From Candidatus Ferrigenium bremense (GTDB lineage: Bacteria; Pseudomonadota; Gammaproteobacteria; Burkholderiales; Gallionellaceae): a DNA stretch of 64,000 nucleotides. Every line of letters begins with the position of its first letter. Positions within the stretch are counted from its first letter, which is position 1. Shown here one piece after another: positions 1 through 64,000 of the stretch. Made by a program: the position numbers and the translations under genes. Where the stretch lies: NCBI GenBank assembly GCA_019449635.1, contig JAGRPI010000023.1:62001-126000 (forward strand), in the 5' to 3' direction. The notes under the pieces were generated by a model. It worked only from the letters and a program-made list of their open reading frames with translations, did no database searches and was not told the DNA's origin.

Positions 1-2
1 CC

Positions 3-158
3 GTTGCCGGCAAGGCTGCCGAGAGTGCCGCCGCAGCCAAGAGCGAAAAACCTGCTGCACCCGTGAGTGAAAAACCCGCTTCAGCCGTAAGTGAAAAACC
101 AGCTGCGGCGACAGGCAAGCCTGACATGGGTGCCGCCGAAAAGAAGGCAGGCCACTAA
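3..158 (+). CDS. C-terminal end of an Ala/Lys/Pro-rich protein (5' truncated)
   Basis: The frame is open from the window edge to a TAA at 156-158, giving the last 51 residues of a protein whose start lies outside the window. The tail is low complexity, made of Ala, Lys, Pro, Ser and Glu, with the unit SEKPA three times at intervals of 8 to 9 residues. Such tails are usually flexible, charged extensions, so the folded part must lie upstream. It ends 10 bases before gph and could share its transcript. The function cannot be told from this fragment. Confidence 0.6.
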   Translation, partial: VAGKAAESAAAAKSEKPAAPVSEKPASAVSEKPAAATGKPDMGAAEKKAGH

Positions 159-168
159 CGGTACAGCC

Positions 169-873
169 ATGCAACAAGCTGCAGCCATCCGAAGATTTCC
201 CACGCCCGTCAGCGTGCGCGCCATCGTCGTCGACCTCGATGGCACGCTGCTGCACTCCGCACCGCAACTGGCGGAAGCGGCCAACCGCATGCTGCGCGAA
301 ATGGACTATGCACCCGTGCCGCAGGAATTGCTGGCCAGCTACATCGGCAACGGCGTCGGCTGGCTGGTGAAGCGCGCCTTGACCGGCGAGATGCATGCCA
401 CGCCGGATGCCGCACTGTACGAACATGCCATGCCGATCTTCGAAAAACATTACACCGGACTGTTGCTCGGCAGCAAGCCGTACGACGGCGTGATCGAAGG
501 CCTGGAAGCGATGCGCGCGGCGGGTTTCCCGCTGGGCTGCATCACCAACAAGGCGGCGCGTTTCACCGGGCCGCTGCTGGAAGGCACCGGCCTCGCGAAG
601 TATTTCGGGATCGTCGTATCCGGCGACACGCTGCCGGAAAAGAAACCGCATCCGTTGCCGCTGCAGCACGCCGCAGAATTTTTCGGGGTACCGCTCGGGC
701 AGTTGCTGCTGATCGGCGATTCGCTGAACGACACCCTTGCGGCGCGCGCCGCCGGTTGCCCGGTGTTCTGCGTGCCTTACGGTTACAATCACGGCGAACC
801 GGCGGAAACCCTGGACACGGACGCGGTGATCGCCGATCTGTCCGCCGCCCTGCCGCTCATAAGGCACGTTTGA
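169..873 (+). CDS. gph: phosphoglycolate phosphatase, HAD superfamily
   Basis: A 234-residue HAD hydrolase that dephosphorylates 2-phosphoglycolate, a product of Rubisco oxygenation and of DNA-damage repair. Visible motifs are the nucleophile motif VVDLDGTLL near residue 17, the Thr motif CITNK near residue 126, the Lys of EKKPHP and the acidic pair in [10 protein letters not shown] near residue 183, with a helical cap between. The ATG at 169 is chosen because the earlier in-frame ATG at 91 overlaps the upstream gene. No clear ribosome binding site precedes it, so coupling to the gene before is possible. A gph-trpE order is common in betaproteobacteria. The name within the HAD family rests partly on that context. 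Confidence 0.85.
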
Positions 874-875
874 AC

Positions 876-926
876 ATGACACATCAACACCTCCATTTCT
901 CGAAGACCCCCTGCTGGCGATGGTGA
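876..926 (+). CDS. trpL: candidate trp operon leader peptide (16 aa)
   Basis: Two bases after the gph stop an ATG opens a 16-codon frame reading [16 protein letters not shown] and stopping at TGA 924-926. Two of the last three codons are UGG (Trp), the arrangement expected of a peptide that senses charged tRNA-Trp, and trpE starts 62 bases downstream. An AAGG at 861-864 could serve as a weak ribosome binding site, or translation may be coupled to gph. Short frames arise by chance, but Trp is rare and the position is exactly right. No conventional U-rich terminator follows, so the mechanism is open. Confidence 0.5.
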
Positions 927-984
927 GCGCTGCCTCACCGGACGCCTCGCGTCCACGCGTCGTCTTCGAAACAACACAGGAGGT
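889..984 (+). promoter_or_regulatory. structured trpE leader, possible attenuator
   Basis: Between the leader peptide codons and trpE there are three possible stems. GGTGAG 922-927 pairs with CTCACC 934-939 and overlaps the second Trp codon and the stop. GGACGC 940-945 pairs with GCGTCC 949-954. TCGAAGAC 900-907 pairs with GTCTTCGA 962-969 around both. In addition ACCTCC at 889-894, inside the leader coding region, is complementary to GGAGGT at 979-984, the trpE ribosome binding site. Ribosome position on the leader could therefore change access to trpE. No run of T follows a stem, so classical intrinsic attenuation is not shown. Confidence 0.4.
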
Positions 985-988
985 TTTT

Positions 989-2491
989 ATGCTGCAACCC
1001 ATCACCGAACAAGAATTCAATACGCTTGCACAGCAAGGCTACAACCGCATCCCGCTGGTATGCGAAACCTTTGCCGACCTGGACACGCCGCTGTCGCTGT
1101 ACCTCAAGCTCGCCAACCAGCCTTATTCCTACCTGCTGGAATCGGTGCAGGGCGGCGAACGCTTCGGGCGTTATTCCTTCATCGGCCTGCCTGCCGATAC
1201 GCGCCTCACGGTGCGCGGCAAACAGGTCACGCTGACGCACCTCCATCAGGATGCCGTGGAATCCATAGAGACCACACACGAAGTCGAGAATCCGCTGGAT
1301 TTCATCCGCGAATACCAGACGCGTTTCAAGGTCGCCGCGCTGCCAGGCCTGCCGCGCTTCTGCGGCGGGCTGGCAGGCTATTTCGGCTACGACACGATCC
1401 GCTACATCGAGCCGCGCCTCGCCAAAACAAGAAAGCCAGACACAATAGGCACGCCCGATATCCTGCTGATGCTCACCGAGCAGTTGGCGGTGGTGGACAA
1501 CCTCACCGGCAAGCTCACCTTCATCGTCTATGCCAACCCGGAACAGGCCGACGCCTACACACTGGCCAAACAGCGCCTGCATGAACTGACGACGCGCCTG
1601 CGCCAGCCGGTGGACATCCCGCACGCGCCGCCGATGCATGGCGGTGAAGCGCGCTCGGAATTCGGCGAGGCCGCGTTCAAACAGGCAGTTGTAAAGGCCA
1701 AGCAATACATCTTCGACGGCGACATCATGCAGGTGGTGCTGGCGCAACGCATGGCGCAGCCGTTCCCCGCATCACCGCTGTCGCTGTACCGCGCGCTGCG
1801 CAGCGTCAATCCCTCGCCGTACATGTTCTATTACGACATGGGCGATCATCATGTGGTCGGCGCGTCGCCGGAGATCCTGGTGCGGTTGGAACATGATACC
1901 GTCACGGTGCGCCCGATCGCCGGGACGCGTCCGCGCGGCAAGACGCCGCAGCAGGACGTTGAACTCGCGCAGGAGCTGCTCGCCGACCCGAAGGAGCTCG
2001 CCGAGCACCTGATGCTGATCGACCTCGGGCGCAACGACATCGGGCGCGTCGCGCAGAACGGCACGGTGGCGCTCACCGAGAAGATGATCATCGAGCGCTA
2101 CTCGCACGTGATGCATATCGTCTCCAACGTCGAGGCCACACTCAAGCCCGGCTTCTCTGCGATGGATGTGCTCAAGGCCACCTTTCCCGCCGGCACGGTC
2201 AGCGGCGCGGCCAAGGTGCGCGCGATGGAGATCATCGACGAACTGGAACCGAGCAAGCGCGGCATCTATGCCGGTGCGGTCGGCTACCTCGGCTTCAACG
2301 GCGACATGGATCTGGCCATCGCGTTACGCACCGCCGTGGTGAAGGACGGCATGCTGTACGTGCAGGCAGGTGCCGGCATCGTCGCCGACTCGGTGCCGGA
2401 CAGCGAATGGACCGAGACGCAGAACAAGGCGCGCGCCGTGCTGCGCGCCGCGGAGATGGTGCTGGCAGGTCTCGATAGCGGCCTGGAGTAG
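989..2491 (+). CDS. trpE: anthranilate synthase component I
   Basis: The 500-residue chorismate-using subunit of anthranilate synthase, which commits chorismate to tryptophan with ammonia supplied by TrpG. The N-terminal regulatory region contains [16 protein letters not shown], the tryptophan-binding segment of the family. The C-terminal chorismate-binding domain shows [20 protein letters not shown], the [11 protein letters not shown] segment and the GAGIVADS motif near the end. The ATG at 989 is preceded by AGGAGG at 978-983 with five-base spacing, which decides against the in-frame ATG at 920. The next gene starts two bases after the stop. Feedback inhibition by Trp is expected from the family. 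Confidence 0.96.
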
Positions 2492-2493
2492 CG

Positions 2494-4101
2494 ATGCTCC
2501 GGCTCACCGAAGTCAAACTGCCCATCGGCCACCCCGAGGAGGACATCAGCAGTACCATCGTCAAGCGGCTGGACATTCCCGCTGGCGACCTGCTGAGTTA
2601 CCGCATCTTCCGGCGCGGCGTGGATGCGCGCAAGAAGAGCAACATCCTGTTCACCTATACGCTGGATGTGGCAGTGCGCAATGAAGCGGAGGTTCTCGCG
2701 CGCCTCGGCAGCGACCCGCACGTCAGACCCGCGCCGGACATCAGCTACCATTTCGTCACTCATGCACCCGCGCAACTCGACTCTCGTCCGGTCGTGATCG
2801 GCATGGGACCCGCTGGCCTGTTCGCCGGTCTGATCCTCGCTCAGTCGGGCTTCCGCCCGCTGATACTGGAACGCGGCAAGGCGGTTCGCGAAAGAACCAA
2901 GGACACCTTCGGCCTGTGGCGGCAGGGCGTGCTCAACCCGGAATCGAACGTGCAGTTCGGCGAAGGCGGCGCGGGCACATTCTCCGACGGCAAGTTGCAC
3001 AGCCAGATCAAGGATCCCCGGCACTTGGGCAGGAAAGTGCTGGAGGAATTCGTCAAGGCGGGTGCACCGGAAGAAATCCTGTATGTCGGCAAGCCGCACA
3101 TCGGCACGTTCCGCCTGGTAAGCATGGTGGAGAAGATGCGCGAGACCATCCAGTCGCTGGGCGGCGAGATCCGCTTCCAGAGCCGCGTGGATGACATCGA
3201 AATTGAGAACGGAAAAGTATGTGGCGTAGTGCTCGCCGGCGGCGAACGCATCGCCACGAACCATCTGGTGCTGGCGGTTGGGCACAGCGCGCGCGACACT
3301 TTCGAGATGATCCACAAACGCGGCGTGTATATCGAGGCAAAACCGTTCTCGATCGGCTTCCGCATCGAGCATCCGCAGTCGCTGATCGACCGCGCGCGCT
3401 ACGGCGACAACGCGGGGAACCCGCTGCTCGGCGCGGCGGACTACAAGCTGGTGCACCACGCCAGCAACGGGCGCTCGGTATACAGCTTCTGCATGTGTCC
3501 CGGCGGCACGGTGGTCGCCGCCACCTCGGAAGCGGGGCGAGTGGTCACCAACGGCATGAGCCAGTATTCGCGCAACGAGCGCAACGCCAACAGCGGCATC
3601 GTAGTCGGCATCACCCCCGAGCAGGATTACCCCGGCGATCCTTTGGCGGGCATCGAATTCCAGCGCCGCTGGGAATCGCGCGCCTATGAGCTGGGCGGCG
3701 GAAACTACCAGGCTCCCGGGCAACTGGTCGGCGATTTCCTCGCGGGCCGGCCTTCGCGCAACTTTGGCGCTGTGCAGCCGTCTTATACGCCAGGCGTGCA
3801 TTTATGCGACCTGAGCAGCGCGTTGCCGGACTATGCGATCGCCGCGATCCGCGAAGCGCTGCCCGCCTTCGCGAAACAGATCAGGGGATTCGATTTGGCA
3901 GACGCGGTGCTGACCGGCGTGGAAACGCGTACCTCGTCGCCGATCCGCATCAAGCGCCATGACGACGATTTGCAAAGCATCAACACCCGGGGGCTGTACC
4001 CCGCCGGGGAAGGCGCGGGCTACGCGGGCGGCATCCTCTCCGCGGCGGTGGACGGCATCCGGGTTGCCGAAGCGGTGGCGTTGAGTATGATAGGCCGATA
4101 G
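2494..4101 (+). CDS. FAD-dependent dehydrogenase (COG2509-type)
   Basis: A 535-residue flavoprotein inserted between trpE and trpG. The first 90 residues form a small N-terminal domain containing YRIFRRGVDARKKS, typical of this uncharacterised family. A Rossmann FAD motif VVIGMGPAGLFAGL follows near residue 96, with the acidic residue of LILERG ending the second strand. The VQFGEGGAGTFSDGKL segment near residue 150 and the closing GEGAGYAGGI are also conserved. Family members are annotated as NAD(P)/FAD-dependent oxidoreductases and their substrate is unknown. The two-base spacing from trpE implies cotranscription, but no link to tryptophan synthesis is known to me. It is probably cytosolic, since there is no signal peptide. 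Confidence 0.8.
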   Translation: MLRLTEVKLPIGHPEEDISSTIVKRLDIPAGDLLSYRIFRRGVDARKKSNILFTYTLDVAVRNEAEVLARLGSDPHVRPAPDISYHFVTHAPAQLDSRPVVIGMGPAGLFAGLILAQSGFRPLILERGKAVRERTKDTFGLWRQGVLNPESNVQFGEGGAGTFSDGKLHSQIKDPRHLGRKVLEEFVKAGAPEEILYVGKPHIGTFRLVSMVEKMRETIQSLGGEIRFQSRVDDIEIENGKVCGVVLAGGERIATNHLVLAVGHSARDTFEMIHKRGVYIEAKPFSIGFRIEHPQSLIDRARYGDNAGNPLLGAADYKLVHHASNGRSVYSFCMCPGGTVVAATSEAGRVVTNGMSQYSRNERNANSGIVVGITPEQDYPGDPLAGIEFQRRWESRAYELGGGNYQAPGQLVGDFLAGRPSRNFGAVQPSYTPGVHLCDLSSALPDYAIAAIREALPAFAKQIRGFDLADAVLTGVETRTSSPIRIKRHDDDLQSINTRGLYPAGEGAGYAGGILSAAVDGIRVAEAVALSMIGR

Positions 4102-4114
4102 GATTACAAAAACA

Positions 4115-4177
4115 CCGTTCGCCCTGAGCTTGTCGAAGGGCCGGACGTTCATGCTTCGACAAGCTCAGCACGAACGG
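4115..4177. repeat. CTTCGACAAGCTCAG-type inverted repeat
   Basis: A 63-bp hairpin between the FAD dehydrogenase and trpG. CCGTTCG and CGAACGG form the outer arms, and GAGCTTGTCGAAG pairs with CTTCGACAAGCTC inside. Related copies occur at 59815-59987 and in shortened form inside tatD near 37755. It interrupts the trp gene cluster and could act as a partial terminator or mRNA stabiliser. Confidence 0.8.
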
Positions 4178-4212
4178 CTTTTGTTGAAGCGTTAATACGA
4201 AACGAGAAAATT

Positions 4213-4782
4213 ATGCTTTTGATGATCGACAATTACGATTCCTTCACCTACAACCTGGTGCAGTATTTTGCCGAGCTCGGCAGCGATGTGGTGGTGCGCC
4301 GCAACGACGAGGTCACGGTCGAACAGATCGAAACCATGAACCCGCAGCATATCGTGGTATCGCCCGGCCCGTGCACGCCGAACGAGGCGGGCGTGTCGGT
4401 GGCAGCGATCCAGCGCTTCGCCGGCAAGGTGCCCATCCTCGGCGTGTGCCTCGGCCACCAGAGCATCGGCCAGGCATTTGGCGGAAAAATCGTTCACGCC
4501 AGGCAGTTGATGCACGGCAAGACCTCGGCGATCCATCACAACAACAACAGCGTGTTCACCGGTCTGCCGAACCCGTTCACCGCGACGCGTTACCACTCGC
4601 TGGTGATCGAGCGCGAAACCTTGCCGGACTGCCTGGAGATCACCGCATGGACCGATGATGGCGAGATCATGGGCGTACGCCACAGGACGCTGGCAGTGCA
4701 CGGCGTGCAATTCCATCCGGAATCCATCCTGACAGAGCACGGGCACGACATGCTGGACAATTTTCTGAAAGGAAAAAAATAA
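4213..4782 (+). CDS. trpG: anthranilate synthase component II (glutamine amidotransferase)
   Basis: A 189-residue class I glutamine amidotransferase that hands ammonia from glutamine to TrpE. The start reads [14 protein letters not shown], the nucleophile Cys lies in [16 protein letters not shown] near residue 79, and the catalytic His-Glu pair is in [13 protein letters not shown] near residue 170. Full length for the family. The same protein often serves p-aminobenzoate synthase (PabA), so it may be amphibolic. It is two bases upstream of trpD, indicating an operon. Confidence 0.95.
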
Positions 4783-4784
4783 CC

Positions 4785-5813
4785 ATGATGACACCGCAGC
4801 AAGCCCTCGCCCGCCTGATCGATCAGCGCGAAATCTTTTACGATGAAATGCTGTCGCTGATGCGCCAGATCATGAGCGGCGAAGTCACGCCGGCGCAGAT
4901 CGCCGGCATCCTCGTCGGCCTGCGGGTCAAGAAGGAAACCATAGGGGAAATCTCCGCAGCTGCATTCGTGATGCGCGAGTTCGCCGCCAAGGTGCAGGTC
5001 GCCGACCGATCCCATCTGGTCGACACTTGCGGCACCGGCGGCGATGCGGCGCACACCTTCAACATCTCCACCGCCAGCGCGCTGGTCGCGGCGGCGGCGG
5101 GAGCTCATGTGTCCAAGCACGGTGGGCGCTCGGTATCCTCGACTTGCGGGTCGGCGGACGTGCTGGAAAAACTCGGCGTCAACCTCAACCTGACCCCGGA
5201 GCAGGTCGGATCATGCATAGATCAGATCGGCATCGGTTTCATGTTCGCCCCCAACTTTCACGGCGCGATGAAATACGCAGCGCCGGTGCGTCGCGAACTC
5301 GGGGTGCGCACCATTTTCAATGTGCTGGGGCCGCTGACCAATCCCGCCGGCGCCGATAACCAGGTAATGGGCGTATTCCATCCCGACCTGGTCGGCATCC
5401 AGGCTCGGGTGCTGCAACGCCTCGGCAGCCGCCACGTGCTGGTGGTGCACGGCGCGGACGGCATGGACGAGATTTCCATCAGCGAAGGCACTTACGTCGC
5501 CGAACTGAAAGGCGGCGAAATCAGCGAATACACCGTGCATCCGAGCGACTTCGGCCTACCCAGCGCACCCATCGGCATGCTGCGCGTCGTCAATGCCGAC
5601 GAGGCGTGCGAAAAATTACTGGGCGTGTTGAACAACGAAGTCGGCGCGCCGCGCGACATCGTGCAACTGAATGCCGGTGCGGCGATCTACGTGGCGGGGC
5701 TGGCCGCCACGCTCAAGGAAGGCGTCGCAAAGGCTGACCGTGTGATTGCCAGCGGCGCGGCGAAAGCCAAGCTGGACCAGCTCATCGCGCTGAGCAACAG
5801 CCTCAAGGCTTGA
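4785..5813 (+). CDS. trpD: anthranilate phosphoribosyltransferase
   Basis: A 342-residue enzyme that joins anthranilate to phosphoribosyl pyrophosphate, the second step of tryptophan synthesis. The PRPP site [13 protein letters not shown] is near residue 82, followed by [10 protein letters not shown], and the later [10 protein letters not shown] and [10 protein letters not shown] segments are conserved. Length matches the family. ATG codons lie at 4785 and 4788 and the first is used here. The 3' end overlaps the convergent epimerase gene by 11 bases. trpC, which often follows in related bacteria, is not next to it. Confidence 0.95.
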
Positions 5814-6669
5814 ATCCGCCAAGCATGTCCGCCACCACCGGATAACGTAACCGCACTCCCAACTCCCGCTTCATGCGCCGATTGGTCAGCTGCCGTGATT
5901 CGTTCATGAATGACAGCAGAGCCTCCGGCAACACGCGCTGCGCCTCGGCACGGCTGACGCGCGGCGGGTGCGGCAAACCGAGCACATCCGCCACGGCATC
6001 GAAATAGTCGCCCATCTTCAACCGGCTGTCGTCGCTGGCGTGATACACGCGGCACGCCTTCCCATATCGCAATGCCGCCGCCGCGATGCGTGCCAGATCG
6101 TCGGCATGGATGTGATTGGTATAACTGTCCTCGCTGTCGAAGATGCACGGCAAACCCTGCTGCAGGCGCTCCAGCGGCAGGCGGTCGGCGGCATAAATAC
6201 CCGGCACGCGCAGGATGCTGGCCTTCACCCGATTGCGTCTCGCCCAGTTGCGGATTTGCCTCTCGGCATCGGCACGGCGCTGCGCGCGCACCGTTTGCGG
6301 ACCGAGCGGATGCGCTTCGTTCACGACTGCGCCGCCGCAGTCGCCATATACGCCGCTGGTGCTGATGTACACCAGCCGCTCCGGCAATTTCCTGAGCGAC
6401 AGCGCTGCAAGCAGGCGGCGGGTACGCGTATCGCGCGTGCCGCTATTCGCAGGAGGGGCGAAGTGCAGCACGGCATCCGCTATTCCCGCGATACGCGCGA
6501 GGCTGGCATGATCATCCAGGTCGCCGGGGATCGGCAGCACACCGAGCGCGCGCAATTTTTCGCGGCAGGCCGGATTACGCACCAGGGCATATATCCGGTA
6601 GCGGCGTGCCAGCAAAGGAATGGCGCGCATCGCCACGTCCCCGCAGCCGATGATCAGCAGGCGTTTCAT
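5803..6669 (-). CDS. NAD-dependent epimerase/dehydratase family protein (extended SDR)
   Basis: A 288-residue protein beginning [19 protein letters not shown], a Rossmann-type nucleotide-binding turn, and carrying [15 protein letters not shown] near residue 100, the region of the SDR active site. The usual YxxxK is not obvious, so it belongs to an atypical SDR group whose members are annotated as nucleoside-diphosphate-sugar epimerases without known substrate. It converges on trpD with an 11-base overlap. Its start lies 50 bases from the divergent 2Fe-2S reductase, so the two may share a control region. Confidence 0.75.
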
Positions 6670-6719
6670 GGCATAATTATGCCTGCAATTCTCTTTTTAA
6701 ACGCCCTGGCAGTTTCATC

Positions 6720-7766
6720 ATGACCTTTCAAACCACCATCCAGCCGAGCGGCTACCACTTCCCCATCGAAGAGCACGAAACCATCCTTGAAGCCGCACTC
6801 AAGCACGGCTACACCCTGCCGTACAACTGCCGCGAAGGCGCATGCGGCATATGCAAGGGCAAGGTCATGGAGGGGCAGGTGGATCACGGCAGCTATCTGG
6901 GCAGCGCGCTGACGAATGCGGAAATAACGGCGGGCATGACATTATTCTGTTGCGCCAGACCGAAATCGGACCTGGTGATCGAATGCCGCACAGCCGGCAA
7001 GATCAACAATATTCCGGTAAGAACCATGCCCTGCCGCGTGCGCAAGATGTACCGCCTGGCAGATGACGTGATGGTGCTGCAGCTCGAATTACCCCCCGGT
7101 GAACAATTGCAGTTCCTGGCCGGGCAATACATCTCCATCCTGCCGAAAGACCAGAAGCCGCGCCCTTTTTCGCTGGCCAACGCGCCGCACAGCGGCGAAT
7201 TCCTCGAACTGCATATCCGCAAAGTCGAGGGCGGGGCTTTCACGCAGTATGTGTTCAACGAGATGAAAGAACGCAGCCTCCTGCGTTTCAAGGGGCCGCT
7301 CGGCGAATTCCATCTGCGCGAGGACTCGGACAAACCGGTCATCTTCATCGCCGATGGCACCGGTTTCGCGCCGGTCAAGGCGATGATCGAGCATGCGCTG
7401 CATATCGGCCTGCAACGTCCCATGCACCTCTACTGGGGCGGGCGCAGACCGTCCGATCTGTATATGCAGGAGAAGGCAAGGCAATGGGAAAGCAGCGGCA
7501 TCAAGTTCACTCCGGTGCTTGCCGCAGCCTTGCCGGAAGATGGCTGGCAAGGCAGGACCGGGCCGGTCCATCAGGCGGTGCTGGATGACTTCAATGACCT
7601 GTCCGGCCACGAAATCTACGCCTGCGGCACGCCGGCCATGGTGGATGCCGCACGCCGCGACTTCACCGCGCAGCGCGGTCTGCCGGATGCGTCGTTCTTC
7701 GCAAATGCGTTCGCCCCGACGACGGCATTCAACAACCCGTTCCAGGCATACAAGAGCCCGTTTTGA
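6720..7766 (+). CDS. 2Fe-2S ferredoxin-NAD(P)H reductase (AscD/CDP-6-deoxy-glucoseen reductase-like)
   Basis: A 348-residue electron-transfer flavoprotein. An N-terminal plant-type 2Fe-2S domain has the cysteine cluster CREGACGICKG near residue 38 and a fourth Cys in FCCARPKSD near residue 76. A ferredoxin-reductase domain follows, with the FAD motif RPFSLANAP near residue 150 and the NAD(P) motif IADGTGFAPVKAM near residue 204. The layout matches proteins annotated as CDP-6-deoxy-delta-3,4-glucoseen reductase in betaproteobacteria. There is no sugar-biosynthesis cluster here, so the physiological role is probably a general or oxygenase-linked reductase. No RBS better than weak purines precedes the ATG. 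Confidence 0.8.
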   Translation: MTFQTTIQPSGYHFPIEEHETILEAALKHGYTLPYNCREGACGICKGKVMEGQVDHGSYLGSALTNAEITAGMTLFCCARPKSDLVIECRTAGKINNIPVRTMPCRVRKMYRLADDVMVLQLELPPGEQLQFLAGQYISILPKDQKPRPFSLANAPHSGEFLELHIRKVEGGAFTQYVFNEMKERSLLRFKGPLGEFHLREDSDKPVIFIADGTGFAPVKAMIEHALHIGLQRPMHLYWGGRRPSDLYMQEKARQWESSGIKFTPVLAAALPEDGWQGRTGPVHQAVLDDFNDLSGHEIYACGTPAMVDAARRDFTAQRGLPDASFFANAFAPTTAFNNPFQAYKSPF

Positions 7767-7782
7767 CCAAAAAACGCAGTCG

Positions 7783-7872
7783 AGCCACGGATTTGCACGG
7801 ATAAACACTGATGAAATAAAGAACCCGGACGACGGCATTGTCATCCGTGTAAATCCGTGTTCATCCGTGGCT
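7783..7872. repeat. CCACGGAT inverted repeat, copy 1
   Basis: An inverted repeat with left arm AGCCACGGAT(n)CACGGAT and right arm ATCCGTG(n)ATCCGTGGCT around a unique centre, between the convergent reductase gene and hemY. It is the first of seven copies in the window (also at 11077, 24306, 37174, 47845, 50748 and 54973). Confidence 0.85.
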
Positions 7873-7898
7873 AACTGGTATCCCTGCTCTGTGCAGTT

Positions 7899-9077
7899 CT
7901 ATTCGCCGTTCGCCTTCAGCTCGGCCGCCTGCTGGTAATACCTGAGCGCCTCGTCGGCCTTGCCCGATTGTTCCGCGAGTTGCCCCAGCGCATGATAGGC
8001 CGCGTGCCTGGGAGACACGCTGATGCTGGCATCCAGGTAGTTCTGCGCCTTGCCCCACAGCTTCTGGTGCAGGCACAGCTTGCCGAGCGCGAGCAGCAGC
8101 CCGGCATCGTTCTTGTGCTGGCTGAGCCATTTCTCGGCCTGCTTGATCTGCTCGATCACTTCGCCGGACTGGCAATCGCCATACAGCGCGACCAGTTCGC
8201 TGTCCCATTGCGCATTCAGGCTATCGGAGAGCAATTGCTGCGCGAGCGGACTGCCGCCATGCTGGATCAGCGCGCGTGCGGCCGTGGCGGCGATCTTGCT
8301 GCGCCGCTTGAAATCGGCGGGGATATTTTTCAGGCAATCGGTCAACCCTGCCAGATCTTCCTGCTGGCGGATCTTTTCCAGCCAGGCCTGCTGGCGCAGT
8401 TGCGCCGCCACCGTCACGTCGATGGACTGGTGTTTCTCCAACTGATCGACCACGTTCAGCACCTCATCCCAGTTGCCCGCCTGTTGCTGCGCCTTGAGTT
8501 CCAGAGACAACACGCCGGGATGGTTCTTGACACCGCTGTCGCGCAACTCCCGCAGGGCATGCAGCGCGCCGCGCGAGTCGCGCTGATCGAGCATGAATTT
8601 GGTGGCCGCCATCAGGCGCATGGTGGAATCGCCGGCAGTCTTGCCCTCGGCGGCGGACAGATAGGCATCGCGTTTTTCATATTCGCGCAATTCGTGCGCG
8701 GAACGCGCCGCGATGATGGGATGCAGGGCGGAGGTATCACCCAATTCCATCGCGCGCGCGGAGGCCTTTTCCGCCGCGGCATAATGTCCCTCGAAGAATG
8801 CGCCGAGTGCATCATCCAGCAGCTCGCGCGCCTTGCCTTGCGCGCGCTCCAGACGGAATCTCCGCACATACGCCGGCAATTGCACGACCGCGAGCATCAG
8901 GCGCAGCAGCCCGTAGCCGAACACGAATGCGAGCATGAACAGGACGATGAACAGCGTGAACGACATCTCGATACGGTACGGCGGATACACCAGCAGCACG
9001 TAGGCCGGGTTATGCGAAGCCGTCACCAGCGCGACCGCGGCGGCGAACAGCAGCAGCATCCAGAGCAGGTATTTCAT
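7899..9077 (-). CDS. hemY: HemY-like TPR membrane protein
   Basis: A 392-residue inner-membrane protein with two N-terminal hydrophobic segments (residues 2-20 and about 38-62) and a long helical C-terminal part of tetratricopeptide repeats, for example ALGKLCLHQKLWGKAQNYLDA near residue 330. This is the HemY_N family found after hemX in proteobacteria. It is often listed with heme biosynthesis, but no enzymatic role has been shown for this family and it is unrelated to Bacillus HemY oxidase. Its start overlaps the hemX stop by four bases (ATGA), so the two are translationally coupled. Confidence 0.85.
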   Translation of the reverse strand: MKYLLWMLLLFAAAVALVTASHNPAYVLLVYPPYRIEMSFTLFIVLFMLAFVFGYGLLRLMLAVVQLPAYVRRFRLERAQGKARELLDDALGAFFEGHYAAAEKASARAMELGDTSALHPIIAARSAHELREYEKRDAYLSAAEGKTAGDSTMRLMAATKFMLDQRDSRGALHALRELRDSGVKNHPGVLSLELKAQQQAGNWDEVLNVVDQLEKHQSIDVTVAAQLRQQAWLEKIRQQEDLAGLTDCLKNIPADFKRRSKIAATAARALIQHGGSPLAQQLLSDSLNAQWDSELVALYGDCQSGEVIEQIKQAEKWLSQHKNDAGLLLALGKLCLHQKLWGKAQNYLDASISVSPRHAAYHALGQLAEQSGKADEALRYYQQAAELKANGE

Positions 9078-10198
9078 CGCGCCGTCTTTTTGGCAGGGCT
9101 TCGATCTGCCGCGTATTCGTGCGTCAGACGGTAATTGCGCACGGCCTGCAGGCTCGGGCTGACATCCGGCAAATCGATGCTGACGGGGGAGGCGGCGATC
9201 TTCTTCATCCCGGCCATCACCCGCATGACATCGCTCGATTTCCCGTCGAAATAGCGCGCCGTCCAGAGCTGCGCGGTTTTCAGTTCCTGCCTGAAACCGT
9301 CCTCGTCGCGCGACAGCAATGCTAGGCGCGCCGACATCAGGCGCAGTTTGAGGTTCTCGCGCAGGAAAAATTCCTGGTTGGGCGGCAGCAGCGGGATCTC
9401 GGTCTTGCCGGTATCCTCGATGCGCACCAGCTGTTTCGCGTCCTGCCAGATTTCGCGCAGCAGCCTCTGCAAGGCCGTTCCTTCCTTCGGCGCGGCGGCC
9501 TGCGCAACCCCCTCCTTCTTCGCCACGCGCTGCTGATAGACCAGCGGCAACTCGTCCACGGTGGCGATCAGATTGTCGAGCTGGAGATTGATGCCGGTGA
9601 TGTCCACGCCGGGCAATGCGCGCAGCTTGTCCATGTCCTGGCCGATGGCCTTGCGCAAGCCGTTGAACGCCGGCCGATCCATGCGCTGCAAACGGGCGTC
9701 GGCACTCTGCATGGCGATCAGTGCGGCCTTGACGTTGGCCGACAGTTGCAATTGCTGCCCGGCGATCAGCAGCATCTGCTCGACTTCCGCCAGCGCGGTT
9801 TCGTCGCGGCTGACCGACAGGTCGTTATACAGGGCCTCCAGCGCGGCGCGCTGATTTTGCGCCTCGGCATAACGCGCCTCCAGCGTCACCACTTTGGCGG
9901 ACAGTTCGCGCACCTCGCCCTGGCTTTGCGTCAGCAGCACCTCGTTGGCCTTGCTGGCGCCATCCATCTCGGCGATCTTCCTAGCCAGTTGCTGCTGCAT
10001 GTCGCTGATGGCGCGATGCCCGTCCAGCCATTGCCACAGGAAGATCACCACCAGCACCGCCAGTGTCATCTGTGTGAGATTCATTCTGGAAATGACCGTC
10101 ACGAAAGGATTGTGGCGCGGCTTGGGCGCCACGATGTATGGCGGCTGCTCCTCGCTCTCGGCGCGATTGGTGTTTTCTGTTGGTTGCTGCTCATTCAT
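9074..10198 (-). CDS. hemX: HemX-like membrane protein (uroporphyrinogen-III C-methyltransferase-like)
   Basis: A 374-residue protein with a short Pro/Glu-rich cytoplasmic N terminus, one transmembrane helix (TQMTLAVLVVIFLWQWL, about residues 42-58) and a coiled-coil stretch after it, then a helical periplasmic domain. Proteins of this family in the hemCDXY operon are labelled uroporphyrinogen-III C-methyltransferase by tradition, but they lack the methyltransferase fold. The ATG at 10198 (MNEQQPTENTN) is preferred to an in-frame ATG at 10264 because the latter overlaps hemD and adds an unconserved basic stretch. It lies 32 bases after hemD and overlaps hemY by four. Confidence 0.82.
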   Translation of the reverse strand: MNEQQPTENTNRAESEEQPPYIVAPKPRHNPFVTVISRMNLTQMTLAVLVVIFLWQWLDGHRAISDMQQQLARKIAEMDGASKANEVLLTQSQGEVRELSAKVVTLEARYAEAQNQRAALEALYNDLSVSRDETALAEVEQMLLIAGQQLQLSANVKAALIAMQSADARLQRMDRPAFNGLRKAIGQDMDKLRALPGVDITGINLQLDNLIATVDELPLVYQQRVAKKEGVAQAAAPKEGTALQRLLREIWQDAKQLVRIEDTGKTEIPLLPPNQEFFLRENLKLRLMSARLALLSRDEDGFRQELKTAQLWTARYFDGKSSDVMRVMAGMKKIAASPVSIDLPDVSPSLQAVRNYRLTHEYAADRSPAKKTAR

Positions 10199-10230
10199 GT
10201 CGGTTTCCCCGGAAGACTGGTGCCGTAACA

Positions 10231-11040
10231 CTATCCGCCGTTTTCTGTTTTCTGTCTTGCCCATGCTACCAAAGCCGACAGCAATCCGTCATCCCCCGCA
10301 CCGGTCAGCGACACCTGTCGCCAGCCTTGCCGCTGCGCCAGCTCGGCGATGCGCTGATGCGGCACGAACAACGGGATGCCGCATAAACTCTCGCGCTGCG
10401 CATCGTCCAGCATCTGCCACAGATAGCCCAGCGCCTCGCTGCTCGTCACCGTCAGCGCATCCGGCGCGGCATCCAGCAGCACGGCAATATCCTGCTGCGG
10501 CTTGCTGCGCCGGTAGCAGGCCGCATATTCCACCGTCGCGCCGCGCGCCCTGAGCGTATCGCCCAGCAACTCGCGGCCGCCGTCGCCGCGAAAGATCAGC
10601 ACACGCCATCCGGCGACATTCTGCAATTCCGGCAATTCCAGCAAGCCTTCGCTGTCGAAACGCTCGGCGGGCGCGATGACATTGGCGATGCCCAGCCCGC
10701 GCAGCGCTTTTGCGCTGCCTTGCCCGACCGCGGCAATCTTTAACTCCCCTCTCCCGCTGGCGGGAGAGGGGTTGGGGGAGAGGGTTGCGTTAGCCGCACG
10801 GATCGTCGCCATGCCGTACTGCACGGCGTTCAGGCTGATGAAGATGGCGAGGTCGAATTGTGCGAGGCGGGAAATCTGTTCGTGCAGCGCCTGTTGATCC
10901 TGCACCGGTGCGATGTCCAGCAGCGGAAACAGCAGCGGGATGCCGCCCGCCTGCTCGATGCGCCGCGCCAGTGGCACAGCCTGGTCGCGCGGCCGCGTGA
11001 CGGCGATTTTCAGTCCGGCCAGGGGAAGGGATGTAGTCAT
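10231..11040 (-). CDS. hemD: uroporphyrinogen-III synthase
   Basis: A 269-residue HemD that closes and inverts ring D of hydroxymethylbilane to give uroporphyrinogen III. The family is poorly conserved. Visible are the LKIAVTRPRDQAVPLARRIE start, the FDLAIFISLNAVQYG segment, the AVGQGSAKAL segment and VTSSEALGYLWQML. The ATG at 11040 begins MTTSLPLAG and is preferred to 11082. A repeat of the GGGAGAGG family is inserted in frame near residue 90 and encodes about 15 Pro/Ser/Gly-rich residues (LSPNPSPASGRGE). It is downstream of hemC with a CCACGGAT repeat between. Confidence 0.88.
   Translation of the reverse strand: MTTSLPLAGLKIAVTRPRDQAVPLARRIEQAGGIPLLFPLLDIAPVQDQQALHEQISRLAQFDLAIFISLNAVQYGMATIRAANATLSPNPSPASGRGELKIAAVGQGSAKALRGLGIANVIAPAERFDSEGLLELPELQNVAGWRVLIFRGDGGRELLGDTLRARGATVEYAACYRRSKPQQDIAVLLDAAPDALTVTSSEALGYLWQMLDDAQRESLCGIPLFVPHQRIAELAQRQGWRQVSLTGAGDDGLLSALVAWARQKTENGG
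10743..10783. repeat. GC-rich GGGAGAGG repeat inside hemD
   Basis: A short palindromic element with CTCCCGC and GCGGGAG arms, followed by GGTTGGGGGAGAGG. It lies in the hemD coding region and keeps the frame. The same family is seen at 13781 (in ppc), 16750, 29606, 36013 and 53488. Confidence 0.75.
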
Positions 11041-11076
11041 TCCAATAGTATGGGCTCTTCCATGCATGGGCAATCG

Positions 11077-11149
11077 AGCCACGGATTAACACAGATTTAT
11101 ACGGATAAGAACTGGGGTTGTCCGTGAATATCCGTGTTAATCCGTGGCT
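11077..11149. repeat. CCACGGAT inverted repeat, copy 2
   Basis: The repeat fills the gap between hemC (stop at 11155) and hemD (start at 11040). The left arm is AGCCACGGATTAACACAGAT and the right arm ends ATCCGTGGCT. It sits inside the heme operon, so readthrough must cross it unless it carries a promoter or terminator. Confidence 0.85.
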
Positions 11150-11154
11150 AAAAA

Positions 11155-12099
11155 TTACAAAGCCAAAGCAGCGAGAATCTCACCCGCGCCCTGAGCCAGC
11201 AAGGCATCGGCGACCCGTTTGCCCAGCGCTTCGGGATCGGCGATCTCGCCGGTCAGCTCGGCGCGCACCATGCGTTTGCCGTCCGGGCTGGCGACGAAGC
11301 CGCGCATGCGCAACTTGCCGTTTTGCACTTCGGCAAAACCGCCCAGCGGCACCTGGCAACTGCCCGCCAAGACGCGGCTCATGGCGCGTTCCGCCAGCAC
11401 ACAGGCGGCGGTATCCGGATGGTGCAGCGGTTGCAGCGAGGCGATCACATCGGCTCGATCGGTACGGCATTCGATGCCCAATGCGCCCTGCCCGACGGCA
11501 GGCAGGCTGTCTTCGCTGGAAATAATGTTGCGGATGCGCTCGCCCAGCCCCAGGCGTTTCAACCCGGCGGCGGCGAGGATGATGGCGGCATACTGGCCTT
11601 CGTCCAGCTTGCGCAAGCGGGTCTGCACGTTGCCGCGCAACGGCTCGATCTTCAGATGCGGGAAGCGCGCGCGCAACTGGCTCTCGCGGCGCAGGCTGGA
11701 GGTGCCTACCACGCTGCCCGCCGGCAATGCGGCCAGGTCTTCATATTGATTCGAGATAAACGCATCGTGCGGGTCTTCGCGTTCGCCGATGGCGGCCAGC
11801 GCGAAACCTTCCGGCATGTGCATCGGCACATCCTTCAGCGAATGCACGGCGAGGTCGGCGCGCCCGTCTTCCAGCGCGGTTTCCAGCTCTTTCACGAACA
11901 GGCCCTTGCCGCCGATCTTCGACAGCGTCACGTCAAGGATCTGGTCGCCCTGCGTGGTCATGCCGAGGATGCTGACTTCGGTTTGCGGATATAATGCGCG
12001 CAGCCTGTCCCGGATGTGTTCTGCCTGCCACATGGCCAGCGCGCTTTCGCGCGAGGCGATCACCAGACGGGAGGGTGGAGTTGAGGATGCTTGACTCAT
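11155..12099 (-). CDS. hemC: hydroxymethylbilane synthase (porphobilinogen deaminase)
   Basis: A 314-residue enzyme that polymerises four porphobilinogen units into hydroxymethylbilane. The N terminus has [14 protein letters not shown], followed by [14 protein letters not shown], the VHSLKDVPM motif, [12 protein letters not shown] and [12 protein letters not shown]. The Cys that binds the dipyrromethane cofactor is in [11 protein letters not shown] near residue 252. Full length. The first gene of the minus-strand hem cluster, divergent from ppc with only about 65 bases between, so both promoters are in a compact shared region. Confidence 0.96.
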
Positions 12100-12166
12100 C
12101 GGATTTCCTGAATTTTATCGACCGTACGCGTTGCATTCTAACATGAGGAGCGTCGCGCTTTTTCGT

Positions 12167-15061
12167 ATGAATGTGATGAACCTGATTACCGCCCCCGCCG
12201 ATATTTCCAGCAAGGACCTGCCGCTGCGCGAGGATGTGCGCCTACTCGGCCGCATCCTGGGCGAGACGCTGCGCGAACAGGAAGGCGAGGCGTCCTTCCA
12301 GCTGATCGAAAACGTGCGCCGCGCCGCGATACGTTTCCGCAAGACGCAGGATGACCATGACCGCGTGCAGCTCGAACAGATGCTGGATGCGCTGTCGCCC
12401 AGCGAAACGCTGATCGTGGTGCGCGCCTTCAGCTATTTCTCGCAACTGTCCAACATCGCCGAAGACCTGCACCACAACCGCCGCCACCGTGCCCACCTCA
12501 AGGCCGGCAGCACGCCGAGGGCCGGCAGCCTGCCGCTGGCGCTGAAACGCATCGAAGAAAAACACATCGGCAGGAAAACCCTGCAGGCTTTCCTGGACAG
12601 CGCGCTGATCTCGCCGGTATTGACCGCGCATCCCACCGAAGTGCAGCGCAAGAGCATCCTGGACTGCCAACTGGTCATCTCGCGCCTGCTGTCCGACCGC
12701 GATCGCATGGACATGACGCCCGACGACCTCGCCGAGAACGAGGAAGCCCTGCACCGCTTCGTGCTGATCCTGTGGCAGACGCGCATGCTGCGCACCGCCA
12801 AGCTGACTGTGCGCGACGAGATCAATAACGGGCTGGAATATTACCGCTATACCTTCCTCGATGAAATCCCGAAGATTTACGCCAATCTGGAAATACAACT
12901 GGGGGCGCGCTTCGGCGAAGGTATCCGCATCCCGCCGCTGCTGCGCGTGGGCAGCTGGATCGGCGGCGACCGTGACGGCAACCCTTTTGTCACCCATGAC
13001 GTGATGCTGGACGCGGTGCAACAGCATTCCGCACTGGCGTTCGAACACTACCTGAATGAAACCTATATTCTCGGCAGGCGCCTGAGCCTGACCGACAGAC
13101 TGGTCGATGTCAGCGACGCATTGCGCAAGCTCTCCGATGCTTCGCCGGACAAGGATGCCGCGCGCGAAGATGAGCCTTACCGCCGCGCGCTGAACCTCAT
13201 CTATTCGCGTCTCTCGGCCACTGCCCGGCAGCTTGGGCACGAAATCACGCACTTGCCGCCATTGGACCGGCATGCACAGCCCTATGCCGCGCCGGAGGAA
13301 TTCATCGCTGACCTGGATGTGCTGATCGATTCGCTGTTCAGGCACGGCGCGGTGTACCTCGCGCGCGGGCGGATCGCCAGCCTGCGCCGCGCCGCCGAGG
13401 TGTTCGGCTTCCACCTCGCGCCGCTGGACATGCGCCAGCACAGCGCGGTCCACGAGCAGACCGTGGCCGAGCTTTTTTCTCATAGCTCGGCCAAAGCGAA
13501 CTACAAGGATTTAGATGAAGCGGAGCGCCGCGCAGTGCTGCTCGCCGCGCTGCAAGCCGGCAAACCGCTGCTTTCCGATGCTTTATCACCTGACAACCTT
13601 GGGCAATACACGCCGGCGACGCAGAGCGAGCTGCGCATCATGCAGACCGCCGCCTTGATCCACCAACGCTTCGGCCGCGCAGCGCTGCCCAACCACATCA
13701 TCTCCAAGACCGATGCGGTGAGCGACCTGCTGGAACTCGCGCTGATGCTGCATCAGGTCGGCCTACTGGAGGGCGGCGCCCTCTCCCCAACCCTCTCCCA
13801 CGCCTCCCCTCCCCCCTTCGATGGGGGAGGGGCCGGGGGAGAGGGGGCGAACGAATCACTACGTGATCCCCAAAATCCTCAGTTGCATGTCAATATCATC
13901 CCGCTGTTTGAAACCATCGAAGACCTGCGCGGCTGCGGCGTCATCATGGATGAGCTGTTCGCCATCCCCTGGTACCGCAAGCTGCTGTCCAGCCGCGGCG
14001 ACACGCAGGAAGTGATGCTCGGCTATTCCGACAGCAACAAGGACGGCGGCTACCTCACCGCCAACTGGGAGCTGTACAAGGCCGAACTGGAACTGGTGCA
14101 AGTGTTCGCCAAACATGGCATCGAGCTGCGCCTGTTCCACGGGCGCGGCGGCACCGTCGGGCGCGGCGGCGGCCCGAGCTACGACGCGATCCTGGCGCAA
14201 CCGCCGGGCAGCGTGAACGGGCAGATCCGCATCACCGAACAGGGCGAAGTGATCGCCAGCAAATACTCCAACCCCGAGATCGGCCGGCGCAACCTGGAGA
14301 CGCTGATCGCCGCGACCATGGAGGCCACGCTGCTGCATCCCCACGGCGCGGACAGCGCGATGCCGGAATACCACCGCATCATGGAGGCGCTGAGCCTGGA
14401 TGCGTTCGCCGCTTACCGCGGGCTGGTGTACGAAACGCCCGGTTTCACCGATTACTTCTTCGCCGCGACTCCGATACGCGAGATCGCCGAGCTCAATATC
14501 GGCAGCCGCCCCACGGCGCGCAAGGCATCGGATCGCATCGAGGACCTGCGCGCGATCCCCTGGGTGTTCAGCTGGAGCCTGAACCGCACGCTGCTGCCGG
14601 GCTGGTTCGGCTACGGCAGCGCGGTGCAGCGCTTCGTCGAACGCGAGGGCGAGGCCGGACTTGCGCAACTGCAGGCGATGTACAAGAACTGGCCGTTCTT
14701 CCGCGGCCTGATGTCCAACATGGACATGGTGCTGTCCAAGACCGACATGGGCATCGCCTCGCGCTACGCCGAACTGGCAGAAGACGCGGAGCTGCGCGAA
14801 CGGGTCTTCGGCGCGATCCACCGCGAATGGGAGGACACCGTGGAAATGCTGTTCGCCGTGACCGGCAACACCACGCTGCTGCAGGACAACCCGGCGTTTG
14901 CGCGCAGCCTGCTGACGCGCACCCCCTACATCGACCCGCTCAACCACCTGCAAGTGGCGCTGTTGCAGCACCACCGCGCCGGAGACAACGACGTGCTGGT
15001 GAAACGCGCGATCCACCTGACGATCAACGGCATCGCGACCGGGTTACGGAACAGCGGCTGA
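12167..15061 (+). CDS. ppc: phosphoenolpyruvate carboxylase
   Basis: A 964-residue anaplerotic enzyme carboxylating phosphoenolpyruvate to oxaloacetate. Signatures include LTAHPTEVQRKSI near residue 160, GSWIGGDRDGNPFVT near residue 265, LGYSDSNKDGGYLTANWELYK near residue 620 and HGRGGTVGRGGGP near residue 655. The protein is about 80 residues longer than E. coli Ppc. Part of this is an in-frame insertion near residues 538-565 encoded by a GC-rich repeat (LSPTLSHASPPPFDGGG). The start is uncertain: ATG at 12143, 12167 and 12176 are all in frame and no site has an ideal ribosome binding site. Confidence 0.95.
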   Translation: MNVMNLITAPADISSKDLPLREDVRLLGRILGETLREQEGEASFQLIENVRRAAIRFRKTQDDHDRVQLEQMLDALSPSETLIVVRAFSYFSQLSNIAEDLHHNRRHRAHLKAGSTPRAGSLPLALKRIEEKHIGRKTLQAFLDSALISPVLTAHPTEVQRKSILDCQLVISRLLSDRDRMDMTPDDLAENEEALHRFVLILWQTRMLRTAKLTVRDEINNGLEYYRYTFLDEIPKIYANLEIQLGARFGEGIRIPPLLRVGSWIGGDRDGNPFVTHDVMLDAVQQHSALAFEHYLNETYILGRRLSLTDRLVDVSDALRKLSDASPDKDAAREDEPYRRALNLIYSRLSATARQLGHEITHLPPLDRHAQPYAAPEEFIADLDVLIDSLFRHGAVYLARGRIASLRRAAEVFGFHLAPLDMRQHSAVHEQTVAELFSHSSAKANYKDLDEAERRAVLLAALQAGKPLLSDALSPDNLGQYTPATQSELRIMQTAALIHQRFGRAALPNHIISKTDAVSDLLELALMLHQVGLLEGGALSPTLSHASPPPFDGGGAGGEGANESLRDPQNPQLHVNIIPLFETIEDLRGCGVIMDELFAIPWYRKLLSSRGDTQEVMLGYSDSNKDGGYLTANWELYKAELELVQVFAKHGIELRLFHGRGGTVGRGGGPSYDAILAQPPGSVNGQIRITEQGEVIASKYSNPEIGRRNLETLIAATMEATLLHPHGADSAMPEYHRIMEALSLDAFAAYRGLVYETPGFTDYFFAATPIREIAELNIGSRPTARKASDRIEDLRAIPWVFSWSLNRTLLPGWFGYGSAVQRFVEREGEAGLAQLQAMYKNWPFFRGLMSNMDMVLSKTDMGIASRYAELAEDAELRERVFGAIHREWEDTVEMLFAVTGNTTLLQDNPAFARSLLTRTPYIDPLNHLQVALLQHHRAGDNDVLVKRAIHLTINGIATGLRNSG
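13781..13847. repeat. GC-rich GGGAGAGG repeat inside ppc
   Basis: A palindromic repeat with CCCTCTCCCC and GGGGGAGAGGG at its ends and a CCCTCCCCCC/GGGGGAGGGG core. It is inserted in frame in ppc just before the conserved VNIIPLFETIEDL region and adds about 25 residues rich in Pro, Ser and Gly. Confidence 0.8.
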
Positions 15062-15102
15062 ATTCCTTGTCTAACATGCCGCACTCGCCACGTTACCTGT
15101 AA

Positions 15103-16305
15103 ATGCCCATGCGTAATTTCATCCTTGCCCTCACTGCCCTGTTGCTGCTCGCCTCGTGCAAGAGCGTGTCGACCGGGAGCGTCATCACCGTCGCCACGAG
15201 TAGCAGCCCGCAGGCGGCAGCGCGCGCGCTGCTGCAACGCAAGAAGCTCTCCTACCTGCGCAATCCCGTGCAGCTCGCCAACGACCTGAAGAACGTGCAG
15301 CGCGACTTCGGGCGGCTGATGGACATCCTGCAAGGCAATGCCGGAAAGAAATGGGGCAAGAAGGAGGCACGCCTGCCCGACCGCACCCACTACGTGAAAT
15401 ACACGCAGGGTTACTTCTCGCGCGCCATCGTGGATTTCGACCGCGGCGAGATCACCGTCGAGACGCTGGACGAGAAGAATCCCGGCAACAGCCTGAAGGA
15501 CGCCATCGTCACCACGCTGCTCACCCCCGACGACCCGCGCGCAGTCGACCTGTTCTCGGACAGCTCGATCAAGCTGACCGGCGAGCGCGATCCCTATCTG
15601 CTCGGGTTGGTGCTGGACGACAAGGGGCGCGCCATCGCCACGCCGCAGCAGGCCGAACGTTTCGCCGCCGGCCTGGTCGGCGCCGCGCAGACCCGCAGCG
15701 TGAAGACCGATGCGGGCAGCAAGCAGGCGCGCGTGGTGAAGTTCGCCATGGTCAGCAACTTCTCCAACAAGCAGGCGGAAAAATACCGCCCGCTGGTCGA
15801 GAGATACGCCAGGGCCTACGACATCAGCCCGAGCCTGGTGTTCGCCATCATGCGCACCGAGAGCAACTTCAACCCGTTCGCGGTCAGCCCCGCCCCCGCC
15901 TACGGCCTGATGCAACTGGTGCCGAGCAGCGGCGGGCGCGACGCCTACAAGCGCGCCAAAGGCTCGAACGAAATGCCCAGCAAGCAATACCTGTTCAATG
16001 CGGAAAACAACATCGAACTGGGCGCGGCGTATCTGAACGTGCTGGCCTTCGACGAGCTGGACGAAGTGAACGACCCGGTGTCGCGCGAATACTGCGTCAT
16101 CTCCGCCTACAACACCGGCCCCGGCAACGTCCTGCGCACCTTCGGCGGCTCGTCGAAGAACCGCGACAACGCACTGGACGAGATCAACCGCATGGCCGCC
16201 CCCGCCGTGTACGACAGGCTGCGATCCAAACTCCCCTACGCCGAGACGCGGCAGTATCTGCAAAAGGTCGTGGGATTCCGCAAGCAGTTCATTGCGTTCA
16301 ACTGA
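15103..16305 (+). CDS. mltC: membrane-bound lytic murein transglycosylase C (MltC-like)
   Basis: A 400-residue lipoprotein with a lipobox LLLASCKS (Cys near residue 19). An N-terminal DUF3393-type domain is followed by a goose-lysozyme-like SLT domain: the catalytic Glu lies in FAIMRTESNFNPFAVSPA near residue 253, followed by YGLMQLVPSSGG and AYNTGPGNVLRTFGG. It cleaves the MurNAc-GlcNAc bond of peptidoglycan to give 1,6-anhydro ends and is expected to be anchored in the outer membrane. Two ATG codons, at 15103 and 15109, are possible starts. Confidence 0.88.
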   Translation: MPMRNFILALTALLLLASCKSVSTGSVITVATSSSPQAAARALLQRKKLSYLRNPVQLANDLKNVQRDFGRLMDILQGNAGKKWGKKEARLPDRTHYVKYTQGYFSRAIVDFDRGEITVETLDEKNPGNSLKDAIVTTLLTPDDPRAVDLFSDSSIKLTGERDPYLLGLVLDDKGRAIATPQQAERFAAGLVGAAQTRSVKTDAGSKQARVVKFAMVSNFSNKQAEKYRPLVERYARAYDISPSLVFAIMRTESNFNPFAVSPAPAYGLMQLVPSSGGRDAYKRAKGSNEMPSKQYLFNAENNIELGAAYLNVLAFDELDEVNDPVSREYCVISAYNTGPGNVLRTFGGSSKNRDNALDEINRMAAPAVYDRLRSKLPYAETRQYLQKVVGFRKQFIAFN

Positions 16306-16311
16306 GTTCAC

Positions 16312-16388
16312 GTAGGGCGCAATAACCAACGGGCATTGCGCCGCATATGTTTCATCCGGTGCAATGCGCTTCGCTTATTGCACCCTAC
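16312..16388. repeat. REP pair (BIME) of the GTAGGGYGCAATAA family
   Basis: Two REP units in inverted orientation: GTAGGGCGCAATAAC followed by ATTGCGCC at the left, and GGTGCAATGCGC then TTATTGCACCCTAC at the right. Nearly the same 77-bp unit occurs in opposite orientation at 34036-34113 beside a REP-associated transposase gene. It directly follows mltC and abuts an insertion-sequence remnant. Confidence 0.85.
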
Positions 16389-16564
16389 AAAACTGGACGG
16401 GACGACGAATCTATATCGGGTATTTGCTGGCGGGTGAGCGAGTTGGTTTGAAGGAAGTGGGCGATGGCATCTGGGCGGTGTATTTCGGTCCTGTGCGCCT
16501 GGGTTCGTTTGACGAGCGTCAGACAAAAGGACGTTTGGATGATTATCTGACGCTAAAAGGGTAA
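16389..16564 (+). pseudogene. C-terminal fragment of an integrase-core (DDE) transposase
   Basis: About 57 codons ending in a TAA. The peptide contains RRIYIGYLLAGERVGLKEVG, then DGIWAVYFGPVRLGSFDER, the recognisable C-terminal tail of IS481/IS3-like integrase-core transposases after the DDE domain. The catalytic domain is missing and the left edge is the REP pair. After the stop, GTAACCCATG and GTTACCGATGTCCTTGA resemble the terminal region of such elements up to about 16610. It is a remnant and not functional. Confidence 0.6.
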
Positions 16565-16610
16565 CCCATGCCCTTGAACTAAAGTGTTACCGATGTCCTT
16601 GACTCGTACA

Positions 16611-16658
16611 GTCGCCTTCTTTTTGGTTATTTTTTCTTGGCGACGCAAGAAAAAGTGA
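16611..16658. repeat. palindromic TTTTTCTTG/CAAGAAAAA repeat
   Basis: The segment contains TTTTTCTTG, a GCGACG centre and CAAGAAAAA. Hairpins of this appearance are common interspersed repeats in betaproteobacteria, to my recollection. It joins directly onto a 63-bp hairpin element. Confidence 0.55.
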
Positions 16659-16721
16659 CTGATAGAACTACTAGCCATCTGACTAACCCAGCAAAAGACG
16701 CTGGCTAAGTCATTGGTTATA
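16659..16721 (-). repeat. 63-bp covarying hairpin element, copy A
   Basis: On the minus strand this element begins TATAACCAATGACTTA and ends GGCTAGTAGTTCTATCAG. The central stem is formed by GCCAGC and GCTGGG. Two other copies of exactly the same length are at 41151-41213 and 62526-62588. The flanks are conserved while the stem sequence differs between copies with compensating changes. Confidence 0.8.
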
Positions 16722-16749
16722 GCTGCCGGGCTACCCCCGGCGGTTTTGG

Positions 16750-16793
16750 TTTACCCCTCTCCCCAACCCTCTCCCACAAAGGGAGAGGGAGTC
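16750..16793. repeat. GC-rich GGGAGAGG repeat
   Basis: A hairpin with CCCTCTCCCCAACCCTCTCCC and GGGAGAGGG parts in the gap just downstream of the algR stop codon at 16803. It may act as a terminator for the minus-strand algZ-algR pair, although no T-run is present on either side. Confidence 0.7.
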
Positions 16794-16802
16794 ATTAATC
16801 CC

Positions 16803-17588
16803 TCAGCTAAATTCCTTGACGATATGCTGCTGCCTCCTGCTGATCGGCAGCAGTTCGTCCAGCCCTTTGAGCTTGACCATCCAGCCGCTGCCCTCGCCTT
16901 CCTCGCTGCCCTTCTCGAAACCCTCGATCGCTTCTTTGGCAACCAGGCAGCTGCGATGAACGCGTACGAAGCGCGCGGCGAATTCTCTCTCCAATGCGGT
17001 GAGCGATTCTTCGAGCAGGTATTCGTGCTCTGCGGTGCGCACGGTGATGTATTTCAGCTCGGCGCGCAGGAACAGCACCTGCTCGATGGGCACGAGATGG
17101 ATCTTGCCGCGTTCGTGGATGGAGAGGAATTTGCGCGGCTCGGGCAGCAGATCGCGCAGCACTTCGGTTTGCACCGGCACGGCTTCGCGCGCGCGAGTGA
17201 GCGCTTCGAACAGCCGTTTCAGGCGGATCGGCTTGAGCAGGTAATCGATCGCGTGCAGTTCGAATGCCTTGATCGCATAGGCATCGTAGGCGGTGGTGAA
17301 GATGATCACCGGCGGCCATTTCGCCAGGCCGGTGACTGGTTTGGGCATATTCTGGATGTGTTGCGCGAGTTCGATGCCGTCCATCTGCGGCATGCGGATG
17401 TCCAGCAGCACCACGTCGACCGGCGTTTCCATGAGCTTGTCCAGCGCTTCCTGGCCGTTGCCCGCCTCGCCGACGATCTCCAGCGCCAACTGTTCGCTGC
17501 AATCGTGCAGCAGGTCGCGCAAGCGGTTGCGCGCGGGCGGCTCGTCGTCCACGATAAGGACGCGCAGTGCCAGTTCGACGGTGCTCAT
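16803..17588 (-). CDS. algR: LytTR-family response regulator (AlgR-like)
   Basis: A 261-residue two-component response regulator. The receiver domain begins LRVLIVDDEPPARNRL, with the phosphoacceptor Asp in DVVLLDIRMPQMDG near residue 60, the Thr of IIFTTAYDAYA and Lys in DYLLKPIRLKRL. A LytTR DNA-binding domain follows from about residue 155 (FLSIHERGKIHLV, FVRVHRSCLVA). It is downstream of and overlaps by four bases the histidine kinase gene, as in algZ-algR pairs of beta- and gammaproteobacteria. Its targets here are unknown, and alginate control should not be assumed. Confidence 0.88.
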   Translation of the reverse strand: MSTVELALRVLIVDDEPPARNRLRDLLHDCSEQLALEIVGEAGNGQEALDKLMETPVDVVLLDIRMPQMDGIELAQHIQNMPKPVTGLAKWPPVIIFTTAYDAYAIKAFELHAIDYLLKPIRLKRLFEALTRAREAVPVQTEVLRDLLPEPRKFLSIHERGKIHLVPIEQVLFLRAELKYITVRTAEHEYLLEESLTALEREFAARFVRVHRSCLVAKEAIEGFEKGSEEGEGSGWMVKLKGLDELLPISRRQQHIVKEFS

Positions 17589-18628
17589 AGGGCTTGCTCC
17601 TTCATGTACGGCAGCGTGATCTCGACGCGATAAAAGTCCGCGCCGCTTTCGACCTTGTAGCGCGCCTCGACGTCGAACAGCAATGCCAGCCGTTCGCGGA
17701 TATTCTGCAACGCCATCTTGTTGCCGGTATGCGGTGCGGCGCCGCCCGGCGCGCAGGGATTCTCCACCCTGAGCTGCAATTCATCACCACTGCGGCGCAG
17801 CGCGACGCTGATACTGCCGCCTTGCGGCAACCGCTCGATGCCGTGATATACGGCGTTCTCCAGCAACGGCTGCAACAGCAGCGGCGGAATCAGCGCGTCG
17901 TCCGGCACATCCCGGACTTGCCAATCCACGCGCAACCGTTCGCCCATGCGCAATCGCTCCAGAGCGATATATTGCTTGCTCAGCCCGATCTCCTGGCGCA
18001 GCGGCACGAGATCTTGCGCGTCCGACATCGCCATGCGGAACAGGTCGGACATATCCTCCAGCGCGGTCTCGGCCTGCTTGGGCTGGGTGCGCACGATGCC
18101 GAGGACGGCATTGATGCTGTTGAACAGGAAATGCGGCCGGATGCGCGCGCGCAACGCCTGCAGACGCGCATCGTATATAGCGCGCGACAGCACCTGGCTG
18201 CGCCAGCGGAAATATATCAGCAGGATGCCGCTTACCAGCACGCCAAGCAGCGTATAGCGCACCGCATCAAACCACGCGTCATCGCGACCCGGCGGGCGAT
18301 ACAGCTCTCCGCCGAAATAATAGATAACCAGTGTCACTGCCGCTGCCAGCGCGTTCACCATCAGCACGCCGCGCCAATAGGCAATCCGGTTCAGCCACGG
18401 CTGCGCCGCCCACAGCAGCAGCAGGCAGGTCAGCAGGATCGGCGTGAGCAGCGTGGTGATCTGCATCATGCGCAGCGGCACCTCCGCCCAGCTGTCCGCC
18501 TGCAACAATGTCTGCAGCAATGCCAGGCCGTTGCTGATCAGCAGGATGCGCAACGTCACACCGAGGTTGCGGAAGTTGGGCAACGCGTCGGGCAGGGCAT
18601 TTTGTTTTATACTGCGCGCTTCATTCAT
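17585..18628 (-). CDS. algZ: LytS/AlgZ-type sensor histidine kinase
   Basis: A 347-residue membrane histidine kinase of the His_kinase (LytS/YehU) family. Four hydrophobic segments fill roughly residues 22-145. The kinase part follows, with the phosphoacceptor His in [16 protein letters not shown] near residue 168 and the ATP-binding [14 protein letters not shown] (N box) near residue 242, then RVENP and an atypical, shortened G region. There is no periplasmic sensor domain, so the signal is probably sensed within or near the membrane. It forms an operon with algR by a four-base overlap and is divergent from argH, whose start lies about 40 bases away. Confidence 0.85.
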
Positions 18629-18671
18629 GGCGGGAAATCTTACCGTTTTTCAGGGACAAGCGGGGGCTGCG

Positions 18672-20075
18672 ATGCAAGATCCAACACAAAATAAAAATAA
18701 CGATACCTGGTCGGGGCGATTCACGGAGCCGGTGGCGGAACTGGTGAAACGCTACACCGCATCGGTGGACTTCGACCACAAGCTGGCCATGTTCGACATT
18801 CAGGGCTCGCGGGCGCATGCGCAGATGCTGGCCGCTTGCGGCATCATTACCGCAAAGGACCTGGACGACATCCAGCGCGGCCTCGCGCAGATCGAAAACG
18901 AGATCATTGGCGGCGAATTCGTCTGGTCGCTGGACCTGGAAGACGTGCACCTCAATATCGAGAAGCGCCTCACCATGCTGGTCGGCGATGCCGGCAAACG
19001 GCTGCACACCGGGCGTTCGCGCAACGACCAGGTGGCGACCGACGTGCGCCTGTATCTGCGCAGTGCGATCGACGACCTGCTGCATCTGATCAAGGCGTTG
19101 CAGACCGCGCTGCTCGACCTCGCCCAGCACCACACCCGCACCATCATGCCCGGCTTCACCCACTTGCAGGTGGCGCAGCCGGTCAGTTTTGCGCATCATC
19201 TGATGGCGTATTTCGAGATGCTCAAGCGCGATGCGGAACGCCTGCACGATGCGCGCCGCCGCGTGAACCGGCTGCCGCTCGGCGCGGCGGCGCTGGCGGG
19301 CACCAGCTATCCGATCAGGCGCGAAATGGTGGCGGAACTGCTGGGCTTTGACGGCGTATGCGAGAACTCGCTGGATGCGGTTTCGGACCGCGACTTCGCC
19401 ATCGAATTCACCGCCTGCGCCGCGCTGGTCATGACGCATCTGTCGCGCTTCTCCGAGGAACTGATCCTGTGGATGAGCCCGCGCTTCGGCTTCATCGACC
19501 TGGCCGACCGCTTCTGCACCGGCTCCTCCATCATGCCGCAGAAGAAGAACCCCGACGTGCCGGAGCTGGTGCGCGGCAAGACCGGGCGCGTCAACGGCCA
19601 TCTGGTCGCGCTGCTCACGCTGATGAAAGGCCAGCCGCTGGCCTACAACAAGGACAACCAGGAAGACAAGGAACCGCTGTTCGACACCGTGGAAACGCTG
19701 ACGCAAACCCTGCGCATCTACGCCGACATGATCGGCGGCATCAAGGTCAAGCCGGAAGCCATGCGCAGCGCGGCGTTGCAGGGCTATGCCACGGCCACCG
19801 ACCTGGCCGATTACCTGGTGAAAAAGGGCCTGCCGTTCCGCGATGCCCATGAAGCCGTGGCGCTGGCGGTGCGCTTTGCCGAGCAGCGCGGCTGCGACCT
19901 GGGCGACATCGGTCTCGCAGAGTTGCAGCAATTCTCCGCGCTCATCGATCAGGACGTGTACCAGGTGCTGTCGCTGGAAGGTTCGCTCGCCAGCCGCAAC
20001 CACGTCGGCGGCACCGCGCCGCGGCAAGTGGAGGCAGCCATTGCGCGGGCGCGGGTCCATCTCGCAAAATCATAG
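18672..20075 (+). CDS. argH: argininosuccinate lyase
   Basis: A 467-residue enzyme of the fumarase/aspartase superfamily that splits argininosuccinate into arginine and fumarate. Signatures include [42 protein letters not shown] and the [20 protein letters not shown] loop. Full length. The ATG at 18672 (MQDPTQNKN) is preferred to in-frame ATGs further upstream, which overlap the divergent kinase gene. The stop is followed within three bases by a hairpin that is a terminator only in the minus direction. Confidence 0.96.
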
Positions 20076-20077
20076 GC

Positions 20078-20105
20078 AAAAAAATGGGTGGTCTGGCGAC
20101 CACCC
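20078..20105 (-). terminator. intrinsic terminator of the small RNA candidate
   Basis: On the minus strand GGGTGGTC, loop GCCA, GACCACCC, then A and seven T. The 8-bp GC-rich stem and T-run are a strong rho-independent terminator for minus-strand transcription. On the plus strand no T-run follows, so it is not a good argH terminator. Confidence 0.8.
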
Positions 20106-20187
20106 AAAGAGGAGGAGAGTATGAAAAGTAGAGTTGTTGCCAACTACTAACCCAGACACTCGGTGCGGACTATAGCCATACTCTCCA
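20078..20187 (-). ncRNA. candidate small RNA with anti-SD linker
   Basis: Read on the minus strand, the segment starts GGAGAGTATG (20186-20177), which pairs perfectly over 10 bp with CATACTCTCC (20123-20114). Inside that loop AGTTG-GCAA-CAACT forms a small hairpin with a GNRA tetraloop. A CU-rich linker (CTCTCCTCCTCTTT) complementary to Shine-Dalgarno sequences follows, and then a terminator hairpin with seven T residues. A TATATG box (20199-20194) lies just upstream. No gene occupies the strand. The architecture suggests a trans-acting regulator of about 110 nt. The plus-strand alternative is a 9-codon ORF at 20121-20150. Confidence 0.5.
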
Positions 20188-20193
20188 AGAATG

Positions 20194-20224
20194 CATATAT
20201 GCCGAAATGCCTATATATTTCGGC
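20194..20224 (-). promoter_or_regulatory. dyad operator and -10-like box before the small RNA
   Basis: GCCGAAAT (20201-20208) and ATTTCGGC (20217-20224) are perfect 8-bp arms with an 8-bp spacer. A minus-strand TATATG at 20199-20194 lies seven bases before the presumed start at about 20187. No good -35 hexamer is visible, so the dyad could be an activator site or, alternatively, a hairpin. The rest of the gap to grxD (20225-20366) shows only a weak hairpin at 20333-20365. Confidence 0.4.
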
Positions 20225-20366
20225 CTAGTCATTTCGGGTAACCATTGCAACCAATTCTTTTTAAACACCTTTAGCTTTACCCTGTACGGGATGCGTTGTC
20301 ACATAAGACGAGTCTCGCAACACCTCGGAACCAAGGGATTGCCGCACCAGGCAGGATTCCCTTGAA

Positions 20367-20684
20367 TCAGGGATTTTCCAGCAATTGCTTGAGTTCCCCG
20401 CTCTGGTACATCTCGGTCATGATGTCCGATCCGCCGACGAATTCGCCCCTGATGTAAAGCTGCGGAATGGTAGGCCAATTGGCGTAGTCCTTGATCCCCT
20501 GGCGGATTTCCGCATCTTGCAGCACATCCACGGTGAACAGTTCTTTCACGCCCAGCGTCTTCAGGATGCCCACCGCTTTGCCGGAGAAACCGCATTGCGG
20601 AAACTGCGGACTGCCTTTCATGTACAGCACCACCGGGTGTGTGGTGACTTGCTCGTGGATGCGTTGCTGGATGTCTGTGCTCAT
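20367..20684 (-). CDS. grxD: monothiol glutaredoxin (Grx4 type)
   Basis: A 105-residue CGFS glutaredoxin that carries or delivers 2Fe-2S clusters with glutathione and BolA-like partners in the cytosol. The active site PQCGFSGKAV is near residue 30. The cis-Pro region WPTIPQLYIRGEFVGGSDI near residue 70 and the glutathione-binding Lys in VVLYMKGSP near residue 22 are present. Full length for the family. It stands alone between the porin and the small RNA region. The transcript probably starts in the 130-base gap to the porin terminator. Confidence 0.95.
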   Translation of the reverse strand: MSTDIQQRIHEQVTTHPVVLYMKGSPQFPQCGFSGKAVGILKTLGVKELFTVDVLQDAEIRQGIKDYANWPTIPQLYIRGEFVGGSDIMTEMYQSGELKQLLENP

Positions 20685-20749
20685 GGCGTCTTTACCTGAA
20701 TTAAATGGTCGGGAATTCTATCGATGAGGATAAGGCCGCGTCAAGCATG

Positions 20750-20774
20750 AAAACGGGCGCCCGAGGATGCCCGC
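20750..20774 (-). terminator. porin 3' terminator
   Basis: On the minus strand a GC-rich hairpin (CGGGC and GCCCG arms at 20773-20754) is followed by TTTT. Just before it CTCCTC and GAGGAG could form another stem in the porin 3' untranslated region. The positions fit the end of the porin transcript. Confidence 0.6.
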
Positions 20775-20815
20775 TCAACTCCTCTGCCCTCAAACCTTCG
20801 TGAGGAGGGAAATAA

Positions 20816-22117
20816 TCAGAAGGCGTGCCTCATGCCCATGGAAACCACGGACGGGGAAGAACCAACACCGTTGATGGTGCCTGCTGCTGCGGAACTCTGG
20901 CTAAAGCCGTAATCGCTGCCGCTCTTGTTGCTGATGCGGGAATAGATCGCGTACAGCCTGGTGCGCTTGCTCAGACCGTGGTCGTAGCCCAGGCTGAACT
21001 GGTTCGCCCCGGTATTGGCGGTCGAGGCCAGTTGGCCGACCCTGCCATAAGCCAGCTTCAAGGCATTCATGCCCATCTTGTAATTGCCCGCCAGGTAATA
21101 TGCGTTGTGGCCAAAACGGTCGGCACCGATTGCGGCGCAGCCGCCGGCTACTACCGCGGCGCACAGATTGTCGCTCGATTTCTCATAGGCGAAGCCCAGG
21201 GTGAAGGCATCCATCGTATAGCCCAGGCCAACTTTCCAGGCCGATTCCTTGCCGCCGGCACGGGCGGTGTCGAGCTTGTGGTCTTCATAGCTCAAAGAGC
21301 CGTAGAACGGGGCGGCATCGTACATGGCGGCCATGCTCAGCAGGCTGGCCTTGGCGGTGGCGGCGGCGGTGTTGGCTTCCGCCAGGTTGGCGTAGGCGAT
21401 CGCACCGGTGAAGCCGCCCTTGGCCGGCGTGGTGTAGAGGATGATGTCCGGCTGTCGTCCGTCGAAGGCGGTATTGGCAGAATCGACGGTGGTATTGCTG
21501 GTGACTCCGCCCAGCAGCGCGCGGTTGTCGGCGATACTGTCGGCGAATATATCCAGCTTGCGCGTGGCCAGCTTGTAGGGCGTGTCATGGCGCCCCAGCA
21601 GCACGGTTCCTGCGCTGTCGCTCTTAAGCCCCAGGAAGGAGTTGCGGGTGGCAAAGGTACCGCCGGTGTTGTCTATGTTGATTTGCTCCTCGATCTGCCA
21701 GATCGCCGACAGGCCATCGCTCAGCCCTTCCGAGCCCTTGAAACCCAGTTTCGAAACATTGCTCGACACGTTGCCCTTGCTGGCGCCCGCCACGCCGGCG
21801 GCAGAGGTGCCGTTGTCAATGAAATCGTAGGACATATCCACCTGACCATAGAAGGTGACACCGGGAGCAGCGTTCACGCCGGCGGGGGCGCCGGCCGCGG
21901 CGCTCTTGCCGGCAGCCGCCCCCGTATTGGCGTTTGCCTGAACCGGGGCTGCCGTTTCGTTCTTGTGCTCAAGCTTGTTTTCAAGCGCACGAATCTTCTG
22001 ATCCAGCTCCTGCACCATGGCGCGCAGTTTCTCCAATTCAGCCTTGTCGGTATCGGCAAACGCTGCCGGGGCAGCGAATGCCAGCGCAATCGCCAATACG
22101 ATGCTTTTCTTTTGCAT
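20816..22117 (-). CDS. outer-membrane porin (Gram-negative porin family)
   Basis: A 433-residue trimeric-type betaproteobacterial porin. The signal peptide KKSIVLAIALAFAAPAAFA is cleaved after about residue 21. A coiled-coil segment (about residues 24-53, ELEKLRAMVQELDQKIRALE) and an Ala-rich linker precede the barrel, which begins near VTFYGQVDMSYDFID. The chain ends MGMRHAF, with the C-terminal Phe that the BAM complex recognises. The periplasmic coiled coil is an extra feature compared with short porins and may contact peptidoglycan. An RBS (AAGGAG) precedes the ATG. Confidence 0.9.
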   Translation of the reverse strand: MQKKSIVLAIALAFAAPAAFADTDKAELEKLRAMVQELDQKIRALENKLEHKNETAAPVQANANTGAAAGKSAAAGAPAGVNAAPGVTFYGQVDMSYDFIDNGTSAAGVAGASKGNVSSNVSKLGFKGSEGLSDGLSAIWQIEEQINIDNTGGTFATRNSFLGLKSDSAGTVLLGRHDTPYKLATRKLDIFADSIADNRALLGGVTSNTTVDSANTAFDGRQPDIILYTTPAKGGFTGAIAYANLAEANTAAATAKASLLSMAAMYDAAPFYGSLSYEDHKLDTARAGGKESAWKVGLGYTMDAFTLGFAYEKSSDNLCAAVVAGGCAAIGADRFGHNAYYLAGNYKMGMNALKLAYGRVGQLASTANTGANQFSLGYDHGLSKRTRLYAIYSRISNKSGSDYGFSQSSAAAGTINGVGSSPSVVSMGMRHAF

Positions 22118-22180
22118 GTAACACTCCTTGTTGTCTGTTTATATCGGCCGCTCCGGCCACGACGAGAACTTCGGGTGCGG

Positions 22181-22208
22181 ATTATCCGCAAAGCAGAATG
22201 CGCCGCAA
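22181..22208 (-). promoter_or_regulatory. predicted sigma-70 promoter of the porin gene
   Basis: On the minus strand TTGCGG (22208-22203) and GATAAT (22186-22181) are separated by 16 bp, about 65 bases upstream of the porin ATG. A GGCC-GGAGC-GGCC hairpin lies in the resulting 5' untranslated region at about 22146-22158. Confidence 0.45.
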
Positions 22209-22263
22209 GCCAATCAATGCAGATTTAGCAAAAAAATTAACAACGCACGCCTGCTCATGGCAG

Positions 22264-22291
22264 GCGGCGGCAGTTTTCCTGCTGCCGCCGC
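22264..22291 (+). other. strong hairpin upstream of slt
   Basis: GCGGCGGCAG (22264-22273) pairs perfectly with CTGCCGCCGC (22282-22291) around an 8-base loop, about 65 bases before the slt ATG. No T-run follows. It could shape the slt leader or end antisense transcription, and nothing more can be said. Confidence 0.5.
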
Positions 22292-22354
22292 GCCAAGCGG
22301 TTGCCCGCCAACGATGTGCTATGCTCCACGCGGTTGTTTTTCTGACGATTTGCG

Positions 22355-24277
22355 ATGAGGTTCTTCTTTTATTTTTTCCTGCTGATGGCCCCGCCCGCGC
22401 TGGCAGACCAGACTGCGGATTTTCTGGCGGTGCACGATGCATTCCGCGCCGGAGATGCGGTCAAGCTGGAACGTTACGCGCAGCGGCTGAAAAACACGCC
22501 GCTGGAGGTGTACGCCAGCTACTACCGGCTGCGCCTCAACCTGGAAAATGCCGGCACCAGCGCGGTAAAGGATTTTCTTTCCCGTCCGGAAGATACGCCG
22601 ATGATCGACCGGTTGCGCGGCGAATGGCTCAAGCTGCTCGGCAAGAGGCAGCAATGGGACCGGTTCGATGCGGAATATCCGCGCCTGCTCAACGAGGATA
22701 CCGAGCTGACCTGCTACGCCCTGCAATCGCGCCGGCGCGGACAGGGGCAGGAGGCATTGATTGAAGTGCGCAGGTTGTGGTTCAGCGGCAAGGGGCAGCC
22801 GGACAATTGCGGCCCGCTGTTCGATGCGGCGCTGTCCGCCGGCATCATCGGCGAGCCGGATGTCTGGCAGCGGCTGCGCCTCGCCCTGGAGGCCGGCAAT
22901 GTATCGCTCGCCAAACAGCTTGCCGAGCGCCTGACCGGCAACCATGCGGTGTCGCCTGCTGCACTGGAAAACGCGGCGGCCGATGCGGACCGTTACCTGG
23001 AAAAACTGGCACTGCACAAGAAGCATGACGGCCAGCGCGCCGTCGCACTGTTTGCCCTGCAGCGCCTGGCCAAGCAGTCCCCGGAGCTGGCCGCTGCGCG
23101 CTGGGAAAAAATCGCCGCCTCCTTTCCCGATGCGGAACAACATTATTTTTACGGCTGGCTGGCTTACGAGGCGGCGCGCAAACTGGATAACCGTGCGCTG
23201 CAATGGTTCAAGGCGGCAGGCGCGCCGCTCAACGAACAGCAGTCGGCCTGGCGCGTGCGCGCGGCATTACGCGCGCAGGACTGGCCAGAGGTGCTGGCAG
23301 GCATCGACGCGATGGGCGAGCAACAGCAGCGCGAGGCTGCCTGGCGGTACTGGAAGGCGCGCGCACTGCAGGCCCTGGGCAAGCCCGTCGATGCGAACCA
23401 GTTGCTCATGCCGTTGAGCGGCGAATACAATTTCTACGGACAATTGGCAGGCGAGGAACTGGCCGGCTCGCCGGTGTCGATCGAGGCGGCAACCTACAAA
23501 CCCCGCACACAGGATATCGCGGCGATGCTGGCATTACCCGGCATCCAGCGCACGCTGGCGCTGTATCGCATGGATATGCGCAGCGAAGCGCTGAAGGAAT
23601 GGAACTGGGCGATACGCAATTTCAACGACCAGGAACTGATCACCGCTGCAGAAATCGCGCGGCGCCATGAAATGTATGATCGCGCCATCGGCGCAGCGGA
23701 GAGAACCGTCAATGTGCACAATTTCAGCCTGCGTTATCTGGCGCCCTATCGCGAAGTGCTGTATGCGCACATACGCGAGTATAGGCTCGAAGAAGCGTGG
23801 GTATATGGCCTGATGCGCCAGGAAAGCCGCTTTGCATCCGTGGCCAAATCCGAGGTCGGGGCGGCCGGCCTGATGCAGATCATGCCGGCGACGGCGCGCT
23901 GGATAGCGAAGAAGCTCGGCCTGAAGAACTATCGCCAGTCGTTGATCCACCAGGTCGACACCAACCTGCGCCTCGGCACCTACTACATGAAAACCGTGTT
24001 GTCATGGTTCGACGACAGCCCGGTGCTGGCCTCGGCGGCATACAATGCCGGCCCGGGGCGGGCGCGCCTGTGGCGCGGCGACCAGCCGCTGGAAGGCGCC
24101 ATCTACGCCGAGACCATCCCGTTCGACGAAACGCGCGACTACGTGAAAAAAGTGATGAGCAACACCATGTACTACGCCAGTCAATTCGAAGCGTCCGCGC
24201 GTCCGCTCAAGCAGCGCCTCGGCGTCATCGCGGGCAAAACGGCGGACAACCAGCAGGCCATCCCCGATGAGAAATAA
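22355..24277 (+). CDS. slt: soluble lytic murein transglycosylase
   Basis: A 640-residue periplasmic Slt70-like enzyme. A signal peptide (residues 1-18, FYFFLLMAPPALA) leads into a long alpha-superhelical doughnut domain of about 450 residues. The C-terminal SLT domain has catalytic Glu in YGLMRQESRFASVAKSEVG near residue 490, then GLMQIMPATARW and ASAAYNAGPGRARLW. It cleaves peptidoglycan to 1,6-anhydromuropeptides during turnover. It is divergent from the porin. The downstream cca gene is separated by a CCACGGAT repeat. Confidence 0.92.
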   Translation: MRFFFYFFLLMAPPALADQTADFLAVHDAFRAGDAVKLERYAQRLKNTPLEVYASYYRLRLNLENAGTSAVKDFLSRPEDTPMIDRLRGEWLKLLGKRQQWDRFDAEYPRLLNEDTELTCYALQSRRRGQGQEALIEVRRLWFSGKGQPDNCGPLFDAALSAGIIGEPDVWQRLRLALEAGNVSLAKQLAERLTGNHAVSPAALENAAADADRYLEKLALHKKHDGQRAVALFALQRLAKQSPELAAARWEKIAASFPDAEQHYFYGWLAYEAARKLDNRALQWFKAAGAPLNEQQSAWRVRAALRAQDWPEVLAGIDAMGEQQQREAAWRYWKARALQALGKPVDANQLLMPLSGEYNFYGQLAGEELAGSPVSIEAATYKPRTQDIAAMLALPGIQRTLALYRMDMRSEALKEWNWAIRNFNDQELITAAEIARRHEMYDRAIGAAERTVNVHNFSLRYLAPYREVLYAHIREYRLEEAWVYGLMRQESRFASVAKSEVGAAGLMQIMPATARWIAKKLGLKNYRQSLIHQVDTNLRLGTYYMKTVLSWFDDSPVLASAAYNAGPGRARLWRGDQPLEGAIYAETIPFDETRDYVKKVMSNTMYYASQFEASARPLKQRLGVIAGKTADNQQAIPDEK

Positions 24278-24305
24278 GGCTCCCGATGAACCTGAAAATG
24301 CAGTT

Positions 24306-24429
24306 TGGCCACGGATGGACACAGATGAACAATAGGTCACATCAGCTTTTTTCCTATACTGTTCTGGTGAAATACCAGCCCCTCGTAATGCAATGTTTTA
24401 TCCGTGTTTACCCGTGCAAATCTGTGGCT
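24306..24429. repeat. CCACGGAT inverted repeat, copy 3
   Basis: A degenerate copy with left arm GGCCACGGATGGACACAGAT and right arm containing ATCCGTG and CTGTGGCT, filling the gap between slt and cca. It ends 16 bases before the cca start codon, so it forms most of the cca leader. Confidence 0.75.
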
Positions 24430-24445
24430 GACTGAGGCTTTAAGG

Positions 24446-25690
24446 ATGAGGAGTAACGCCAGAATCTATTGTGTCGGCGGCGCGGTGCGCGACCAGTTGC
24501 TCGGCCTGCCGGTGCAGGATCACGACTGGGTAGTGGTGGGCAGCACGCCGGAGGAAATGGTGGCACAGGGCTTCCAGCCGGTCGGCAAGGATTTCCCGGT
24601 GTTCCTGCATCCCGAGACCCATGAGGAATACGCGCTGGCGCGCACCGAGCGCAAGACCGCGCGCGGCTACAAGGGCTTCGCCGTGTACGCCGCGCCGGAT
24701 GTCACGCTGGAGCAGGATCTGCTGCGCCGCGACTTCACCATCAACGCCATCGCCCAGGAAGTTGATGACAAGCAAGGCGGGGGCAGGCTGATCGACCCGC
24801 ATAACGGCATCGCCGATCTGCGCGCCGGCATCCTGCGCCATGTCAGCGACGCGTTCGGCGAAGACCCGGTGCGCATCCTGCGCGCGGCGCGCTTCGCGGC
24901 GCGTTTCGGTTTCAGCATCGCGCCGGAGACCTTGGCGCTGATGCGCGACATGGTGAACAACGGCGAAGCGGACGCGCTGGTGGCGGAGCGTGTGTGGCAG
25001 GAGCTGGCGCGCGGCCTGATGGAGAAAACGCCGTCGCGATTCTTCGTGACGCTGCGCAGTTGCGGCGCGCTGGCAAAGATCCTGCCGGAGGTGGACGCGC
25101 TGTTTGGCGTGCCGCAGCCGGAAAACTACCATCCGGAGATCGACTGCGGCGTCCATACCCTGCTGGTGGCGGACGATGCCGCGCGCCATGGCTACCCGCT
25201 GGAGGTGCGCTTCGCCGCACTGATGCACGACCTGGGCAAGGCGACCACGCCGAAAGACATCCTGCCGCGCCACATCGGCCATGAGCTGCGCGGCGTGGAA
25301 CTGCTGAAGAAACTCGCGCAGCGGCTGCGCATACCCGCTGACTGCCGCGACCTCGCCATGCTCGCGGCGCATTATCACGGCGACATCCACCGCGCCCGCG
25401 AGCTGCGCGCCGAGACCGTCGTCAGGCTGTTCCAGTCAACGGACGCGTGGCGCAGGCCGGAACGCTTCGCGCAATTGCTGCAAGTCTGCGCCACGGATGC
25501 GCGCGGCCGCATGGGCCACGAGCAGGACGACTATCCGCAGGCGGATTACCTGCTGCAACTGCTGGCCGCCGCGCGCGAGGTGGATGCGGGCGAGATCGCC
25601 CTTCATTGCACGGATCAGGCTGCCATCCCGGAGCGCGTGCGGCTGGCGCGCGTGGCGGCGATCGAGAAGATGGTTCAAGAAAAACCGTAA
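24446..25690 (+). CDS. cca: multifunctional CCA tRNA nucleotidyltransferase with HD domain
   Basis: A 414-residue enzyme that adds or repairs the 3' CCA of tRNA. The nucleotidyltransferase core shows YCVGGAVRDQLLGLPVQDHDW with the following DxD-type metal site, the ALARTERKT segment and RRDFTINAIA. The C-terminal HD phosphohydrolase domain has LMHDLGKATTPKD near residue 262 and LAAHYHGDIH. The ATG at 24446 gives the normal N terminus. The extreme 3' end overlaps by four bases a decayed HTH gene, so the last residues may have changed when foreign DNA arrived. Confidence 0.93.
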   Translation: MRSNARIYCVGGAVRDQLLGLPVQDHDWVVVGSTPEEMVAQGFQPVGKDFPVFLHPETHEEYALARTERKTARGYKGFAVYAAPDVTLEQDLLRRDFTINAIAQEVDDKQGGGRLIDPHNGIADLRAGILRHVSDAFGEDPVRILRAARFAARFGFSIAPETLALMRDMVNNGEADALVAERVWQELARGLMEKTPSRFFVTLRSCGALAKILPEVDALFGVPQPENYHPEIDCGVHTLLVADDAARHGYPLEVRFAALMHDLGKATTPKDILPRHIGHELRGVELLKKLAQRLRIPADCRDLAMLAAHYHGDIHRARELRAETVVRLFQSTDAWRRPERFAQLLQVCATDARGRMGHEQDDYPQADYLLQLLAAAREVDAGEIALHCTDQAAIPERVRLARVAAIEKMVQEKP

Positions 25691-25839
25691 GAGAGGCAAA
25701 TCTTCACCGAAACACCGTTACGTTGCTTTACAACGAGACGGCGACTCGAGTGGACATCGAAACAATCGACAACCTATGCAAGTTATTTAATTGCAAGGTA
25801 GGCGACTTGTTTGAATTTTTTCCAGAAAGAACAAACTGA
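25687..25839 (+). pseudogene. 3' remnant of an XRE-family HTH regulator
   Basis: In the frame ending at TGA 25837-25839 the peptide reads REANLHRNTVTLLYNE, then VDIETIDNLCKLFNCKVGDL and FEFFPERTN. This is the second half of a Cro/C1-type helix-turn-helix domain of the short YozG-like kind. The N-terminal half is missing because the sequence runs straight into cca. The base composition is lower in GC than the neighbours. It is probably what remains of an integrated element next to tRNA-Pro. Confidence 0.6.
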
Positions 25840-25842
25840 ATT

Positions 25843-25993
25843 GGGCACGAAGAGCAATATTCAAAACAACACACTTCCCTGCCATTTCACAATTTCATGG
25901 GCACAGCGTAGGCACAAAATGGGCACGGGGTGGGCACGGAGGATGTTTTCCGAACTTTTGCGGGTTGACTCCAGCATCAAAACAGGCACGGAG
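25843..25993. repeat. cluster of RGGCACRRR direct repeats
   Basis: Six copies of (A/G)GGCAC followed by purines at 25843, 25899, 25910, 25921, 25932 and 25984, several spaced 11 bases apart. Regularly spaced short direct repeats near a tRNA 3' end resemble arm-type integrase binding sites. No other feature is visible in 25840-26060. Confidence 0.5.
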
Positions 25994-26060
25994 AACTGAA
26001 TATCCAAACTCGCCAAGAACAAGCAATGGTGCTGGATAGAAGGGGATTTACGGGAAATTC

Positions 26061-26154
<94 letters not shown>

Positions 26155-26158
26155 TTTT

Positions 26159-26232
26159 AACCCCTCCCGGCCTCACCTTACAGGGGAGAGAGCGCTATCT
26201 CCTCCGCTAATAAGGTGAGGCCGGGAGGGGTT
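26159..26232. repeat. 74-bp inverted repeat with 22-bp perfect arms
   Basis: AACCCCTCCCGGCCTCACC (plus TTA) at 26159-26180 is the exact reverse complement of 26211-26232, around a 30-base centre. It fills the gap between ispB and tRNA-Pro and could act as a two-way terminator. It includes the first base of the ispB stop codon. Confidence 0.9.
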
Positions 26233-27194
26233 TAAAATTGCCGCGTTGCGGCAAAGTTTGACAATTCTAACAGACACTGCTTGTATTTTGAATCGGCAAG
26301 AGAAGAGATGGCCGCGCGTGCCGCTTCCGCTTCGCGCATGGCCTGCTGGCGGGTGAAATCCAGCGCGCCGGTGGCATGGATGATCTGCAGCACTTCGGCA
26401 AACTTTCCCATATCGCCTTGCTCGATCGCGCCGCGCACCACGGCGGCCCGTTCCGGCGTGCCGTGCTGCATCGCATAGATCAGCGGTAACGTGGGCTTGC
26501 CCTCGGCGAGATCGTCGCCGAGATGTTTGCCGGTCTGCGCTTCGTCAGCTGAGTAGTCCAGCACATCATCGACCAGCTGGAACGCAGTGCCGAGGTGCAT
26601 ACCGTAGCTGGCGGCCGCATCCTCGTCTGCGCCGGATGCCTTGCCCAGGATCGCCCCGAGACGCATCGCCGCCTCGAACAGCTTGGCGGTCTTGCAATGG
26701 ATCACGTGCATGTAGTTGGCGGCATCCACGCTCGCATCACGGCAATTGAGCAGTTGCAGCACCTCGCCCTCGGCGATGGTGTTGGTGGCATCGGCCAGCG
26801 TCCGCATCACGCGCATCTCGCCCACCTCGACCATCATCTGGAAGGCGCGCGAGTACAGAAAATCCCCGACCAGCACGCTGGCCGCATTGCCGAACAGCGC
26901 ATTGGCCGTCTCGCGCCCGCGGCGCAATGCGGATTCGTCCACCACATCGTCGTGCAGCAGCGTGGCGGTATGGATGAACTCAACCACCGCCGCCAGATCG
27001 TGATGGTGTTTCCCCCGGTAGCCGAAGGCCTCGGCGGACAGCACTACCAATGCCGGACGCAGCCGCTTGCCGCCACCGTTGATGATGTATTCACCGACCT
27101 GGTTGATCAGCATCACTTCTGAGTGCAATCGGGTACGTATTACCTGGTCTACGGCCGCCATGTCCGCCGCGATCAATTGCTTGAGGTTTTCCAA
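26232..27194 (-). CDS. ispB: octaprenyl diphosphate synthase (trans-polyprenyl synthase)
   Basis: A 320-residue long-chain prenyl transferase that extends farnesyl diphosphate with isopentenyl units to make the ubiquinone side chain. The first aspartate-rich motif LLHDDVVDES is near residue 80 and the second, QLVDDVLDY, near residue 208; GGGKRLRP near residue 40 binds isopentenyl diphosphate. Chain length is not visible from the sequence. The last residues (NFAATRQF) run up to a large palindrome. It is divergent from cstA. Confidence 0.93.
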   Translation of the reverse strand: MENLKQLIAADMAAVDQVIRTRLHSEVMLINQVGEYIINGGGKRLRPALVVLSAEAFGYRGKHHHDLAAVVEFIHTATLLHDDVVDESALRRGRETANALFGNAASVLVGDFLYSRAFQMMVEVGEMRVMRTLADATNTIAEGEVLQLLNCRDASVDAANYMHVIHCKTAKLFEAAMRLGAILGKASGADEDAAASYGMHLGTAFQLVDDVLDYSADEAQTGKHLGDDLAEGKPTLPLIYAMQHGTPERAAVVRGAIEQGDMGKFAEVLQIIHATGALDFTRQQAMREAEAARAAISSLADSKYKQCLLELSNFAATRQF

Positions 27195-27310
27195 CTTCTA
27201 TCCTGATTTGTTGAGATGCCGCGCTGTACGGCTGAAAGAGCGGATAAACACGCCTTGATTTTTAAGGTAGCATTGTCGCATAAAATTTCCGTTCACCGAA
27301 TGACCCCCGC

Positions 27311-29367
<2,057 letters not shown>

Positions 29368-29383
<16 letters not shown>

Positions 29384-29559
29384 ATAGCCTGCTGCGCACC
29401 CTGTGGCGAGCCATCCGCCGGCTCAGCGGCGACGACGGCTACGAGCGCTACCTGGCACACCATGCCGCCGCCCATCCGGATGTGCCCGCGCTGCCGCGCC
29501 GCGTCTGGTTTGCGCTGCAGCAGCAGCAAAAGTGGTCGGGAATCAAACGTTGCTGCTAA
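29368..29559 (+). CDS. YbdD/YjiX-type small protein (DUF466)
   Basis: A 63-residue protein starting at the ATG inside the cstA 3' end, preceded by GGAGGAAGC. It has WRAIRRLSGDDGYERYLAHH and HPDVPALPRRVWFALQQ; family members match at GD..Y..Y..H and the closing Phe-rich stretch. YbdD-like proteins are encoded next to CstA-type transporters and are needed for pyruvate uptake in enterobacteria. The C terminus ends KRCC, where the family usually has a K.RCC pattern as here. Confidence 0.88.
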
Positions 29560-29605
29560 CGGGCATGGCAATTATGTCTTGGCTGATGATGAAAACCGCC
29601 ATGCC

Positions 29606-29651
29606 ACCCCCCTCTCTCCTAGCTCTCTCCCGCAATCGGGAGAGAGGGACG
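29606..29651. repeat. GC-rich GGGAGAGAGG repeat
   Basis: CCCCTCTCTCC and CTCTCTCCC with GGGAGAGAGGG after a CAAT centre. It may end the cstA transcript. No T-run follows. Confidence 0.7.
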
Positions 29652-29683
29652 CAGTCTCGCTACGCGAGTTGTATGTTAAATAT

Positions 29684-29712
29684 TTGCGCAACTCCCTATT
29701 TTTATGGATAAT
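29684..29712 (+). promoter_or_regulatory. predicted sigma-70 promoter of rpmE
   Basis: TTGCGC (29684-29689) and GATAAT (29707-29712) with a 17-bp spacer, 55 bases before the rpmE ATG. The spacing is ideal and no other gene lies between. Confidence 0.6.
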
Positions 29713-29767
29713 GCGCGCCCCGTGAGTGCGTACACCCGCCGCACCGAATTACTCGCAAGGAAAGAAA

Positions 29768-29983
29768 ATGAAAGCAGATATTCACCCGAACTATCAGGAA
29801 ATCACCGTGACTTGCAGTTGCGGCAACAGTTTCAAAACCAAGTCCGTGATGGGCAAGCCAGTGCTGAGCGTTGAAGTTTGCTCCGAATGCCACCCGTTCT
29901 ACACCGGTACGCAGAAGATCGTGGATACTGCCGGCCGCATCGACAAATTCCGCCAGAAATATGGCACCAAAGCTGCAGCGTAG
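29768..29983 (+). CDS. rpmE: 50S ribosomal protein L31, zinc-binding type
   Basis: A 71-residue ribosomal protein beginning [19 protein letters not shown] and ending KYGTKAAA. The Cys pairs CSC near residues 16-18 and CSEC near 36-40 mark the zinc-containing type rather than the zinc-free YkgM paralogue. It has its own promoter upstream and an intrinsic terminator directly downstream, so it is a single-gene transcript. Confidence 0.96.
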
Positions 29984-30006
29984 GAACTTTACGCAACAGT
30001 TTTATC

Positions 30007-30032
30007 AAAAGGCAGCATTTGCTGCCTTTTTT
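30007..30032 (+). terminator. rpmE terminator
   Basis: AAAAGGCAGC, loop ATTT, GCTGCCTTTTTT. A perfect 6-bp GC core with A/T extension and a T-run, 23 bases after the rpmE stop. Confidence 0.92.
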
Positions 30033-30101
30033 ATTTGCGGCGACAATCCCGCCTGATATCCGACCTCCAACAGAGACTCCAAACATCGAACAGGAACTGA
30101 C

Positions 30102-31523
30102 ATGCGTCCTTTAATTATCGCCCTTGCCCTTTCGCTGCTGTCCGGCTGTGCGCAAAATCCCGTGTCCGGACAATCCGACTTCGTGATGATGTCGGAAGAA
30201 CAGGAAATCGCCATCGGCCGCCAATACAACGAACAGGTGATCAAGAAGCAGTACCAGGTTTATGAGTCGAAAGCGTTGCAGGATTATGTCGACCGCGTCG
30301 GGCAAAAGCTCGCCAGGCAGAGCCACCGCCCCAACCTGCAGTATCACTTCACCGTGCTGGACACGCCGGAAATCAATGCCTTTGCGCTGCCCGGCGGCTA
30401 TGTCTACATCACGCGCGGCATCCTGGCCTACCTCAACAGCGAGGCGCAACTGGCCGCCGTGGTGGGGCATGAGATCGGCCACGTCACGGCGCGCCACGGC
30501 GTGCGCCAGCAAAGCGTCGCGCAAGCCGCCAATATCGGGCTGACCATCGCCTCCATCTTCGTGCCGGAGATCGGCACCAATCTCGGGCAGAACCTGACCA
30601 ATATTCTGGGCGGCGCGCTGCTGTCCGGCTACGGGCGCGAGCAAGAACTCGAGGCCGACCGCCTGGGCGCGCAATATCTGGCGCGCGCCGATTACGATCC
30701 GCAGGCCATCATCAGCGTGCTCCGCGTGCTGAAGAACCAGGAACTGGAGGATGAAAAACTGGCCAAGCAGGAAGGGCGCGAACCGCGCCGCTACTCCGGC
30801 CTGTTCGCCACGCACCCGGACAACGACACGCGCCTGAAGCAAGTGGTCGGCGAAGCGGACAAACTGGCTCCCGCCGCACCCTTCGAAGGACGCAGCGAAT
30901 TCCTCGCCGCCACCGACGGGCTGGTGTTCAACGACAACAGCGAGCAGGGCGTAGTGCGCAACAACCGCTTCTATCACGATGAGTTGGGTATCGCGCTACA
31001 ATTCCCGGAAACCTGGCAGGTGCACAACCTGCCGAATGCGCTGATCGCCATCAGCCCGCAAGGCGAAGCCCGGCTGCAAATGCAAATGGATCCGAAGCCC
31101 AGCGGTTCGCCGGTCGAATATGCGCGCCGCTTGGCGGGCTATGGCGCACAGGTCAGGTCGCTCGAAGTGAACGGATTGTCCGCCGCACTGATCGATCTGC
31201 CGGACAGCATCGGCGGCGTCGTTTACCTGGACCGGAAAGCGTTCATCCTGCAAGGACAGGGCAAGGACCGCAAAGGACTGGCCGCGCATCGCGACGAGAT
31301 CATCGACACGGTGCGCAGCTTCCATGCGCTCACCGCCGAGGAACGCAAGCGAATCAAGCCGCTCAGCATCCGCATCATCAACGCGCGCCAGGGCGACACC
31401 TACGCCAGGCTCGCGCAGGGCTCACCGCTCGGCAAATCGGCAGAAAGCTACCTGCGCCTGATCAACGCACAATATCCCGACGGCGAGCCGCGAGCCGGGC
31501 AGCGCATCAAGATCGTGGAATAG
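30102..31523 (+). CDS. M48-family metalloprotease (BepA/LoiP-like lipoprotein)
   Basis: A 473-residue predicted lipoprotein (lipobox LLSGCAQNP, Cys near residue 17). The zinc site HEIGHVTARHG is near residue 124 and the third ligand Glu is in EQELEADRLGAQYL near residue 187. A linker follows, and a C-terminal part from about residue 290 resembling the extra domain of betaproteobacterial M48 proteins with a LysM-like end (INARQGDTYARLAQGSPLGK). Relatives degrade misfolded outer-membrane proteins in the periplasm. An outer-membrane anchor is likely, because residue 2 after Cys is Ala rather than Asp. Confidence 0.87.
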   Translation: MRPLIIALALSLLSGCAQNPVSGQSDFVMMSEEQEIAIGRQYNEQVIKKQYQVYESKALQDYVDRVGQKLARQSHRPNLQYHFTVLDTPEINAFALPGGYVYITRGILAYLNSEAQLAAVVGHEIGHVTARHGVRQQSVAQAANIGLTIASIFVPEIGTNLGQNLTNILGGALLSGYGREQELEADRLGAQYLARADYDPQAIISVLRVLKNQELEDEKLAKQEGREPRRYSGLFATHPDNDTRLKQVVGEADKLAPAAPFEGRSEFLAATDGLVFNDNSEQGVVRNNRFYHDELGIALQFPETWQVHNLPNALIAISPQGEARLQMQMDPKPSGSPVEYARRLAGYGAQVRSLEVNGLSAALIDLPDSIGGVVYLDRKAFILQGQGKDRKGLAAHRDEIIDTVRSFHALTAEERKRIKPLSIRIINARQGDTYARLAQGSPLGKSAESYLRLINAQYPDGEPRAGQRIKIVE

Positions 31524-31621
31524 AGAGTAGTGAGTAGTGAGTGGGTTTCCTACTGAGGCGTGCAGCGCCGTTCCACTTTCCACTGAGCGCAGCGACCCAC
31601 TTTCTACTGAGGTGCACAACG
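31524..31621. repeat. TACTGAGG-type imperfect repeats
   Basis: After the M48 stop there is GAGTAGTGAGTAGTGAGT and three imperfect units of YTTYCYACTGAG followed by G/C-rich GCAGCGCCG-like sequence. Low-complexity intergenic repeat of unknown role, related in style to the GGAAGTA repeats at 33315. Confidence 0.6.
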
Positions 31622-31671
31622 CCGCTTCATTCACCACCAATAGTAAAGAATGACTTTTTTCTGAAAGCATA

Positions 31672-33336
31672 ATGTATTTCATCAAACCTACCGACCCGCA
31701 CCCGATCACCGCCGGCAAGGCGGTGCTGCTCGGGCTGCTGTGCCTGGTCTGGCTGGGCACCGGGCTGGTCGGCCACGACCCGTGGAAGCCGGATGAAGCA
31801 CAGGGATTCGGGCTGATCTACTCGATACTGCAAAGCGGCGACTGGCTGGTGCCCACCCTCGCGGGCGAACCGTATATGGACAAGCCGCCGCTGTATTACT
31901 GGACTGCTGCCCTGTTCGCCAAGTTATTCTCTCCGCTGCTGCCGCTGCACGACGGCGCGCGCCTCGCGAGTGGCTTCTATGTCGGACTGACCCTGCTGTT
32001 CACCGGCCTCGCCGGAAGAAAGCTGTACGGCGAGAACCGCGGCTGGGCGGCAGCGGTCATCCTGCTCGGCTGCGTCGGCATGCTGGTTCGCGCGCACCAG
32101 ATGATCACCGACCTGGCGCTGCTCGCCGGGTGCGCGATGCTGCTGTACGGCTTCGCCTACAGCCAGGAACGCGCGCTGCGCGCCGGCGTGCTGATCGGCA
32201 CCGGCATGGGCATCGGCTTCATGGCCAAGGGCTTCATCGCGCCGGTGCTGCTCGTTCTGATCGCCGCGCTGCTGCCCGCACTGTTCAGGAACTGGCGCAC
32301 GCGCAACTATCTTGCCAGCCTCGGCATCGCCGCCCTGTGCGCGCTGCCGTGGCTCACCGTGTGGCCGCTGCTGCTCTATCTGCATTCCCCGCACCTGTTC
32401 GCCGACTGGGCGTGGACGCACAACATCGGCCACTGGCTGGATTACGCGAAAAGCGGACCGAGCAGGGAATCGCTCTATTACCTGAAGAACCTGCCGTGGC
32501 TCGCGTGGCCGGCGCTGCCGCTCGCGGCCTGGACAGTCTGGCAGTCGCGCAAGCGCCTCGCGCAGCGCGACGACCTGCATCTGCCGCTGATCGCCTTTGG
32601 CGTGATGTTCGTCACGCTCAGCCTCGTGCCGGACATCAAGGAAGTGTTCGCGCTGCCGATGCTGCTGCCGATCGCCCTGCTCGCCACCGCCTCGCTGTCG
32701 TCGCTGAAACGCGGCGCGGCCAACGCGCTGGACTGGTTCGGCCTGATGACCTTCGCACTGTTCGCCATCGCGATGTGGTGGGGCTGGGCTGGCCTGCTGC
32801 TCGACAACCACGCCAAGATCACGCTGTGGCTCAAGGACTACCAGCCCGGCTTCGAGCCCGAGCTGCGCACCGGTCATTTCGTCATCGCCATCGCCGCCAC
32901 CATACTGTGGCTGATACTGGCCTGGCATGTCGGCCGTTCGATGCGCCGCGCCGTGACCAACTGGGCAGCGGGCATCACGCTGGTCTGGGTCCTCGCGATG
33001 ACGCTGTGGCTGCCGTGGCTGGACAGCGGCAAGAGCTACCGCGGCATGGTCGCCTCGCTGAAGCAGGCCATGCCGCATCAATACCGCTGCGTCGGCTATG
33101 ACTACCTCGGCGACGGGCAGCGCGCCATGCTGCACTACTTCGGCGGCATCATCACGCGCGAGGACCGTAACGGCCGCTGCGACCTGCGCCTGATCCAGGG
33201 CGACCGGCTATCCAGGCCGCTGCTCGACGAGACGCGCTGGAAGAAGATCTGGGAAGGCAGCCGCAAGGGGGACAAGAGCGAGCATTACCGGCTGTATCGG
33301 AAAGTTGAAAACCGGGAAGTAGGAAGTAGGAAGTAG
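31672..33336 (+). CDS. ArnT-like glycosyltransferase (GT83/PMT family)
   Basis: A 554-residue polytopic protein with about 12 transmembrane helices. The first loop has VGHDPWKPDEAQGFGLI near residue 35 with the acidic Asp/Glu typical of lipid-linked sugar transferases of the ArnT/PMT superfamily, followed by EPYMDKPPLYYWTAALFAK. Such enzymes move an undecaprenyl-linked sugar onto lipid A, glycan or protein on the periplasmic face. The substrate is unknown. The last residues (about 10) are encoded by the beginning of a GGAAGTA tandem repeat, so the natural C terminus may have been altered. Confidence 0.8.
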   Translation: MYFIKPTDPHPITAGKAVLLGLLCLVWLGTGLVGHDPWKPDEAQGFGLIYSILQSGDWLVPTLAGEPYMDKPPLYYWTAALFAKLFSPLLPLHDGARLASGFYVGLTLLFTGLAGRKLYGENRGWAAAVILLGCVGMLVRAHQMITDLALLAGCAMLLYGFAYSQERALRAGVLIGTGMGIGFMAKGFIAPVLLVLIAALLPALFRNWRTRNYLASLGIAALCALPWLTVWPLLLYLHSPHLFADWAWTHNIGHWLDYAKSGPSRESLYYLKNLPWLAWPALPLAAWTVWQSRKRLAQRDDLHLPLIAFGVMFVTLSLVPDIKEVFALPMLLPIALLATASLSSLKRGAANALDWFGLMTFALFAIAMWWGWAGLLLDNHAKITLWLKDYQPGFEPELRTGHFVIAIAATILWLILAWHVGRSMRRAVTNWAAGITLVWVLAMTLWLPWLDSGKSYRGMVASLKQAMPHQYRCVGYDYLGDGQRAMLHYFGGIITREDRNGRCDLRLIQGDRLSRPLLDETRWKKIWEGSRKGDKSEHYRLYRKVENREVGSRK

Positions 33337-33363
33337 GAAGTAGGAAGTAGGAAGTAGGAAGTA
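33315..33363. repeat. tandem repeat, seven copies of GGAAGTA
   Basis: Seven perfect 7-bp units over 49 bases. The array begins in the last codons of the glycosyltransferase gene, whose stop codon TAG arises within the repeat. Perfect units suggest recent slippage expansion. Confidence 0.95.
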
Positions 33364-33404
33364 GGGCTCGCCGCTGCGCGGCTTCCAAAAGCGCGGTTCA
33401 GAAT

Positions 33405-33441
33405 GTAGGGCGTCAATAAGCGAAGCGCATTGCGCCGTATG
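33405..33441. repeat. REP unit beside the RAYT gene
   Basis: GTAGGGCGTCAATAAGCG followed by AGCGCATTGCGCCGTATG, a single REP of the GTAGGGYGCAATAA family. It lies immediately after the stop codon of the transposase gene. Confidence 0.85.
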
Positions 33442-33972
33442 TCAATCCTTGTATCCAAGCGCATCTTCATCGCCACCCGTCCAATCCGCCGGGTAAATAC
33501 CCCGCTCAACCAACCGATGAAAAGTCGAATGCGGCCAATCCGCCAGCCGTTTGACCAAGCCATGTTTGAGCGGATTGATATGGACGTAATCCATGTGTGC
33601 AGAAAAATCCGCCTCATTGCGGATCAGGTGTTCCCAGTAACGGCGTTGCCAAATCCCTCGTTCGTTGCGCGCCATGCGAACTTGAGAGCGCCGTTCGGTT
33701 TTTGGCAATGCCTTGGAAAACGCTATCTTGATCAACCGCCATCGGGTCGCGAAATCGTCATCATCGGGCGGGAGTTCGATAACGCAATGCAGATGTTCCG
33801 GCAACACCACCCAGCCATAAATGATGAAGGGATGTCGTTGCCGCACCGATGCTACCGCCTCGCGCAGCAAATCCACATGCCGGATCAGCAGGTCATTACC
33901 CTGCCGTTGCAGCAGATTGACGGTGAAGAAATAAGTGCCGCCCGGATGCCAGGCGCGACGGTAATCAGGCAT
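33442..33972 (-). CDS. REP-associated tyrosine transposase (RAYT, Y1 family)
   Basis: A 176-residue HUH-type single-strand transposase starting MPDYRRAWHPGGTYFFTVNL. The metal-binding HUH motif is in LPEHLHCVIELPPDDDD near residue 70, and the catalytic Tyr is in HMDYVHINPLKHGLVKRL near residue 140. RAYTs are single-copy relatives of IS200/IS605 transposases linked to the spread of REP sequences. Here REPs lie immediately at both sides (33405-33441 and 34036-34113), the normal arrangement. The ATG at 33972 is chosen because the upstream 31 codons are not conserved in the family and reach into the REP. It appears intact. Confidence 0.92.
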   Translation of the reverse strand: MPDYRRAWHPGGTYFFTVNLLQRQGNDLLIRHVDLLREAVASVRQRHPFIIYGWVVLPEHLHCVIELPPDDDDFATRWRLIKIAFSKALPKTERRSQVRMARNERGIWQRRYWEHLIRNEADFSAHMDYVHINPLKHGLVKRLADWPHSTFHRLVERGIYPADWTGGDEDALGYKD

Positions 33973-34035
33973 GGCGGCAGTATGAAGGTATTTCCACGCG
34001 AAGCACAACGGAAGGTGCGGCACCCAAAGTCTCAC

Positions 34036-34113
34036 GTAGGGTGCAATAAGCGCAGCGCATTGCACCGGATGAAATACATGCGGCGCAATGCCCGTTGGTT
34101 ATTGCGCCCTACG
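34036..34113. repeat. REP pair (BIME) upstream of the RAYT gene
   Basis: Inverted REP units, GTAGGGTGCAATAAGCGCAG on the left and ATTGCGCCCTACG on the right. The whole unit is almost identical to the reverse complement of 16312-16388. Confidence 0.88.
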
Positions 34114-34117
34114 CTTG

Positions 34118-34444
34118 CTACACATTTTTTTTGGGAAAGCCAGCACTGATCCAGCGAAAGACACGTAGAGCAATCAACGCTACTAACCACCCCGCAATTA
34201 CTGGACCGAATGCATAAAATGCAACGTCCGGCCAATAAGCAGTGGTATCCATTAAGCCTTGAAGTGAAACCTTATCGAGACACTCTTTAGAGGAATCTGC
34301 TTGCCCAGCAAAACAGTTGCTAGCTTGCGACTGATATAAAGCCTCTGCGCTCTTCACCTGCTCATTTCGTTCGTATATTGCTGCCCCTAATACCCACAGC
34401 ACTGATAAAACCGCTCCAATTCTCTGCCAACCATTTAGACGCAT
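34118..34444 (-). CDS. small membrane protein of unknown function
   Basis: A 108-residue protein starting MRLNGWQRIGAVLSVLWVLG. It has two transmembrane helices, at about residues 8-24 and 73-96, around a polar loop with two Cys (NCFAGQ and ECLDKV). The C terminus (RWISAGFPKKNV) is basic. Codon use is AT-richer than in neighbouring genes. Similar short proteins occur scattered in proteobacteria without known role. Together with the next gene it makes an AT-rich block between the RAYT and aroC, probably acquired. Confidence 0.65.
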   Translation of the reverse strand: MRLNGWQRIGAVLSVLWVLGAAIYERNEQVKSAEALYQSQASNCFAGQADSSKECLDKVSLQGLMDTTAYWPDVAFYAFGPVIAGWLVALIALRVFRWISAGFPKKNV

Positions 34445-34520
34445 GATTCCTCCGATTAAACAATACAAAATCGATTTATCTCTGTCTCATAGCAGTTGAA
34501 CGACCCGTTTGAACGAGTTG

Positions 34521-34871
34521 CTAGGGAGTGTTAGTGATGTCCTCAAGATAGCACCTAAGTTGTTCACTAAGGCAAATAATCTGATTGGCGATTTTAGTGC
34601 CAGTGGCGTATCGCATGCCTTTCAAAGTTCTTTCAATAGATCCGTATAATACTCCGCCATCATCGTTTAAAAGTGGGCCAGCACGAGTTAACAATTCCAT
34701 AATCGATTTCCAATCTTTTCTTAAACTTTCTGGAAAATCATTTTCTTGCAACACATGTAGATGATTAATATATGCAGAATGTAGTCTTGATTTTATATCC
34801 CTTGATCCAGTTGCTAAATCAATTATGGCAAGTTCAAGTTTTTGTAATGCGTACCCAGCGTCACCGTCCAT
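34521..34871 (-). CDS. hypothetical protein (116 aa, helical)
   Basis: The frame from ATG 34871 gives a 116-residue, mostly helical, soluble protein: ALQKLELAIIDLATGSRDIK, DFPESLRKDWKSIMELLT, then GGVLYGSIERTLKGM and closing AQIICLSEQLRC-like helix. I do not recognise a family. It starts nine bases after the aroC stop on the same strand, so it may be cotranscribed with aroC. The GC content is clearly lower than that of aroC, suggesting horizontal origin. Confidence 0.6.
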   Translation of the reverse strand: MDGDAGYALQKLELAIIDLATGSRDIKSRLHSAYINHLHVLQENDFPESLRKDWKSIMELLTRAGPLLNDDGGVLYGSIERTLKGMRYATGTKIANQIICLSEQLRCYLEDITNTP

Positions 34872-34879
34872 TTTGATCC

Positions 34880-35968
34880 CTAACGCAACTTCGGCGTCCC
34901 GCAAACCACATCCGCATTCTGCCCCCGATGCCTCAACGCATGATCGATCAGCACCAGCGCGAGCATCGCCTCGGCGATAGGCGTGGCGCGGATGCCGACG
35001 CACGGGTCGTGGCGGCCTTCGGTGGAGACCTTGACGGGCTTGCCGGCCTTGTCGATGGAGTTGCGTTCGATGCGGATGCTCGAGGTCGGCTTGACCGCGT
35101 AGTGCGCGACGATGTCCTGTCCGGTGGAGATGCCGCCGAGGATGCCGCCCGCATTGTTCGACAGAAATCCCTGCGGCGTGAGCTCGTCGCCGTGCTCGCT
35201 GCCGCGCTGCATGACCGAGGCGAAGCCCGCGCCGATCTCGACGCCCTTCACCGCGTTGATGCCCATCAGCGCGTAGGCGATCTCGGCATCCAGGCGGTCG
35301 AACACCGGCTCGCCCCAGCCGACCGGGACGTTGTGCGCGACGACCGCGAGCTTCGCGCCGATGGAGTCGCCGGACTTACGCAGCGCGTCCATGTAGTCTT
35401 CCAGCGCGGGCACCACGCTCGCGTTGGGCGCAAAGAACGGGTTGTTGTCCACGTCGTCCCAGCTCTGGAACGGAATTGAAATTTCGCCGAGCTGCGCGAG
35501 GTAGCCGCGCACCGTCACGCCGTATCTTTCGTTCAGCCACTTCTTCGCGATCGCGCCCGCCGCGACGCGCGCCGCCGTCTCGCGCGCCGATGCGCGCCCG
35601 CCGCCGCGGTGGTCGCGGATACCGTATTTCTGCCAGTAGGTGTAGTCGGCGTGGCCGGGGCGGAAGGTCTCGGCGATGCTGCCGTAGTCCTTGCTGCGCT
35701 GGTCTTCGTTGCGGATCAGCAGCGCGATCGGCGTGCCGGTGGTCTTGCCCTCGAACACGCCGGACAGGATTTCCACGGTATCCGATTCCTGCCGCTGCGT
35801 GACATGGCGCGAGGTGCCGGGCTTGCGCCGGTCGAGGTCATGCTGGAGGTCGGCCTCGCATAACGCCAGCCCCGGCGGGCAGCCGTCCACCACGCAGCCG
35901 ATCGCCGCGCCGTGCGATTCGCCGAACGAAGTCACCGTGAACAAGGTACCGAAGATGTTTCCAGACAT
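34880..35968 (-). CDS. aroC: chorismate synthase
   Basis: A 362-residue FMN-dependent enzyme making chorismate from 5-enolpyruvylshikimate 3-phosphate, the precursor used by TrpE at the start of this window. It begins [20 protein letters not shown], with GCPPGLAL, then [20 protein letters not shown], then [10 protein letters not shown] and the C-terminal [20 protein letters not shown]. The ATG at 35968 fits the family start, while in-frame codons further upstream pass through a repeat. Confidence 0.96.
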
Positions 35969-36012
35969 GGTGTCATCTCGCAAAAAGAGTGCGCAAAGTT
36001 TAACATAGCGCG

Positions 36013-36122
36013 CCACCCCACCCCACCCCTCCCTTGTCAGGGAGGGAGCCCGTGAGCAAGCGCCCCACTGCTCCTCCCCTGACAAAGGGAGGCTGGGAGG
36101 GGCTAGGGAGGCTGGAAGGGGT
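36013..36122. repeat. GC-rich GGGAGGG repeat between aroC and the oxidoreductase gene
   Basis: Inverted blocks CCCTCCCTTGTCAGGGAGGG and CCTCCCCTGACAAAGGGAGG with repeated GGGAGGGG. It fills most of the divergent gap. Both genes must have promoters within or beside it. Confidence 0.75.
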
Positions 36123-36146
36123 TGTTTTAAACTGAAGAGAGAACCG

Positions 36147-37160
36147 ATGAAAGCCATCTTCGCCACCGCCGCAGGCGGCCCGGACGTGCTGCAACTGCGC
36201 GATATTCCAAAACCGGAACTGCCCTCGCCGCAGCACCTGCGCGTGAGGCTCGCCGCCGCCGGGGTGAACCCGGTGGACACCAAGCTGCGCGCCAGGCCCG
36301 CCTACCACCCCGACAAGCTGCCCGCGATCCCCGGTTGCGACGGCGCGGGCATCGTCGAGGAGACCGGCAGCGCGGTGACGCGCTTCAAGTCTGGAGACGC
36401 GGTGTATTTCTGCAACGGCGGGCTGGGCGGAAACTTGGGTGACGAGCCGGGCTGCTATGCCGAATACACCACGCTGCACGAGGAGTATTGCGCGGCGAAG
36501 CCCGCCAACCTCAGCTTACAGGACAGCGCCGCGTTGCCGCTGGTGCTGCTCGCCGCGTGGGAGGCATTGGTCGAACGCGCCAGCCTGCAGGCCGGGCAGA
36601 CCGTGCTGATCCATGCCGCCGCCGGGGGCGTGGGGCATGTCGCCGTGCAGCTCGCCCATCACCTCGGCGCGCGCATCGCCGTGACGGTCAGCGACGAGAA
36701 AAAGGCCGGGCTGGCGCATGGCCTCGGCGCGGAGAAGATCATTAACTACCGTGAACAGGATTTTGTTGCTGAGGTACTGGGCTGGACCGGTGGAAAAGGC
36801 GCGGACGTGGTGTTCGACACGGTGGGCGGCGAGACTTTCCTGCGCTCGCTGAACGCCGTGCGCATCTACGGCAGGCTGGACACCCTGCTCTCCACCCCGC
36901 TGTCGCTGGCCGACACGCAACTGGCGCGGCTGCGCAACCTCTCGCTGAGCTTCGTGCTGATGCTCACCCCTCAGGTGCTGAAGCTGCACGACGAGCGTGT
37001 GCGCCAGCGCAGGATACTGGAACAGGGCGCGCGACTCGTCGAGGCGGGCAGACTCGGCGTGCTGGTATCGCACAAGCTGCCGCTGGAAAGTGCGGCCGAG
37101 GCGCACCGCATGATCGAGGCAGGCGGCATGACCGGCAAGATCGTGCTGACGATGGGTTAA
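36147..37160 (+). CDS. zinc-free MDR alcohol dehydrogenase / quinone oxidoreductase-like
   Basis: A 337-residue medium-chain dehydrogenase/reductase. The GroES-like part starts [19 protein letters not shown], with [11 protein letters not shown] and [17 protein letters not shown]. The NADP-binding Rossmann turn [14 protein letters not shown] is near residue 155. The zinc-binding Cys/His set is absent, so it belongs with zeta-crystallin-like quinone reductases. The substrate is unknown. It has an RBS (AGAGAG) before the ATG. Confidence 0.87.
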
Positions 37161-37173
37161 AGAGATGCAAAAT

Positions 37174-37293
37174 GAGTCACGGATAGACACGGTTTAAACA
37201 CTGATAGAAACTCGAATCTGTCTCCGACCTGTGCAGCCCGTAAATATGGTTTTTTATTGATAATCCGTGAACATCCGTGTCTATCCGTGGCTA
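37174..37293. repeat. CCACGGAT inverted repeat, copy 4
   Basis: The left arm is GTCACGGATAGACACGG and the right arm contains ATCCGTG twice and ends ATCCGTGGCT. It lies between the oxidoreductase gene and tatD and ends 13 bases before the tatD ATG. Confidence 0.82.
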
Positions 37294-37306
37294 AATTTTA
37301 TAATTC

Positions 37307-38116
37307 ATGATTTTCATCGACACCCACTGCCATCTCGATGCCGCCGAATTCGGCGACAGCCAAGCCGCGCTGGTGGAAGCCGCGCTGGCCGCCGGGGTCG
37401 GGCGCATCGTCGTGCCCTCGATCGCGCGCGCCAACTTCGACGCGGTGCGCCAGTTGTGTGAACGGTTCCCCGCCTGCGCGCCCGCCTATGGCATCCACCC
37501 GATGTACACCGGCGCTGCAACACCCAATGATCTGGATATATTGCGCAGCTATTTGCTTGAACACCGCCCGGTGGCGATCGGCGAGATCGGGCTGGATTTT
37601 TTCATCGAGCCTTGCGACCGTGCGCGGCAGGAACACTACTTCGCCGAACAGCTCAGGCTGGCGCACGAATTCGACTTGCCGGTACTGCTGCATATCCGCC
37701 GCGCGCAGGATACCGTCCTCAAGCACCTGCGCCAATTTTATGGGAGCATCGGCCCTTCGACTGGGCTCAGGACAGGCATCGCCCACGCCTTCAGCGGCAG
37801 CCGCCAGCAGGCGGAGGAATTCATCGGGCTCGGATTCAAATTGGGCTTCGGTGGCGCGATGACCCATATGCGCGCCACGCGCCTGCGCGAACTCGCCGCG
37901 ACCTTGCCGCTGGATAGCCTCGTGCTGGAGACCGACGCGCCGGACATCCCGCCGGCATTCCTGCAAAACAGCGAGCCGAACAAGCCGGAGTACCTGCCGC
38001 GCATCGCGCAGACGCTGGCGGAACTGCGCGGCATGCCGCTGGAAAAGATCGCGGAGGCGACCACGGCGAACGCGTTGAGCATCTTGCCGAAATTATCAGC
38101 TACAACGACTCTATAA
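37307..38116 (+). CDS. tatD: TatD-family metal-dependent deoxyribonuclease
   Basis: A 269-residue TIM-barrel hydrolase. Metal ligands are visible in DTHCHLDAAEF (HxH) near residue 5, in IGEIGLDFF near residue 92, LLHIRRAQ near residue 127, HAFSGSRQQ near residue 162 and LETDAPDIPP near residue 207. TatD proteins are 3'-5' exonucleases or deoxyribonucleases involved in DNA repair and fragment degradation. A short part of the CTTCGACAAGCTCAG repeat is inserted in frame at about residues 149-157 (GPSTGLRTG) just before the HAFSGS motif. Confidence 0.92.
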   Translation: MIFIDTHCHLDAAEFGDSQAALVEAALAAGVGRIVVPSIARANFDAVRQLCERFPACAPAYGIHPMYTGAATPNDLDILRSYLLEHRPVAIGEIGLDFFIEPCDRARQEHYFAEQLRLAHEFDLPVLLHIRRAQDTVLKHLRQFYGSIGPSTGLRTGIAHAFSGSRQQAEEFIGLGFKLGFGGAMTHMRATRLRELAATLPLDSLVLETDAPDIPPAFLQNSEPNKPEYLPRIAQTLAELRGMPLEKIAEATTANALSILPKLSATTTL

Positions 38117-38120
38117 CCAT

Positions 38121-38146
38121 GTCATTCCGGCCTCCGCCGGAATGAC
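38121..38146. terminator. palindrome acting as likely tatD terminator
   Basis: GTCATTCCGGC, loop CTCC, GCCGGAATGAC, followed by GGAATTTTT. An 11-bp perfect stem of the widespread TCATTCCGGC repeat type, with a T-run on the plus side. Confidence 0.75.
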
Positions 38147-38188
38147 GGAATTTTTAACGCACAGATTGCCTCCCTCTATAATCGCACC

Positions 38189-38929
38189 ATGCAAAATATG
38201 ATCCCTCCCCAATTCACCCGCACCCACATCCTCATCGGCGATGAAGGTATCGCCACACTCGCCAACAAGCATGTGTTCATCGCCGGCATGGGCGGGGTCG
38301 GCTCCTATTGCACCGAAGCGCTGGCGCGCGCCGGGATCGGGCGGCTGACATTGCTCGACCACGATGTGGTAGCCATAAGCAACATCAACCGCCAGTTGCC
38401 CGCATTGCTTTCCACCGTCGGGCAACCCAAGGCGGAGCTGATGCGCGCGCGCATCGCGGACATCAATCCCGATTGCAAGGTGACGGTGCTGCGCAGCTTC
38501 CTCACCCGCGAGAACGTCAACGAACTGGTGCCGGAAGACAGTGATTATGTGATCGACTGCATCGACTCGCTGGCCTGCAAGGAAGCCTTGGTCGCCGAAA
38601 GCCACAAACGCGGCCTGAAGGTGGCCTCCAGCATGGGTGCAGGCAACCGCCTCGACCCGACGCACATCAAGGTGGCGGATATCAGCAAGACCATCATGTG
38701 CCCGCTGGCGCGCACAATGCGCCAGCGCCTGCACCGCCATCACAACATATACAAGGGCATCCTCACGGTGTTCTCGGACGAGTCGCCGCGCCCGCCGCTG
38801 CCGCCGCAGCCGCTGGACCGGGGCCGCCCGCGCGCGGTGAACGGCACTCTCAGCTACATGCCGCCGCTGTTCGGCTACATGCTGGCGGGCGCGGTGGTCA
38901 AGCGTTTGCTGGAAGGCCCCGAGCGGTAG
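38189..38929 (+). CDS. tcdA: tRNA threonylcarbamoyladenosine dehydratase
   Basis: A 246-residue E1-like (ThiF/MoeB fold) enzyme that uses ATP to cyclise t6A37 of tRNA to ct6A. The nucleotide motif AGMGGVGSYCTEALARAGIG is near residue 33, followed by LLDHDVVAISNINRQ with the Arg-finger region and DCIDSLACKEAL. The two CxxC zinc sites of some ThiF proteins are absent, as in TcdA (CsdL). C-terminal GYMLAGAVVKRLL is hydrophobic. ATGs at 38189 and 38198 are alternative starts. Confidence 0.92.
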   Translation: MQNMIPPQFTRTHILIGDEGIATLANKHVFIAGMGGVGSYCTEALARAGIGRLTLLDHDVVAISNINRQLPALLSTVGQPKAELMRARIADINPDCKVTVLRSFLTRENVNELVPEDSDYVIDCIDSLACKEALVAESHKRGLKVASSMGAGNRLDPTHIKVADISKTIMCPLARTMRQRLHRHHNIYKGILTVFSDESPRPPLPPQPLDRGRPRAVNGTLSYMPPLFGYMLAGAVVKRLLEGPER

Positions 38930-38990
38930 CGGGACGGATCAGACGGGTCAGTATCCCGCCCTCTCGAGGCACAGGCAGCCTGGCTGCAAA

Positions 38991-40079
38991 TCACCATTCG
39001 CGGAAAGAAAATCCGAACCCCAGCGTCGTCTGGCGATGGTTGTAGTCGATCAGGCTCTCGCCAAAACCGGAAGTCAGCTGTGCATGCAGCCGCGCGGAAT
39101 TTCCCAGTGCCACCGGCATGGACCAGTCGACCTGCATGAAACCGCGGTTGTTCGGCAAGTCGAGGTTGTTGCGCAGCAATACGGACACGGCCTGCGATTT
39201 ATCCGCGGGTTCCCAGCGCGCCACCAGGTCGGCGCGCCCGACATAATCAACGATATCGGGATTGTCATTCTTCAGGGTACTCTCCGGGATGCGCCACCAG
39301 CCGCGCGCCATCACCGAAGTGTTGCCCCATTCCCATCCGCCTTGCAGGTAGAGGCGGTTCCAGCTGCGCGACTCGGGCAGATGCTGCCCGTTCGACTGGT
39401 GCGACAGGCCGAGGTTGACGAGCTTCAACCCCGATGCGCCACCCGTGCCGAACGTGGCAATCAGCTCCGGCTCGTAATTGGTTTCCCGGAACGGCGAGGA
39501 ATTGCGCGTGTTGAACATCTGCCAACTGGACTGCTGCGTGTAAGCGCCCCACAGGCGCAGCGTTTTCAGCCCGAGGAAGTTGATATTTTTCTGGCTGCCG
39601 ATGTCCGCCTTGAAACTAAACTGGAATTTGGTTTCCAGCGCATCGAAGTCATAGGGCGTGGTCGTGCTGTGGCCGATGGCCGGCGAGGCCGGCTGATTGT
39701 TGACATTGAAGGATTTCCTCACCAGCAGATAGCTCTGCCGGTGCGGCATCAGGCGGCCCAGCTTGCTCTGATCGCGGTTGGTCTTGTCGTCCAGGTTCCA
39801 GGCCCTGGTCAGGTAGGATCGCTCGGCAACCGGCGCAGGCTCGGCAACTGATGCCGGTGCAGCTTCTTCGTCATCTTCCGCCTGCGGCAGATCCGACACG
39901 GAAGCGGCGGCCAGCGCATCGTCGTAGCACTTGAGGCGCTCGGCATTGTTATCCGGGTATTTTTTCGCGCACAGTGCAAATTCCTCGCCGCCGGCATGGG
40001 CCGTTGGCGCAAGCCCCAGGCACAACCAGGCCGGTAACAGTAAGCCGCCCCATCGGGCGGGATTGTTCGATTTCTTCAT
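38991..40079 (-). CDS. pldA: outer-membrane phospholipase A
   Basis: A 362-residue OMPLA that hydrolyses acyl chains of phospholipids misplaced in the outer leaflet. The signal peptide covers residues 1-29. A 90-residue acidic region (AEDDEEAAPASVAEP) precedes the 12-stranded barrel. The catalytic motif LSHQSNGQHLPESRSWNR carries His and Ser near residue 235, and RETNYEPELIA is conserved. It ends GFGFSFREW with an aromatic residue. A calcium-dependent dimer is expected from the family. The N-terminal acidic extension is longer than in E. coli PldA. Confidence 0.92.
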   Translation of the reverse strand: MKKSNNPARWGGLLLPAWLCLGLAPTAHAGGEEFALCAKKYPDNNAERLKCYDDALAAASVSDLPQAEDDEEAAPASVAEPAPVAERSYLTRAWNLDDKTNRDQSKLGRLMPHRQSYLLVRKSFNVNNQPASPAIGHSTTTPYDFDALETKFQFSFKADIGSQKNINFLGLKTLRLWGAYTQQSSWQMFNTRNSSPFRETNYEPELIATFGTGGASGLKLVNLGLSHQSNGQHLPESRSWNRLYLQGGWEWGNTSVMARGWWRIPESTLKNDNPDIVDYVGRADLVARWEPADKSQAVSVLLRNNLDLPNNRGFMQVDWSMPVALGNSARLHAQLTSGFGESLIDYNHRQTTLGFGFSFREW

Positions 40080-40139
40080 GGTGCAATCAGGTTAAAGTTT
40101 TCTATCGGGGCTGCGAACGGCAAGCAGCCGCAGGAATGT

Positions 40140-41090
40140 CTATTTCAGCCAGCCCTTGCGGTGGAACAGCCAAAACGGCAACGCAACGGATGCCGCCATC
40201 AGCGACAAGGCGAATAGATAGCCGTTTGCCCACTGAAGTTCCGGCATGTGCTGAAAATTCATCCCATAGATGGAAGCGATCAGGGTCGGCGGCAACAATG
40301 CCACTGCGGCCACCGAAAACATACGCACGATCTTGTTCTGGTTGACGTTGATGAAACCGACCGTGGTATTCATCAGGAAGTTGATCTTGTCGAACAGGAA
40401 GGCAGTGTGCCCATCCAGCGAATCGATATCCTGCATGATCTGGCGTGCTTCCTCCATCTGGTCCGGGGAGAGCAGTTTGCTGCGCATCAGGAACGAAACC
40501 GCGCGGCGCGTATCCATCAGGTTACGGCGGATGCGCCCGTTCAGGTGTTCCGCATGGGCGATGTTGGCCAGCACCACACCGGCCTGTTTGTCGCTGAGCG
40601 TGCTGTTGAGCACCGTGCCGCTGATGCCCCCGAGATCGGCGTAGACATCTTCCAGCGCATCGGCGGAAAATTCCACATCGGAGTCATACAGGTCGATCAG
40701 CACATCGAGGCTGTCCGCGACAAGCCCGGGCTGCCCGTGCGAATGCAGACGGAAATGCTGGAATACCGGCAGGTCTTCGTCATGTACGCTGAACAGCACA
40801 TTCTTGGAAAGCACGAAAGCGACGATGACACTGCGCGAATCGCTTTCCTTGCCGAGCAGGAAATCCGAACGCACATGCAACTCACCGTTCTCCTCGTAGA
40901 ACCGCGCACTCGCTTCGATGTCGCGCAAATGTTCCGGCTGCGGCAGGATGGTCGAGAAAGCCTTGGCCACCCATGCGCGCTCCTCTTCGCCGGGCGCGAT
41001 AGCATCCACCCAGATCGGCTTGCGTGTGGCAATCTCATCCGGCCGGATGCTGGCCAGCCTTCCGCTTTCCAGCGTAAAAATGTTGAGCAT
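40140..41090 (-). CDS. corA: CorA-type magnesium/cobalt transporter
   Basis: A 316-residue pentameric divalent cation channel. A long cytoplasmic alpha/beta funnel is followed by two C-terminal helices, the first ending in the YGMNFQHMPELQW signature (GMN) near residue 275 and the second close to WLFHRKGWLK. The final Lys-rich tail is typical. It shares no close operon partner, with pldA starting 60 bases away on the same strand downstream. Confidence 0.94.
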   Translation of the reverse strand: MLNIFTLESGRLASIRPDEIATRKPIWVDAIAPGEEERAWVAKAFSTILPQPEHLRDIEASARFYEENGELHVRSDFLLGKESDSRSVIVAFVLSKNVLFSVHDEDLPVFQHFRLHSHGQPGLVADSLDVLIDLYDSDVEFSADALEDVYADLGGISGTVLNSTLSDKQAGVVLANIAHAEHLNGRIRRNLMDTRRAVSFLMRSKLLSPDQMEEARQIMQDIDSLDGHTAFLFDKINFLMNTTVGFINVNQNKIVRMFSVAAVALLPPTLIASIYGMNFQHMPELQWANGYLFALSLMAASVALPFWLFHRKGWLK

Positions 41091-41133
41091 GTCTGCGTCC
41101 CTGCTGTTTAATGACTAGCTTACCCTATAAAAC

Positions 41134-41333
41134 ATTCACCACGAAAAGCACATAACCAGCGACTTAACGGGCGAACAACACCCGTTAAGTCGAATGGCTA
41201 GTAGTTTCACCAGAGGCCACGAAGGTTTTTATAGAATTGCACACCGTTCGACGCATACCCGCAGGGTGATTGATATTCCTGAAACAATCTTCTGCTCTTC
41301 TTCGCGTTCTTCGTGCCCTTTGTGGTTCAATTG
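41134..41333. repeat. CACGAAG-type inverted repeat, copy 1 (interrupted)
   Basis: The left arm TTCACCACGAAAAGCA is followed by a 63-bp hairpin element, then GAGGCCACGAAGG, a unique stretch, and the right arm TTCTTCGTGCCCTTTGTGG. Design resembles the CCACGGAT family with another core word. It lies between corA and thpR. Confidence 0.65.
41151..41213 (+). repeat. 63-bp covarying hairpin element, copy B
   Basis: Starts CATAACCAGC and ends GGCTAGTAGTTTCACCAG. The stem GACTTAACGGG (41161-41171) pairs perfectly with CCCGTTAAGTC (41181-41191) around a 9-base loop. An outer TAACCA/TGGCTA helix with one mismatch is possible. It is inserted within the left arm of a CACGAAG repeat. Confidence 0.85.
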
Positions 41334-41344
41334 CCGTTTAAAAA

Positions 41345-41899
41345 TTATCCGCCAGCGGCGCCCAAAGGGAAACGCGCCAGCACCCGGTAACCCGTCGACC
41401 CGTCCCGTTGCGCGGATTGTACCAGCGCGAAATCCCTGATCAGCCAGCTTGCCGGCTGCATCGCGGGCAGCGGTGCGTCGCTCCAGTGCGCGTTGCGCAA
41501 CAGCGTGACATGCGGTTTGTATTCGCGCCGGTCGAATTCGAAACGATGTGCGGCCAGGCGCTGCTCCAGCGCATCGACCAGTTCTGTGAGTTGTTGCGGC
41601 ACATGGCGGGGCGCGGCATATACGATGTGGTTGTGCCCCCAGTAGCGCGCTTCGTCGAAACGCAACGCGAAGCCCTCACCGACGACCTCCTGTGCCGCCA
41701 GTTGCAGTACTTCCAGCCCGTAAAGCTCCACATCGCCGATAAACACCAGCGTGTTGTGCAGCGTCTCGCCGCGCATGGCGCGCCCGCCGCACAGCTGTTT
41801 CAGCGGCTCCTGCCATGCGGCCAGCTGCCTGCTCTCGGCGGCCTTCGGCCACAAGGCGAAGAAGACCCGCGCGGTCGGATTGTCGGATGGGCGGTTCAT
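41345..41899 (-). CDS. thpR: RNA 2',3'-cyclic phosphodiesterase
   Basis: A 184-residue 2H phosphoesterase of the ThpR/LigT family acting on 2',3'-cyclic phosphate ends. Both HxT(L) motifs are visible: LHNTLVFIGDV near residue 49 and KPHVTLLRNAHW near residue 133. The N terminus RVFFALWPKAAES is also typical. The ATG at 41899 (MNRPSDNPTAR) is chosen because the upstream in-frame codons are encoded by a CACGAAG repeat. It is flanked by inverted copies of that repeat. Confidence 0.9.
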   Translation of the reverse strand: MNRPSDNPTARVFFALWPKAAESRQLAAWQEPLKQLCGGRAMRGETLHNTLVFIGDVELYGLEVLQLAAQEVVGEGFALRFDEARYWGHNHIVYAAPRHVPQQLTELVDALEQRLAAHRFEFDRREYKPHVTLLRNAHWSDAPLPAMQPASWLIRDFALVQSAQRDGSTGYRVLARFPLGAAGG

Positions 41900-41919
41900 A
41901 TAATGCTTAAAACGGCAGT

Positions 41920-42047
41920 TTAACCACGAAGAGCGCGAAGAAGAACAGAAGGCTGTTTCGAGAATACCAGTCATCTCGCATGTGAACGCCAAACGTTATG
42001 CAAATCAACGAATAATCTTTGTGATCTCCGTGTTCTTCGTGGTGAAT
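41920..42047. repeat. CACGAAG-type inverted repeat, copy 2
   Basis: The left arm AACCACGAAGAGCGCGAAG and the right arm CTCCGTGTTCTTCGTGGTG enclose a unique centre. It lies between thpR and the large oxidoreductase gene. Its left arm is an inverted counterpart of the right arm near 41280-41335. Confidence 0.7.
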
Positions 42048-42126
42048 TATTTTTTCAGGATGATTAGCATTTTATCCGCATGAGCGGCACGTAAGGTAAA
42101 ATGCGCGTCTTGCAATAAGGAACACC

Positions 42127-45100
42127 ATGACGGCACGTTTGCGCGAAATCCCCTATAACTACACCTCGTTTTCCGACCGCGAGATCGTCTTGCGGCTGCT
42201 CGGCGGCGAGGCGTGGGACATCATCAATACGCTGCGCGAAGAGCGCCGCACCGGACGCTCCGCGCAGATGCTGTACGAGGTGCTGGGCGACATCTGGGTG
42301 CTGACGCGCAACCCCTATCTGCAGGATGACCTGCTCGCCAACCGCAAGCGCCGCGGGGCGCTGATCGGCGCGCTGCACCACCGCCTGAACGACATCGAGG
42401 CACGCCGCCAGAACAATCCCAAGGTAAGGCAACTGCTCGAGCTTGCCGCCGCAGCGGTCGACCAGTTCGCCGCCGAATTCGAGCAGACCCTGAAATTGCG
42501 CAAACGCATCCTGCGCGTCCTGGGCAGCATCACGCGCCGCGACAACATCCAGTTCGACGGCCTGGCGCGCGTCTCGCATGTGACCGACGCGACCGACTGG
42601 CGCGTGGAATACCCGTTCGTGGTGCTGCATCCCGACACCGAGGCGGAGGTCGCGCCGCTGGTACGCGCCTGCATCATGCTCAAGCTGACCATCATCCCGC
42701 GCGGCGGCGGTACCGGCTACACCGGCGGCGCGATACCGCTGGACAAGTTCTCGGCGGTGATCAACACCGAGAAACTGGACTCGCTCTCCGCTGTTGAGCA
42801 TCTGGTGCTGCCAGGTTTGAACGAGCCGTATGCCACCATCCGCTGCGGTGCGGGTGCGGTGACGCGGCGTGTGATGGAAGCGGCGGAGGCCAGCAAGCTG
42901 GTATTCGCGGTCGACCCGACCTCGGCGGATGCGTCGTGCATCGGCGGCAACGTGGCAATGAACGCCGGCGGCAAGAAAGCGGTGTTGTGGGGTACCGCGC
43001 TGGACAACCTCGCTTCCTGGCGCATGGTCACGCCGGACGGCTTGTGGATGGAAGTCGAGCGCCTCAATCACAACCTCGGCAAGATCCACGACACCGCCAC
43101 CGCGACTTTCCGCATCAGCCGCTTCGAACCGGACGGCACGACCCCGCACGGCGTGCCGGAAACCCTCGCCATCCCCGGCAGCGCATTCCGCAAGGCCGGA
43201 CTGGGCAAGGACGTCACCGACAAATTCCTGTCCGGCCTGCCCGGCATCCAGAAGGAAGGCTGCGACGGCATCATCACCTCGGCGCGCTTCATCCTGCACC
43301 ACGCGCATGCGCATACCCGCACGGTCTGCCTGGAGTTCTTCGGCCAAGTGCGCGAAGCGGTGCCCGCCATCGTCGAGATCACTGCCTTGTTCGACAAATG
43401 CAGCATTCCCCCCTCTCCCTTCTCCCTTGCCCCTTGCCGGGTATTCCTGGCAGGGCTGGAGCACCTCGATGAACGCTACCTCAAGGCGGTGGGTTATGCC
43501 ACCAAGGCCAGGCGCGGCACCCGCCCGAAGATGGTGCTGGTCGCCGACGTGGTGAGCGACGATGCGGATGCGGCGGCCTCTGCCGCCTCGGAGATCGTGC
43601 GCCTCGCCAACCTGCGCAGCGGCGAGGGCTTCATCGCGGTATCCGCCGAGGCACGCAAGAAATTCTGGCTGGACCGTGCGCGCACCGCCGCGATCGCCAA
43701 GCACACCAACGCCTTCAAGGTCAACGAGGACGTGGTGATCCCGCTGCCGCGCATGGGAGATTACTGCGACGGCATCGAGCGCATCAACATCGAGCTGTCG
43801 CTTAAGAACAAGCTCAAGCTGCTCGATGCGCTGGACGAATTCTTCGCCGGCGAGCTGCCGCTGTATTACCAGGACGACGCGCAGCTCGGTGACGCCGAAC
43901 TGCTCGGTAACCGCCCGCAGGCTGCGCAGCAGGTGCTCGCCGAGGTGCGCACGCGCTGGCAGTGGCTGCTGGACAACCTTGATAAAAGCAGTTCCGAGTT
44001 GGAAGACGCAAGTCCCGAGTTAACTCCGCAAGCTTCAACTAACAGCTTACGTCTTACGTCTCACGACTCGACAGTCTTCCACGCCCTGCAAAATCACACC
44101 ATTCGCGCCTCGTGGAAACGCGAGGTGCGTGAGCCGCTGCGCCAGATTTTCAGCGGCGGCACCTACCAGCCGATCCTCGACCAGTGCAACAACATCCATG
44201 GCAACGTGCTGAAGAGCCGCGTGTTCGTCGCGCTGCACATGCACGCCGGCGACGGCAACGTGCATACCAACATCCCGGTGAATTCGGACGACTACGCAAT
44301 GCTGCAGCAGGCCTATGCCGCGGTGGATCGCATCATGCGCCTGGCCAAGGATCTGGGCGGGGTGATCTCCGGCGAGCACGGCATCGGCATCACCAAATTC
44401 GATTATCTCGAACCGCAGGAGATCGCCGCATTCGCCGACTACAAGCAGCGCATTGATCCGGAAGGGCGTTTCAACCGGGGCAAGCTGCTCAAGGGCAGCA
44501 ACCTGGAACGCGCCTATACGCCCAGCTTTAACCTGATGGAGCTGGAAAGCCTGATCCTGGAAAAGAGCGAACTGGGCGAGATCGCCGATTCGATCAAGGA
44601 CTGCCTGCGTTGCGGCAAATGCAAGCCGGTGTGCAACACACACGTGCCGCGTGCCAACCTGCTGTATTCGCCGCGCAACAAGATCCTCGCCACCTCGCTG
44701 CTGATCGAGGCGTTCCTGTACGAAGAGCAGACGCGGCGCGGCGTCTCCATCCAGCATTTCGCCGAATTCGGCGATGTCGCCGACCACTGCACGATATGCC
44801 ACAAGTGCAAGAACCCCTGTCCGGTGGATATCGACTTCGGCGACGTGTCGGTCGCGATGCGCAATTTCCTGCGCAAACAGGGCAAGAAGAAATTCAACCC
44901 GGTGACCGCCGCCTCGATGATGTTCCTCAGCGTCAACGACCCGACCGTCATCAAGCTGATGCGGAAGATGATGATCGAGCTGGGCTACAAGGCACAGCGT
45001 ACCGGCTATCGGGTCGCCAAGCGCCTCGGCCTGTTCAGGACGCAGACCAGACGGCCGCCCGCCACCGTCGGCGGCGCGCCGCTGATTTTTCCGCCCGGCC

Positions 45101-46023
45101 GCGCGCAGGTGATCCATTTCTTCAACAAGCCGATGCCGGGCAACCTGCCCAAGAAGACCTCGCGCGCCTTGCTCGACATCGAGGATCCCAACATGGTGCC
45201 GGTCATCCGCAACCCGAACAAACTGAACGAAGACTCCGAGGCGGTGTTCTACTTCCCGGGCTGCGGGTCGGAGCGGCTGTTCGGCCAGGTAGGGCTGGCG
45301 ACGCAAGCGATGCTGTATGAACTCGGCGCGATCACCGTGCTGCCGCCCGGCTACCTGTGCTGCGGCTATCCGCAGAATGCCTCTGGGCAGGCCGACAAGG
45401 CCAACCAGATCAGCACCGACAACCGCGTGCTGTTCCATCGCGTGGCAAACACGCTCAATTACCTCGACATCAAAACGGTGATCGTGTCGTGCGGCACCTG
45501 CATGGATCAGTTGCTGAAATACCAGTTCGAGAAGATCTTCCCCGGCTGCCGCCTGCTCGACATCCATGAATACCTGCTCGAGAAGGGGGTGAAGCTGGAG
45601 TCGCCCACCGGGGCGCGCTACATGTTTCACGACCCGTGCCACTCGCCGATGAAGACCTACCAGCCCACCAAAGTGGTGAGCGAACTGATGGGAATGGACG
45701 TGCCGCTCAACGACCGCTGCTGCGGCGAGGCCGGCAGCTTCGGCGTGTCGCTGCCGCAGATCGCGACCCAGGTGCGCTTCCGCAAGGAAGAAGAGATGCG
45801 CAAGGGTGCCGATGCGCTGCGCGCCGACGGTTTTGCCGGCGAAGTCAAGATCCTCACCTCCTGCCCGGCCTGCCATCAGGGTCTGTCGCGTTACAACGAC
45901 GACAGCGGCACCACGTCGGAATACATCGTCATCGAGATGGCCCAGCACCTGCTCGGCCCGAACTGGCTGGAAGATTATGTCCACAATGCCAATCATGGCG
46001 GAATAGAACGCGTGCTGCTGTAG
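42127..46023 (+). CDS. FAD-linked oxidase / Fe-S oxidoreductase fusion (DUF3683, D-lactate dehydrogenase-like)
   Basis: A 1298-residue fused protein. A DUF3683 domain ([20 protein letters not shown]) opens it. A PCMH FAD-binding domain with [17 protein letters not shown] near residue 190 and an FAD-oxidase C domain with [14 protein letters not shown] near residue 750 follow. Two 4Fe-4S clusters lie near residues 826 ([11 protein letters not shown]) and 887 ([12 protein letters not shown]). Two CCG domains ([41 protein letters not shown]) end the chain, as in the LutA/GlpC type. It probably oxidises a 2-hydroxyacid and feeds electrons to the membrane. About 30 foreign residues near 619-648 come from an inserted repeat. 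Confidence 0.88.
43985..44070. repeat. low-complexity insertion inside the FAD oxidase gene
   Basis: A stretch with CTTACGTCTTACGTCTCACG and short AAGTC/GAGTT words, unlike the flanking coding sequence. It keeps the frame and encodes Ser/Glu/Thr-rich residues ([19 protein letters not shown]) between conserved parts. Its style resembles the GGAAGTA and TACTGAGG intergenic repeats. Confidence 0.5.
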
Positions 46024-46086
46024 GGGCGTATGGCAATACGCCCTTTTTCGATACGCCACCAAGGACGTATTGCCATACGCCCCTAC
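46020..46086. repeat. 67-bp inverted repeat of the GTAGGGGCGTAT type
   Basis: GTAGGGGCGTATGGCAATACG (21 bases, 46020-46040) is perfectly complementary to 46066-46086. The left arm contains the stop codon of the oxidoreductase gene. Possible terminator or mobile palindromic unit. Confidence 0.9.
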
Positions 46087-46106
46087 TTGACTGGGAAGCG
46101 CGCCTC

Positions 46107-47765
46107 ATGAAAAGTACCGGCCTGCGATCAAAAACAACCATGCTGACACTTCCGCTCGAACCGACCGACGATCGCGCCAATCCGCATTTCAAGGACGCGG
46201 CGGGTTGCACGCAATGGCTCGGGCAACTGCAATTGACCAATCTGCAACTGGCACACAGCCTGCTGTTCACCCAGATCAACGAATTCAACCGCTATCCGAT
46301 GCGCGGCCTGGAACGGCTGAACACACTGGAGCTGCTGCGCGAGACGGTCGGCTATGTGCAGGACGACTACGCCAAAAAACTCATCGCCAAACCGCTGCCG
46401 CTGAATGAAAGCGAGCTGATGATATTCATGGCCATCGTGCAGCTCTGGCAGGCCATGGTGCTGGGCTATCAGCGTTGCCTGCAATCCTACATGGCCGGCG
46501 ACAAGCAACTCGCAAAACACGGTGCATTGCTGTGCCAGCGCTGCCTGCTGTATAGCGGGCTGGAGATCTTCGAGCACCTGCGTACCGGCTACGAATTCGA
46601 TGACAAGCTGTGGCACCAGCTGCATGAGTTGTATGGCTTCGCCGAGGGACAGGATTTCCAGGCGGACGAGGTGACCGACCCGCTGAACCAGAAATATCCG
46701 CGCAGCAGTTGCCGCAGCATCTATGTAAAAACCCTGCTGGCATGCCATGCGCGACCCGCGGAACTTTCCCGCTCGCAACTGCAACTGCTGGACAACTGGC
46801 TGACGCAATGGAGCGGAACGATGACGGTAGAGCGCAGCTATACCGCCAGCAAGGGGGACGCCCAGCCGCTCGCGATCGACCTGGTCAGCACGCGCGGATT
46901 GCAGCCGGTCAAGCAGGTCACCCACAGCAGCGCGATGCGCTATCTGGCGATGGTGCCATTGAGCAAATTGCTGCGCGTAAAGACCATCCTGTTGCAGCAA
47001 GGCCAGACCCCGCGGCAGGCCAGCCTGTGCGAGCACTGCAGCAGCAACGATTGCATCGAGCTCCTCACTTTCCTGCATCAGTGCTGGTGCGAAGACTGCA
47101 GCGCGCGTTTTGGCGAGCGGCAGCCGATCGCACAACACGCACAGCTTTGCTACAAGCCGGAAGGCATTTATGCGCACCTGTCCGGCAAGCCGTTCAGGCA
47201 ACCCGGGCGCGATAACACGCTGGGCAACACGGCGCGCCAGCAGATCGAGACCTACGGCCGGGTGCTGAAGGACGCGCACAACAAGGAACTGCTGGAAATG
47301 GGTTACCCGCTGGAAACCTGGCGCCTCGATAACGAAAGCATATCGGGAGCGCGCCTGACGCGCGAGGACACGTTCGGCGGGCGGTTAAGCCACAACCAGC
47401 TGGTTGCCTTGCACCCCGACGACGCGGAAACTTTCATGCTGGGAATCGCGGCCTGGGCGAACGTCACGCGCACCGGACAATTGCAGATCGGCGTGCGCTA
47501 TCTGCCCGGCTCTGCCGGGGCAGTCAGCATGCGGGCGACCGGAGTAAACATGACGGTACCGGAAAAATACGTTCCGGCATTCCTGCTGTCCGCCGTTGCG
47601 GCAATCAATATTCCCGCCAGCCTGATCATTCCGCGCGACTGGTTTCAGCCGGACCGGGTGGTGGAAATACTGCATCAGAACGGCGAAAAAGAGCATATGA
47701 AAATGGGTTTCAGCGTGGAACACGGAATCGACTACGAGCGCGTCAGCTTCACGCTGGCGTATTGA
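46107..47765 (+). CDS. uncharacterised protein with C-terminal PilZ-like domain
   Basis: A 552-residue cytoplasmic protein. The N-terminal 290 residues are helical (LERLNTLELLRETVGYVQDD; LLCQRCLLYSGLEIFEHLR). A Cys cluster follows near residues 308-333 (LCEHCSSNDC and CWCEDC), possibly a zinc site. From about residue 395 there is a PilZ-like domain: DNESISGARL matches the D/N-x-S-x-x-G motif, followed by LSHNQLVALHPDDAETFMLG and GQLQIGVRYLPG. The RxxxR half of the c-di-GMP site is not evident. It is likely a c-di-GMP-type or degenerate PilZ regulator. ATGs at 46107 and 46140 are possible starts. Confidence 0.6.
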   Translation: MKSTGLRSKTTMLTLPLEPTDDRANPHFKDAAGCTQWLGQLQLTNLQLAHSLLFTQINEFNRYPMRGLERLNTLELLRETVGYVQDDYAKKLIAKPLPLNESELMIFMAIVQLWQAMVLGYQRCLQSYMAGDKQLAKHGALLCQRCLLYSGLEIFEHLRTGYEFDDKLWHQLHELYGFAEGQDFQADEVTDPLNQKYPRSSCRSIYVKTLLACHARPAELSRSQLQLLDNWLTQWSGTMTVERSYTASKGDAQPLAIDLVSTRGLQPVKQVTHSSAMRYLAMVPLSKLLRVKTILLQQGQTPRQASLCEHCSSNDCIELLTFLHQCWCEDCSARFGERQPIAQHAQLCYKPEGIYAHLSGKPFRQPGRDNTLGNTARQQIETYGRVLKDAHNKELLEMGYPLETWRLDNESISGARLTREDTFGGRLSHNQLVALHPDDAETFMLGIAAWANVTRTGQLQIGVRYLPGSAGAVSMRATGVNMTVPEKYVPAFLLSAVAAINIPASLIIPRDWFQPDRVVEILHQNGEKEHMKMGFSVEHGIDYERVSFTLAY

Positions 47766-47844
47766 GAATTATCTGCAAACAAAACCCGCAGGATAAGCAT
47801 CGCCATACTCACGCTTCGAATCATCAAACTGAAAAAAACAGCTC

Positions 47845-47966
47845 AGCCACAGATAAACACGAATGTACACGGATTATCTGCAGGTTGACTTCCTTGTTCT
47901 GAGCACCATTCAGATGAATGATGAATTTCCCATCATGGCTTGATTTGTCCGTGATTATCCGTGGCT
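47845..47966. repeat. CCACGGAT inverted repeat, copy 5
   Basis: The left arm AGCCACAGATAAACACGAAT and the right arm GTCCGTGATTATCCGTGGCT surround a unique centre between two convergent genes. The rest of the gap (47766-47844) shows nothing. Confidence 0.8.
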
Positions 47967-47982
47967 GATTGCGGTTCCAGAT

Positions 47983-49059
47983 TCAGCCCAGCACCGGGTA
48001 ATCGATATATCCCTTTGCGCCGGGCGTATAGAACGTGCTGGGGTCGGGCGCATTCAGCGCCGCGCCGGTTTTCCACCGCGCAACCAGATCCGGGTTGGCG
48101 AGGAACGGGCGTCCCACGGCAACCAGATTGCATTTACCCGAATCCAGATCGCTCTCGGCGCGCGCGGCGTCGTAGCCGCCGGAAAGGATCAATGCGCCCT
48201 TGAACGCGCTGCGGAACGACGCCTTGATCGAATCTGGCACCGGCGGCGCGCCCATCGCCGAGTGGTCGACGAGGTGGATATAGGCCAGCCCGCGCATGTC
48301 GAGTTGCTGCGCCAGCCAGGTGTAGTCCGCTTCCATCGCATCGTACAGCGGCATATCGTTGAACACGCCGAACGGCGACAGGCGTATGCCGACCCTGTCC
48401 TTGCCGATGGCGATGACCACCGCCTCGGCGACCTCGAGCACGAAACGTGCGCGGTTCTCGATCGGGCCGCCGTAGCGATCCGTGCGCCGGTTCGAGTTCG
48501 GGCGGATGAACTGCTCGAGCAGATAGCCGTTCGCCGCATGCAGCTCGACGCCATCGCACCCCGCCGCCACGGCGTTCTGCGCGGCCTGCGCGAATTCCCC
48601 TATGGCGGTCTTGATGTCCGCAGCAGACATTTCCTGCGGCGCGGCATTCGGCTTCATCCCTTCGGCATCGGTATAAATCTCGCCGGCGGCCGCCACCGCC
48701 GACGGCGCCAGCACGCGCCCGCCCGCTGGCAGGTTGAGCTCATGGCCGATGCGCCCGGTGTGCATGAGCTGCATGAACAGCTTCGCGCCCTGCGCGTGAA
48801 CCGCATCGGTGACGCGCTGCCACCCCGCAACCTGCGCCGCGGAAAATATGCCGGGGATGCGCGGGTAGCCCAGCCCGTTGGGGGACGGCGACGTGCCTTC
48901 GGTGACGATCAGGCCGGCGGTCGCGCGCTGCGCGTAATACTCTGCCATCAGTTCGTTCGGGATATTGCCGATGGCGCGGTTGCGCGTCATCGGCGACATG
49001 ACCAGGCGATTCTGCAGCGTAAATTGGCCTAAAGTGGTTCTTGAGAATAGAAGCGACAT
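47983..49059 (-). CDS. old yellow enzyme family alkene reductase (NemA-like)
   Basis: A 358-residue FMN-containing TIM-barrel enoate reductase. It begins LLFSRTTLGQFTLQNRLVMSPMTRNRA and shows ELMAEYYAQRATAGLIVTEG, the GCDGVELHAANGYLLEQF active-site region near residue 180 and NRRTDRYGGPIENRARF. NAD(P)H-dependent reduction of activated double bonds or nitro/nitrate esters is expected. The ATG at 49059 has GGAGG ten bases before it. It follows ftsX on the same strand, but the 115-base gap suggests its own promoter. Confidence 0.92.
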   Translation of the reverse strand: MSLLFSRTTLGQFTLQNRLVMSPMTRNRAIGNIPNELMAEYYAQRATAGLIVTEGTSPSPNGLGYPRIPGIFSAAQVAGWQRVTDAVHAQGAKLFMQLMHTGRIGHELNLPAGGRVLAPSAVAAAGEIYTDAEGMKPNAAPQEMSAADIKTAIGEFAQAAQNAVAAGCDGVELHAANGYLLEQFIRPNSNRRTDRYGGPIENRARFVLEVAEAVVIAIGKDRVGIRLSPFGVFNDMPLYDAMEADYTWLAQQLDMRGLAYIHLVDHSAMGAPPVPDSIKASFRSAFKGALILSGGYDAARAESDLDSGKCNLVAVGRPFLANPDLVARWKTGAALNAPDPSTFYTPGAKGYIDYPVLG

Positions 49060-49175
49060 GATTGCACCTCCAAAAAATGATGAAGTCACCAGCTTGGCGA
49101 CAATATACTCCGAATCAAACGGGTTGGAATCTCCGGCTGATCCCTTTGGGTTGTACCTGGCGCAACTTACGGCAT

Positions 49176-50080
49176 TCAGCGCGGCTCGATCTGCGACAGA
49201 TGCCGCGCCACCGACAGCCATGCGCCCAGCCAGCCGAGATAGACCGAGAACAGCAGCAGCGACAGGCTGTCACCGAGCGACAGCGGATGCAGCACGAAAC
49301 GGCTCGCATAGAGCTGCGCTAGCGCGCCGAGTTGCCCGTTGAGCAGCAGCAGGCTGGCGGTGACGATGAGCCAGGCCATGATGCCGCCGAGCAGTCCCTG
49401 TGCCGCGCCGAAATACAGGAACGGGCGGCGGATGAAGCCGTCGGTCGCGCCGATCAGTTTGGCGACTTCGATCTCGTCGCGCTGCGTGAGTATCTGCAGG
49501 CGGATGGTGTTGAAGGTGACGGCGATCAGCGCGAGACTGAGCAGGCTGGCAAGGATCAGCACCCCCATCCGCCCGAACCTGAGCAGGGCTTCGAGCTTGT
49601 AGGCCCAGGCCGAGTCGAGTTGCGCTTCGCTGATCCTGGGCAGTTTCGCCAGCTCACCGCGCAACATATCGAGCGCCTGCGCATCGCCCGGCTTGGGATG
49701 GACGACGAAGGCGTCCGGCAACGGGTTCTGCTGCAGCCCGCCGATCAGGTCGGACAGCCCGGTGCTTTGCTTGAGCTGCTCCAGCGCTTGCGCGCGGGTG
49801 ACGAATTCGACGCCGGCGACGGCCGGGTGCTGGGCAAGCTGCTTGTGCAGCCGGTCGACGTCTTCCGCCTTCGCATTCATCTCCAGGAACAGGCTGATCT
49901 GCGGCGTGCCGGAAAATTGCGCGACCAGTCCCTGCGCATTTTGCAGCAGCAGGTACATGCCGGCGGGCAGGCTGAGCGCGATGCCGATGGCCAGGATATT
50001 GAGGAACCCCGCCAGCCTTGAGGCGAACATGCGGCGCAGCACGGCGCGCAGCACACCGAGGTGCAGTGCAAAAGCGCGCG

Positions 50081-50084
<4 letters not shown>
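49176..50084 (-). CDS. ftsX: cell division ABC transporter permease FtsX
   Basis: A 302-residue inner-membrane protein with four transmembrane helices: one near residues 22-46, then a periplasmic loop, and three in the C-terminal third (ASLLSLALIAVTFNTIRLQI; GLLGGIMAWLIVTASLLLL; final LLLFSVYLGWLGAW). With FtsE it links the divisome to peptidoglycan hydrolases through the periplasmic domain. It overlaps ftsE by four bases. Length is normal. Confidence 0.93.
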
Positions 50085-50731
<647 letters not shown>

Positions 50732-50747
50732 CCCAAAAACCTCAGTT

Positions 50748-50877
50748 AGCCACAGATTTACACGGATAAACACGGATAAAACATTCTGCGAGGGGTTGGT
50801 CTTTCGCTCGAACAGCGCATAAAAAAAGCCGGGACAACTCGCAGTTCATCTGTGTCGATCCGTGTTCATCCGTGGCT
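50748..50877. repeat. CCACGGAT inverted repeat, copy 6
   Basis: The left arm AGCCACAGATTTACACGGAT and the right arm ATCCGTGTTCATCCGTGGCT enclose a unique centre that contains GAACAGCGCATAAAAAAAGC. It lies between ftsY and ftsE, so the operon is interrupted by the repeat. Confidence 0.82.
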
Positions 50878-50894
50878 CAATGTATTTCTCGAGA

Positions 50895-51866
50895 TCATTC
50901 GTCCAATCCCAGCAGCGCGGCGACAAAATCCTCCGCGAAGAACGGGCGCAGGTCGTCCAGCCCTTCGCCCACGCCGATGAATCGCACCGGTATCGGATGC
51001 GCCCGGGCGATCGCGGCGATCACGCCGCCCTTGGCGGTGCCGTCCAGCTTGGTCAGGATCAGCCCGGTCACGCCGAGCGCCTCGTCGAAGGCCTTGACCT
51101 GCGAGAGCGCGTTCTGCCCGGTGTTGGCGTCCAACACCAGCAGCACCTCATGCGGGGCTTCGGGTAGCGCCTTGGCGATGACGCGCTTGACCTTCTTGAT
51201 CTCTTCCATCAGGTGCGCCTGCGTGGTCAGCCGCCCGGCGGTGTCGGCCAGCACCACGTCGATCTTGCGCGCCTGCGCGGCTTGCACGGCGTCATAGATC
51301 ACCGCGGCGGCATCGCCGCCCTGTTGCGCGATGACCGTCACGTTGTTGCGTTCGCCCCACGCCGCCAGTTGTTCGCGCGCCGCGGCGCGGAAGGTGTCGC
51401 CTGCAGCGAGCAATACCGACAGCCCCTGCGATTGCAGGTATTTCGCCAACTTGCCGATCGAGGTGGTCTTGCCCGCGCCATTCACCCCGCACAGCATGAT
51501 GACGAACGGTTTATGGGCTTTAACCTGATCTGGGGCCTGCAGCGGTTGCGCCAGCGGCTTGAGCAGTTTGAGCAGGCAGTGCGCGAGGGCTTCCCTGAGT
51601 TGTGCCGCTTCGCTCAGATGATGCTCCCTGACGTAGCGGCGCAGGTCGGCGAGCAGCGCGCTGGTCGCGTCCATGCCGACATCGGCGGTGATCAGAATGG
51701 TTTCCAGCTCCTCGTAGAGGTCGTCGTCGATCTTTCCGCCGCGGCCAAACAGGCCGGTCAGTTGGCTGCCGGTGCGCGCCAGGCCGGATTTCAGGCGCGC
51801 GACCCAGCCGTTGCCGGATTTTTCTTCGGGCGTGCCGGACGGATTTTTTTTCAGGAAGCTGAACAT
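50895..51866 (-). CDS. ftsY: signal recognition particle receptor FtsY
   Basis: A 323-residue SRP GTPase, docking the SRP-ribosome complex at the membrane. The short N-terminal part (FSFLKKNPSGTPEE) lacks the long acidic A domain of E. coli FtsY. The NG domain shows GVNGAGKTTSIGKLAKYL near residue 125, the DTFRAAAREQL segment, DTAGRLTTQ near residue 207 and the TKLDGTAKGG motif near residue 270. Encoded upstream of ftsE and ftsX in the order typical of proteobacteria. Confidence 0.95.
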   Translation of the reverse strand: MFSFLKKNPSGTPEEKSGNGWVARLKSGLARTGSQLTGLFGRGGKIDDDLYEELETILITADVGMDATSALLADLRRYVREHHLSEAAQLREALAHCLLKLLKPLAQPLQAPDQVKAHKPFVIMLCGVNGAGKTTSIGKLAKYLQSQGLSVLLAAGDTFRAAAREQLAAWGERNNVTVIAQQGGDAAAVIYDAVQAAQARKIDVVLADTAGRLTTQAHLMEEIKKVKRVIAKALPEAPHEVLLVLDANTGQNALSQVKAFDEALGVTGLILTKLDGTAKGGVIAAIARAHPIPVRFIGVGEGLDDLRPFFAEDFVAALLGLDE

Positions 51867-51903
51867 TCGGGACGCATTCTGAACATAGGTAAACGGGGCA
51901 TCA

Positions 51904-52053
51904 TATACATAGCGTCAGAAATCGCAGCGAGCGGCTTTGAGGCGGGTGAGGCCGGAGCGCAGCACTCGGAGCATACACGGCAGTATGTAAGGAGTGCGAG
52001 CGCCGCCCGATTCCGCCACAAAGTCGCGCAGTAGGTATATGCCGCTATGTATA
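51904..52053. mobile_element. 150-bp structured element with 11-bp terminal inverted repeats (MITE-like)
   Basis: TATACATAGCG at 51904-51914 is the perfect reverse complement of 52043-52053. Inside, 51931-51945 pairs with 52013-52027 (13 of 15), and at the centre GCACTC/GAGTGC (51962, 51992) encloses CATAC/GTATG (51972, 51983). The whole unit folds into one long hairpin. The right end supplies TATAAT at 52050-52055, possibly the -10 box of the next gene. No coding potential. Confidence 0.65.
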
Positions 52054-52098
52054 ATGCGCACGCATTTTATGCCGATTACATGTTCTAGGGCTAGGTAC

Positions 52099-53460
52099 AT
52101 GAGAGCTTATTTGTTTTGCATCACGCTGCTGCTGGGAGGCGTGCAGACTGCCGCGCAGGCGGAGGTATTCGAACGCACGCTGGCGAACGGCCTGAAGGTC
52201 ATCGTCAAGGAAGACCACCGCGCGCCGGTGGTGGTGCAACAGATCTGGTACAAGGCGGGCAGCATGGACGAGCGCACCGGCGTGACCGGCATCGCGCATG
52301 TGCTGGAGCACCTCATGTTCAAGGGCACCCATACCGTGCCGGCGGGCGAATTCTCCAGGCGCATCTCGGCGGCGGGCGGGCGCGAGAACGCTTTCACCAG
52401 CTATGACTACACCGCCTATTTCCAGCAACTGCACAAGTCGAAGCTGCCGCTGGCGATGGAGCTGGAAGCCGACCGGATGCGCAACCTGAATCTCACCGCC
52501 GCCGATTTCGCCAGGGAGATCAAGGTGGTCATGGAAGAGCGCCGCCTGCGCACCGACGACGAGGCGCATGCGCTGTTGCAGGAAAAGATGATGGCGACGA
52601 TCTACCAGCAGCATCCCTACCGGCATCCGATCATCGGCTGGATGAGCGACCTGGAGTCTCTTACCGTGGGCGACGCCAAGGCGTGGTATGACCGCTGGTA
52701 CGCGCCGAACAACGCCACGCTGGTCATCGGCGGCGACGTCAAGGCAAGTGAAGTCTTCGCGCTGGCACAACGCCACTACGGCGCAATCCCCAGGCGCGCC
52801 ATGCCGCCGCGGCGCAACTTCATCGAGCCCAGGCAGGCCGGTATCAAGCGCATGGTAGTGAAGGCGCCCGCCGAGTTGCCGCATCTGGTGATGAGCTACC
52901 ACGCGCCCACGCTGCAGAATCCCGCACAGGACTGGCAGCCTTACGCATTGCAGATCCTCGCCGGCGTGCTGGACGGCAACGAATCGGCGCGCCTCAACAA
53001 ACACCTGGTGCGCGAGCAGCAGGTCGCCAGCGGGGCAGGCGCAGGTTATGACCTCACTTCGCGCGGCCCCAGCCTGTTCACCCTCGAAGCCACGCCCAGC
53101 GAAGGCAGGACGGTGAATGATGTCGAGGCCGCGTTGCGCGGGGAGATCGCGCAACTGGTCAGGGACGGCGTGAGCGAGGAAGAGCTGCAACGCGTCAAGG
53201 CGCAGGTGGTGGCGGGCGAAGTGTACAAGCTCGACTCGCTGTTTTACCAGGCGATGCAGATCGGGCAGATGGAGAGCATCGGTCTGACCCACCGCGCGAT
53301 CCCGGTGATACTGGAAAAACTCCAGGCGGTGACGGCGGAACAGGTGCGGCAAGCCGCTGAGGCAATTTTGCAGGACGACAGCCTGACCGTTGCGGTGCTC
53401 GACCCGCAGCCGCTTTCCGGGAAACCGAAAGCTCCTCAAGGAGCGGCCCATGCACATTAA
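52099..53460 (+). CDS. M16-family zinc protease, catalytic subunit
   Basis: A 453-residue pitrilysin-family peptidase. A signal peptide (residues 1-20, YLFCITLLLGGVQTAAQA) directs it to the periplasm. The inverted zinc motif HVLEHLMFKG (HxxEH) is near residue 68, with a third Glu ligand in MELEADRMRNL. Chain length fits the half-molecule type that works with a second M16 protein, encoded next with an 11-base overlap. The start at 52099 fits the signal peptide, whereas upstream codons lie in the 150-bp element. Confidence 0.9.
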   Translation: MRAYLFCITLLLGGVQTAAQAEVFERTLANGLKVIVKEDHRAPVVVQQIWYKAGSMDERTGVTGIAHVLEHLMFKGTHTVPAGEFSRRISAAGGRENAFTSYDYTAYFQQLHKSKLPLAMELEADRMRNLNLTAADFAREIKVVMEERRLRTDDEAHALLQEKMMATIYQQHPYRHPIIGWMSDLESLTVGDAKAWYDRWYAPNNATLVIGGDVKASEVFALAQRHYGAIPRRAMPPRRNFIEPRQAGIKRMVVKAPAELPHLVMSYHAPTLQNPAQDWQPYALQILAGVLDGNESARLNKHLVREQQVASGAGAGYDLTSRGPSLFTLEATPSEGRTVNDVEAALRGEIAQLVRDGVSEEELQRVKAQVVAGEVYKLDSLFYQAMQIGQMESIGLTHRAIPVILEKLQAVTAEQVRQAAEAILQDDSLTVAVLDPQPLSGKPKAPQGAAHAH

Positions 53461-54955
53461 CCCGAATAATCCATTGGAAAACTCTACCCCCACCCCCCCT
53501 CCAGCCTCCCCCTTGAAGGGGAGAGAGTACGCCGCTGCATCTGACTTTCAACCTCCCCTTCAAGGGGAGGGCTGGGGTAGGGATGGGTTAAATTCGGCTA
53601 ATGGGCAATCCGGGATTAAAACACTTCATAAGCGTTTGTTCGGGTTGCTGGTTGTGTGGTTGTCACTTTCGGTCACGACCGCCTTTGCCACCCCCAACAT
53701 CCAGCACTGGCAGAGTGCCGGCGGCACGAAGGTGTTGTTCGTGGAAAATCACGACATTCCGATGCTGGATGTGTCGGTAAGCCTTCCGGCGGGCAGCAGT
53801 TTCGATGCCGCAGAGAAATCCGGCGTAGCGGGGCTGACCCACCATCTGCTGGACCTGGGCGCGGAAGGATTGAGCGAGGACGATATCGCGCGCGGCATGG
53901 CGGACATCGGCGCGCAACTCGGCGGCAGCTTCGACCAGGACAGGGCCAGCGTGTCATTGCGCACCTTGAGCAGCGCGGCGCAGCGCGACAAGGCCTTGGA
54001 CATCATGGCGCGCGTGCTGCAACGCCCGCTGTTTCCCGAAGCGATTCTGGTGCGCGAGAAGACGCGGGTGATCGCCGCGCTGAAAGAAGCCGAAACCAAA
54101 CCGGAAAGCATTGCCGACAAGGCTTTCCATAAGGCGGTATTCGGTATGCATCCTTATGCGCTGCCGGTTTCCGGAGACGTCGCCAGCGTGGAGAAGATCA
54201 CCGTGCAGGACCTCTCCGGCTTCTATCGCGCGCATTACCGGGCCGGCGGCGCGGTAGTCGCCATCATGGGCGATATCACGCGGCCGCAAGCCGAGGCGAT
54301 TGCGCAGCAACTCACCGAAAAATTGCCGTCATCGGATGCGCCCGCCGCATTGCCCGAGGTGGCGATGCACATCCCCGCCAGCGAGCAGCGCATCGCCCAT
54401 CCCGCCAGCCAGAGCCACATCCTGGTCGGCGCGCCGGGCATGGCGCGCAACGACCCGGATTATTTCCCGCTGTATGTCGGCAACCATATCCTCGGCGGCG
54501 GCGGTTTTGTGTCGCGCCTGATGAACGAGGTGCGCGAAAAGCGCGGCCTGGCCTACAGCGTCTACAGCTACTTCATGCCGTTGAAACAGCCGGGCGCGTT
54601 CCAGCTCGGCCTGCAAACCAAGAAGGAACAGGCCGATGAGGCTCTGCAGCTGGTACGCCACACGCTCGCGGAATTCATCGCCAAAGGCCCGACGGAAAAG
54701 GAATTGCTGGCTGCCAAGCAGAACATCATCGGCGGCTTCCCGCTGCGCATCGACAGCAACCGCAAGATACTCGATTACCTGAGCATCATCGGCTTCTATG
54801 ATTTGCCGCTGACCTATCTGGACGATTTCACGCGCAGGGTCGAGCAGGTCAACGTCGCGCAGGTCCGCGACGCGTTCAGGCGCCATATCGACCCGCAGGC
54901 GATGGCGACGGTGATCGTGGGTGCGCCGGAAGAGAAATCGGGGCAGGTGAAATAA
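53450..54955 (+). CDS. M16-family protein, non-catalytic partner subunit
   Basis: A 501-residue M16 relative lacking the zinc motif: the matching position reads GLTHHLLDLG in place of HxxEH. It keeps the C-terminal substrate-binding segment NEVREKRGLAYSVYSYF (Arg/Tyr pair) near residue 365. This active/inactive pairing is known for heterodimeric M16B peptidases. From the ATG at 53450 the first 60 or so residues are encoded by a GC-rich repeat and precede the signal peptide (LFGLLVVWLSLSVTTAFA). A TTG at about 53633 is a possible alternative start giving a normal N terminus. Confidence 0.82.
   Translation: MHINPNNPLENSTPTPPPASPLKGREYAAASDFQPPLQGEGWGRDGLNSANGQSGIKTLHKRLFGLLVVWLSLSVTTAFATPNIQHWQSAGGTKVLFVENHDIPMLDVSVSLPAGSSFDAAEKSGVAGLTHHLLDLGAEGLSEDDIARGMADIGAQLGGSFDQDRASVSLRTLSSAAQRDKALDIMARVLQRPLFPEAILVREKTRVIAALKEAETKPESIADKAFHKAVFGMHPYALPVSGDVASVEKITVQDLSGFYRAHYRAGGAVVAIMGDITRPQAEAIAQQLTEKLPSSDAPAALPEVAMHIPASEQRIAHPASQSHILVGAPGMARNDPDYFPLYVGNHILGGGGFVSRLMNEVREKRGLAYSVYSYFMPLKQPGAFQLGLQTKKEQADEALQLVRHTLAEFIAKGPTEKELLAAKQNIIGGFPLRIDSNRKILDYLSIIGFYDLPLTYLDDFTRRVEQVNVAQVRDAFRRHIDPQAMATVIVGAPEEKSGQVK
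53488..53585. repeat. GC-rich GGGGAGG repeat at the 5' end of the second M16 gene
   Basis: Inverted CCCCCTTGAAGGGGAGAG and CTCCCCTTCAAGGGGAGGG units with a short unique stretch between. It sits between the stop codon of the first M16 gene and the signal peptide codons of the second, in an open frame. Confidence 0.8.
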
Positions 54956-54972
54956 CCCCGGAAGAGCATACT

Positions 54973-55063
54973 GGCCACGGATAGACACGGATGACCACGG
55001 ATAACAACGAGTAATGATTCTCATCCGTGTAAATCCGTGTCTATCCGTGTCTATCCGTGGCTA
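54973..55063. repeat. CCACGGAT inverted repeat, copy 7
   Basis: The left arm GGCCACGGATAGACACGGAT and the right arm carries four ATCCGTG words and ends ATCCGTGGCT. It lies between the M16 pair and rsmD and runs to three bases before the rsmD ribosome binding site. Confidence 0.85.
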
Positions 55064-55078
55064 ATCAAGGAGCCCAGA

Positions 55079-55621
55079 ATAAATAAGGTGCGCATCATCG
55101 GCGGCGAGCTGCGCAGCCGCGTCATCAGTTTTCCCGATGCAGAAGGCCTGCGCCCCACGCCGGACCGCGTGCGCGAGACACTGTTCAACTGGCTGGGACA
55201 GACACTCTACGGGCGGACCTGCCTGGATCTGTTCGCCGGGAGCGGCGCGCTCGGGTTTGAAGCCGCTTCACGCGGAGCGGAACGGGTGGTGATGGTGGAG
55301 AAGAATCCTGCGGTTTTTCGCGCCCTGCAGGACAACATCGCAAAATTGGCCTGCGCTAACATTTTCGCATATCGCCAAGATGGGTTAGAATTCGCATCAC
55401 GCGATGTGCATCGGTATGACGTGATTTTTCTGGATCCGCCGTTTCAGAGCAATTACCTGCCCAAGCTGCTGAAAATCCTGCCGCAACACTTGAATGAAAA
55501 CGGCATGCTATATGTCGAATCAGGCGCTGCGATCGATGTTGTTCTGCCCTGGCAGACAATAAAATCGGGCAAGGCAGGGCAGGTGCATTATCAGTTACTG
55601 GGCATTCCCGCAAACGATTAG
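55079..55621 (+). CDS. rsmD: 16S rRNA (guanine(966)-N(2))-methyltransferase
   Basis: A 180-residue methyltransferase modifying G966 of 16S rRNA. Conserved are [28 protein letters not shown], the SAM-binding [17 protein letters not shown] near residue 56 and the catalytic DPPF in VIFLDPPFQ near residue 118. An AAGGAG at 55067-55072 lies six bases before an ATA codon at 55079, the place where ATG would be expected. GTG at 55088 (M-RIIGG) and GTG at 55037 (inside a repeat) are other options. ATA is listed on spacing grounds and is uncertain. Confidence 0.85.
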
Positions 55622-55632
55622 AGTGGCTGCAA

Positions 55633-56112
55633 ATGATTAAAGTGGTTTATCCGGGAACTTTCGATCCCATCACTCGCGGGCATGAAGACGTGGTGCGGCG
55701 CGCCGCCGGATTGTTCGGCGAGGTCATCGTGGCAGTGGCGGAAAGCCGCACGCGAACCCTGTTCACGCTGGATGAGCGCGTGGAGATGGCGCGTGAAGTA
55801 TTCACGGGCTTCACCAACGTGCGCGTGGAAGGCTTCAACGACTTGCTGATGAGCTTCGTGCAGGCACATAATGCGCGTGTGGTGTTGCGCGGATTGCGTG
55901 CGGTGTCGGATTTTGAATATGAGTTTCAATTGGCAGGGATGAACCGCAATCTGTATCCCGAAATGGAAACGCTATTCCTGACTCCGGCGGAACAATATAC
56001 CTTCATCTCGGCCACCATGGTGCGCGAGGTGGCGCGCTTCGGCGGCGATGTCGGCAAGTTCGTTTCACCCTTGGTGGCGGCAAGGTTGCAGCAGAAAACT
56101 AAATTGATTTAA
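55633..56112 (+). CDS. coaD: phosphopantetheine adenylyltransferase
   Basis: A 159-residue nucleotidyltransferase that makes dephospho-CoA from ATP and 4'-phosphopantetheine. The signature [19 protein letters not shown] near residue 6 contains the TxGH-type motif, and [16 protein letters not shown] near residue 127 the ISSTxxR motif. Hexameric enzyme by family. It starts 11 bases after rsmD and precedes a ferredoxin gene, a conserved order in these bacteria. Confidence 0.96.
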
Positions 56113-56117
56113 CTTAG

Positions 56118-56378
<261 letters not shown>

Positions 56379-56416
56379 GCTGTGTCACGCGGCGATTAGC
56401 CGCACCGCCTGCCAAC

Positions 56417-56463
56417 AGCACAGCGATACCCCACAAGCTATTTGCGGGTATCGCTGTGCTTTA
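56417..56463 (+). terminator. terminator of the rsmD-coaD-ferredoxin operon
   Basis: AGCACAGCGATACCC (56417-56431) pairs perfectly with GGGTATCGCTGTGCT (56446-56460), a 15-bp stem, and is followed by TTATCTTT. It also lies downstream of the convergent lipoprotein gene and could serve both. Confidence 0.9.
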
Positions 56464-56496
56464 TCTTTCATGCCTTGCCCTGGCGCAGGGCAGGCG

Positions 56497-56679
56497 CTAA
56501 TTTCCCTCGGACTGGAGGATCTTCTTGCGCGATTCCTCATCGGCTTTTTGCAACGTTTGCTCCACGCCCTTGGTTTCTTCAAGCGCCTTGCGTTGCGGTT
56601 CGGCGATCTTCGGCTTCGGAGCGGATGGGCCATCGCAGGCACCGAGCAACAGCATAACGGCAAGCAGGATGTGTTTCAT
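56497..56679 (-). CDS. small lipoprotein of unknown function
   Basis: A 60-residue protein with a lipobox LLLGACDG (Cys near residue 15), preceded by a strong RBS (GGAGGG). The mature part is charged and helical (RKALEETKGVEQTLQKADEE), a likely coiled coil of about 35 residues. The residue after Cys is Asp, an inner-membrane retention signal in enterobacteria. It starts 52 bases after mutM on the same strand. Function unknown. Confidence 0.75.
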   Translation of the reverse strand: MKHILLAVMLLLGACDGPSAPKPKIAEPQRKALEETKGVEQTLQKADEESRKKILQSEGN

Positions 56680-56731
56680 ATTCCCTCCGGCAAAGTGTTT
56701 GGAGGAACAGCTTTTCCAGCGTGCCCCATAA

Positions 56732-57547
56732 TTACTTCTGGCAGCTTGCGCAATAGAAGCTGGAACGCTGCCCCTGCCGTATCTGTTTGACGGGCGCACC
56801 GCAACGACGGCAGGGTTCGCCGCCTCGCCCATACACCCAATAGTGCTGCTGGAAGTAGCCGGGTTGCCCGGCGGCATTCACAAAATCGCGCAGGCTGCTG
56901 CCGCCTTTTTCGATGGCTTCGGTCAGCGTGGCGCGTATCTCGTCGACCAGCTTGGCACAACGCGGCAGGCTGAGCTTGCCGGCGGCGAGTTGCGGCCGGA
57001 TGCCGGCACGGAACAATGCCTCGTTGGCGTAGATGTTGCCGACGCCGACGACCACGCGGCTGTCCATGATGAGCTGCTTGACGGAAATGTTGCGTCCGCG
57101 GGTGGACCGGTAGAGATAGCTCATATTGAAATCCCCTTCCAGCGGCTCCGGGCCAAGTGCGGCGAGCAGCGGGTGAGTATGCACTTCGCCGCCATGCCAC
57201 AGCACCGCGCCGAAGCGGCGCGGGTCGCGCAGGCGCACCAGCATGCCGTCGTCCAGCGCCAGATCGAAGTGGTCGTGCTTCTCCGGCGGCGTGCCTGCAG
57301 GCAAGAGGCGCAGGCTGCCGGACATGCCCAGGTGCAGGATCAGCGTGCCGTGCTCGAATTCCACCAGCAGATATTTGCCGCGCCGCCCGAGCGCGCGGAT
57401 GGTCTTGCCACGCAGCAATTTCGGCAGGTTTTTCGGGATCGGCCAGCGCAGCCCCACATGGCGCACGACCGCATCCGCGACAGTCAGTCCGATGAGATGC
57501 GCGGCCAAGCCACGCCGCGTGATTTCTACTTCTGGCAGTTCGGGCAT
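56732..57547 (-). CDS. mutM: formamidopyrimidine-DNA glycosylase
   Basis: A 271-residue base-excision repair enzyme removing 8-oxoguanine and FaPy lesions. The catalytic N terminus [13 protein letters not shown] (Pro2, Glu3), a Lys near residue 57, the H2TH region with [14 protein letters not shown] and the C-terminal zinc finger CRRCGAPV...FYCASCQK are all present. Full length. The start codon is set by the essential Pro2. Confidence 0.96.
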
Positions 57548-57596
57548 CCCCTCTCCCGCAAGCGAATGGAGTTCGAGTGAAGATGAAGATCAAAGA

Positions 57597-57662
57597 CCGC
57601 CGCACAACTTAGCGAGCGCAACTGAGCCAGTTCTTAACGCAGTATCAGCAGTTGTGCGGCGG
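57597..57662 (-). terminator. putative terminator after the ABC-transporter operon
   Basis: CCGCCGCACAACT (57597-57609) is complementary to AGTTGTGCGGCGG (57650-57662), enclosing AACTG/CAGTT. Four bases downstream of the GldG-like stop on the minus strand. The T-rich tail is weak (TCTTTGATCTT). Confidence 0.55.
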
Positions 57663-57666
57663 CCTT

Positions 57667-59058
57667 TCAGGCACGGCGGCGTTTCCACCATATCCGTATC
57701 CCCACCCCCGCCAGCAGCAGCGGCAATCCAAGCAGGAAACCGATGCCGATGGCGGTGAGCTGCGTTTTGCCGAGCACCAGATTGCTGTCCTTCGCGGCGC
57801 GCGGTTGCAGGGTGATGAGATGTTCTTCGCTGGCCAGCCAATTCACCATGTTCACACCCAGATCCACGTTGCCGCCGTTGCCGGCAAAGCTGTTGGCGAG
57901 GAACGCGCCGTTGCCGACCACCACGATGCGCTGTTCGCGGTCATTGATGTTGCGTTGCAGCGCAACCGCGATGATGGCCGGGCCGGGGGTATCGTGCCGT
58001 TTGTCGAACGGGTGCCCGGACAAATGGTTTTCGTCACGCGGCTTGGTGCCGGGTGCATTGCTGCCTGGCCCACTGCGGCTCACCCAACCGCGTGCGGCAA
58101 CTTCCACCAGCACGCTGTGCTGCCAGTCCGGGTTCTCGCTCCAACTCAGCGGACGCGCGGCGGGGAACGCGGTGATCAGATTGAAATTGCGCGTAATGGC
58201 GTGCGGCGGATAAACGGCGCCCAGCGACCAGGTGACGGGGGCGTTCATTCCGGTGGCGGTCGGATCGATCACTATGCCGGACGGCAGCAACAGGTCGAGT
58301 TTCTCGGCGAGACGCTCCAGCCCGTGCAGCGGCCCGGCGTCCACCAGCCAGAGCAGGTTGCCGCCGCGCTCGACATAACGCAGCAGCTTGTCCACTTCGC
58401 CGGGCAGCAAAGCGAGCTGTGGCTGGGTGATCACCAGCACGCTGACATTGTTCGGTACCTCCTGCGCCAGCGCCAGATTCAGGCTGTTGATGCGAAAGCC
58501 ATTCTGTTTAAGTTTCGCGCCGAACGGCTCACCCAGGTCATGATTGGCGATTCCGTCCAGCTTGCGCTCGCCGTGCCCGTCCAGATACATCACCGTCTGG
58601 TCACGGCTGTGCGCCAGACGCAGCAGGGTGCTGGTAAGGATCTGCTCGTTGAGCTGGGTAAGGTGCTCGCTGCGTCGGGCATATTCGACCACCATTTCGC
58701 CGTTGAGCTGGACGCGCGCCGCGCGGGTTTTTTCAGGCTCTTTCTCGGGGTCGATGAACACCAGATTGATATCGGGCTTGTAACGCTGGTAGAGCGATAG
58801 GTAGTTGCGGATGATCTTGCGGATATCGCCGAGGCGCGCGTCCTGTTCGGTGGCGTACACGGTGATATTGACCGGGCCGCTCAGTTGCCTGAGCACCTCC
58901 ACGCTGGCGGGCTCCAGGCTGTTGCTGGCGTTATGCGTGATGTCGCGCTGCACGTGATGGCGCGTGGCGAGATAACCCAGCCCGAACACGATGCCCGACA
59001 GCAGCAGCACGAACAGCAGGTTGCGCAACATCTGGGCAGTGAGGAATTTACGCAGCAT
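57667..59058 (-). CDS. GldG-like ABC transporter auxiliary protein
   Basis: A 463-residue membrane protein with an N-terminal helix (LLFVLLLSGIVFGLGYLATR, about residues 13-32) and a C-terminal helix (IGIGFLLGLPLLLAGVGIRI), ending in Arg-rich WWKRRRA. The central periplasmic part resembles the ABC_transp_aux domain (VNITVYATEQD; GVLVITQPQLALLPGE; VERGGNLLWLVD). GldG proteins pair with GldF and GldA in gliding-type exporters of unknown cargo. Also found outside gliding bacteria. Two bases from the permease gene, so an operon. Confidence 0.82.
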   Translation of the reverse strand: MLRKFLTAQMLRNLLFVLLLSGIVFGLGYLATRHHVQRDITHNASNSLEPASVEVLRQLSGPVNITVYATEQDARLGDIRKIIRNYLSLYQRYKPDINLVFIDPEKEPEKTRAARVQLNGEMVVEYARRSEHLTQLNEQILTSTLLRLAHSRDQTVMYLDGHGERKLDGIANHDLGEPFGAKLKQNGFRINSLNLALAQEVPNNVSVLVITQPQLALLPGEVDKLLRYVERGGNLLWLVDAGPLHGLERLAEKLDLLLPSGIVIDPTATGMNAPVTWSLGAVYPPHAITRNFNLITAFPAARPLSWSENPDWQHSVLVEVAARGWVSRSGPGSNAPGTKPRDENHLSGHPFDKRHDTPGPAIIAVALQRNINDREQRIVVVGNGAFLANSFAGNGGNVDLGVNMVNWLASEEHLITLQPRAAKDSNLVLGKTQLTAIGIGFLLGLPLLLAGVGIRIWWKRRRA

Positions 59059-59060
59059 GG

Positions 59061-59804
59061 CTATCCGTATATGCGGTTATTGTGAATGCGGCGCATCGCC
59101 AGCAGCAGGAAGAACAGGCTGAACAGCACGAAGAATGCGGCATCGCCGCTATCCAGCAAACCGGCGTTGAAATTCTGGAAATGGTTGAGCGGCGAGATGA
59201 GATGCCAGGGCGAGTCTTCCGCCGCCGCACCGATGTCGGCCAGCCACAAACCGACCAGCGCCGCGAGCGCGCCGATGGCGGCGATGACCGGCTGGGTAGT
59301 AAGCGCGGAAACATACAGCCCGACCGCGACAAAGCTGGCAGTGAGCAACAGCAGGCCGAGCATATTGCCCAGCAGCAGGCCGTGATCGAGCGCGGTGCCG
59401 AGTGCCAGGGTATAGAGCATCAACGGCACGCCGGCCATCAGCACGGCCAGGAAAACCAGCAGGCCGAAGAATTTGCCGAGCACGATGTGGCGGCTGGACA
59501 GCGGCGATGAGAGCAGCAGCGCTAGCGTCTGGCTGCGGCGTTCCTCGGCGATCAGGCGCATGGTGAACATCGGCGTCAGCATCATCAGCAGCAGCGCGGC
59601 CGTGTTGAACAGCGGCGCGGCGATCGTGATCGTCACGCCGGGCGGATTGGCGAGTTGCGCTAGCTGCGGCTGGATCTCCAGGAACGCATCCAGCCGCGCC
59701 AGGAAGAACCACGCAAAGATGAATTGCAGCACGGCGAGCGCGAACCAGGTCGAGGGCATGGAAAACAGGCTGCGCAGTTCGCGCAGCGCGAGCAGGCGGA
59801 TCAT
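59061..59804 (-). CDS. GldF-like ABC-2 type permease
   Basis: A 247-residue polytopic permease with six hydrophobic segments, beginning MIRLLALRELRSLFSMPSTW and with LIAEERRSQTLALLLSSPLS near residue 90, a pattern shared with ABC-2/CcmB-like subunits. It overlaps the ATPase stop codon by four bases and is followed after two bases by the GldG-like gene. Confidence 0.85.
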   Translation of the reverse strand: MIRLLALRELRSLFSMPSTWFALAVLQFIFAWFFLARLDAFLEIQPQLAQLANPPGVTITIAAPLFNTAALLLMMLTPMFTMRLIAEERRSQTLALLLSSPLSSRHIVLGKFFGLLVFLAVLMAGVPLMLYTLALGTALDHGLLLGNMLGLLLLTASFVAVGLYVSALTTQPVIAAIGALAALVGLWLADIGAAAEDSPWHLISPLNHFQNFNAGLLDSGDAAFFVLFSLFFLLLAMRRIHNNRIYG

Positions 59805-60979
59805 TGCTCTTCTCCCGTTCGCCCTGATCCTTCGGCAAGCTCAGGACTAAAGGCTGTTGTCGAAGGGCTTAAATCTCCCGTTCGCCCTGAGCTTGTCGAA
59901 GGGCTTAAAGAAAGTGCATCGGTAGCCTCCGTGCAGGCTTCGACAAGGCTCTCCTGAGCTTTGCCGAAGGGCTCAGCCCGAACGGGGCCCTGGTTATCTT
60001 GCATATTATTTCTGTTTTTTTCATCGGCGATCCCGGCATCGGTGATTTGGGCAAACACCTCCTCCAGCGTGGCTTGCAATGGCGTGAGTTGTTCCAGTTG
60101 CCAGCCCTGCCGCTCCGCCAGGGTGAGCAACGCGCCGCGGGGATTGGCATCCGGTGCATGCAGCACGCGGAACTGCATGGCCGAGATCTGTTCGACACTG
60201 CTGATGCCCGCGATGCTTTCCAGCTCGCTCAAGGGCGGCGGGTTGCGCAGGCTGATGATGAAGCCGGGGATGCAGCCATACCTTTGCATGCGCGCGCTGG
60301 TATCGCCGTAGATCAGCTTGCCGTGCTGCATGATCTCTACGCGGTCGCACACGCTCTCCACTTCGCCGAGCAGGTGCGTGGAGAGGATCACGCTGCTGCT
60401 GTCGCCCAATTCGCGGATCAGGGTGCGGATGTCACGGATCTGCGTGGGATCGAGGCCGACGGTGGGTTCGTCCAGCACGATCACGGCGGGCCGGTGGATG
60501 ATGGCTTGCGCGATCCCGATGCGCTGCTGGTAGCCCCTGGACAACGTGCCGATGATTTTCCTGCCGGCTGATTCCAGGCCGCAGCGTTGCTTGGTCCGGG
60601 CGAGCGCCTCGGCGGCCTCGCCCGGCTTCATGCCGCGCAGGCGCGCCGCAAAGGTCAGGTAACCGTCCACGCTGAGTTCGCGATACAGCGGCGGGGTCTC
60701 CGGCAGATAGCCGATATGCGCCTTGGCCAGCATGGGCTGGCGCAGCAGGTCGATGCCGCAGATCTCGATGCTGCATTCATTTTCTTCGGCGCCGTCCGGC
60801 AGCAAGCAGCCGGTCAGCATCTGCAGCGTGGTGGTTTTGCCCGCACCGTTGTGCCCGAGCAAGCCCAGCACCTCGCCGCGCCTTAAATTCAGCGACACGC
60901 CATGAATGACTTGTCGATTGCCGAAGCTGCGCGACAGGTTGTGCGCGGCAAGCGTTATTTCGGGAGTGGCGTTAGGCAA
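59801..60979 (-). CDS. ABC transporter ATP-binding protein (GldA-like) with repeat-encoded tail
   Basis: A 392-residue ABC ATPase. Walker A LLGHNGAGKTTTLQML is near residue 38, the signature LSRGYQQRIGIAQAI near residue 147 and Walker B VIVLDEPTVGLDP near residue 167. A normal ATPase of this group ends around residue 320. Here about 60 further residues ([30 protein letters not shown]) are encoded by CTTCGACAAGCTCAG-type repeats. The tail is low complexity and has no known role. It provides ATPase energy to the GldF/GldG partners. Confidence 0.88.
   Translation of the reverse strand: MPNATPEITLAAHNLSRSFGNRQVIHGVSLNLRRGEVLGLLGHNGAGKTTTLQMLTGCLLPDGAEENECSIEICGIDLLRQPMLAKAHIGYLPETPPLYRELSVDGYLTFAARLRGMKPGEAAEALARTKQRCGLESAGRKIIGTLSRGYQQRIGIAQAIIHRPAVIVLDEPTVGLDPTQIRDIRTLIRELGDSSSVILSTHLLGEVESVCDRVEIMQHGKLIYGDTSARMQRYGCIPGFIISLRNPPPLSELESIAGISSVEQISAMQFRVLHAPDANPRGALLTLAERQGWQLEQLTPLQATLEEVFAQITDAGIADEKNRNNMQDNQGPVRAEPFGKAQESLVEACTEATDALSLSPSTSSGRTGDLSPSTTAFSPELAEGSGRTGEEQ
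59815..59987. repeat. cluster of CTTCGACAAGCTCAG-type repeats within the ABC ATPase gene
   Basis: At least four units of GTTCGCCCTGAGCTTGTCGAAG or its inverse between 59815 and 59987, partly degenerate. They lie in the 3' end of the ATPase gene and remain open in its frame. Confidence 0.85.
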
Positions 60980-61039
60980 GATTCAGTAATCGTCGTGGTT
61001 TCGGGTTCGGCTTAATATAACCCAATATGCGCGCCCCCA

Positions 61040-61804
61040 CTACCCTAACTCCAGAATCACCGGCGTATGGTCGGAAGGGCGTTCCAGTTTGCGCGGGGCT
61101 TTGTCGATCACACAGCTTTTGCATTGCGCTGCGAGCGGCTCGCTGACCAGGATGTGGTCGATGCGCAGCCCCAGGTTACGGCGGAACGCCATCATGCGGT
61201 AGTCCCACCACGAATAGGATCTGTCGGGCTGCTCGAACAGGCGGAAGCCGTCGCGCAGGCCGAGCTGCAGCAGCTTATGGAACTCCTGCCGCTCCGGCTC
61301 GCTGACCAGCACGTTGCCTTGCCAGGCAACTGGGTCATAGACATCGCGGTCTTCCGGCGCGATGTTGTAGTCACCCAGCAGCGCCAGTTTCGGATGGCGC
61401 GTCAGCTCCTGTTTCAGCCAGTCGCGCAACGCGGTGAGCCACGCAAGCTTGTAGCGATACTTGTCGGAATCGACGCTCTGCCCGTTCGGTACATACACGT
61501 TTACCACGCGGACATCGTTGAACGTGGCGGCAATGACGCGTTTCTGCTCATCGGCGAAATCCGGGATGCCAAACTGCACATCACCGGCCGGCATGCGGCT
61601 CAGGATCGCCACGCCGTTATAGGTTTTCTGCCCGCTGGATACGCTGTGATAGCCCGCCGCCTGCAATTCGGCCTGCGGAAAATCGCTATCCTGCTGTTTG
61701 GTTTCCTGCAGGCACAACACCTCGACCGGATTGGCGGCAAGCCAGTCCAATACCTGCGGCAGGCGCACCTTCAGCGAATTGACGTTCCAGGTCGCCAGCT
61801 TCAT
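61040..61804 (-). CDS. xth: exodeoxyribonuclease III
   Basis: A 254-residue AP endonuclease/3' exonuclease of the ExoIII family. It begins MKLATWNVNSLKVRLPQVLDWL, with LCLQETKQQD (metal Glu) near residue 34, LLGDYNIAPEDRDVYDP near residue 150, WWDYR and the closing SDHTPVILEL with catalytic Asp-His. The ATG at 61804 overlaps by four bases the stop of the upstream glutaredoxin-like gene. The in-frame extension to 61945 is a shadow of that gene. Confidence 0.95.
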   Translation of the reverse strand: MKLATWNVNSLKVRLPQVLDWLAANPVEVLCLQETKQQDSDFPQAELQAAGYHSVSSGQKTYNGVAILSRMPAGDVQFGIPDFADEQKRVIAATFNDVRVVNVYVPNGQSVDSDKYRYKLAWLTALRDWLKQELTRHPKLALLGDYNIAPEDRDVYDPVAWQGNVLVSEPERQEFHKLLQLGLRDGFRLFEQPDRSYSWWDYRMMAFRRNLGLRIDHILVSEPLAAQCKSCVIDKAPRKLERPSDHTPVILELG

Positions 61805-62364
61805 TGAGCGGCGGGATTGGCCGGCGCGACCTGGCTCGCCGCGGCAGGCGCGGAGGCAGGAAGTGCGCCGGACACAGGGGATGCACCCGGTGGGCGGTAC
61901 GGCGCGATTTTCGGATAGCCGGCGATATCGAGTTCGCCATGCCATTGTTCGGCCAGGAAGCCTTTCAGAAAGGCCTTGCCCACCGCCAGGGTAGGCAAGC
62001 CGTCGCTGCCGGAAAGCGCCTTGAAGGCATCGAACTCTTCCTGGGTTACCAGTCTTTTCTCGCTGTACGGGATGCCGCGCTTGTTCAGCAGGCTGCGCGC
62101 CAGGTCGCAGTATTCCGTGCAGTTGTCCGCGACATACAGGGTGACCGGGAAATTCTGCTGCGCACGGCGCGTTTCATAGGGCAGGTCTTCTTCCGGTGTG
62201 GGTGCGGCGGGTGCTTTGATGAGCGTTACCTCCAGCGCATCCACCGGAGGCACATCGCCATAGTGCATCTTGCCCTGCGCGTCCACCCAGCGGAACAACT
62301 CGCCTGCCTGCATGCCCGTTGGCGCCATCGCCAGGCAACCCAATAACAAAACGATGCGCTTCAT
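61801..62364 (-). CDS. exported DUF4124/glutaredoxin-like protein
   Basis: A 187-residue periplasmic protein. The signal peptide MKRIVLLLGCLAMAPTGMQA leads into a DUF4124 segment (LFRWVDAQGKMHYGDVPP). A thioredoxin-fold part follows with VTLYVADNCTEYCDLARSLL near residue 77, where CTEYC is an unusual Cys-x3-Cys instead of CxxC, then LPTLAVGKAF with the cis-Pro. The C terminus is Ala/Pro-rich. A thiol role in the envelope is likely but unproven. The RBS CTTAAGGAGG is part of a palindrome. Confidence 0.8.
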   Translation of the reverse strand: MKRIVLLLGCLAMAPTGMQAGELFRWVDAQGKMHYGDVPPVDALEVTLIKAPAAPTPEEDLPYETRRAQQNFPVTLYVADNCTEYCDLARSLLNKRGIPYSEKRLVTQEEFDAFKALSGSDGLPTLAVGKAFLKGFLAEQWHGELDIAGYPKIAPYRPPGASPVSGALPASAPAAASQVAPANPAAQ

Positions 62365-62379
62365 TTTGCCTCCTTAAGG

Positions 62380-62620
62380 AGGGTGTCTCTAAAAATTCAG
62401 AGTTCGCCCAAATGCAAGGCGCGGGGAACATTTGCGAGCATCCGCTGCGCGGATTGCCTGCTTACCCCACTTCGTAGCGCCGTATATGATGTATATATTA
62501 GCAAGAAATTTTCTACGCAACGCAACATAACCAGCGACTTGGCTGTCGCCGTTTGACAGCTTAGTCGAATGGCTAGTAGTTTCATCAGTTGGGATGAAAT
62601 CTGGATTTTAGAGATGCCCT
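62380..62620. mobile_element. 241-bp element with terminal inverted repeats (MITE-like)
   Basis: AGGGTGTCTCTAAAA at the left end and its imperfect complement TTTTAGAGATGCCCT at the right end (13 of 15 matches) bound a non-coding unit. It contains a copy of the 63-bp hairpin element at 62526-62588. The right end includes the prlC stop codon, so the last three residues of prlC come from the element. Such ends resemble insertion-sequence termini, but no transposase is inside. Confidence 0.6.
62526..62588 (+). repeat. 63-bp covarying hairpin element, copy C
   Basis: Starts CATAACCAGCGACTT and ends GGCTAGTAGTTTCATCAG. The stem GGCTGTC pairs with GACAGCT around a 7-base loop. It has the same length and flanks as copies at 16659 (inverted) and 41151 but a different stem sequence. 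Confidence 0.85.
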
Positions 62621-64000
62621 GAAGTTTCGAGTAGCCCATTATGCCGCAACAATGCGTCGATGCTCGGCTCGCGCCCGCGAAACGACTTGAACGAGTCCAT
62701 CGCGCCGCGGCTGCCGCCCATCGCCAGTATCTCGGCGCGGAAGCGCGCACCGACATCCGGGTTCAGCACGCCGTTTTCCTCGAACAGGCTGTACGCATCG
62801 GCGGACAGCACCTCCGCCCATTTGTAGCTGTAATAGCCCGCCGCATAGCCGCCGGCAAAGATATGCGAGAAGCTGTGCGGGAAGCGCTGGAACGCGGGCG
62901 GGATCAGCACCGCCACTTCGGCGCGCACTTCGTCGAGCAGTTGCAAAATGGATTTCGCGCCGCCCGCCTCGAAGTTGCTGTGCATCAGCATATCGAACAG
63001 CGAAAACTCGATCTGGCGCAGGGTCTGCAGGCCGCTCTGGAAATTCTTCGCGGCGAGCATCTTGTCGAACAGCGCGCGCGGCAGCGGTTCGCCGCTATCG
63101 ACATGGCGCGTCATACCGCGCAGCACGTCCCATTCCCAGCAGAAGTTTTCCATGAACTGGCTGGGCAGTTCCACCGCGTCCCATTCCACGCCGTTGATGC
63201 CGGACACGTCGAGGTCTTCCACTTCGGTGAGCAGGTGATGCAGGCCGTGGCCGAATTCGTGGAACAGGGTGATTACCTCGTCGTGCGTAAACACGGCGGG
63301 CTTGCCGCCGACCGGCGCGGAAAAATTGCAGTTCAGGTAGGCGACCGGCGTCTGGATGCCAGTCGCGAGACGGCGGCGCGTGATCACGTCGTCCATCCAC
63401 GCCCCGCCGCGCTTGCTGTTGCGTGCGTACATATCGAGATAGAACTGGCCGACCAGTTGCCCCTGCGCGTCGCGGATGTCGAAGAAGCGTGCATCGCCGT
63501 GCCACACCGGCGCGCTGGCGGTACTGATCTGCAAGCCATACAGCGTCTCGACCAGCTTGAACATGCCGGGCAGCACCGCGTCTTCCGGGAAATACTGTTT
63601 CACTTCCTGCTCGGAAAATGCGTAGCGTTTTTCGCGCAATTTTTCGCTGGCGTAGCCGATGTCCCATGACTGCAATTCCTGCAAGCCCAGCTTGGCGCGC
63701 GCGAATTCGCGCAATTCCGCCAGATCTTTTTCGGCAAAAGGCCGCGCACGCTGCGCCAGTTCGCGCATGAACCCGGCCACCTGCTGCGGCGAATCCGCCA
63801 TCTTGGTCGCCAGCGACAATTCGCCGAAGTTGGCGAAGCCCAGCAGGCTCGCCTCCTCGCCGCGCAGTTTGACGATCTCATCCATCAGCGCGGTGTTGTC
63901 CCACTCAGCCTTGCCGAATTCGCTGGCGCGCGTGCCAGAGGCGCGATACATCTTTTCGCGCAACGCGCGGTTGTCGGCGAATTGCAGCACCGGCAGATAG
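62608..64000 (-). CDS. prlC: oligopeptidase A (M3 family), 5' truncated
   Basis: The last 464 residues of a zinc oligopeptidase; the start lies beyond the window. The zinc motif TLFHEFGHGLHHLLTE is visible, as are FADNRALREKMYRA near the left edge of the fragment, ELPSQFMENFCWEWDVL and FSHIFAGGYAAGYYSYKWAE. It degrades signal-peptide fragments and short peptides in the cytosol. The frame stays open to 64000. The last residues (GHL) lie within the end of a 241-bp element. Confidence 0.93.
   Translation of the reverse strand, partial: YLPVLQFADNRALREKMYRASGTRASEFGKAEWDNTALMDEIVKLRGEEASLLGFANFGELSLATKMADSPQQVAGFMRELAQRARPFAEKDLAELREFARAKLGLQELQSWDIGYASEKLREKRYAFSEQEVKQYFPEDAVLPGMFKLVETLYGLQISTASAPVWHGDARFFDIRDAQGQLVGQFYLDMYARNSKRGGAWMDDVITRRRLATGIQTPVAYLNCNFSAPVGGKPAVFTHDEVITLFHEFGHGLHHLLTEVEDLDVSGINGVEWDAVELPSQFMENFCWEWDVLRGMTRHVDSGEPLPRALFDKMLAAKNFQSGLQTLRQIEFSLFDMLMHSNFEAGGAKSILQLLDEVRAEVAVLIPPAFQRFPHSFSHIFAGGYAAGYYSYKWAEVLSADAYSLFEENGVLNPDVGARFRAEILAMGGSRGAMDSFKSFRGREPSIDALLRHNGLLETSGHL

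Follow-up and report, generated by a model that had tools for sequence, protein, structure and literature searches.

RNAs of the RF02278 type (Betaproteobacteria toxic small RNA; ncS03/05/27/62, bdhR1) slow growth when overexpressed. The Burkholderia double-hairpin RNAs are thought to mask ribosome-binding sites (PMC5688073), and the same mode of action has been tested for Bordetella S17 (PMC11722255) and for rhizobial NfeR1 (PMC10746234). No studies of small RNAs from Gallionellaceae were found in the literature searched. Here we analyzed a window of 64,000 nucleotides (the whole stretch of DNA under study) from Candidatus Ferrigenium bremense, in which an earlier note had proposed a minus-strand small RNA with an anti-Shine-Dalgarno (anti-SD) linker beside argH.

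The minus-strand locus beside argH

The inner GNRA hairpin, the linker, the terminator with its seven T and the upstream dyad that the earlier note had described were all found in the sequence, with the linker CTCTCCTCCTCTTT on the minus strand of the locus and the dyad halves GCCGAAAT/ATTTCGGC upstream of the RNA (Table 1). The proposed layout also held in the orthologues, which keep promoter, fold, UCCUCCU and terminator in the minus-strand order dyad, fixed 22-nt gap, -10 box, P1, P2, unpaired UCCUCCU, terminator and U7. The perfect 10-bp stem, formed by GGAGAGTATG (20186-20177) and CATACTCTCC (20123-20114) on the minus strand, is present as claimed, but its 5′ arm (20177-20186) lies upstream of the -10 box, should therefore fall outside the transcript and is lost in many relatives, so that the stem appears largely fortuitous; the conserved closing stem in its place is GAGUGU/AUACUC. 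With a transcript start probably near 20161, the length of about 110 nt first suggested is reduced to about 84 nt.

Table 1. Positions of the elements of the locus and of its neighbours in the window.
Feature	Position	Strand	Basis
argH frame (argininosuccinate lyase), convergent neighbour	18444..20075	+	ORF; C-terminal 250 aa beside the small RNA in most species
U7 terminator tail	20078..20084	-	direct reading; kept in orthologues
Candidate small RNA, ~84 nt, putative start at conserved GAGUG ~7 nt after the -10 box	20078..20161	-	55-orthologue alignment, covariation, fold
P3 terminator hairpin, 8 pairs, GC-rich	20086..20105	-	96.1% of cells paired; 4 pairs with two-sided changes; terminator scan
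Exposed anti-SD stretch UCCUCCU	20110..20116	-	near-invariant in 55 orthologues; unpaired in consensus and MFE folds
P2 hairpin AGUUG-GCAA-CAACU, GNRA loop 20137-20140	20132..20145	-	two-sided changes in 3 of 5 pairs; GNRA in 20 of 23 Gallionella-genus sequences
P1 closing stem, 5′ strand GAGUGU, partner AUACUC 20117-20122	20156..20161	-	pairing in 89.7% of cells; A-U replaced by G-U
-10 box TATAGT	20169..20174	-	gap of exactly 22 nt from the dyad; TATAGT/TACAAT/TAGAAT in 55 of 55 orthologues
Operator-like dyad TAGGCCGAAATATATAGGCATTTCGGCATAT, presumed activator binding site	20197..20227	-	orthologue conservation; other genomic copies also 22 nt from -10-like hexamers
grxD-like monothiol glutaredoxin, upstream same-strand neighbour	20367..20684	-	ORF; 54-288 nt upstream of the small RNA in many species

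Folding of the minus strand between 20187 and 20078 gives -44.7 kcal/mol (z = -5.3 relative to dinucleotide shuffles, with 0 of 200 as good), and the revised 84-nt transcript from 20161 has a fold z of -5.1, its MFE fold displaying P1, P2, the exposed UCCUCCU and P3. For P1, P2 and P3 in 55 orthologues from many genera, 93.3% of the cells were paired compared to 39-48% with the partners slid by 1-3 columns, two-sided changes occurred in 48 cells (nine pairs affected) compared to 12 in shuffles, and the covariation score was reached by no shuffle, with the reservation that the sequences are related and these counts are thus not independent. Since the two strands fold about equally well, folding alone cannot pick the strand. 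Four signs, to be read as counts and not as probabilities, agree on the minus strand and support it as the functional one: the T-run comes after the terminator hairpin on this strand; the -10 box and the operator also precede the RNA on it; in the minus-strand reading the P2 loop is GNRA in 20 of 23 Gallionella-genus sequences, through six different tetraloops, compared to 0 in the plus-strand reading (in other genera the loop is not GNRA); and G-U cells exceed A-C cells by 77 to 19, as expected for a minus-strand RNA.

Two remarks concern the neighbours. The upstream frame is named grxD on the strength of our reading of its sequence, and the listed argH frame opens at an upstream GTG, so that the true argH start probably lies further in. 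No clear terminator of argH itself was seen on the plus strand between 20078 and 20123; read-through from argH would carry the complement of the small RNA and might thus serve as a natural sponge.

Distribution in the Gallionellaceae and the shared operator

A DNA search of 101 genomes placed the element in about twenty congeners. The conserved structure to be sought next to argH in relatives was recovered with a covariance model built from 23 sequences, which matched 107 of the 158 genomes, and 12 of the 15 genera, of a single family, with fixed synteny; the matches that bear names identify this family as Gallionellaceae. About one third of the family genomes gave no match under strict filters, some of these genomes being incomplete. 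Across the order (399 genomes), every match below E = 7e-4 belonged to Gallionellaceae. Scanning 84,980 species genomes for the pattern returned 51 stretches, nearly all of them with Gallionellaceae-type labels (Gallionellaceae, Gallionellales, Sideroxydans, Gallionella, Ferrigenium, Sideroxyarcus) or from MAGs labelled broadly as Nitrosomonadales, Betaproteobacteria, Gammaproteobacteria or Proteobacteria; three, from Elusimicrobia, Flavobacteriaceae and Acetatifactor, look like chance. This distribution would by itself place the window in a Gallionella-like member of the Gallionellaceae. The RNA is convergent to argH, usually less than 50 nt from its end, in a position that is nearly always the same across the family. 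It lies downstream of grxD on the same strand in many species, and members of genus g54 keep argH with no grxD detected in the flank examined. Judged from these comparisons, the locus is a minus-strand small RNA gene beside argH that is specific to the Gallionellaceae lineage.

The RNA part occurs as a single strong copy in this genome. Elsewhere, related copies away from argH carry the same dyad-type operator upstream (L158, L159, L160, L164), and one genome, G009, holds four matches in all.

The dyad had been placed at a regulatory position, and this is upheld by its fixed 22-nt spacing to the -10 box and by its conservation, which across all 55 orthologues reaches 1.07 bits per position compared to 0.13 immediately upstream and 0.49 within the spacer. 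Similar dyads occur at roughly a dozen loci in this genome; of 19 oriented sites, 7 have TAnnnT at offset 22, and no other offset has more than 2. Among the products of the genes that follow them are a CZB protein, two hemerythrins, two HDOD proteins, an HlyD adaptor, an ABC exporter, a PsiF-repeat protein and a DUF1924 protein. In other genera the dyad core is TATaTAGGCCnTTtGGCATATAtG. The copies 22 nt before -10-like hexamers upstream of these HDOD, hemerythrin, CZB, HlyD, ABC exporter, PsiF and DUF1924 genes lie near position 1501 of L002, L005-L008, L010 and L015-L017 (in L007, 1501-1538). Its repeated occurrence ahead of other genes, with the spacing unchanged, makes the dyad look like the binding site of a regulon, one so far undescribed. 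The small RNA has this operator in common with HDOD, hemerythrin, CZB and secretion genes and would therefore likely belong to the regulon of the dyad-binding factor, as the shared sites suggest; the common operator points to an activator and its regulon.

Predicted action on ribosome-binding sites and alternative readings

We consider it likely that the locus as a whole is explained by an independent, dyad-activated minus-strand small RNA of about 84 nt whose exposed UCCUCCU blocks Shine-Dalgarno (SD) sites. In this model, a regulator bound to the dyad, upstream of the -35 region, would activate a sigma-70-type promoter with the -10 box TATAGT, as its position and conservation suggest. The small RNA, transcribed independently from the minus strand, would fold into P1, P2 and P3 and leave UCCUCCU single-stranded between P1 and P3, an arrangement consistent with both covariation and folding. 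Aided by Hfq, which is encoded in the genome (E = 2.1e-29), UCCUCCU would then pair with strong SD sites of several mRNAs and block their translation. The RNA thereby probably masks ribosome-binding sites and lowers the expression of other genes.

Duplex energies, set against a yardstick of -16.8 kcal/mol (the 1% tail of random window segments), were -22.0 kcal/mol for the start of adenylate kinase, -21.6 kcal/mol for a universal-stress-like protein and -21.2 kcal/mol for an NnrS-like protein, starts that had been picked for their complementarity and whose names are taken from our reading of the sequence. Pairing of the RNA with some gene starts is therefore possible. A strong SD followed by ATG exists at six places in this genome including the small RNA gene, and the adenylate-kinase-like one is the only convincing gene start among them. 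The complement of the full linker has no genomic match with up to 2 mismatches besides the small RNA gene itself, and no target common to ten relatives was obvious among the matches listed. A role as CsrA sponge was dropped, there being no GGA in the 84-nt RNA.

A real minus-strand RNA might instead use UCCUCCU for another purpose, binding a protein or another RNA, and we grant this reading a small but appreciable chance: no target has been established, and conservation of UCCUCCU is by itself no proof of SD pairing. Against it, the exposed anti-SD stretches of related betaproteobacterial and rhizobial small RNAs act on ribosome-binding sites (PMC11722255, PMC10746234), and the energies with some starts, albeit starts chosen for complementarity, are favourable. 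It seems improbable that the element is just the 3′ end of grxD, either its terminator or an RNA cut from its 3′ UTR with no promoter of its own. Such an origin would fit the location of grxD, which precedes the RNA on that strand, often by 54-120 nt; however, the conserved operator and -10 box stand between grxD and the RNA, genus g54 keeps RNA and operator where grxD was not detected in the flank examined, and a plain grxD terminator would need neither P1 and P2 nor UCCUCCU.

On the plus strand, AGGAGGAGAGTATGA could be taken to provide both a ribosome-binding site and the start codon for a very short ORF (MKSRVVANY) behind argH, and in the window and its close relatives a strong SD does lie 5 nt before the ATG of a 9-codon frame. 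The earlier note had raised the case that only this mini-ORF would prove conserved, and the opposite was found: its ATG is absent in many orthologues and its length and frame vary elsewhere, whereas the RNA pairs and the other minus-strand elements are kept. Moreover, the promoter scan of the plus strand found none, and the GNRA loops and the G-U asymmetry favour the minus strand, leaving a functional mini-ORF very unlikely. The many occurrences of the dyad in this genome and in related ones might also suggest a dispersed repeat (REP or mobile element) with the small RNA look as a by-product, a reading that we find scarcely credible given the single offset at which TAnnnT accumulates, the synteny fixed across the family and the one strong copy of the RNA part in this genome; the dyad as a REP element was rejected on its fixed spacing to the -10 box.

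Related RNAs and comparison with known systems

In a second class of anti-SD small RNA-like loci (L129, L133, L162, L168, L169, L172, L173, L174 and L274-L293, at ~1000-1170 or 1501-1612), a sigma-54 promoter (TGGCAY-N5-TTGCT) precedes an RNA of ~75-110 nt that has a linker of the CTCCTCCT type and a terminator with a GGGC hairpin. A model for this class, R2, matched 38 genomes, from at least 10 families, among the 399 examined across the order; by the same model the class is absent from this genome, and it has no Rfam match at threshold. One copy (L286) follows an amtB-looking gene, and one locus holds two tandem copies (L161 1052-1330; G040:C1:592524-592830). We tentatively entertain, as somewhat less than an even chance, that in Gallionellaceae, where the genomes tested yielded no RF02278/S17 RNA above threshold, the argH-linked family is the main anti-SD regulator, placed on a lineage-specific operator regulon (HDOD, hemerythrin, secretion), and that some members of the family and of the order additionally use the second, sigma-54-driven set of similar 3′ layout.

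The candidate RNA beside argH was compared with described families. At the gathering threshold, the Rfam scan of the window returned only a tRNA, and relaxing the threshold at the locus yielded nothing beyond sub-threshold matches at chance level. Scored with the RF02278 covariance model, the RNA obtained 11.6 bits (E = 6.2), below the gathering score of 50 bits; this genome contained no RF02278 match, and in the 25 genomes of its genus no match exceeded the cut-off. Like the RF02278 RNAs and Bordetella S17S, the argH-linked RNA is short and betaproteobacterial, with a hairpin and an intrinsic terminator (PMC5688073, PMC11722255), and like RF02278 it has an unpaired CU-rich stretch complementary to ribosome-binding sites. 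RF02278 members (L234-L239), however, begin with TGTCTCCTCCACCCTCCTCC-TTTGGTGGATT and have two CU-rich sites, the second in a hairpin loop, whereas the RNA described here has a single one, between P1 and the terminator and behind the GNRA hairpin. By its score the RNA is not a member of RF02278, and its layout differs as well.

The rhizobial αr14/r15 RNAs (NfeR1, SmelA075, SmelA099) also expose an unpaired anti-SD and base-pair at translation starts (PMC10746234, PMC3927594), but they come from another class of bacteria and have CCUCCUCCC in the loops of three or four hairpins, in contrast to the one UCCUCCU in a linker found here. The Neisseria NmsR siblings, compared by their description (PMC5688073), are likewise betaproteobacterial with unpaired CU-rich stretches complementary to the RBS; they are tandem twins with two such stretches, unlike the one strong copy in this genome.

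For the iron-oxidising Gallionellaceae, these results add a defined family-wide small RNA with its promoter, operator, fold and seed, and, the seed being a plain anti-SD, how such an RNA chooses its targets becomes testable. Several characteristics of trans-encoded anti-SD RNAs were found here on sequence grounds: a predicted promoter of its own and an intrinsic terminator, both on the strand that has no gene, a conserved structure with an exposed anti-SD, and Hfq encoded in the genome. Our verdict is that the RNA represents a new, lineage-specific family of the known anti-SD kind, predicted to act like RF02278 and S17 without being a member.
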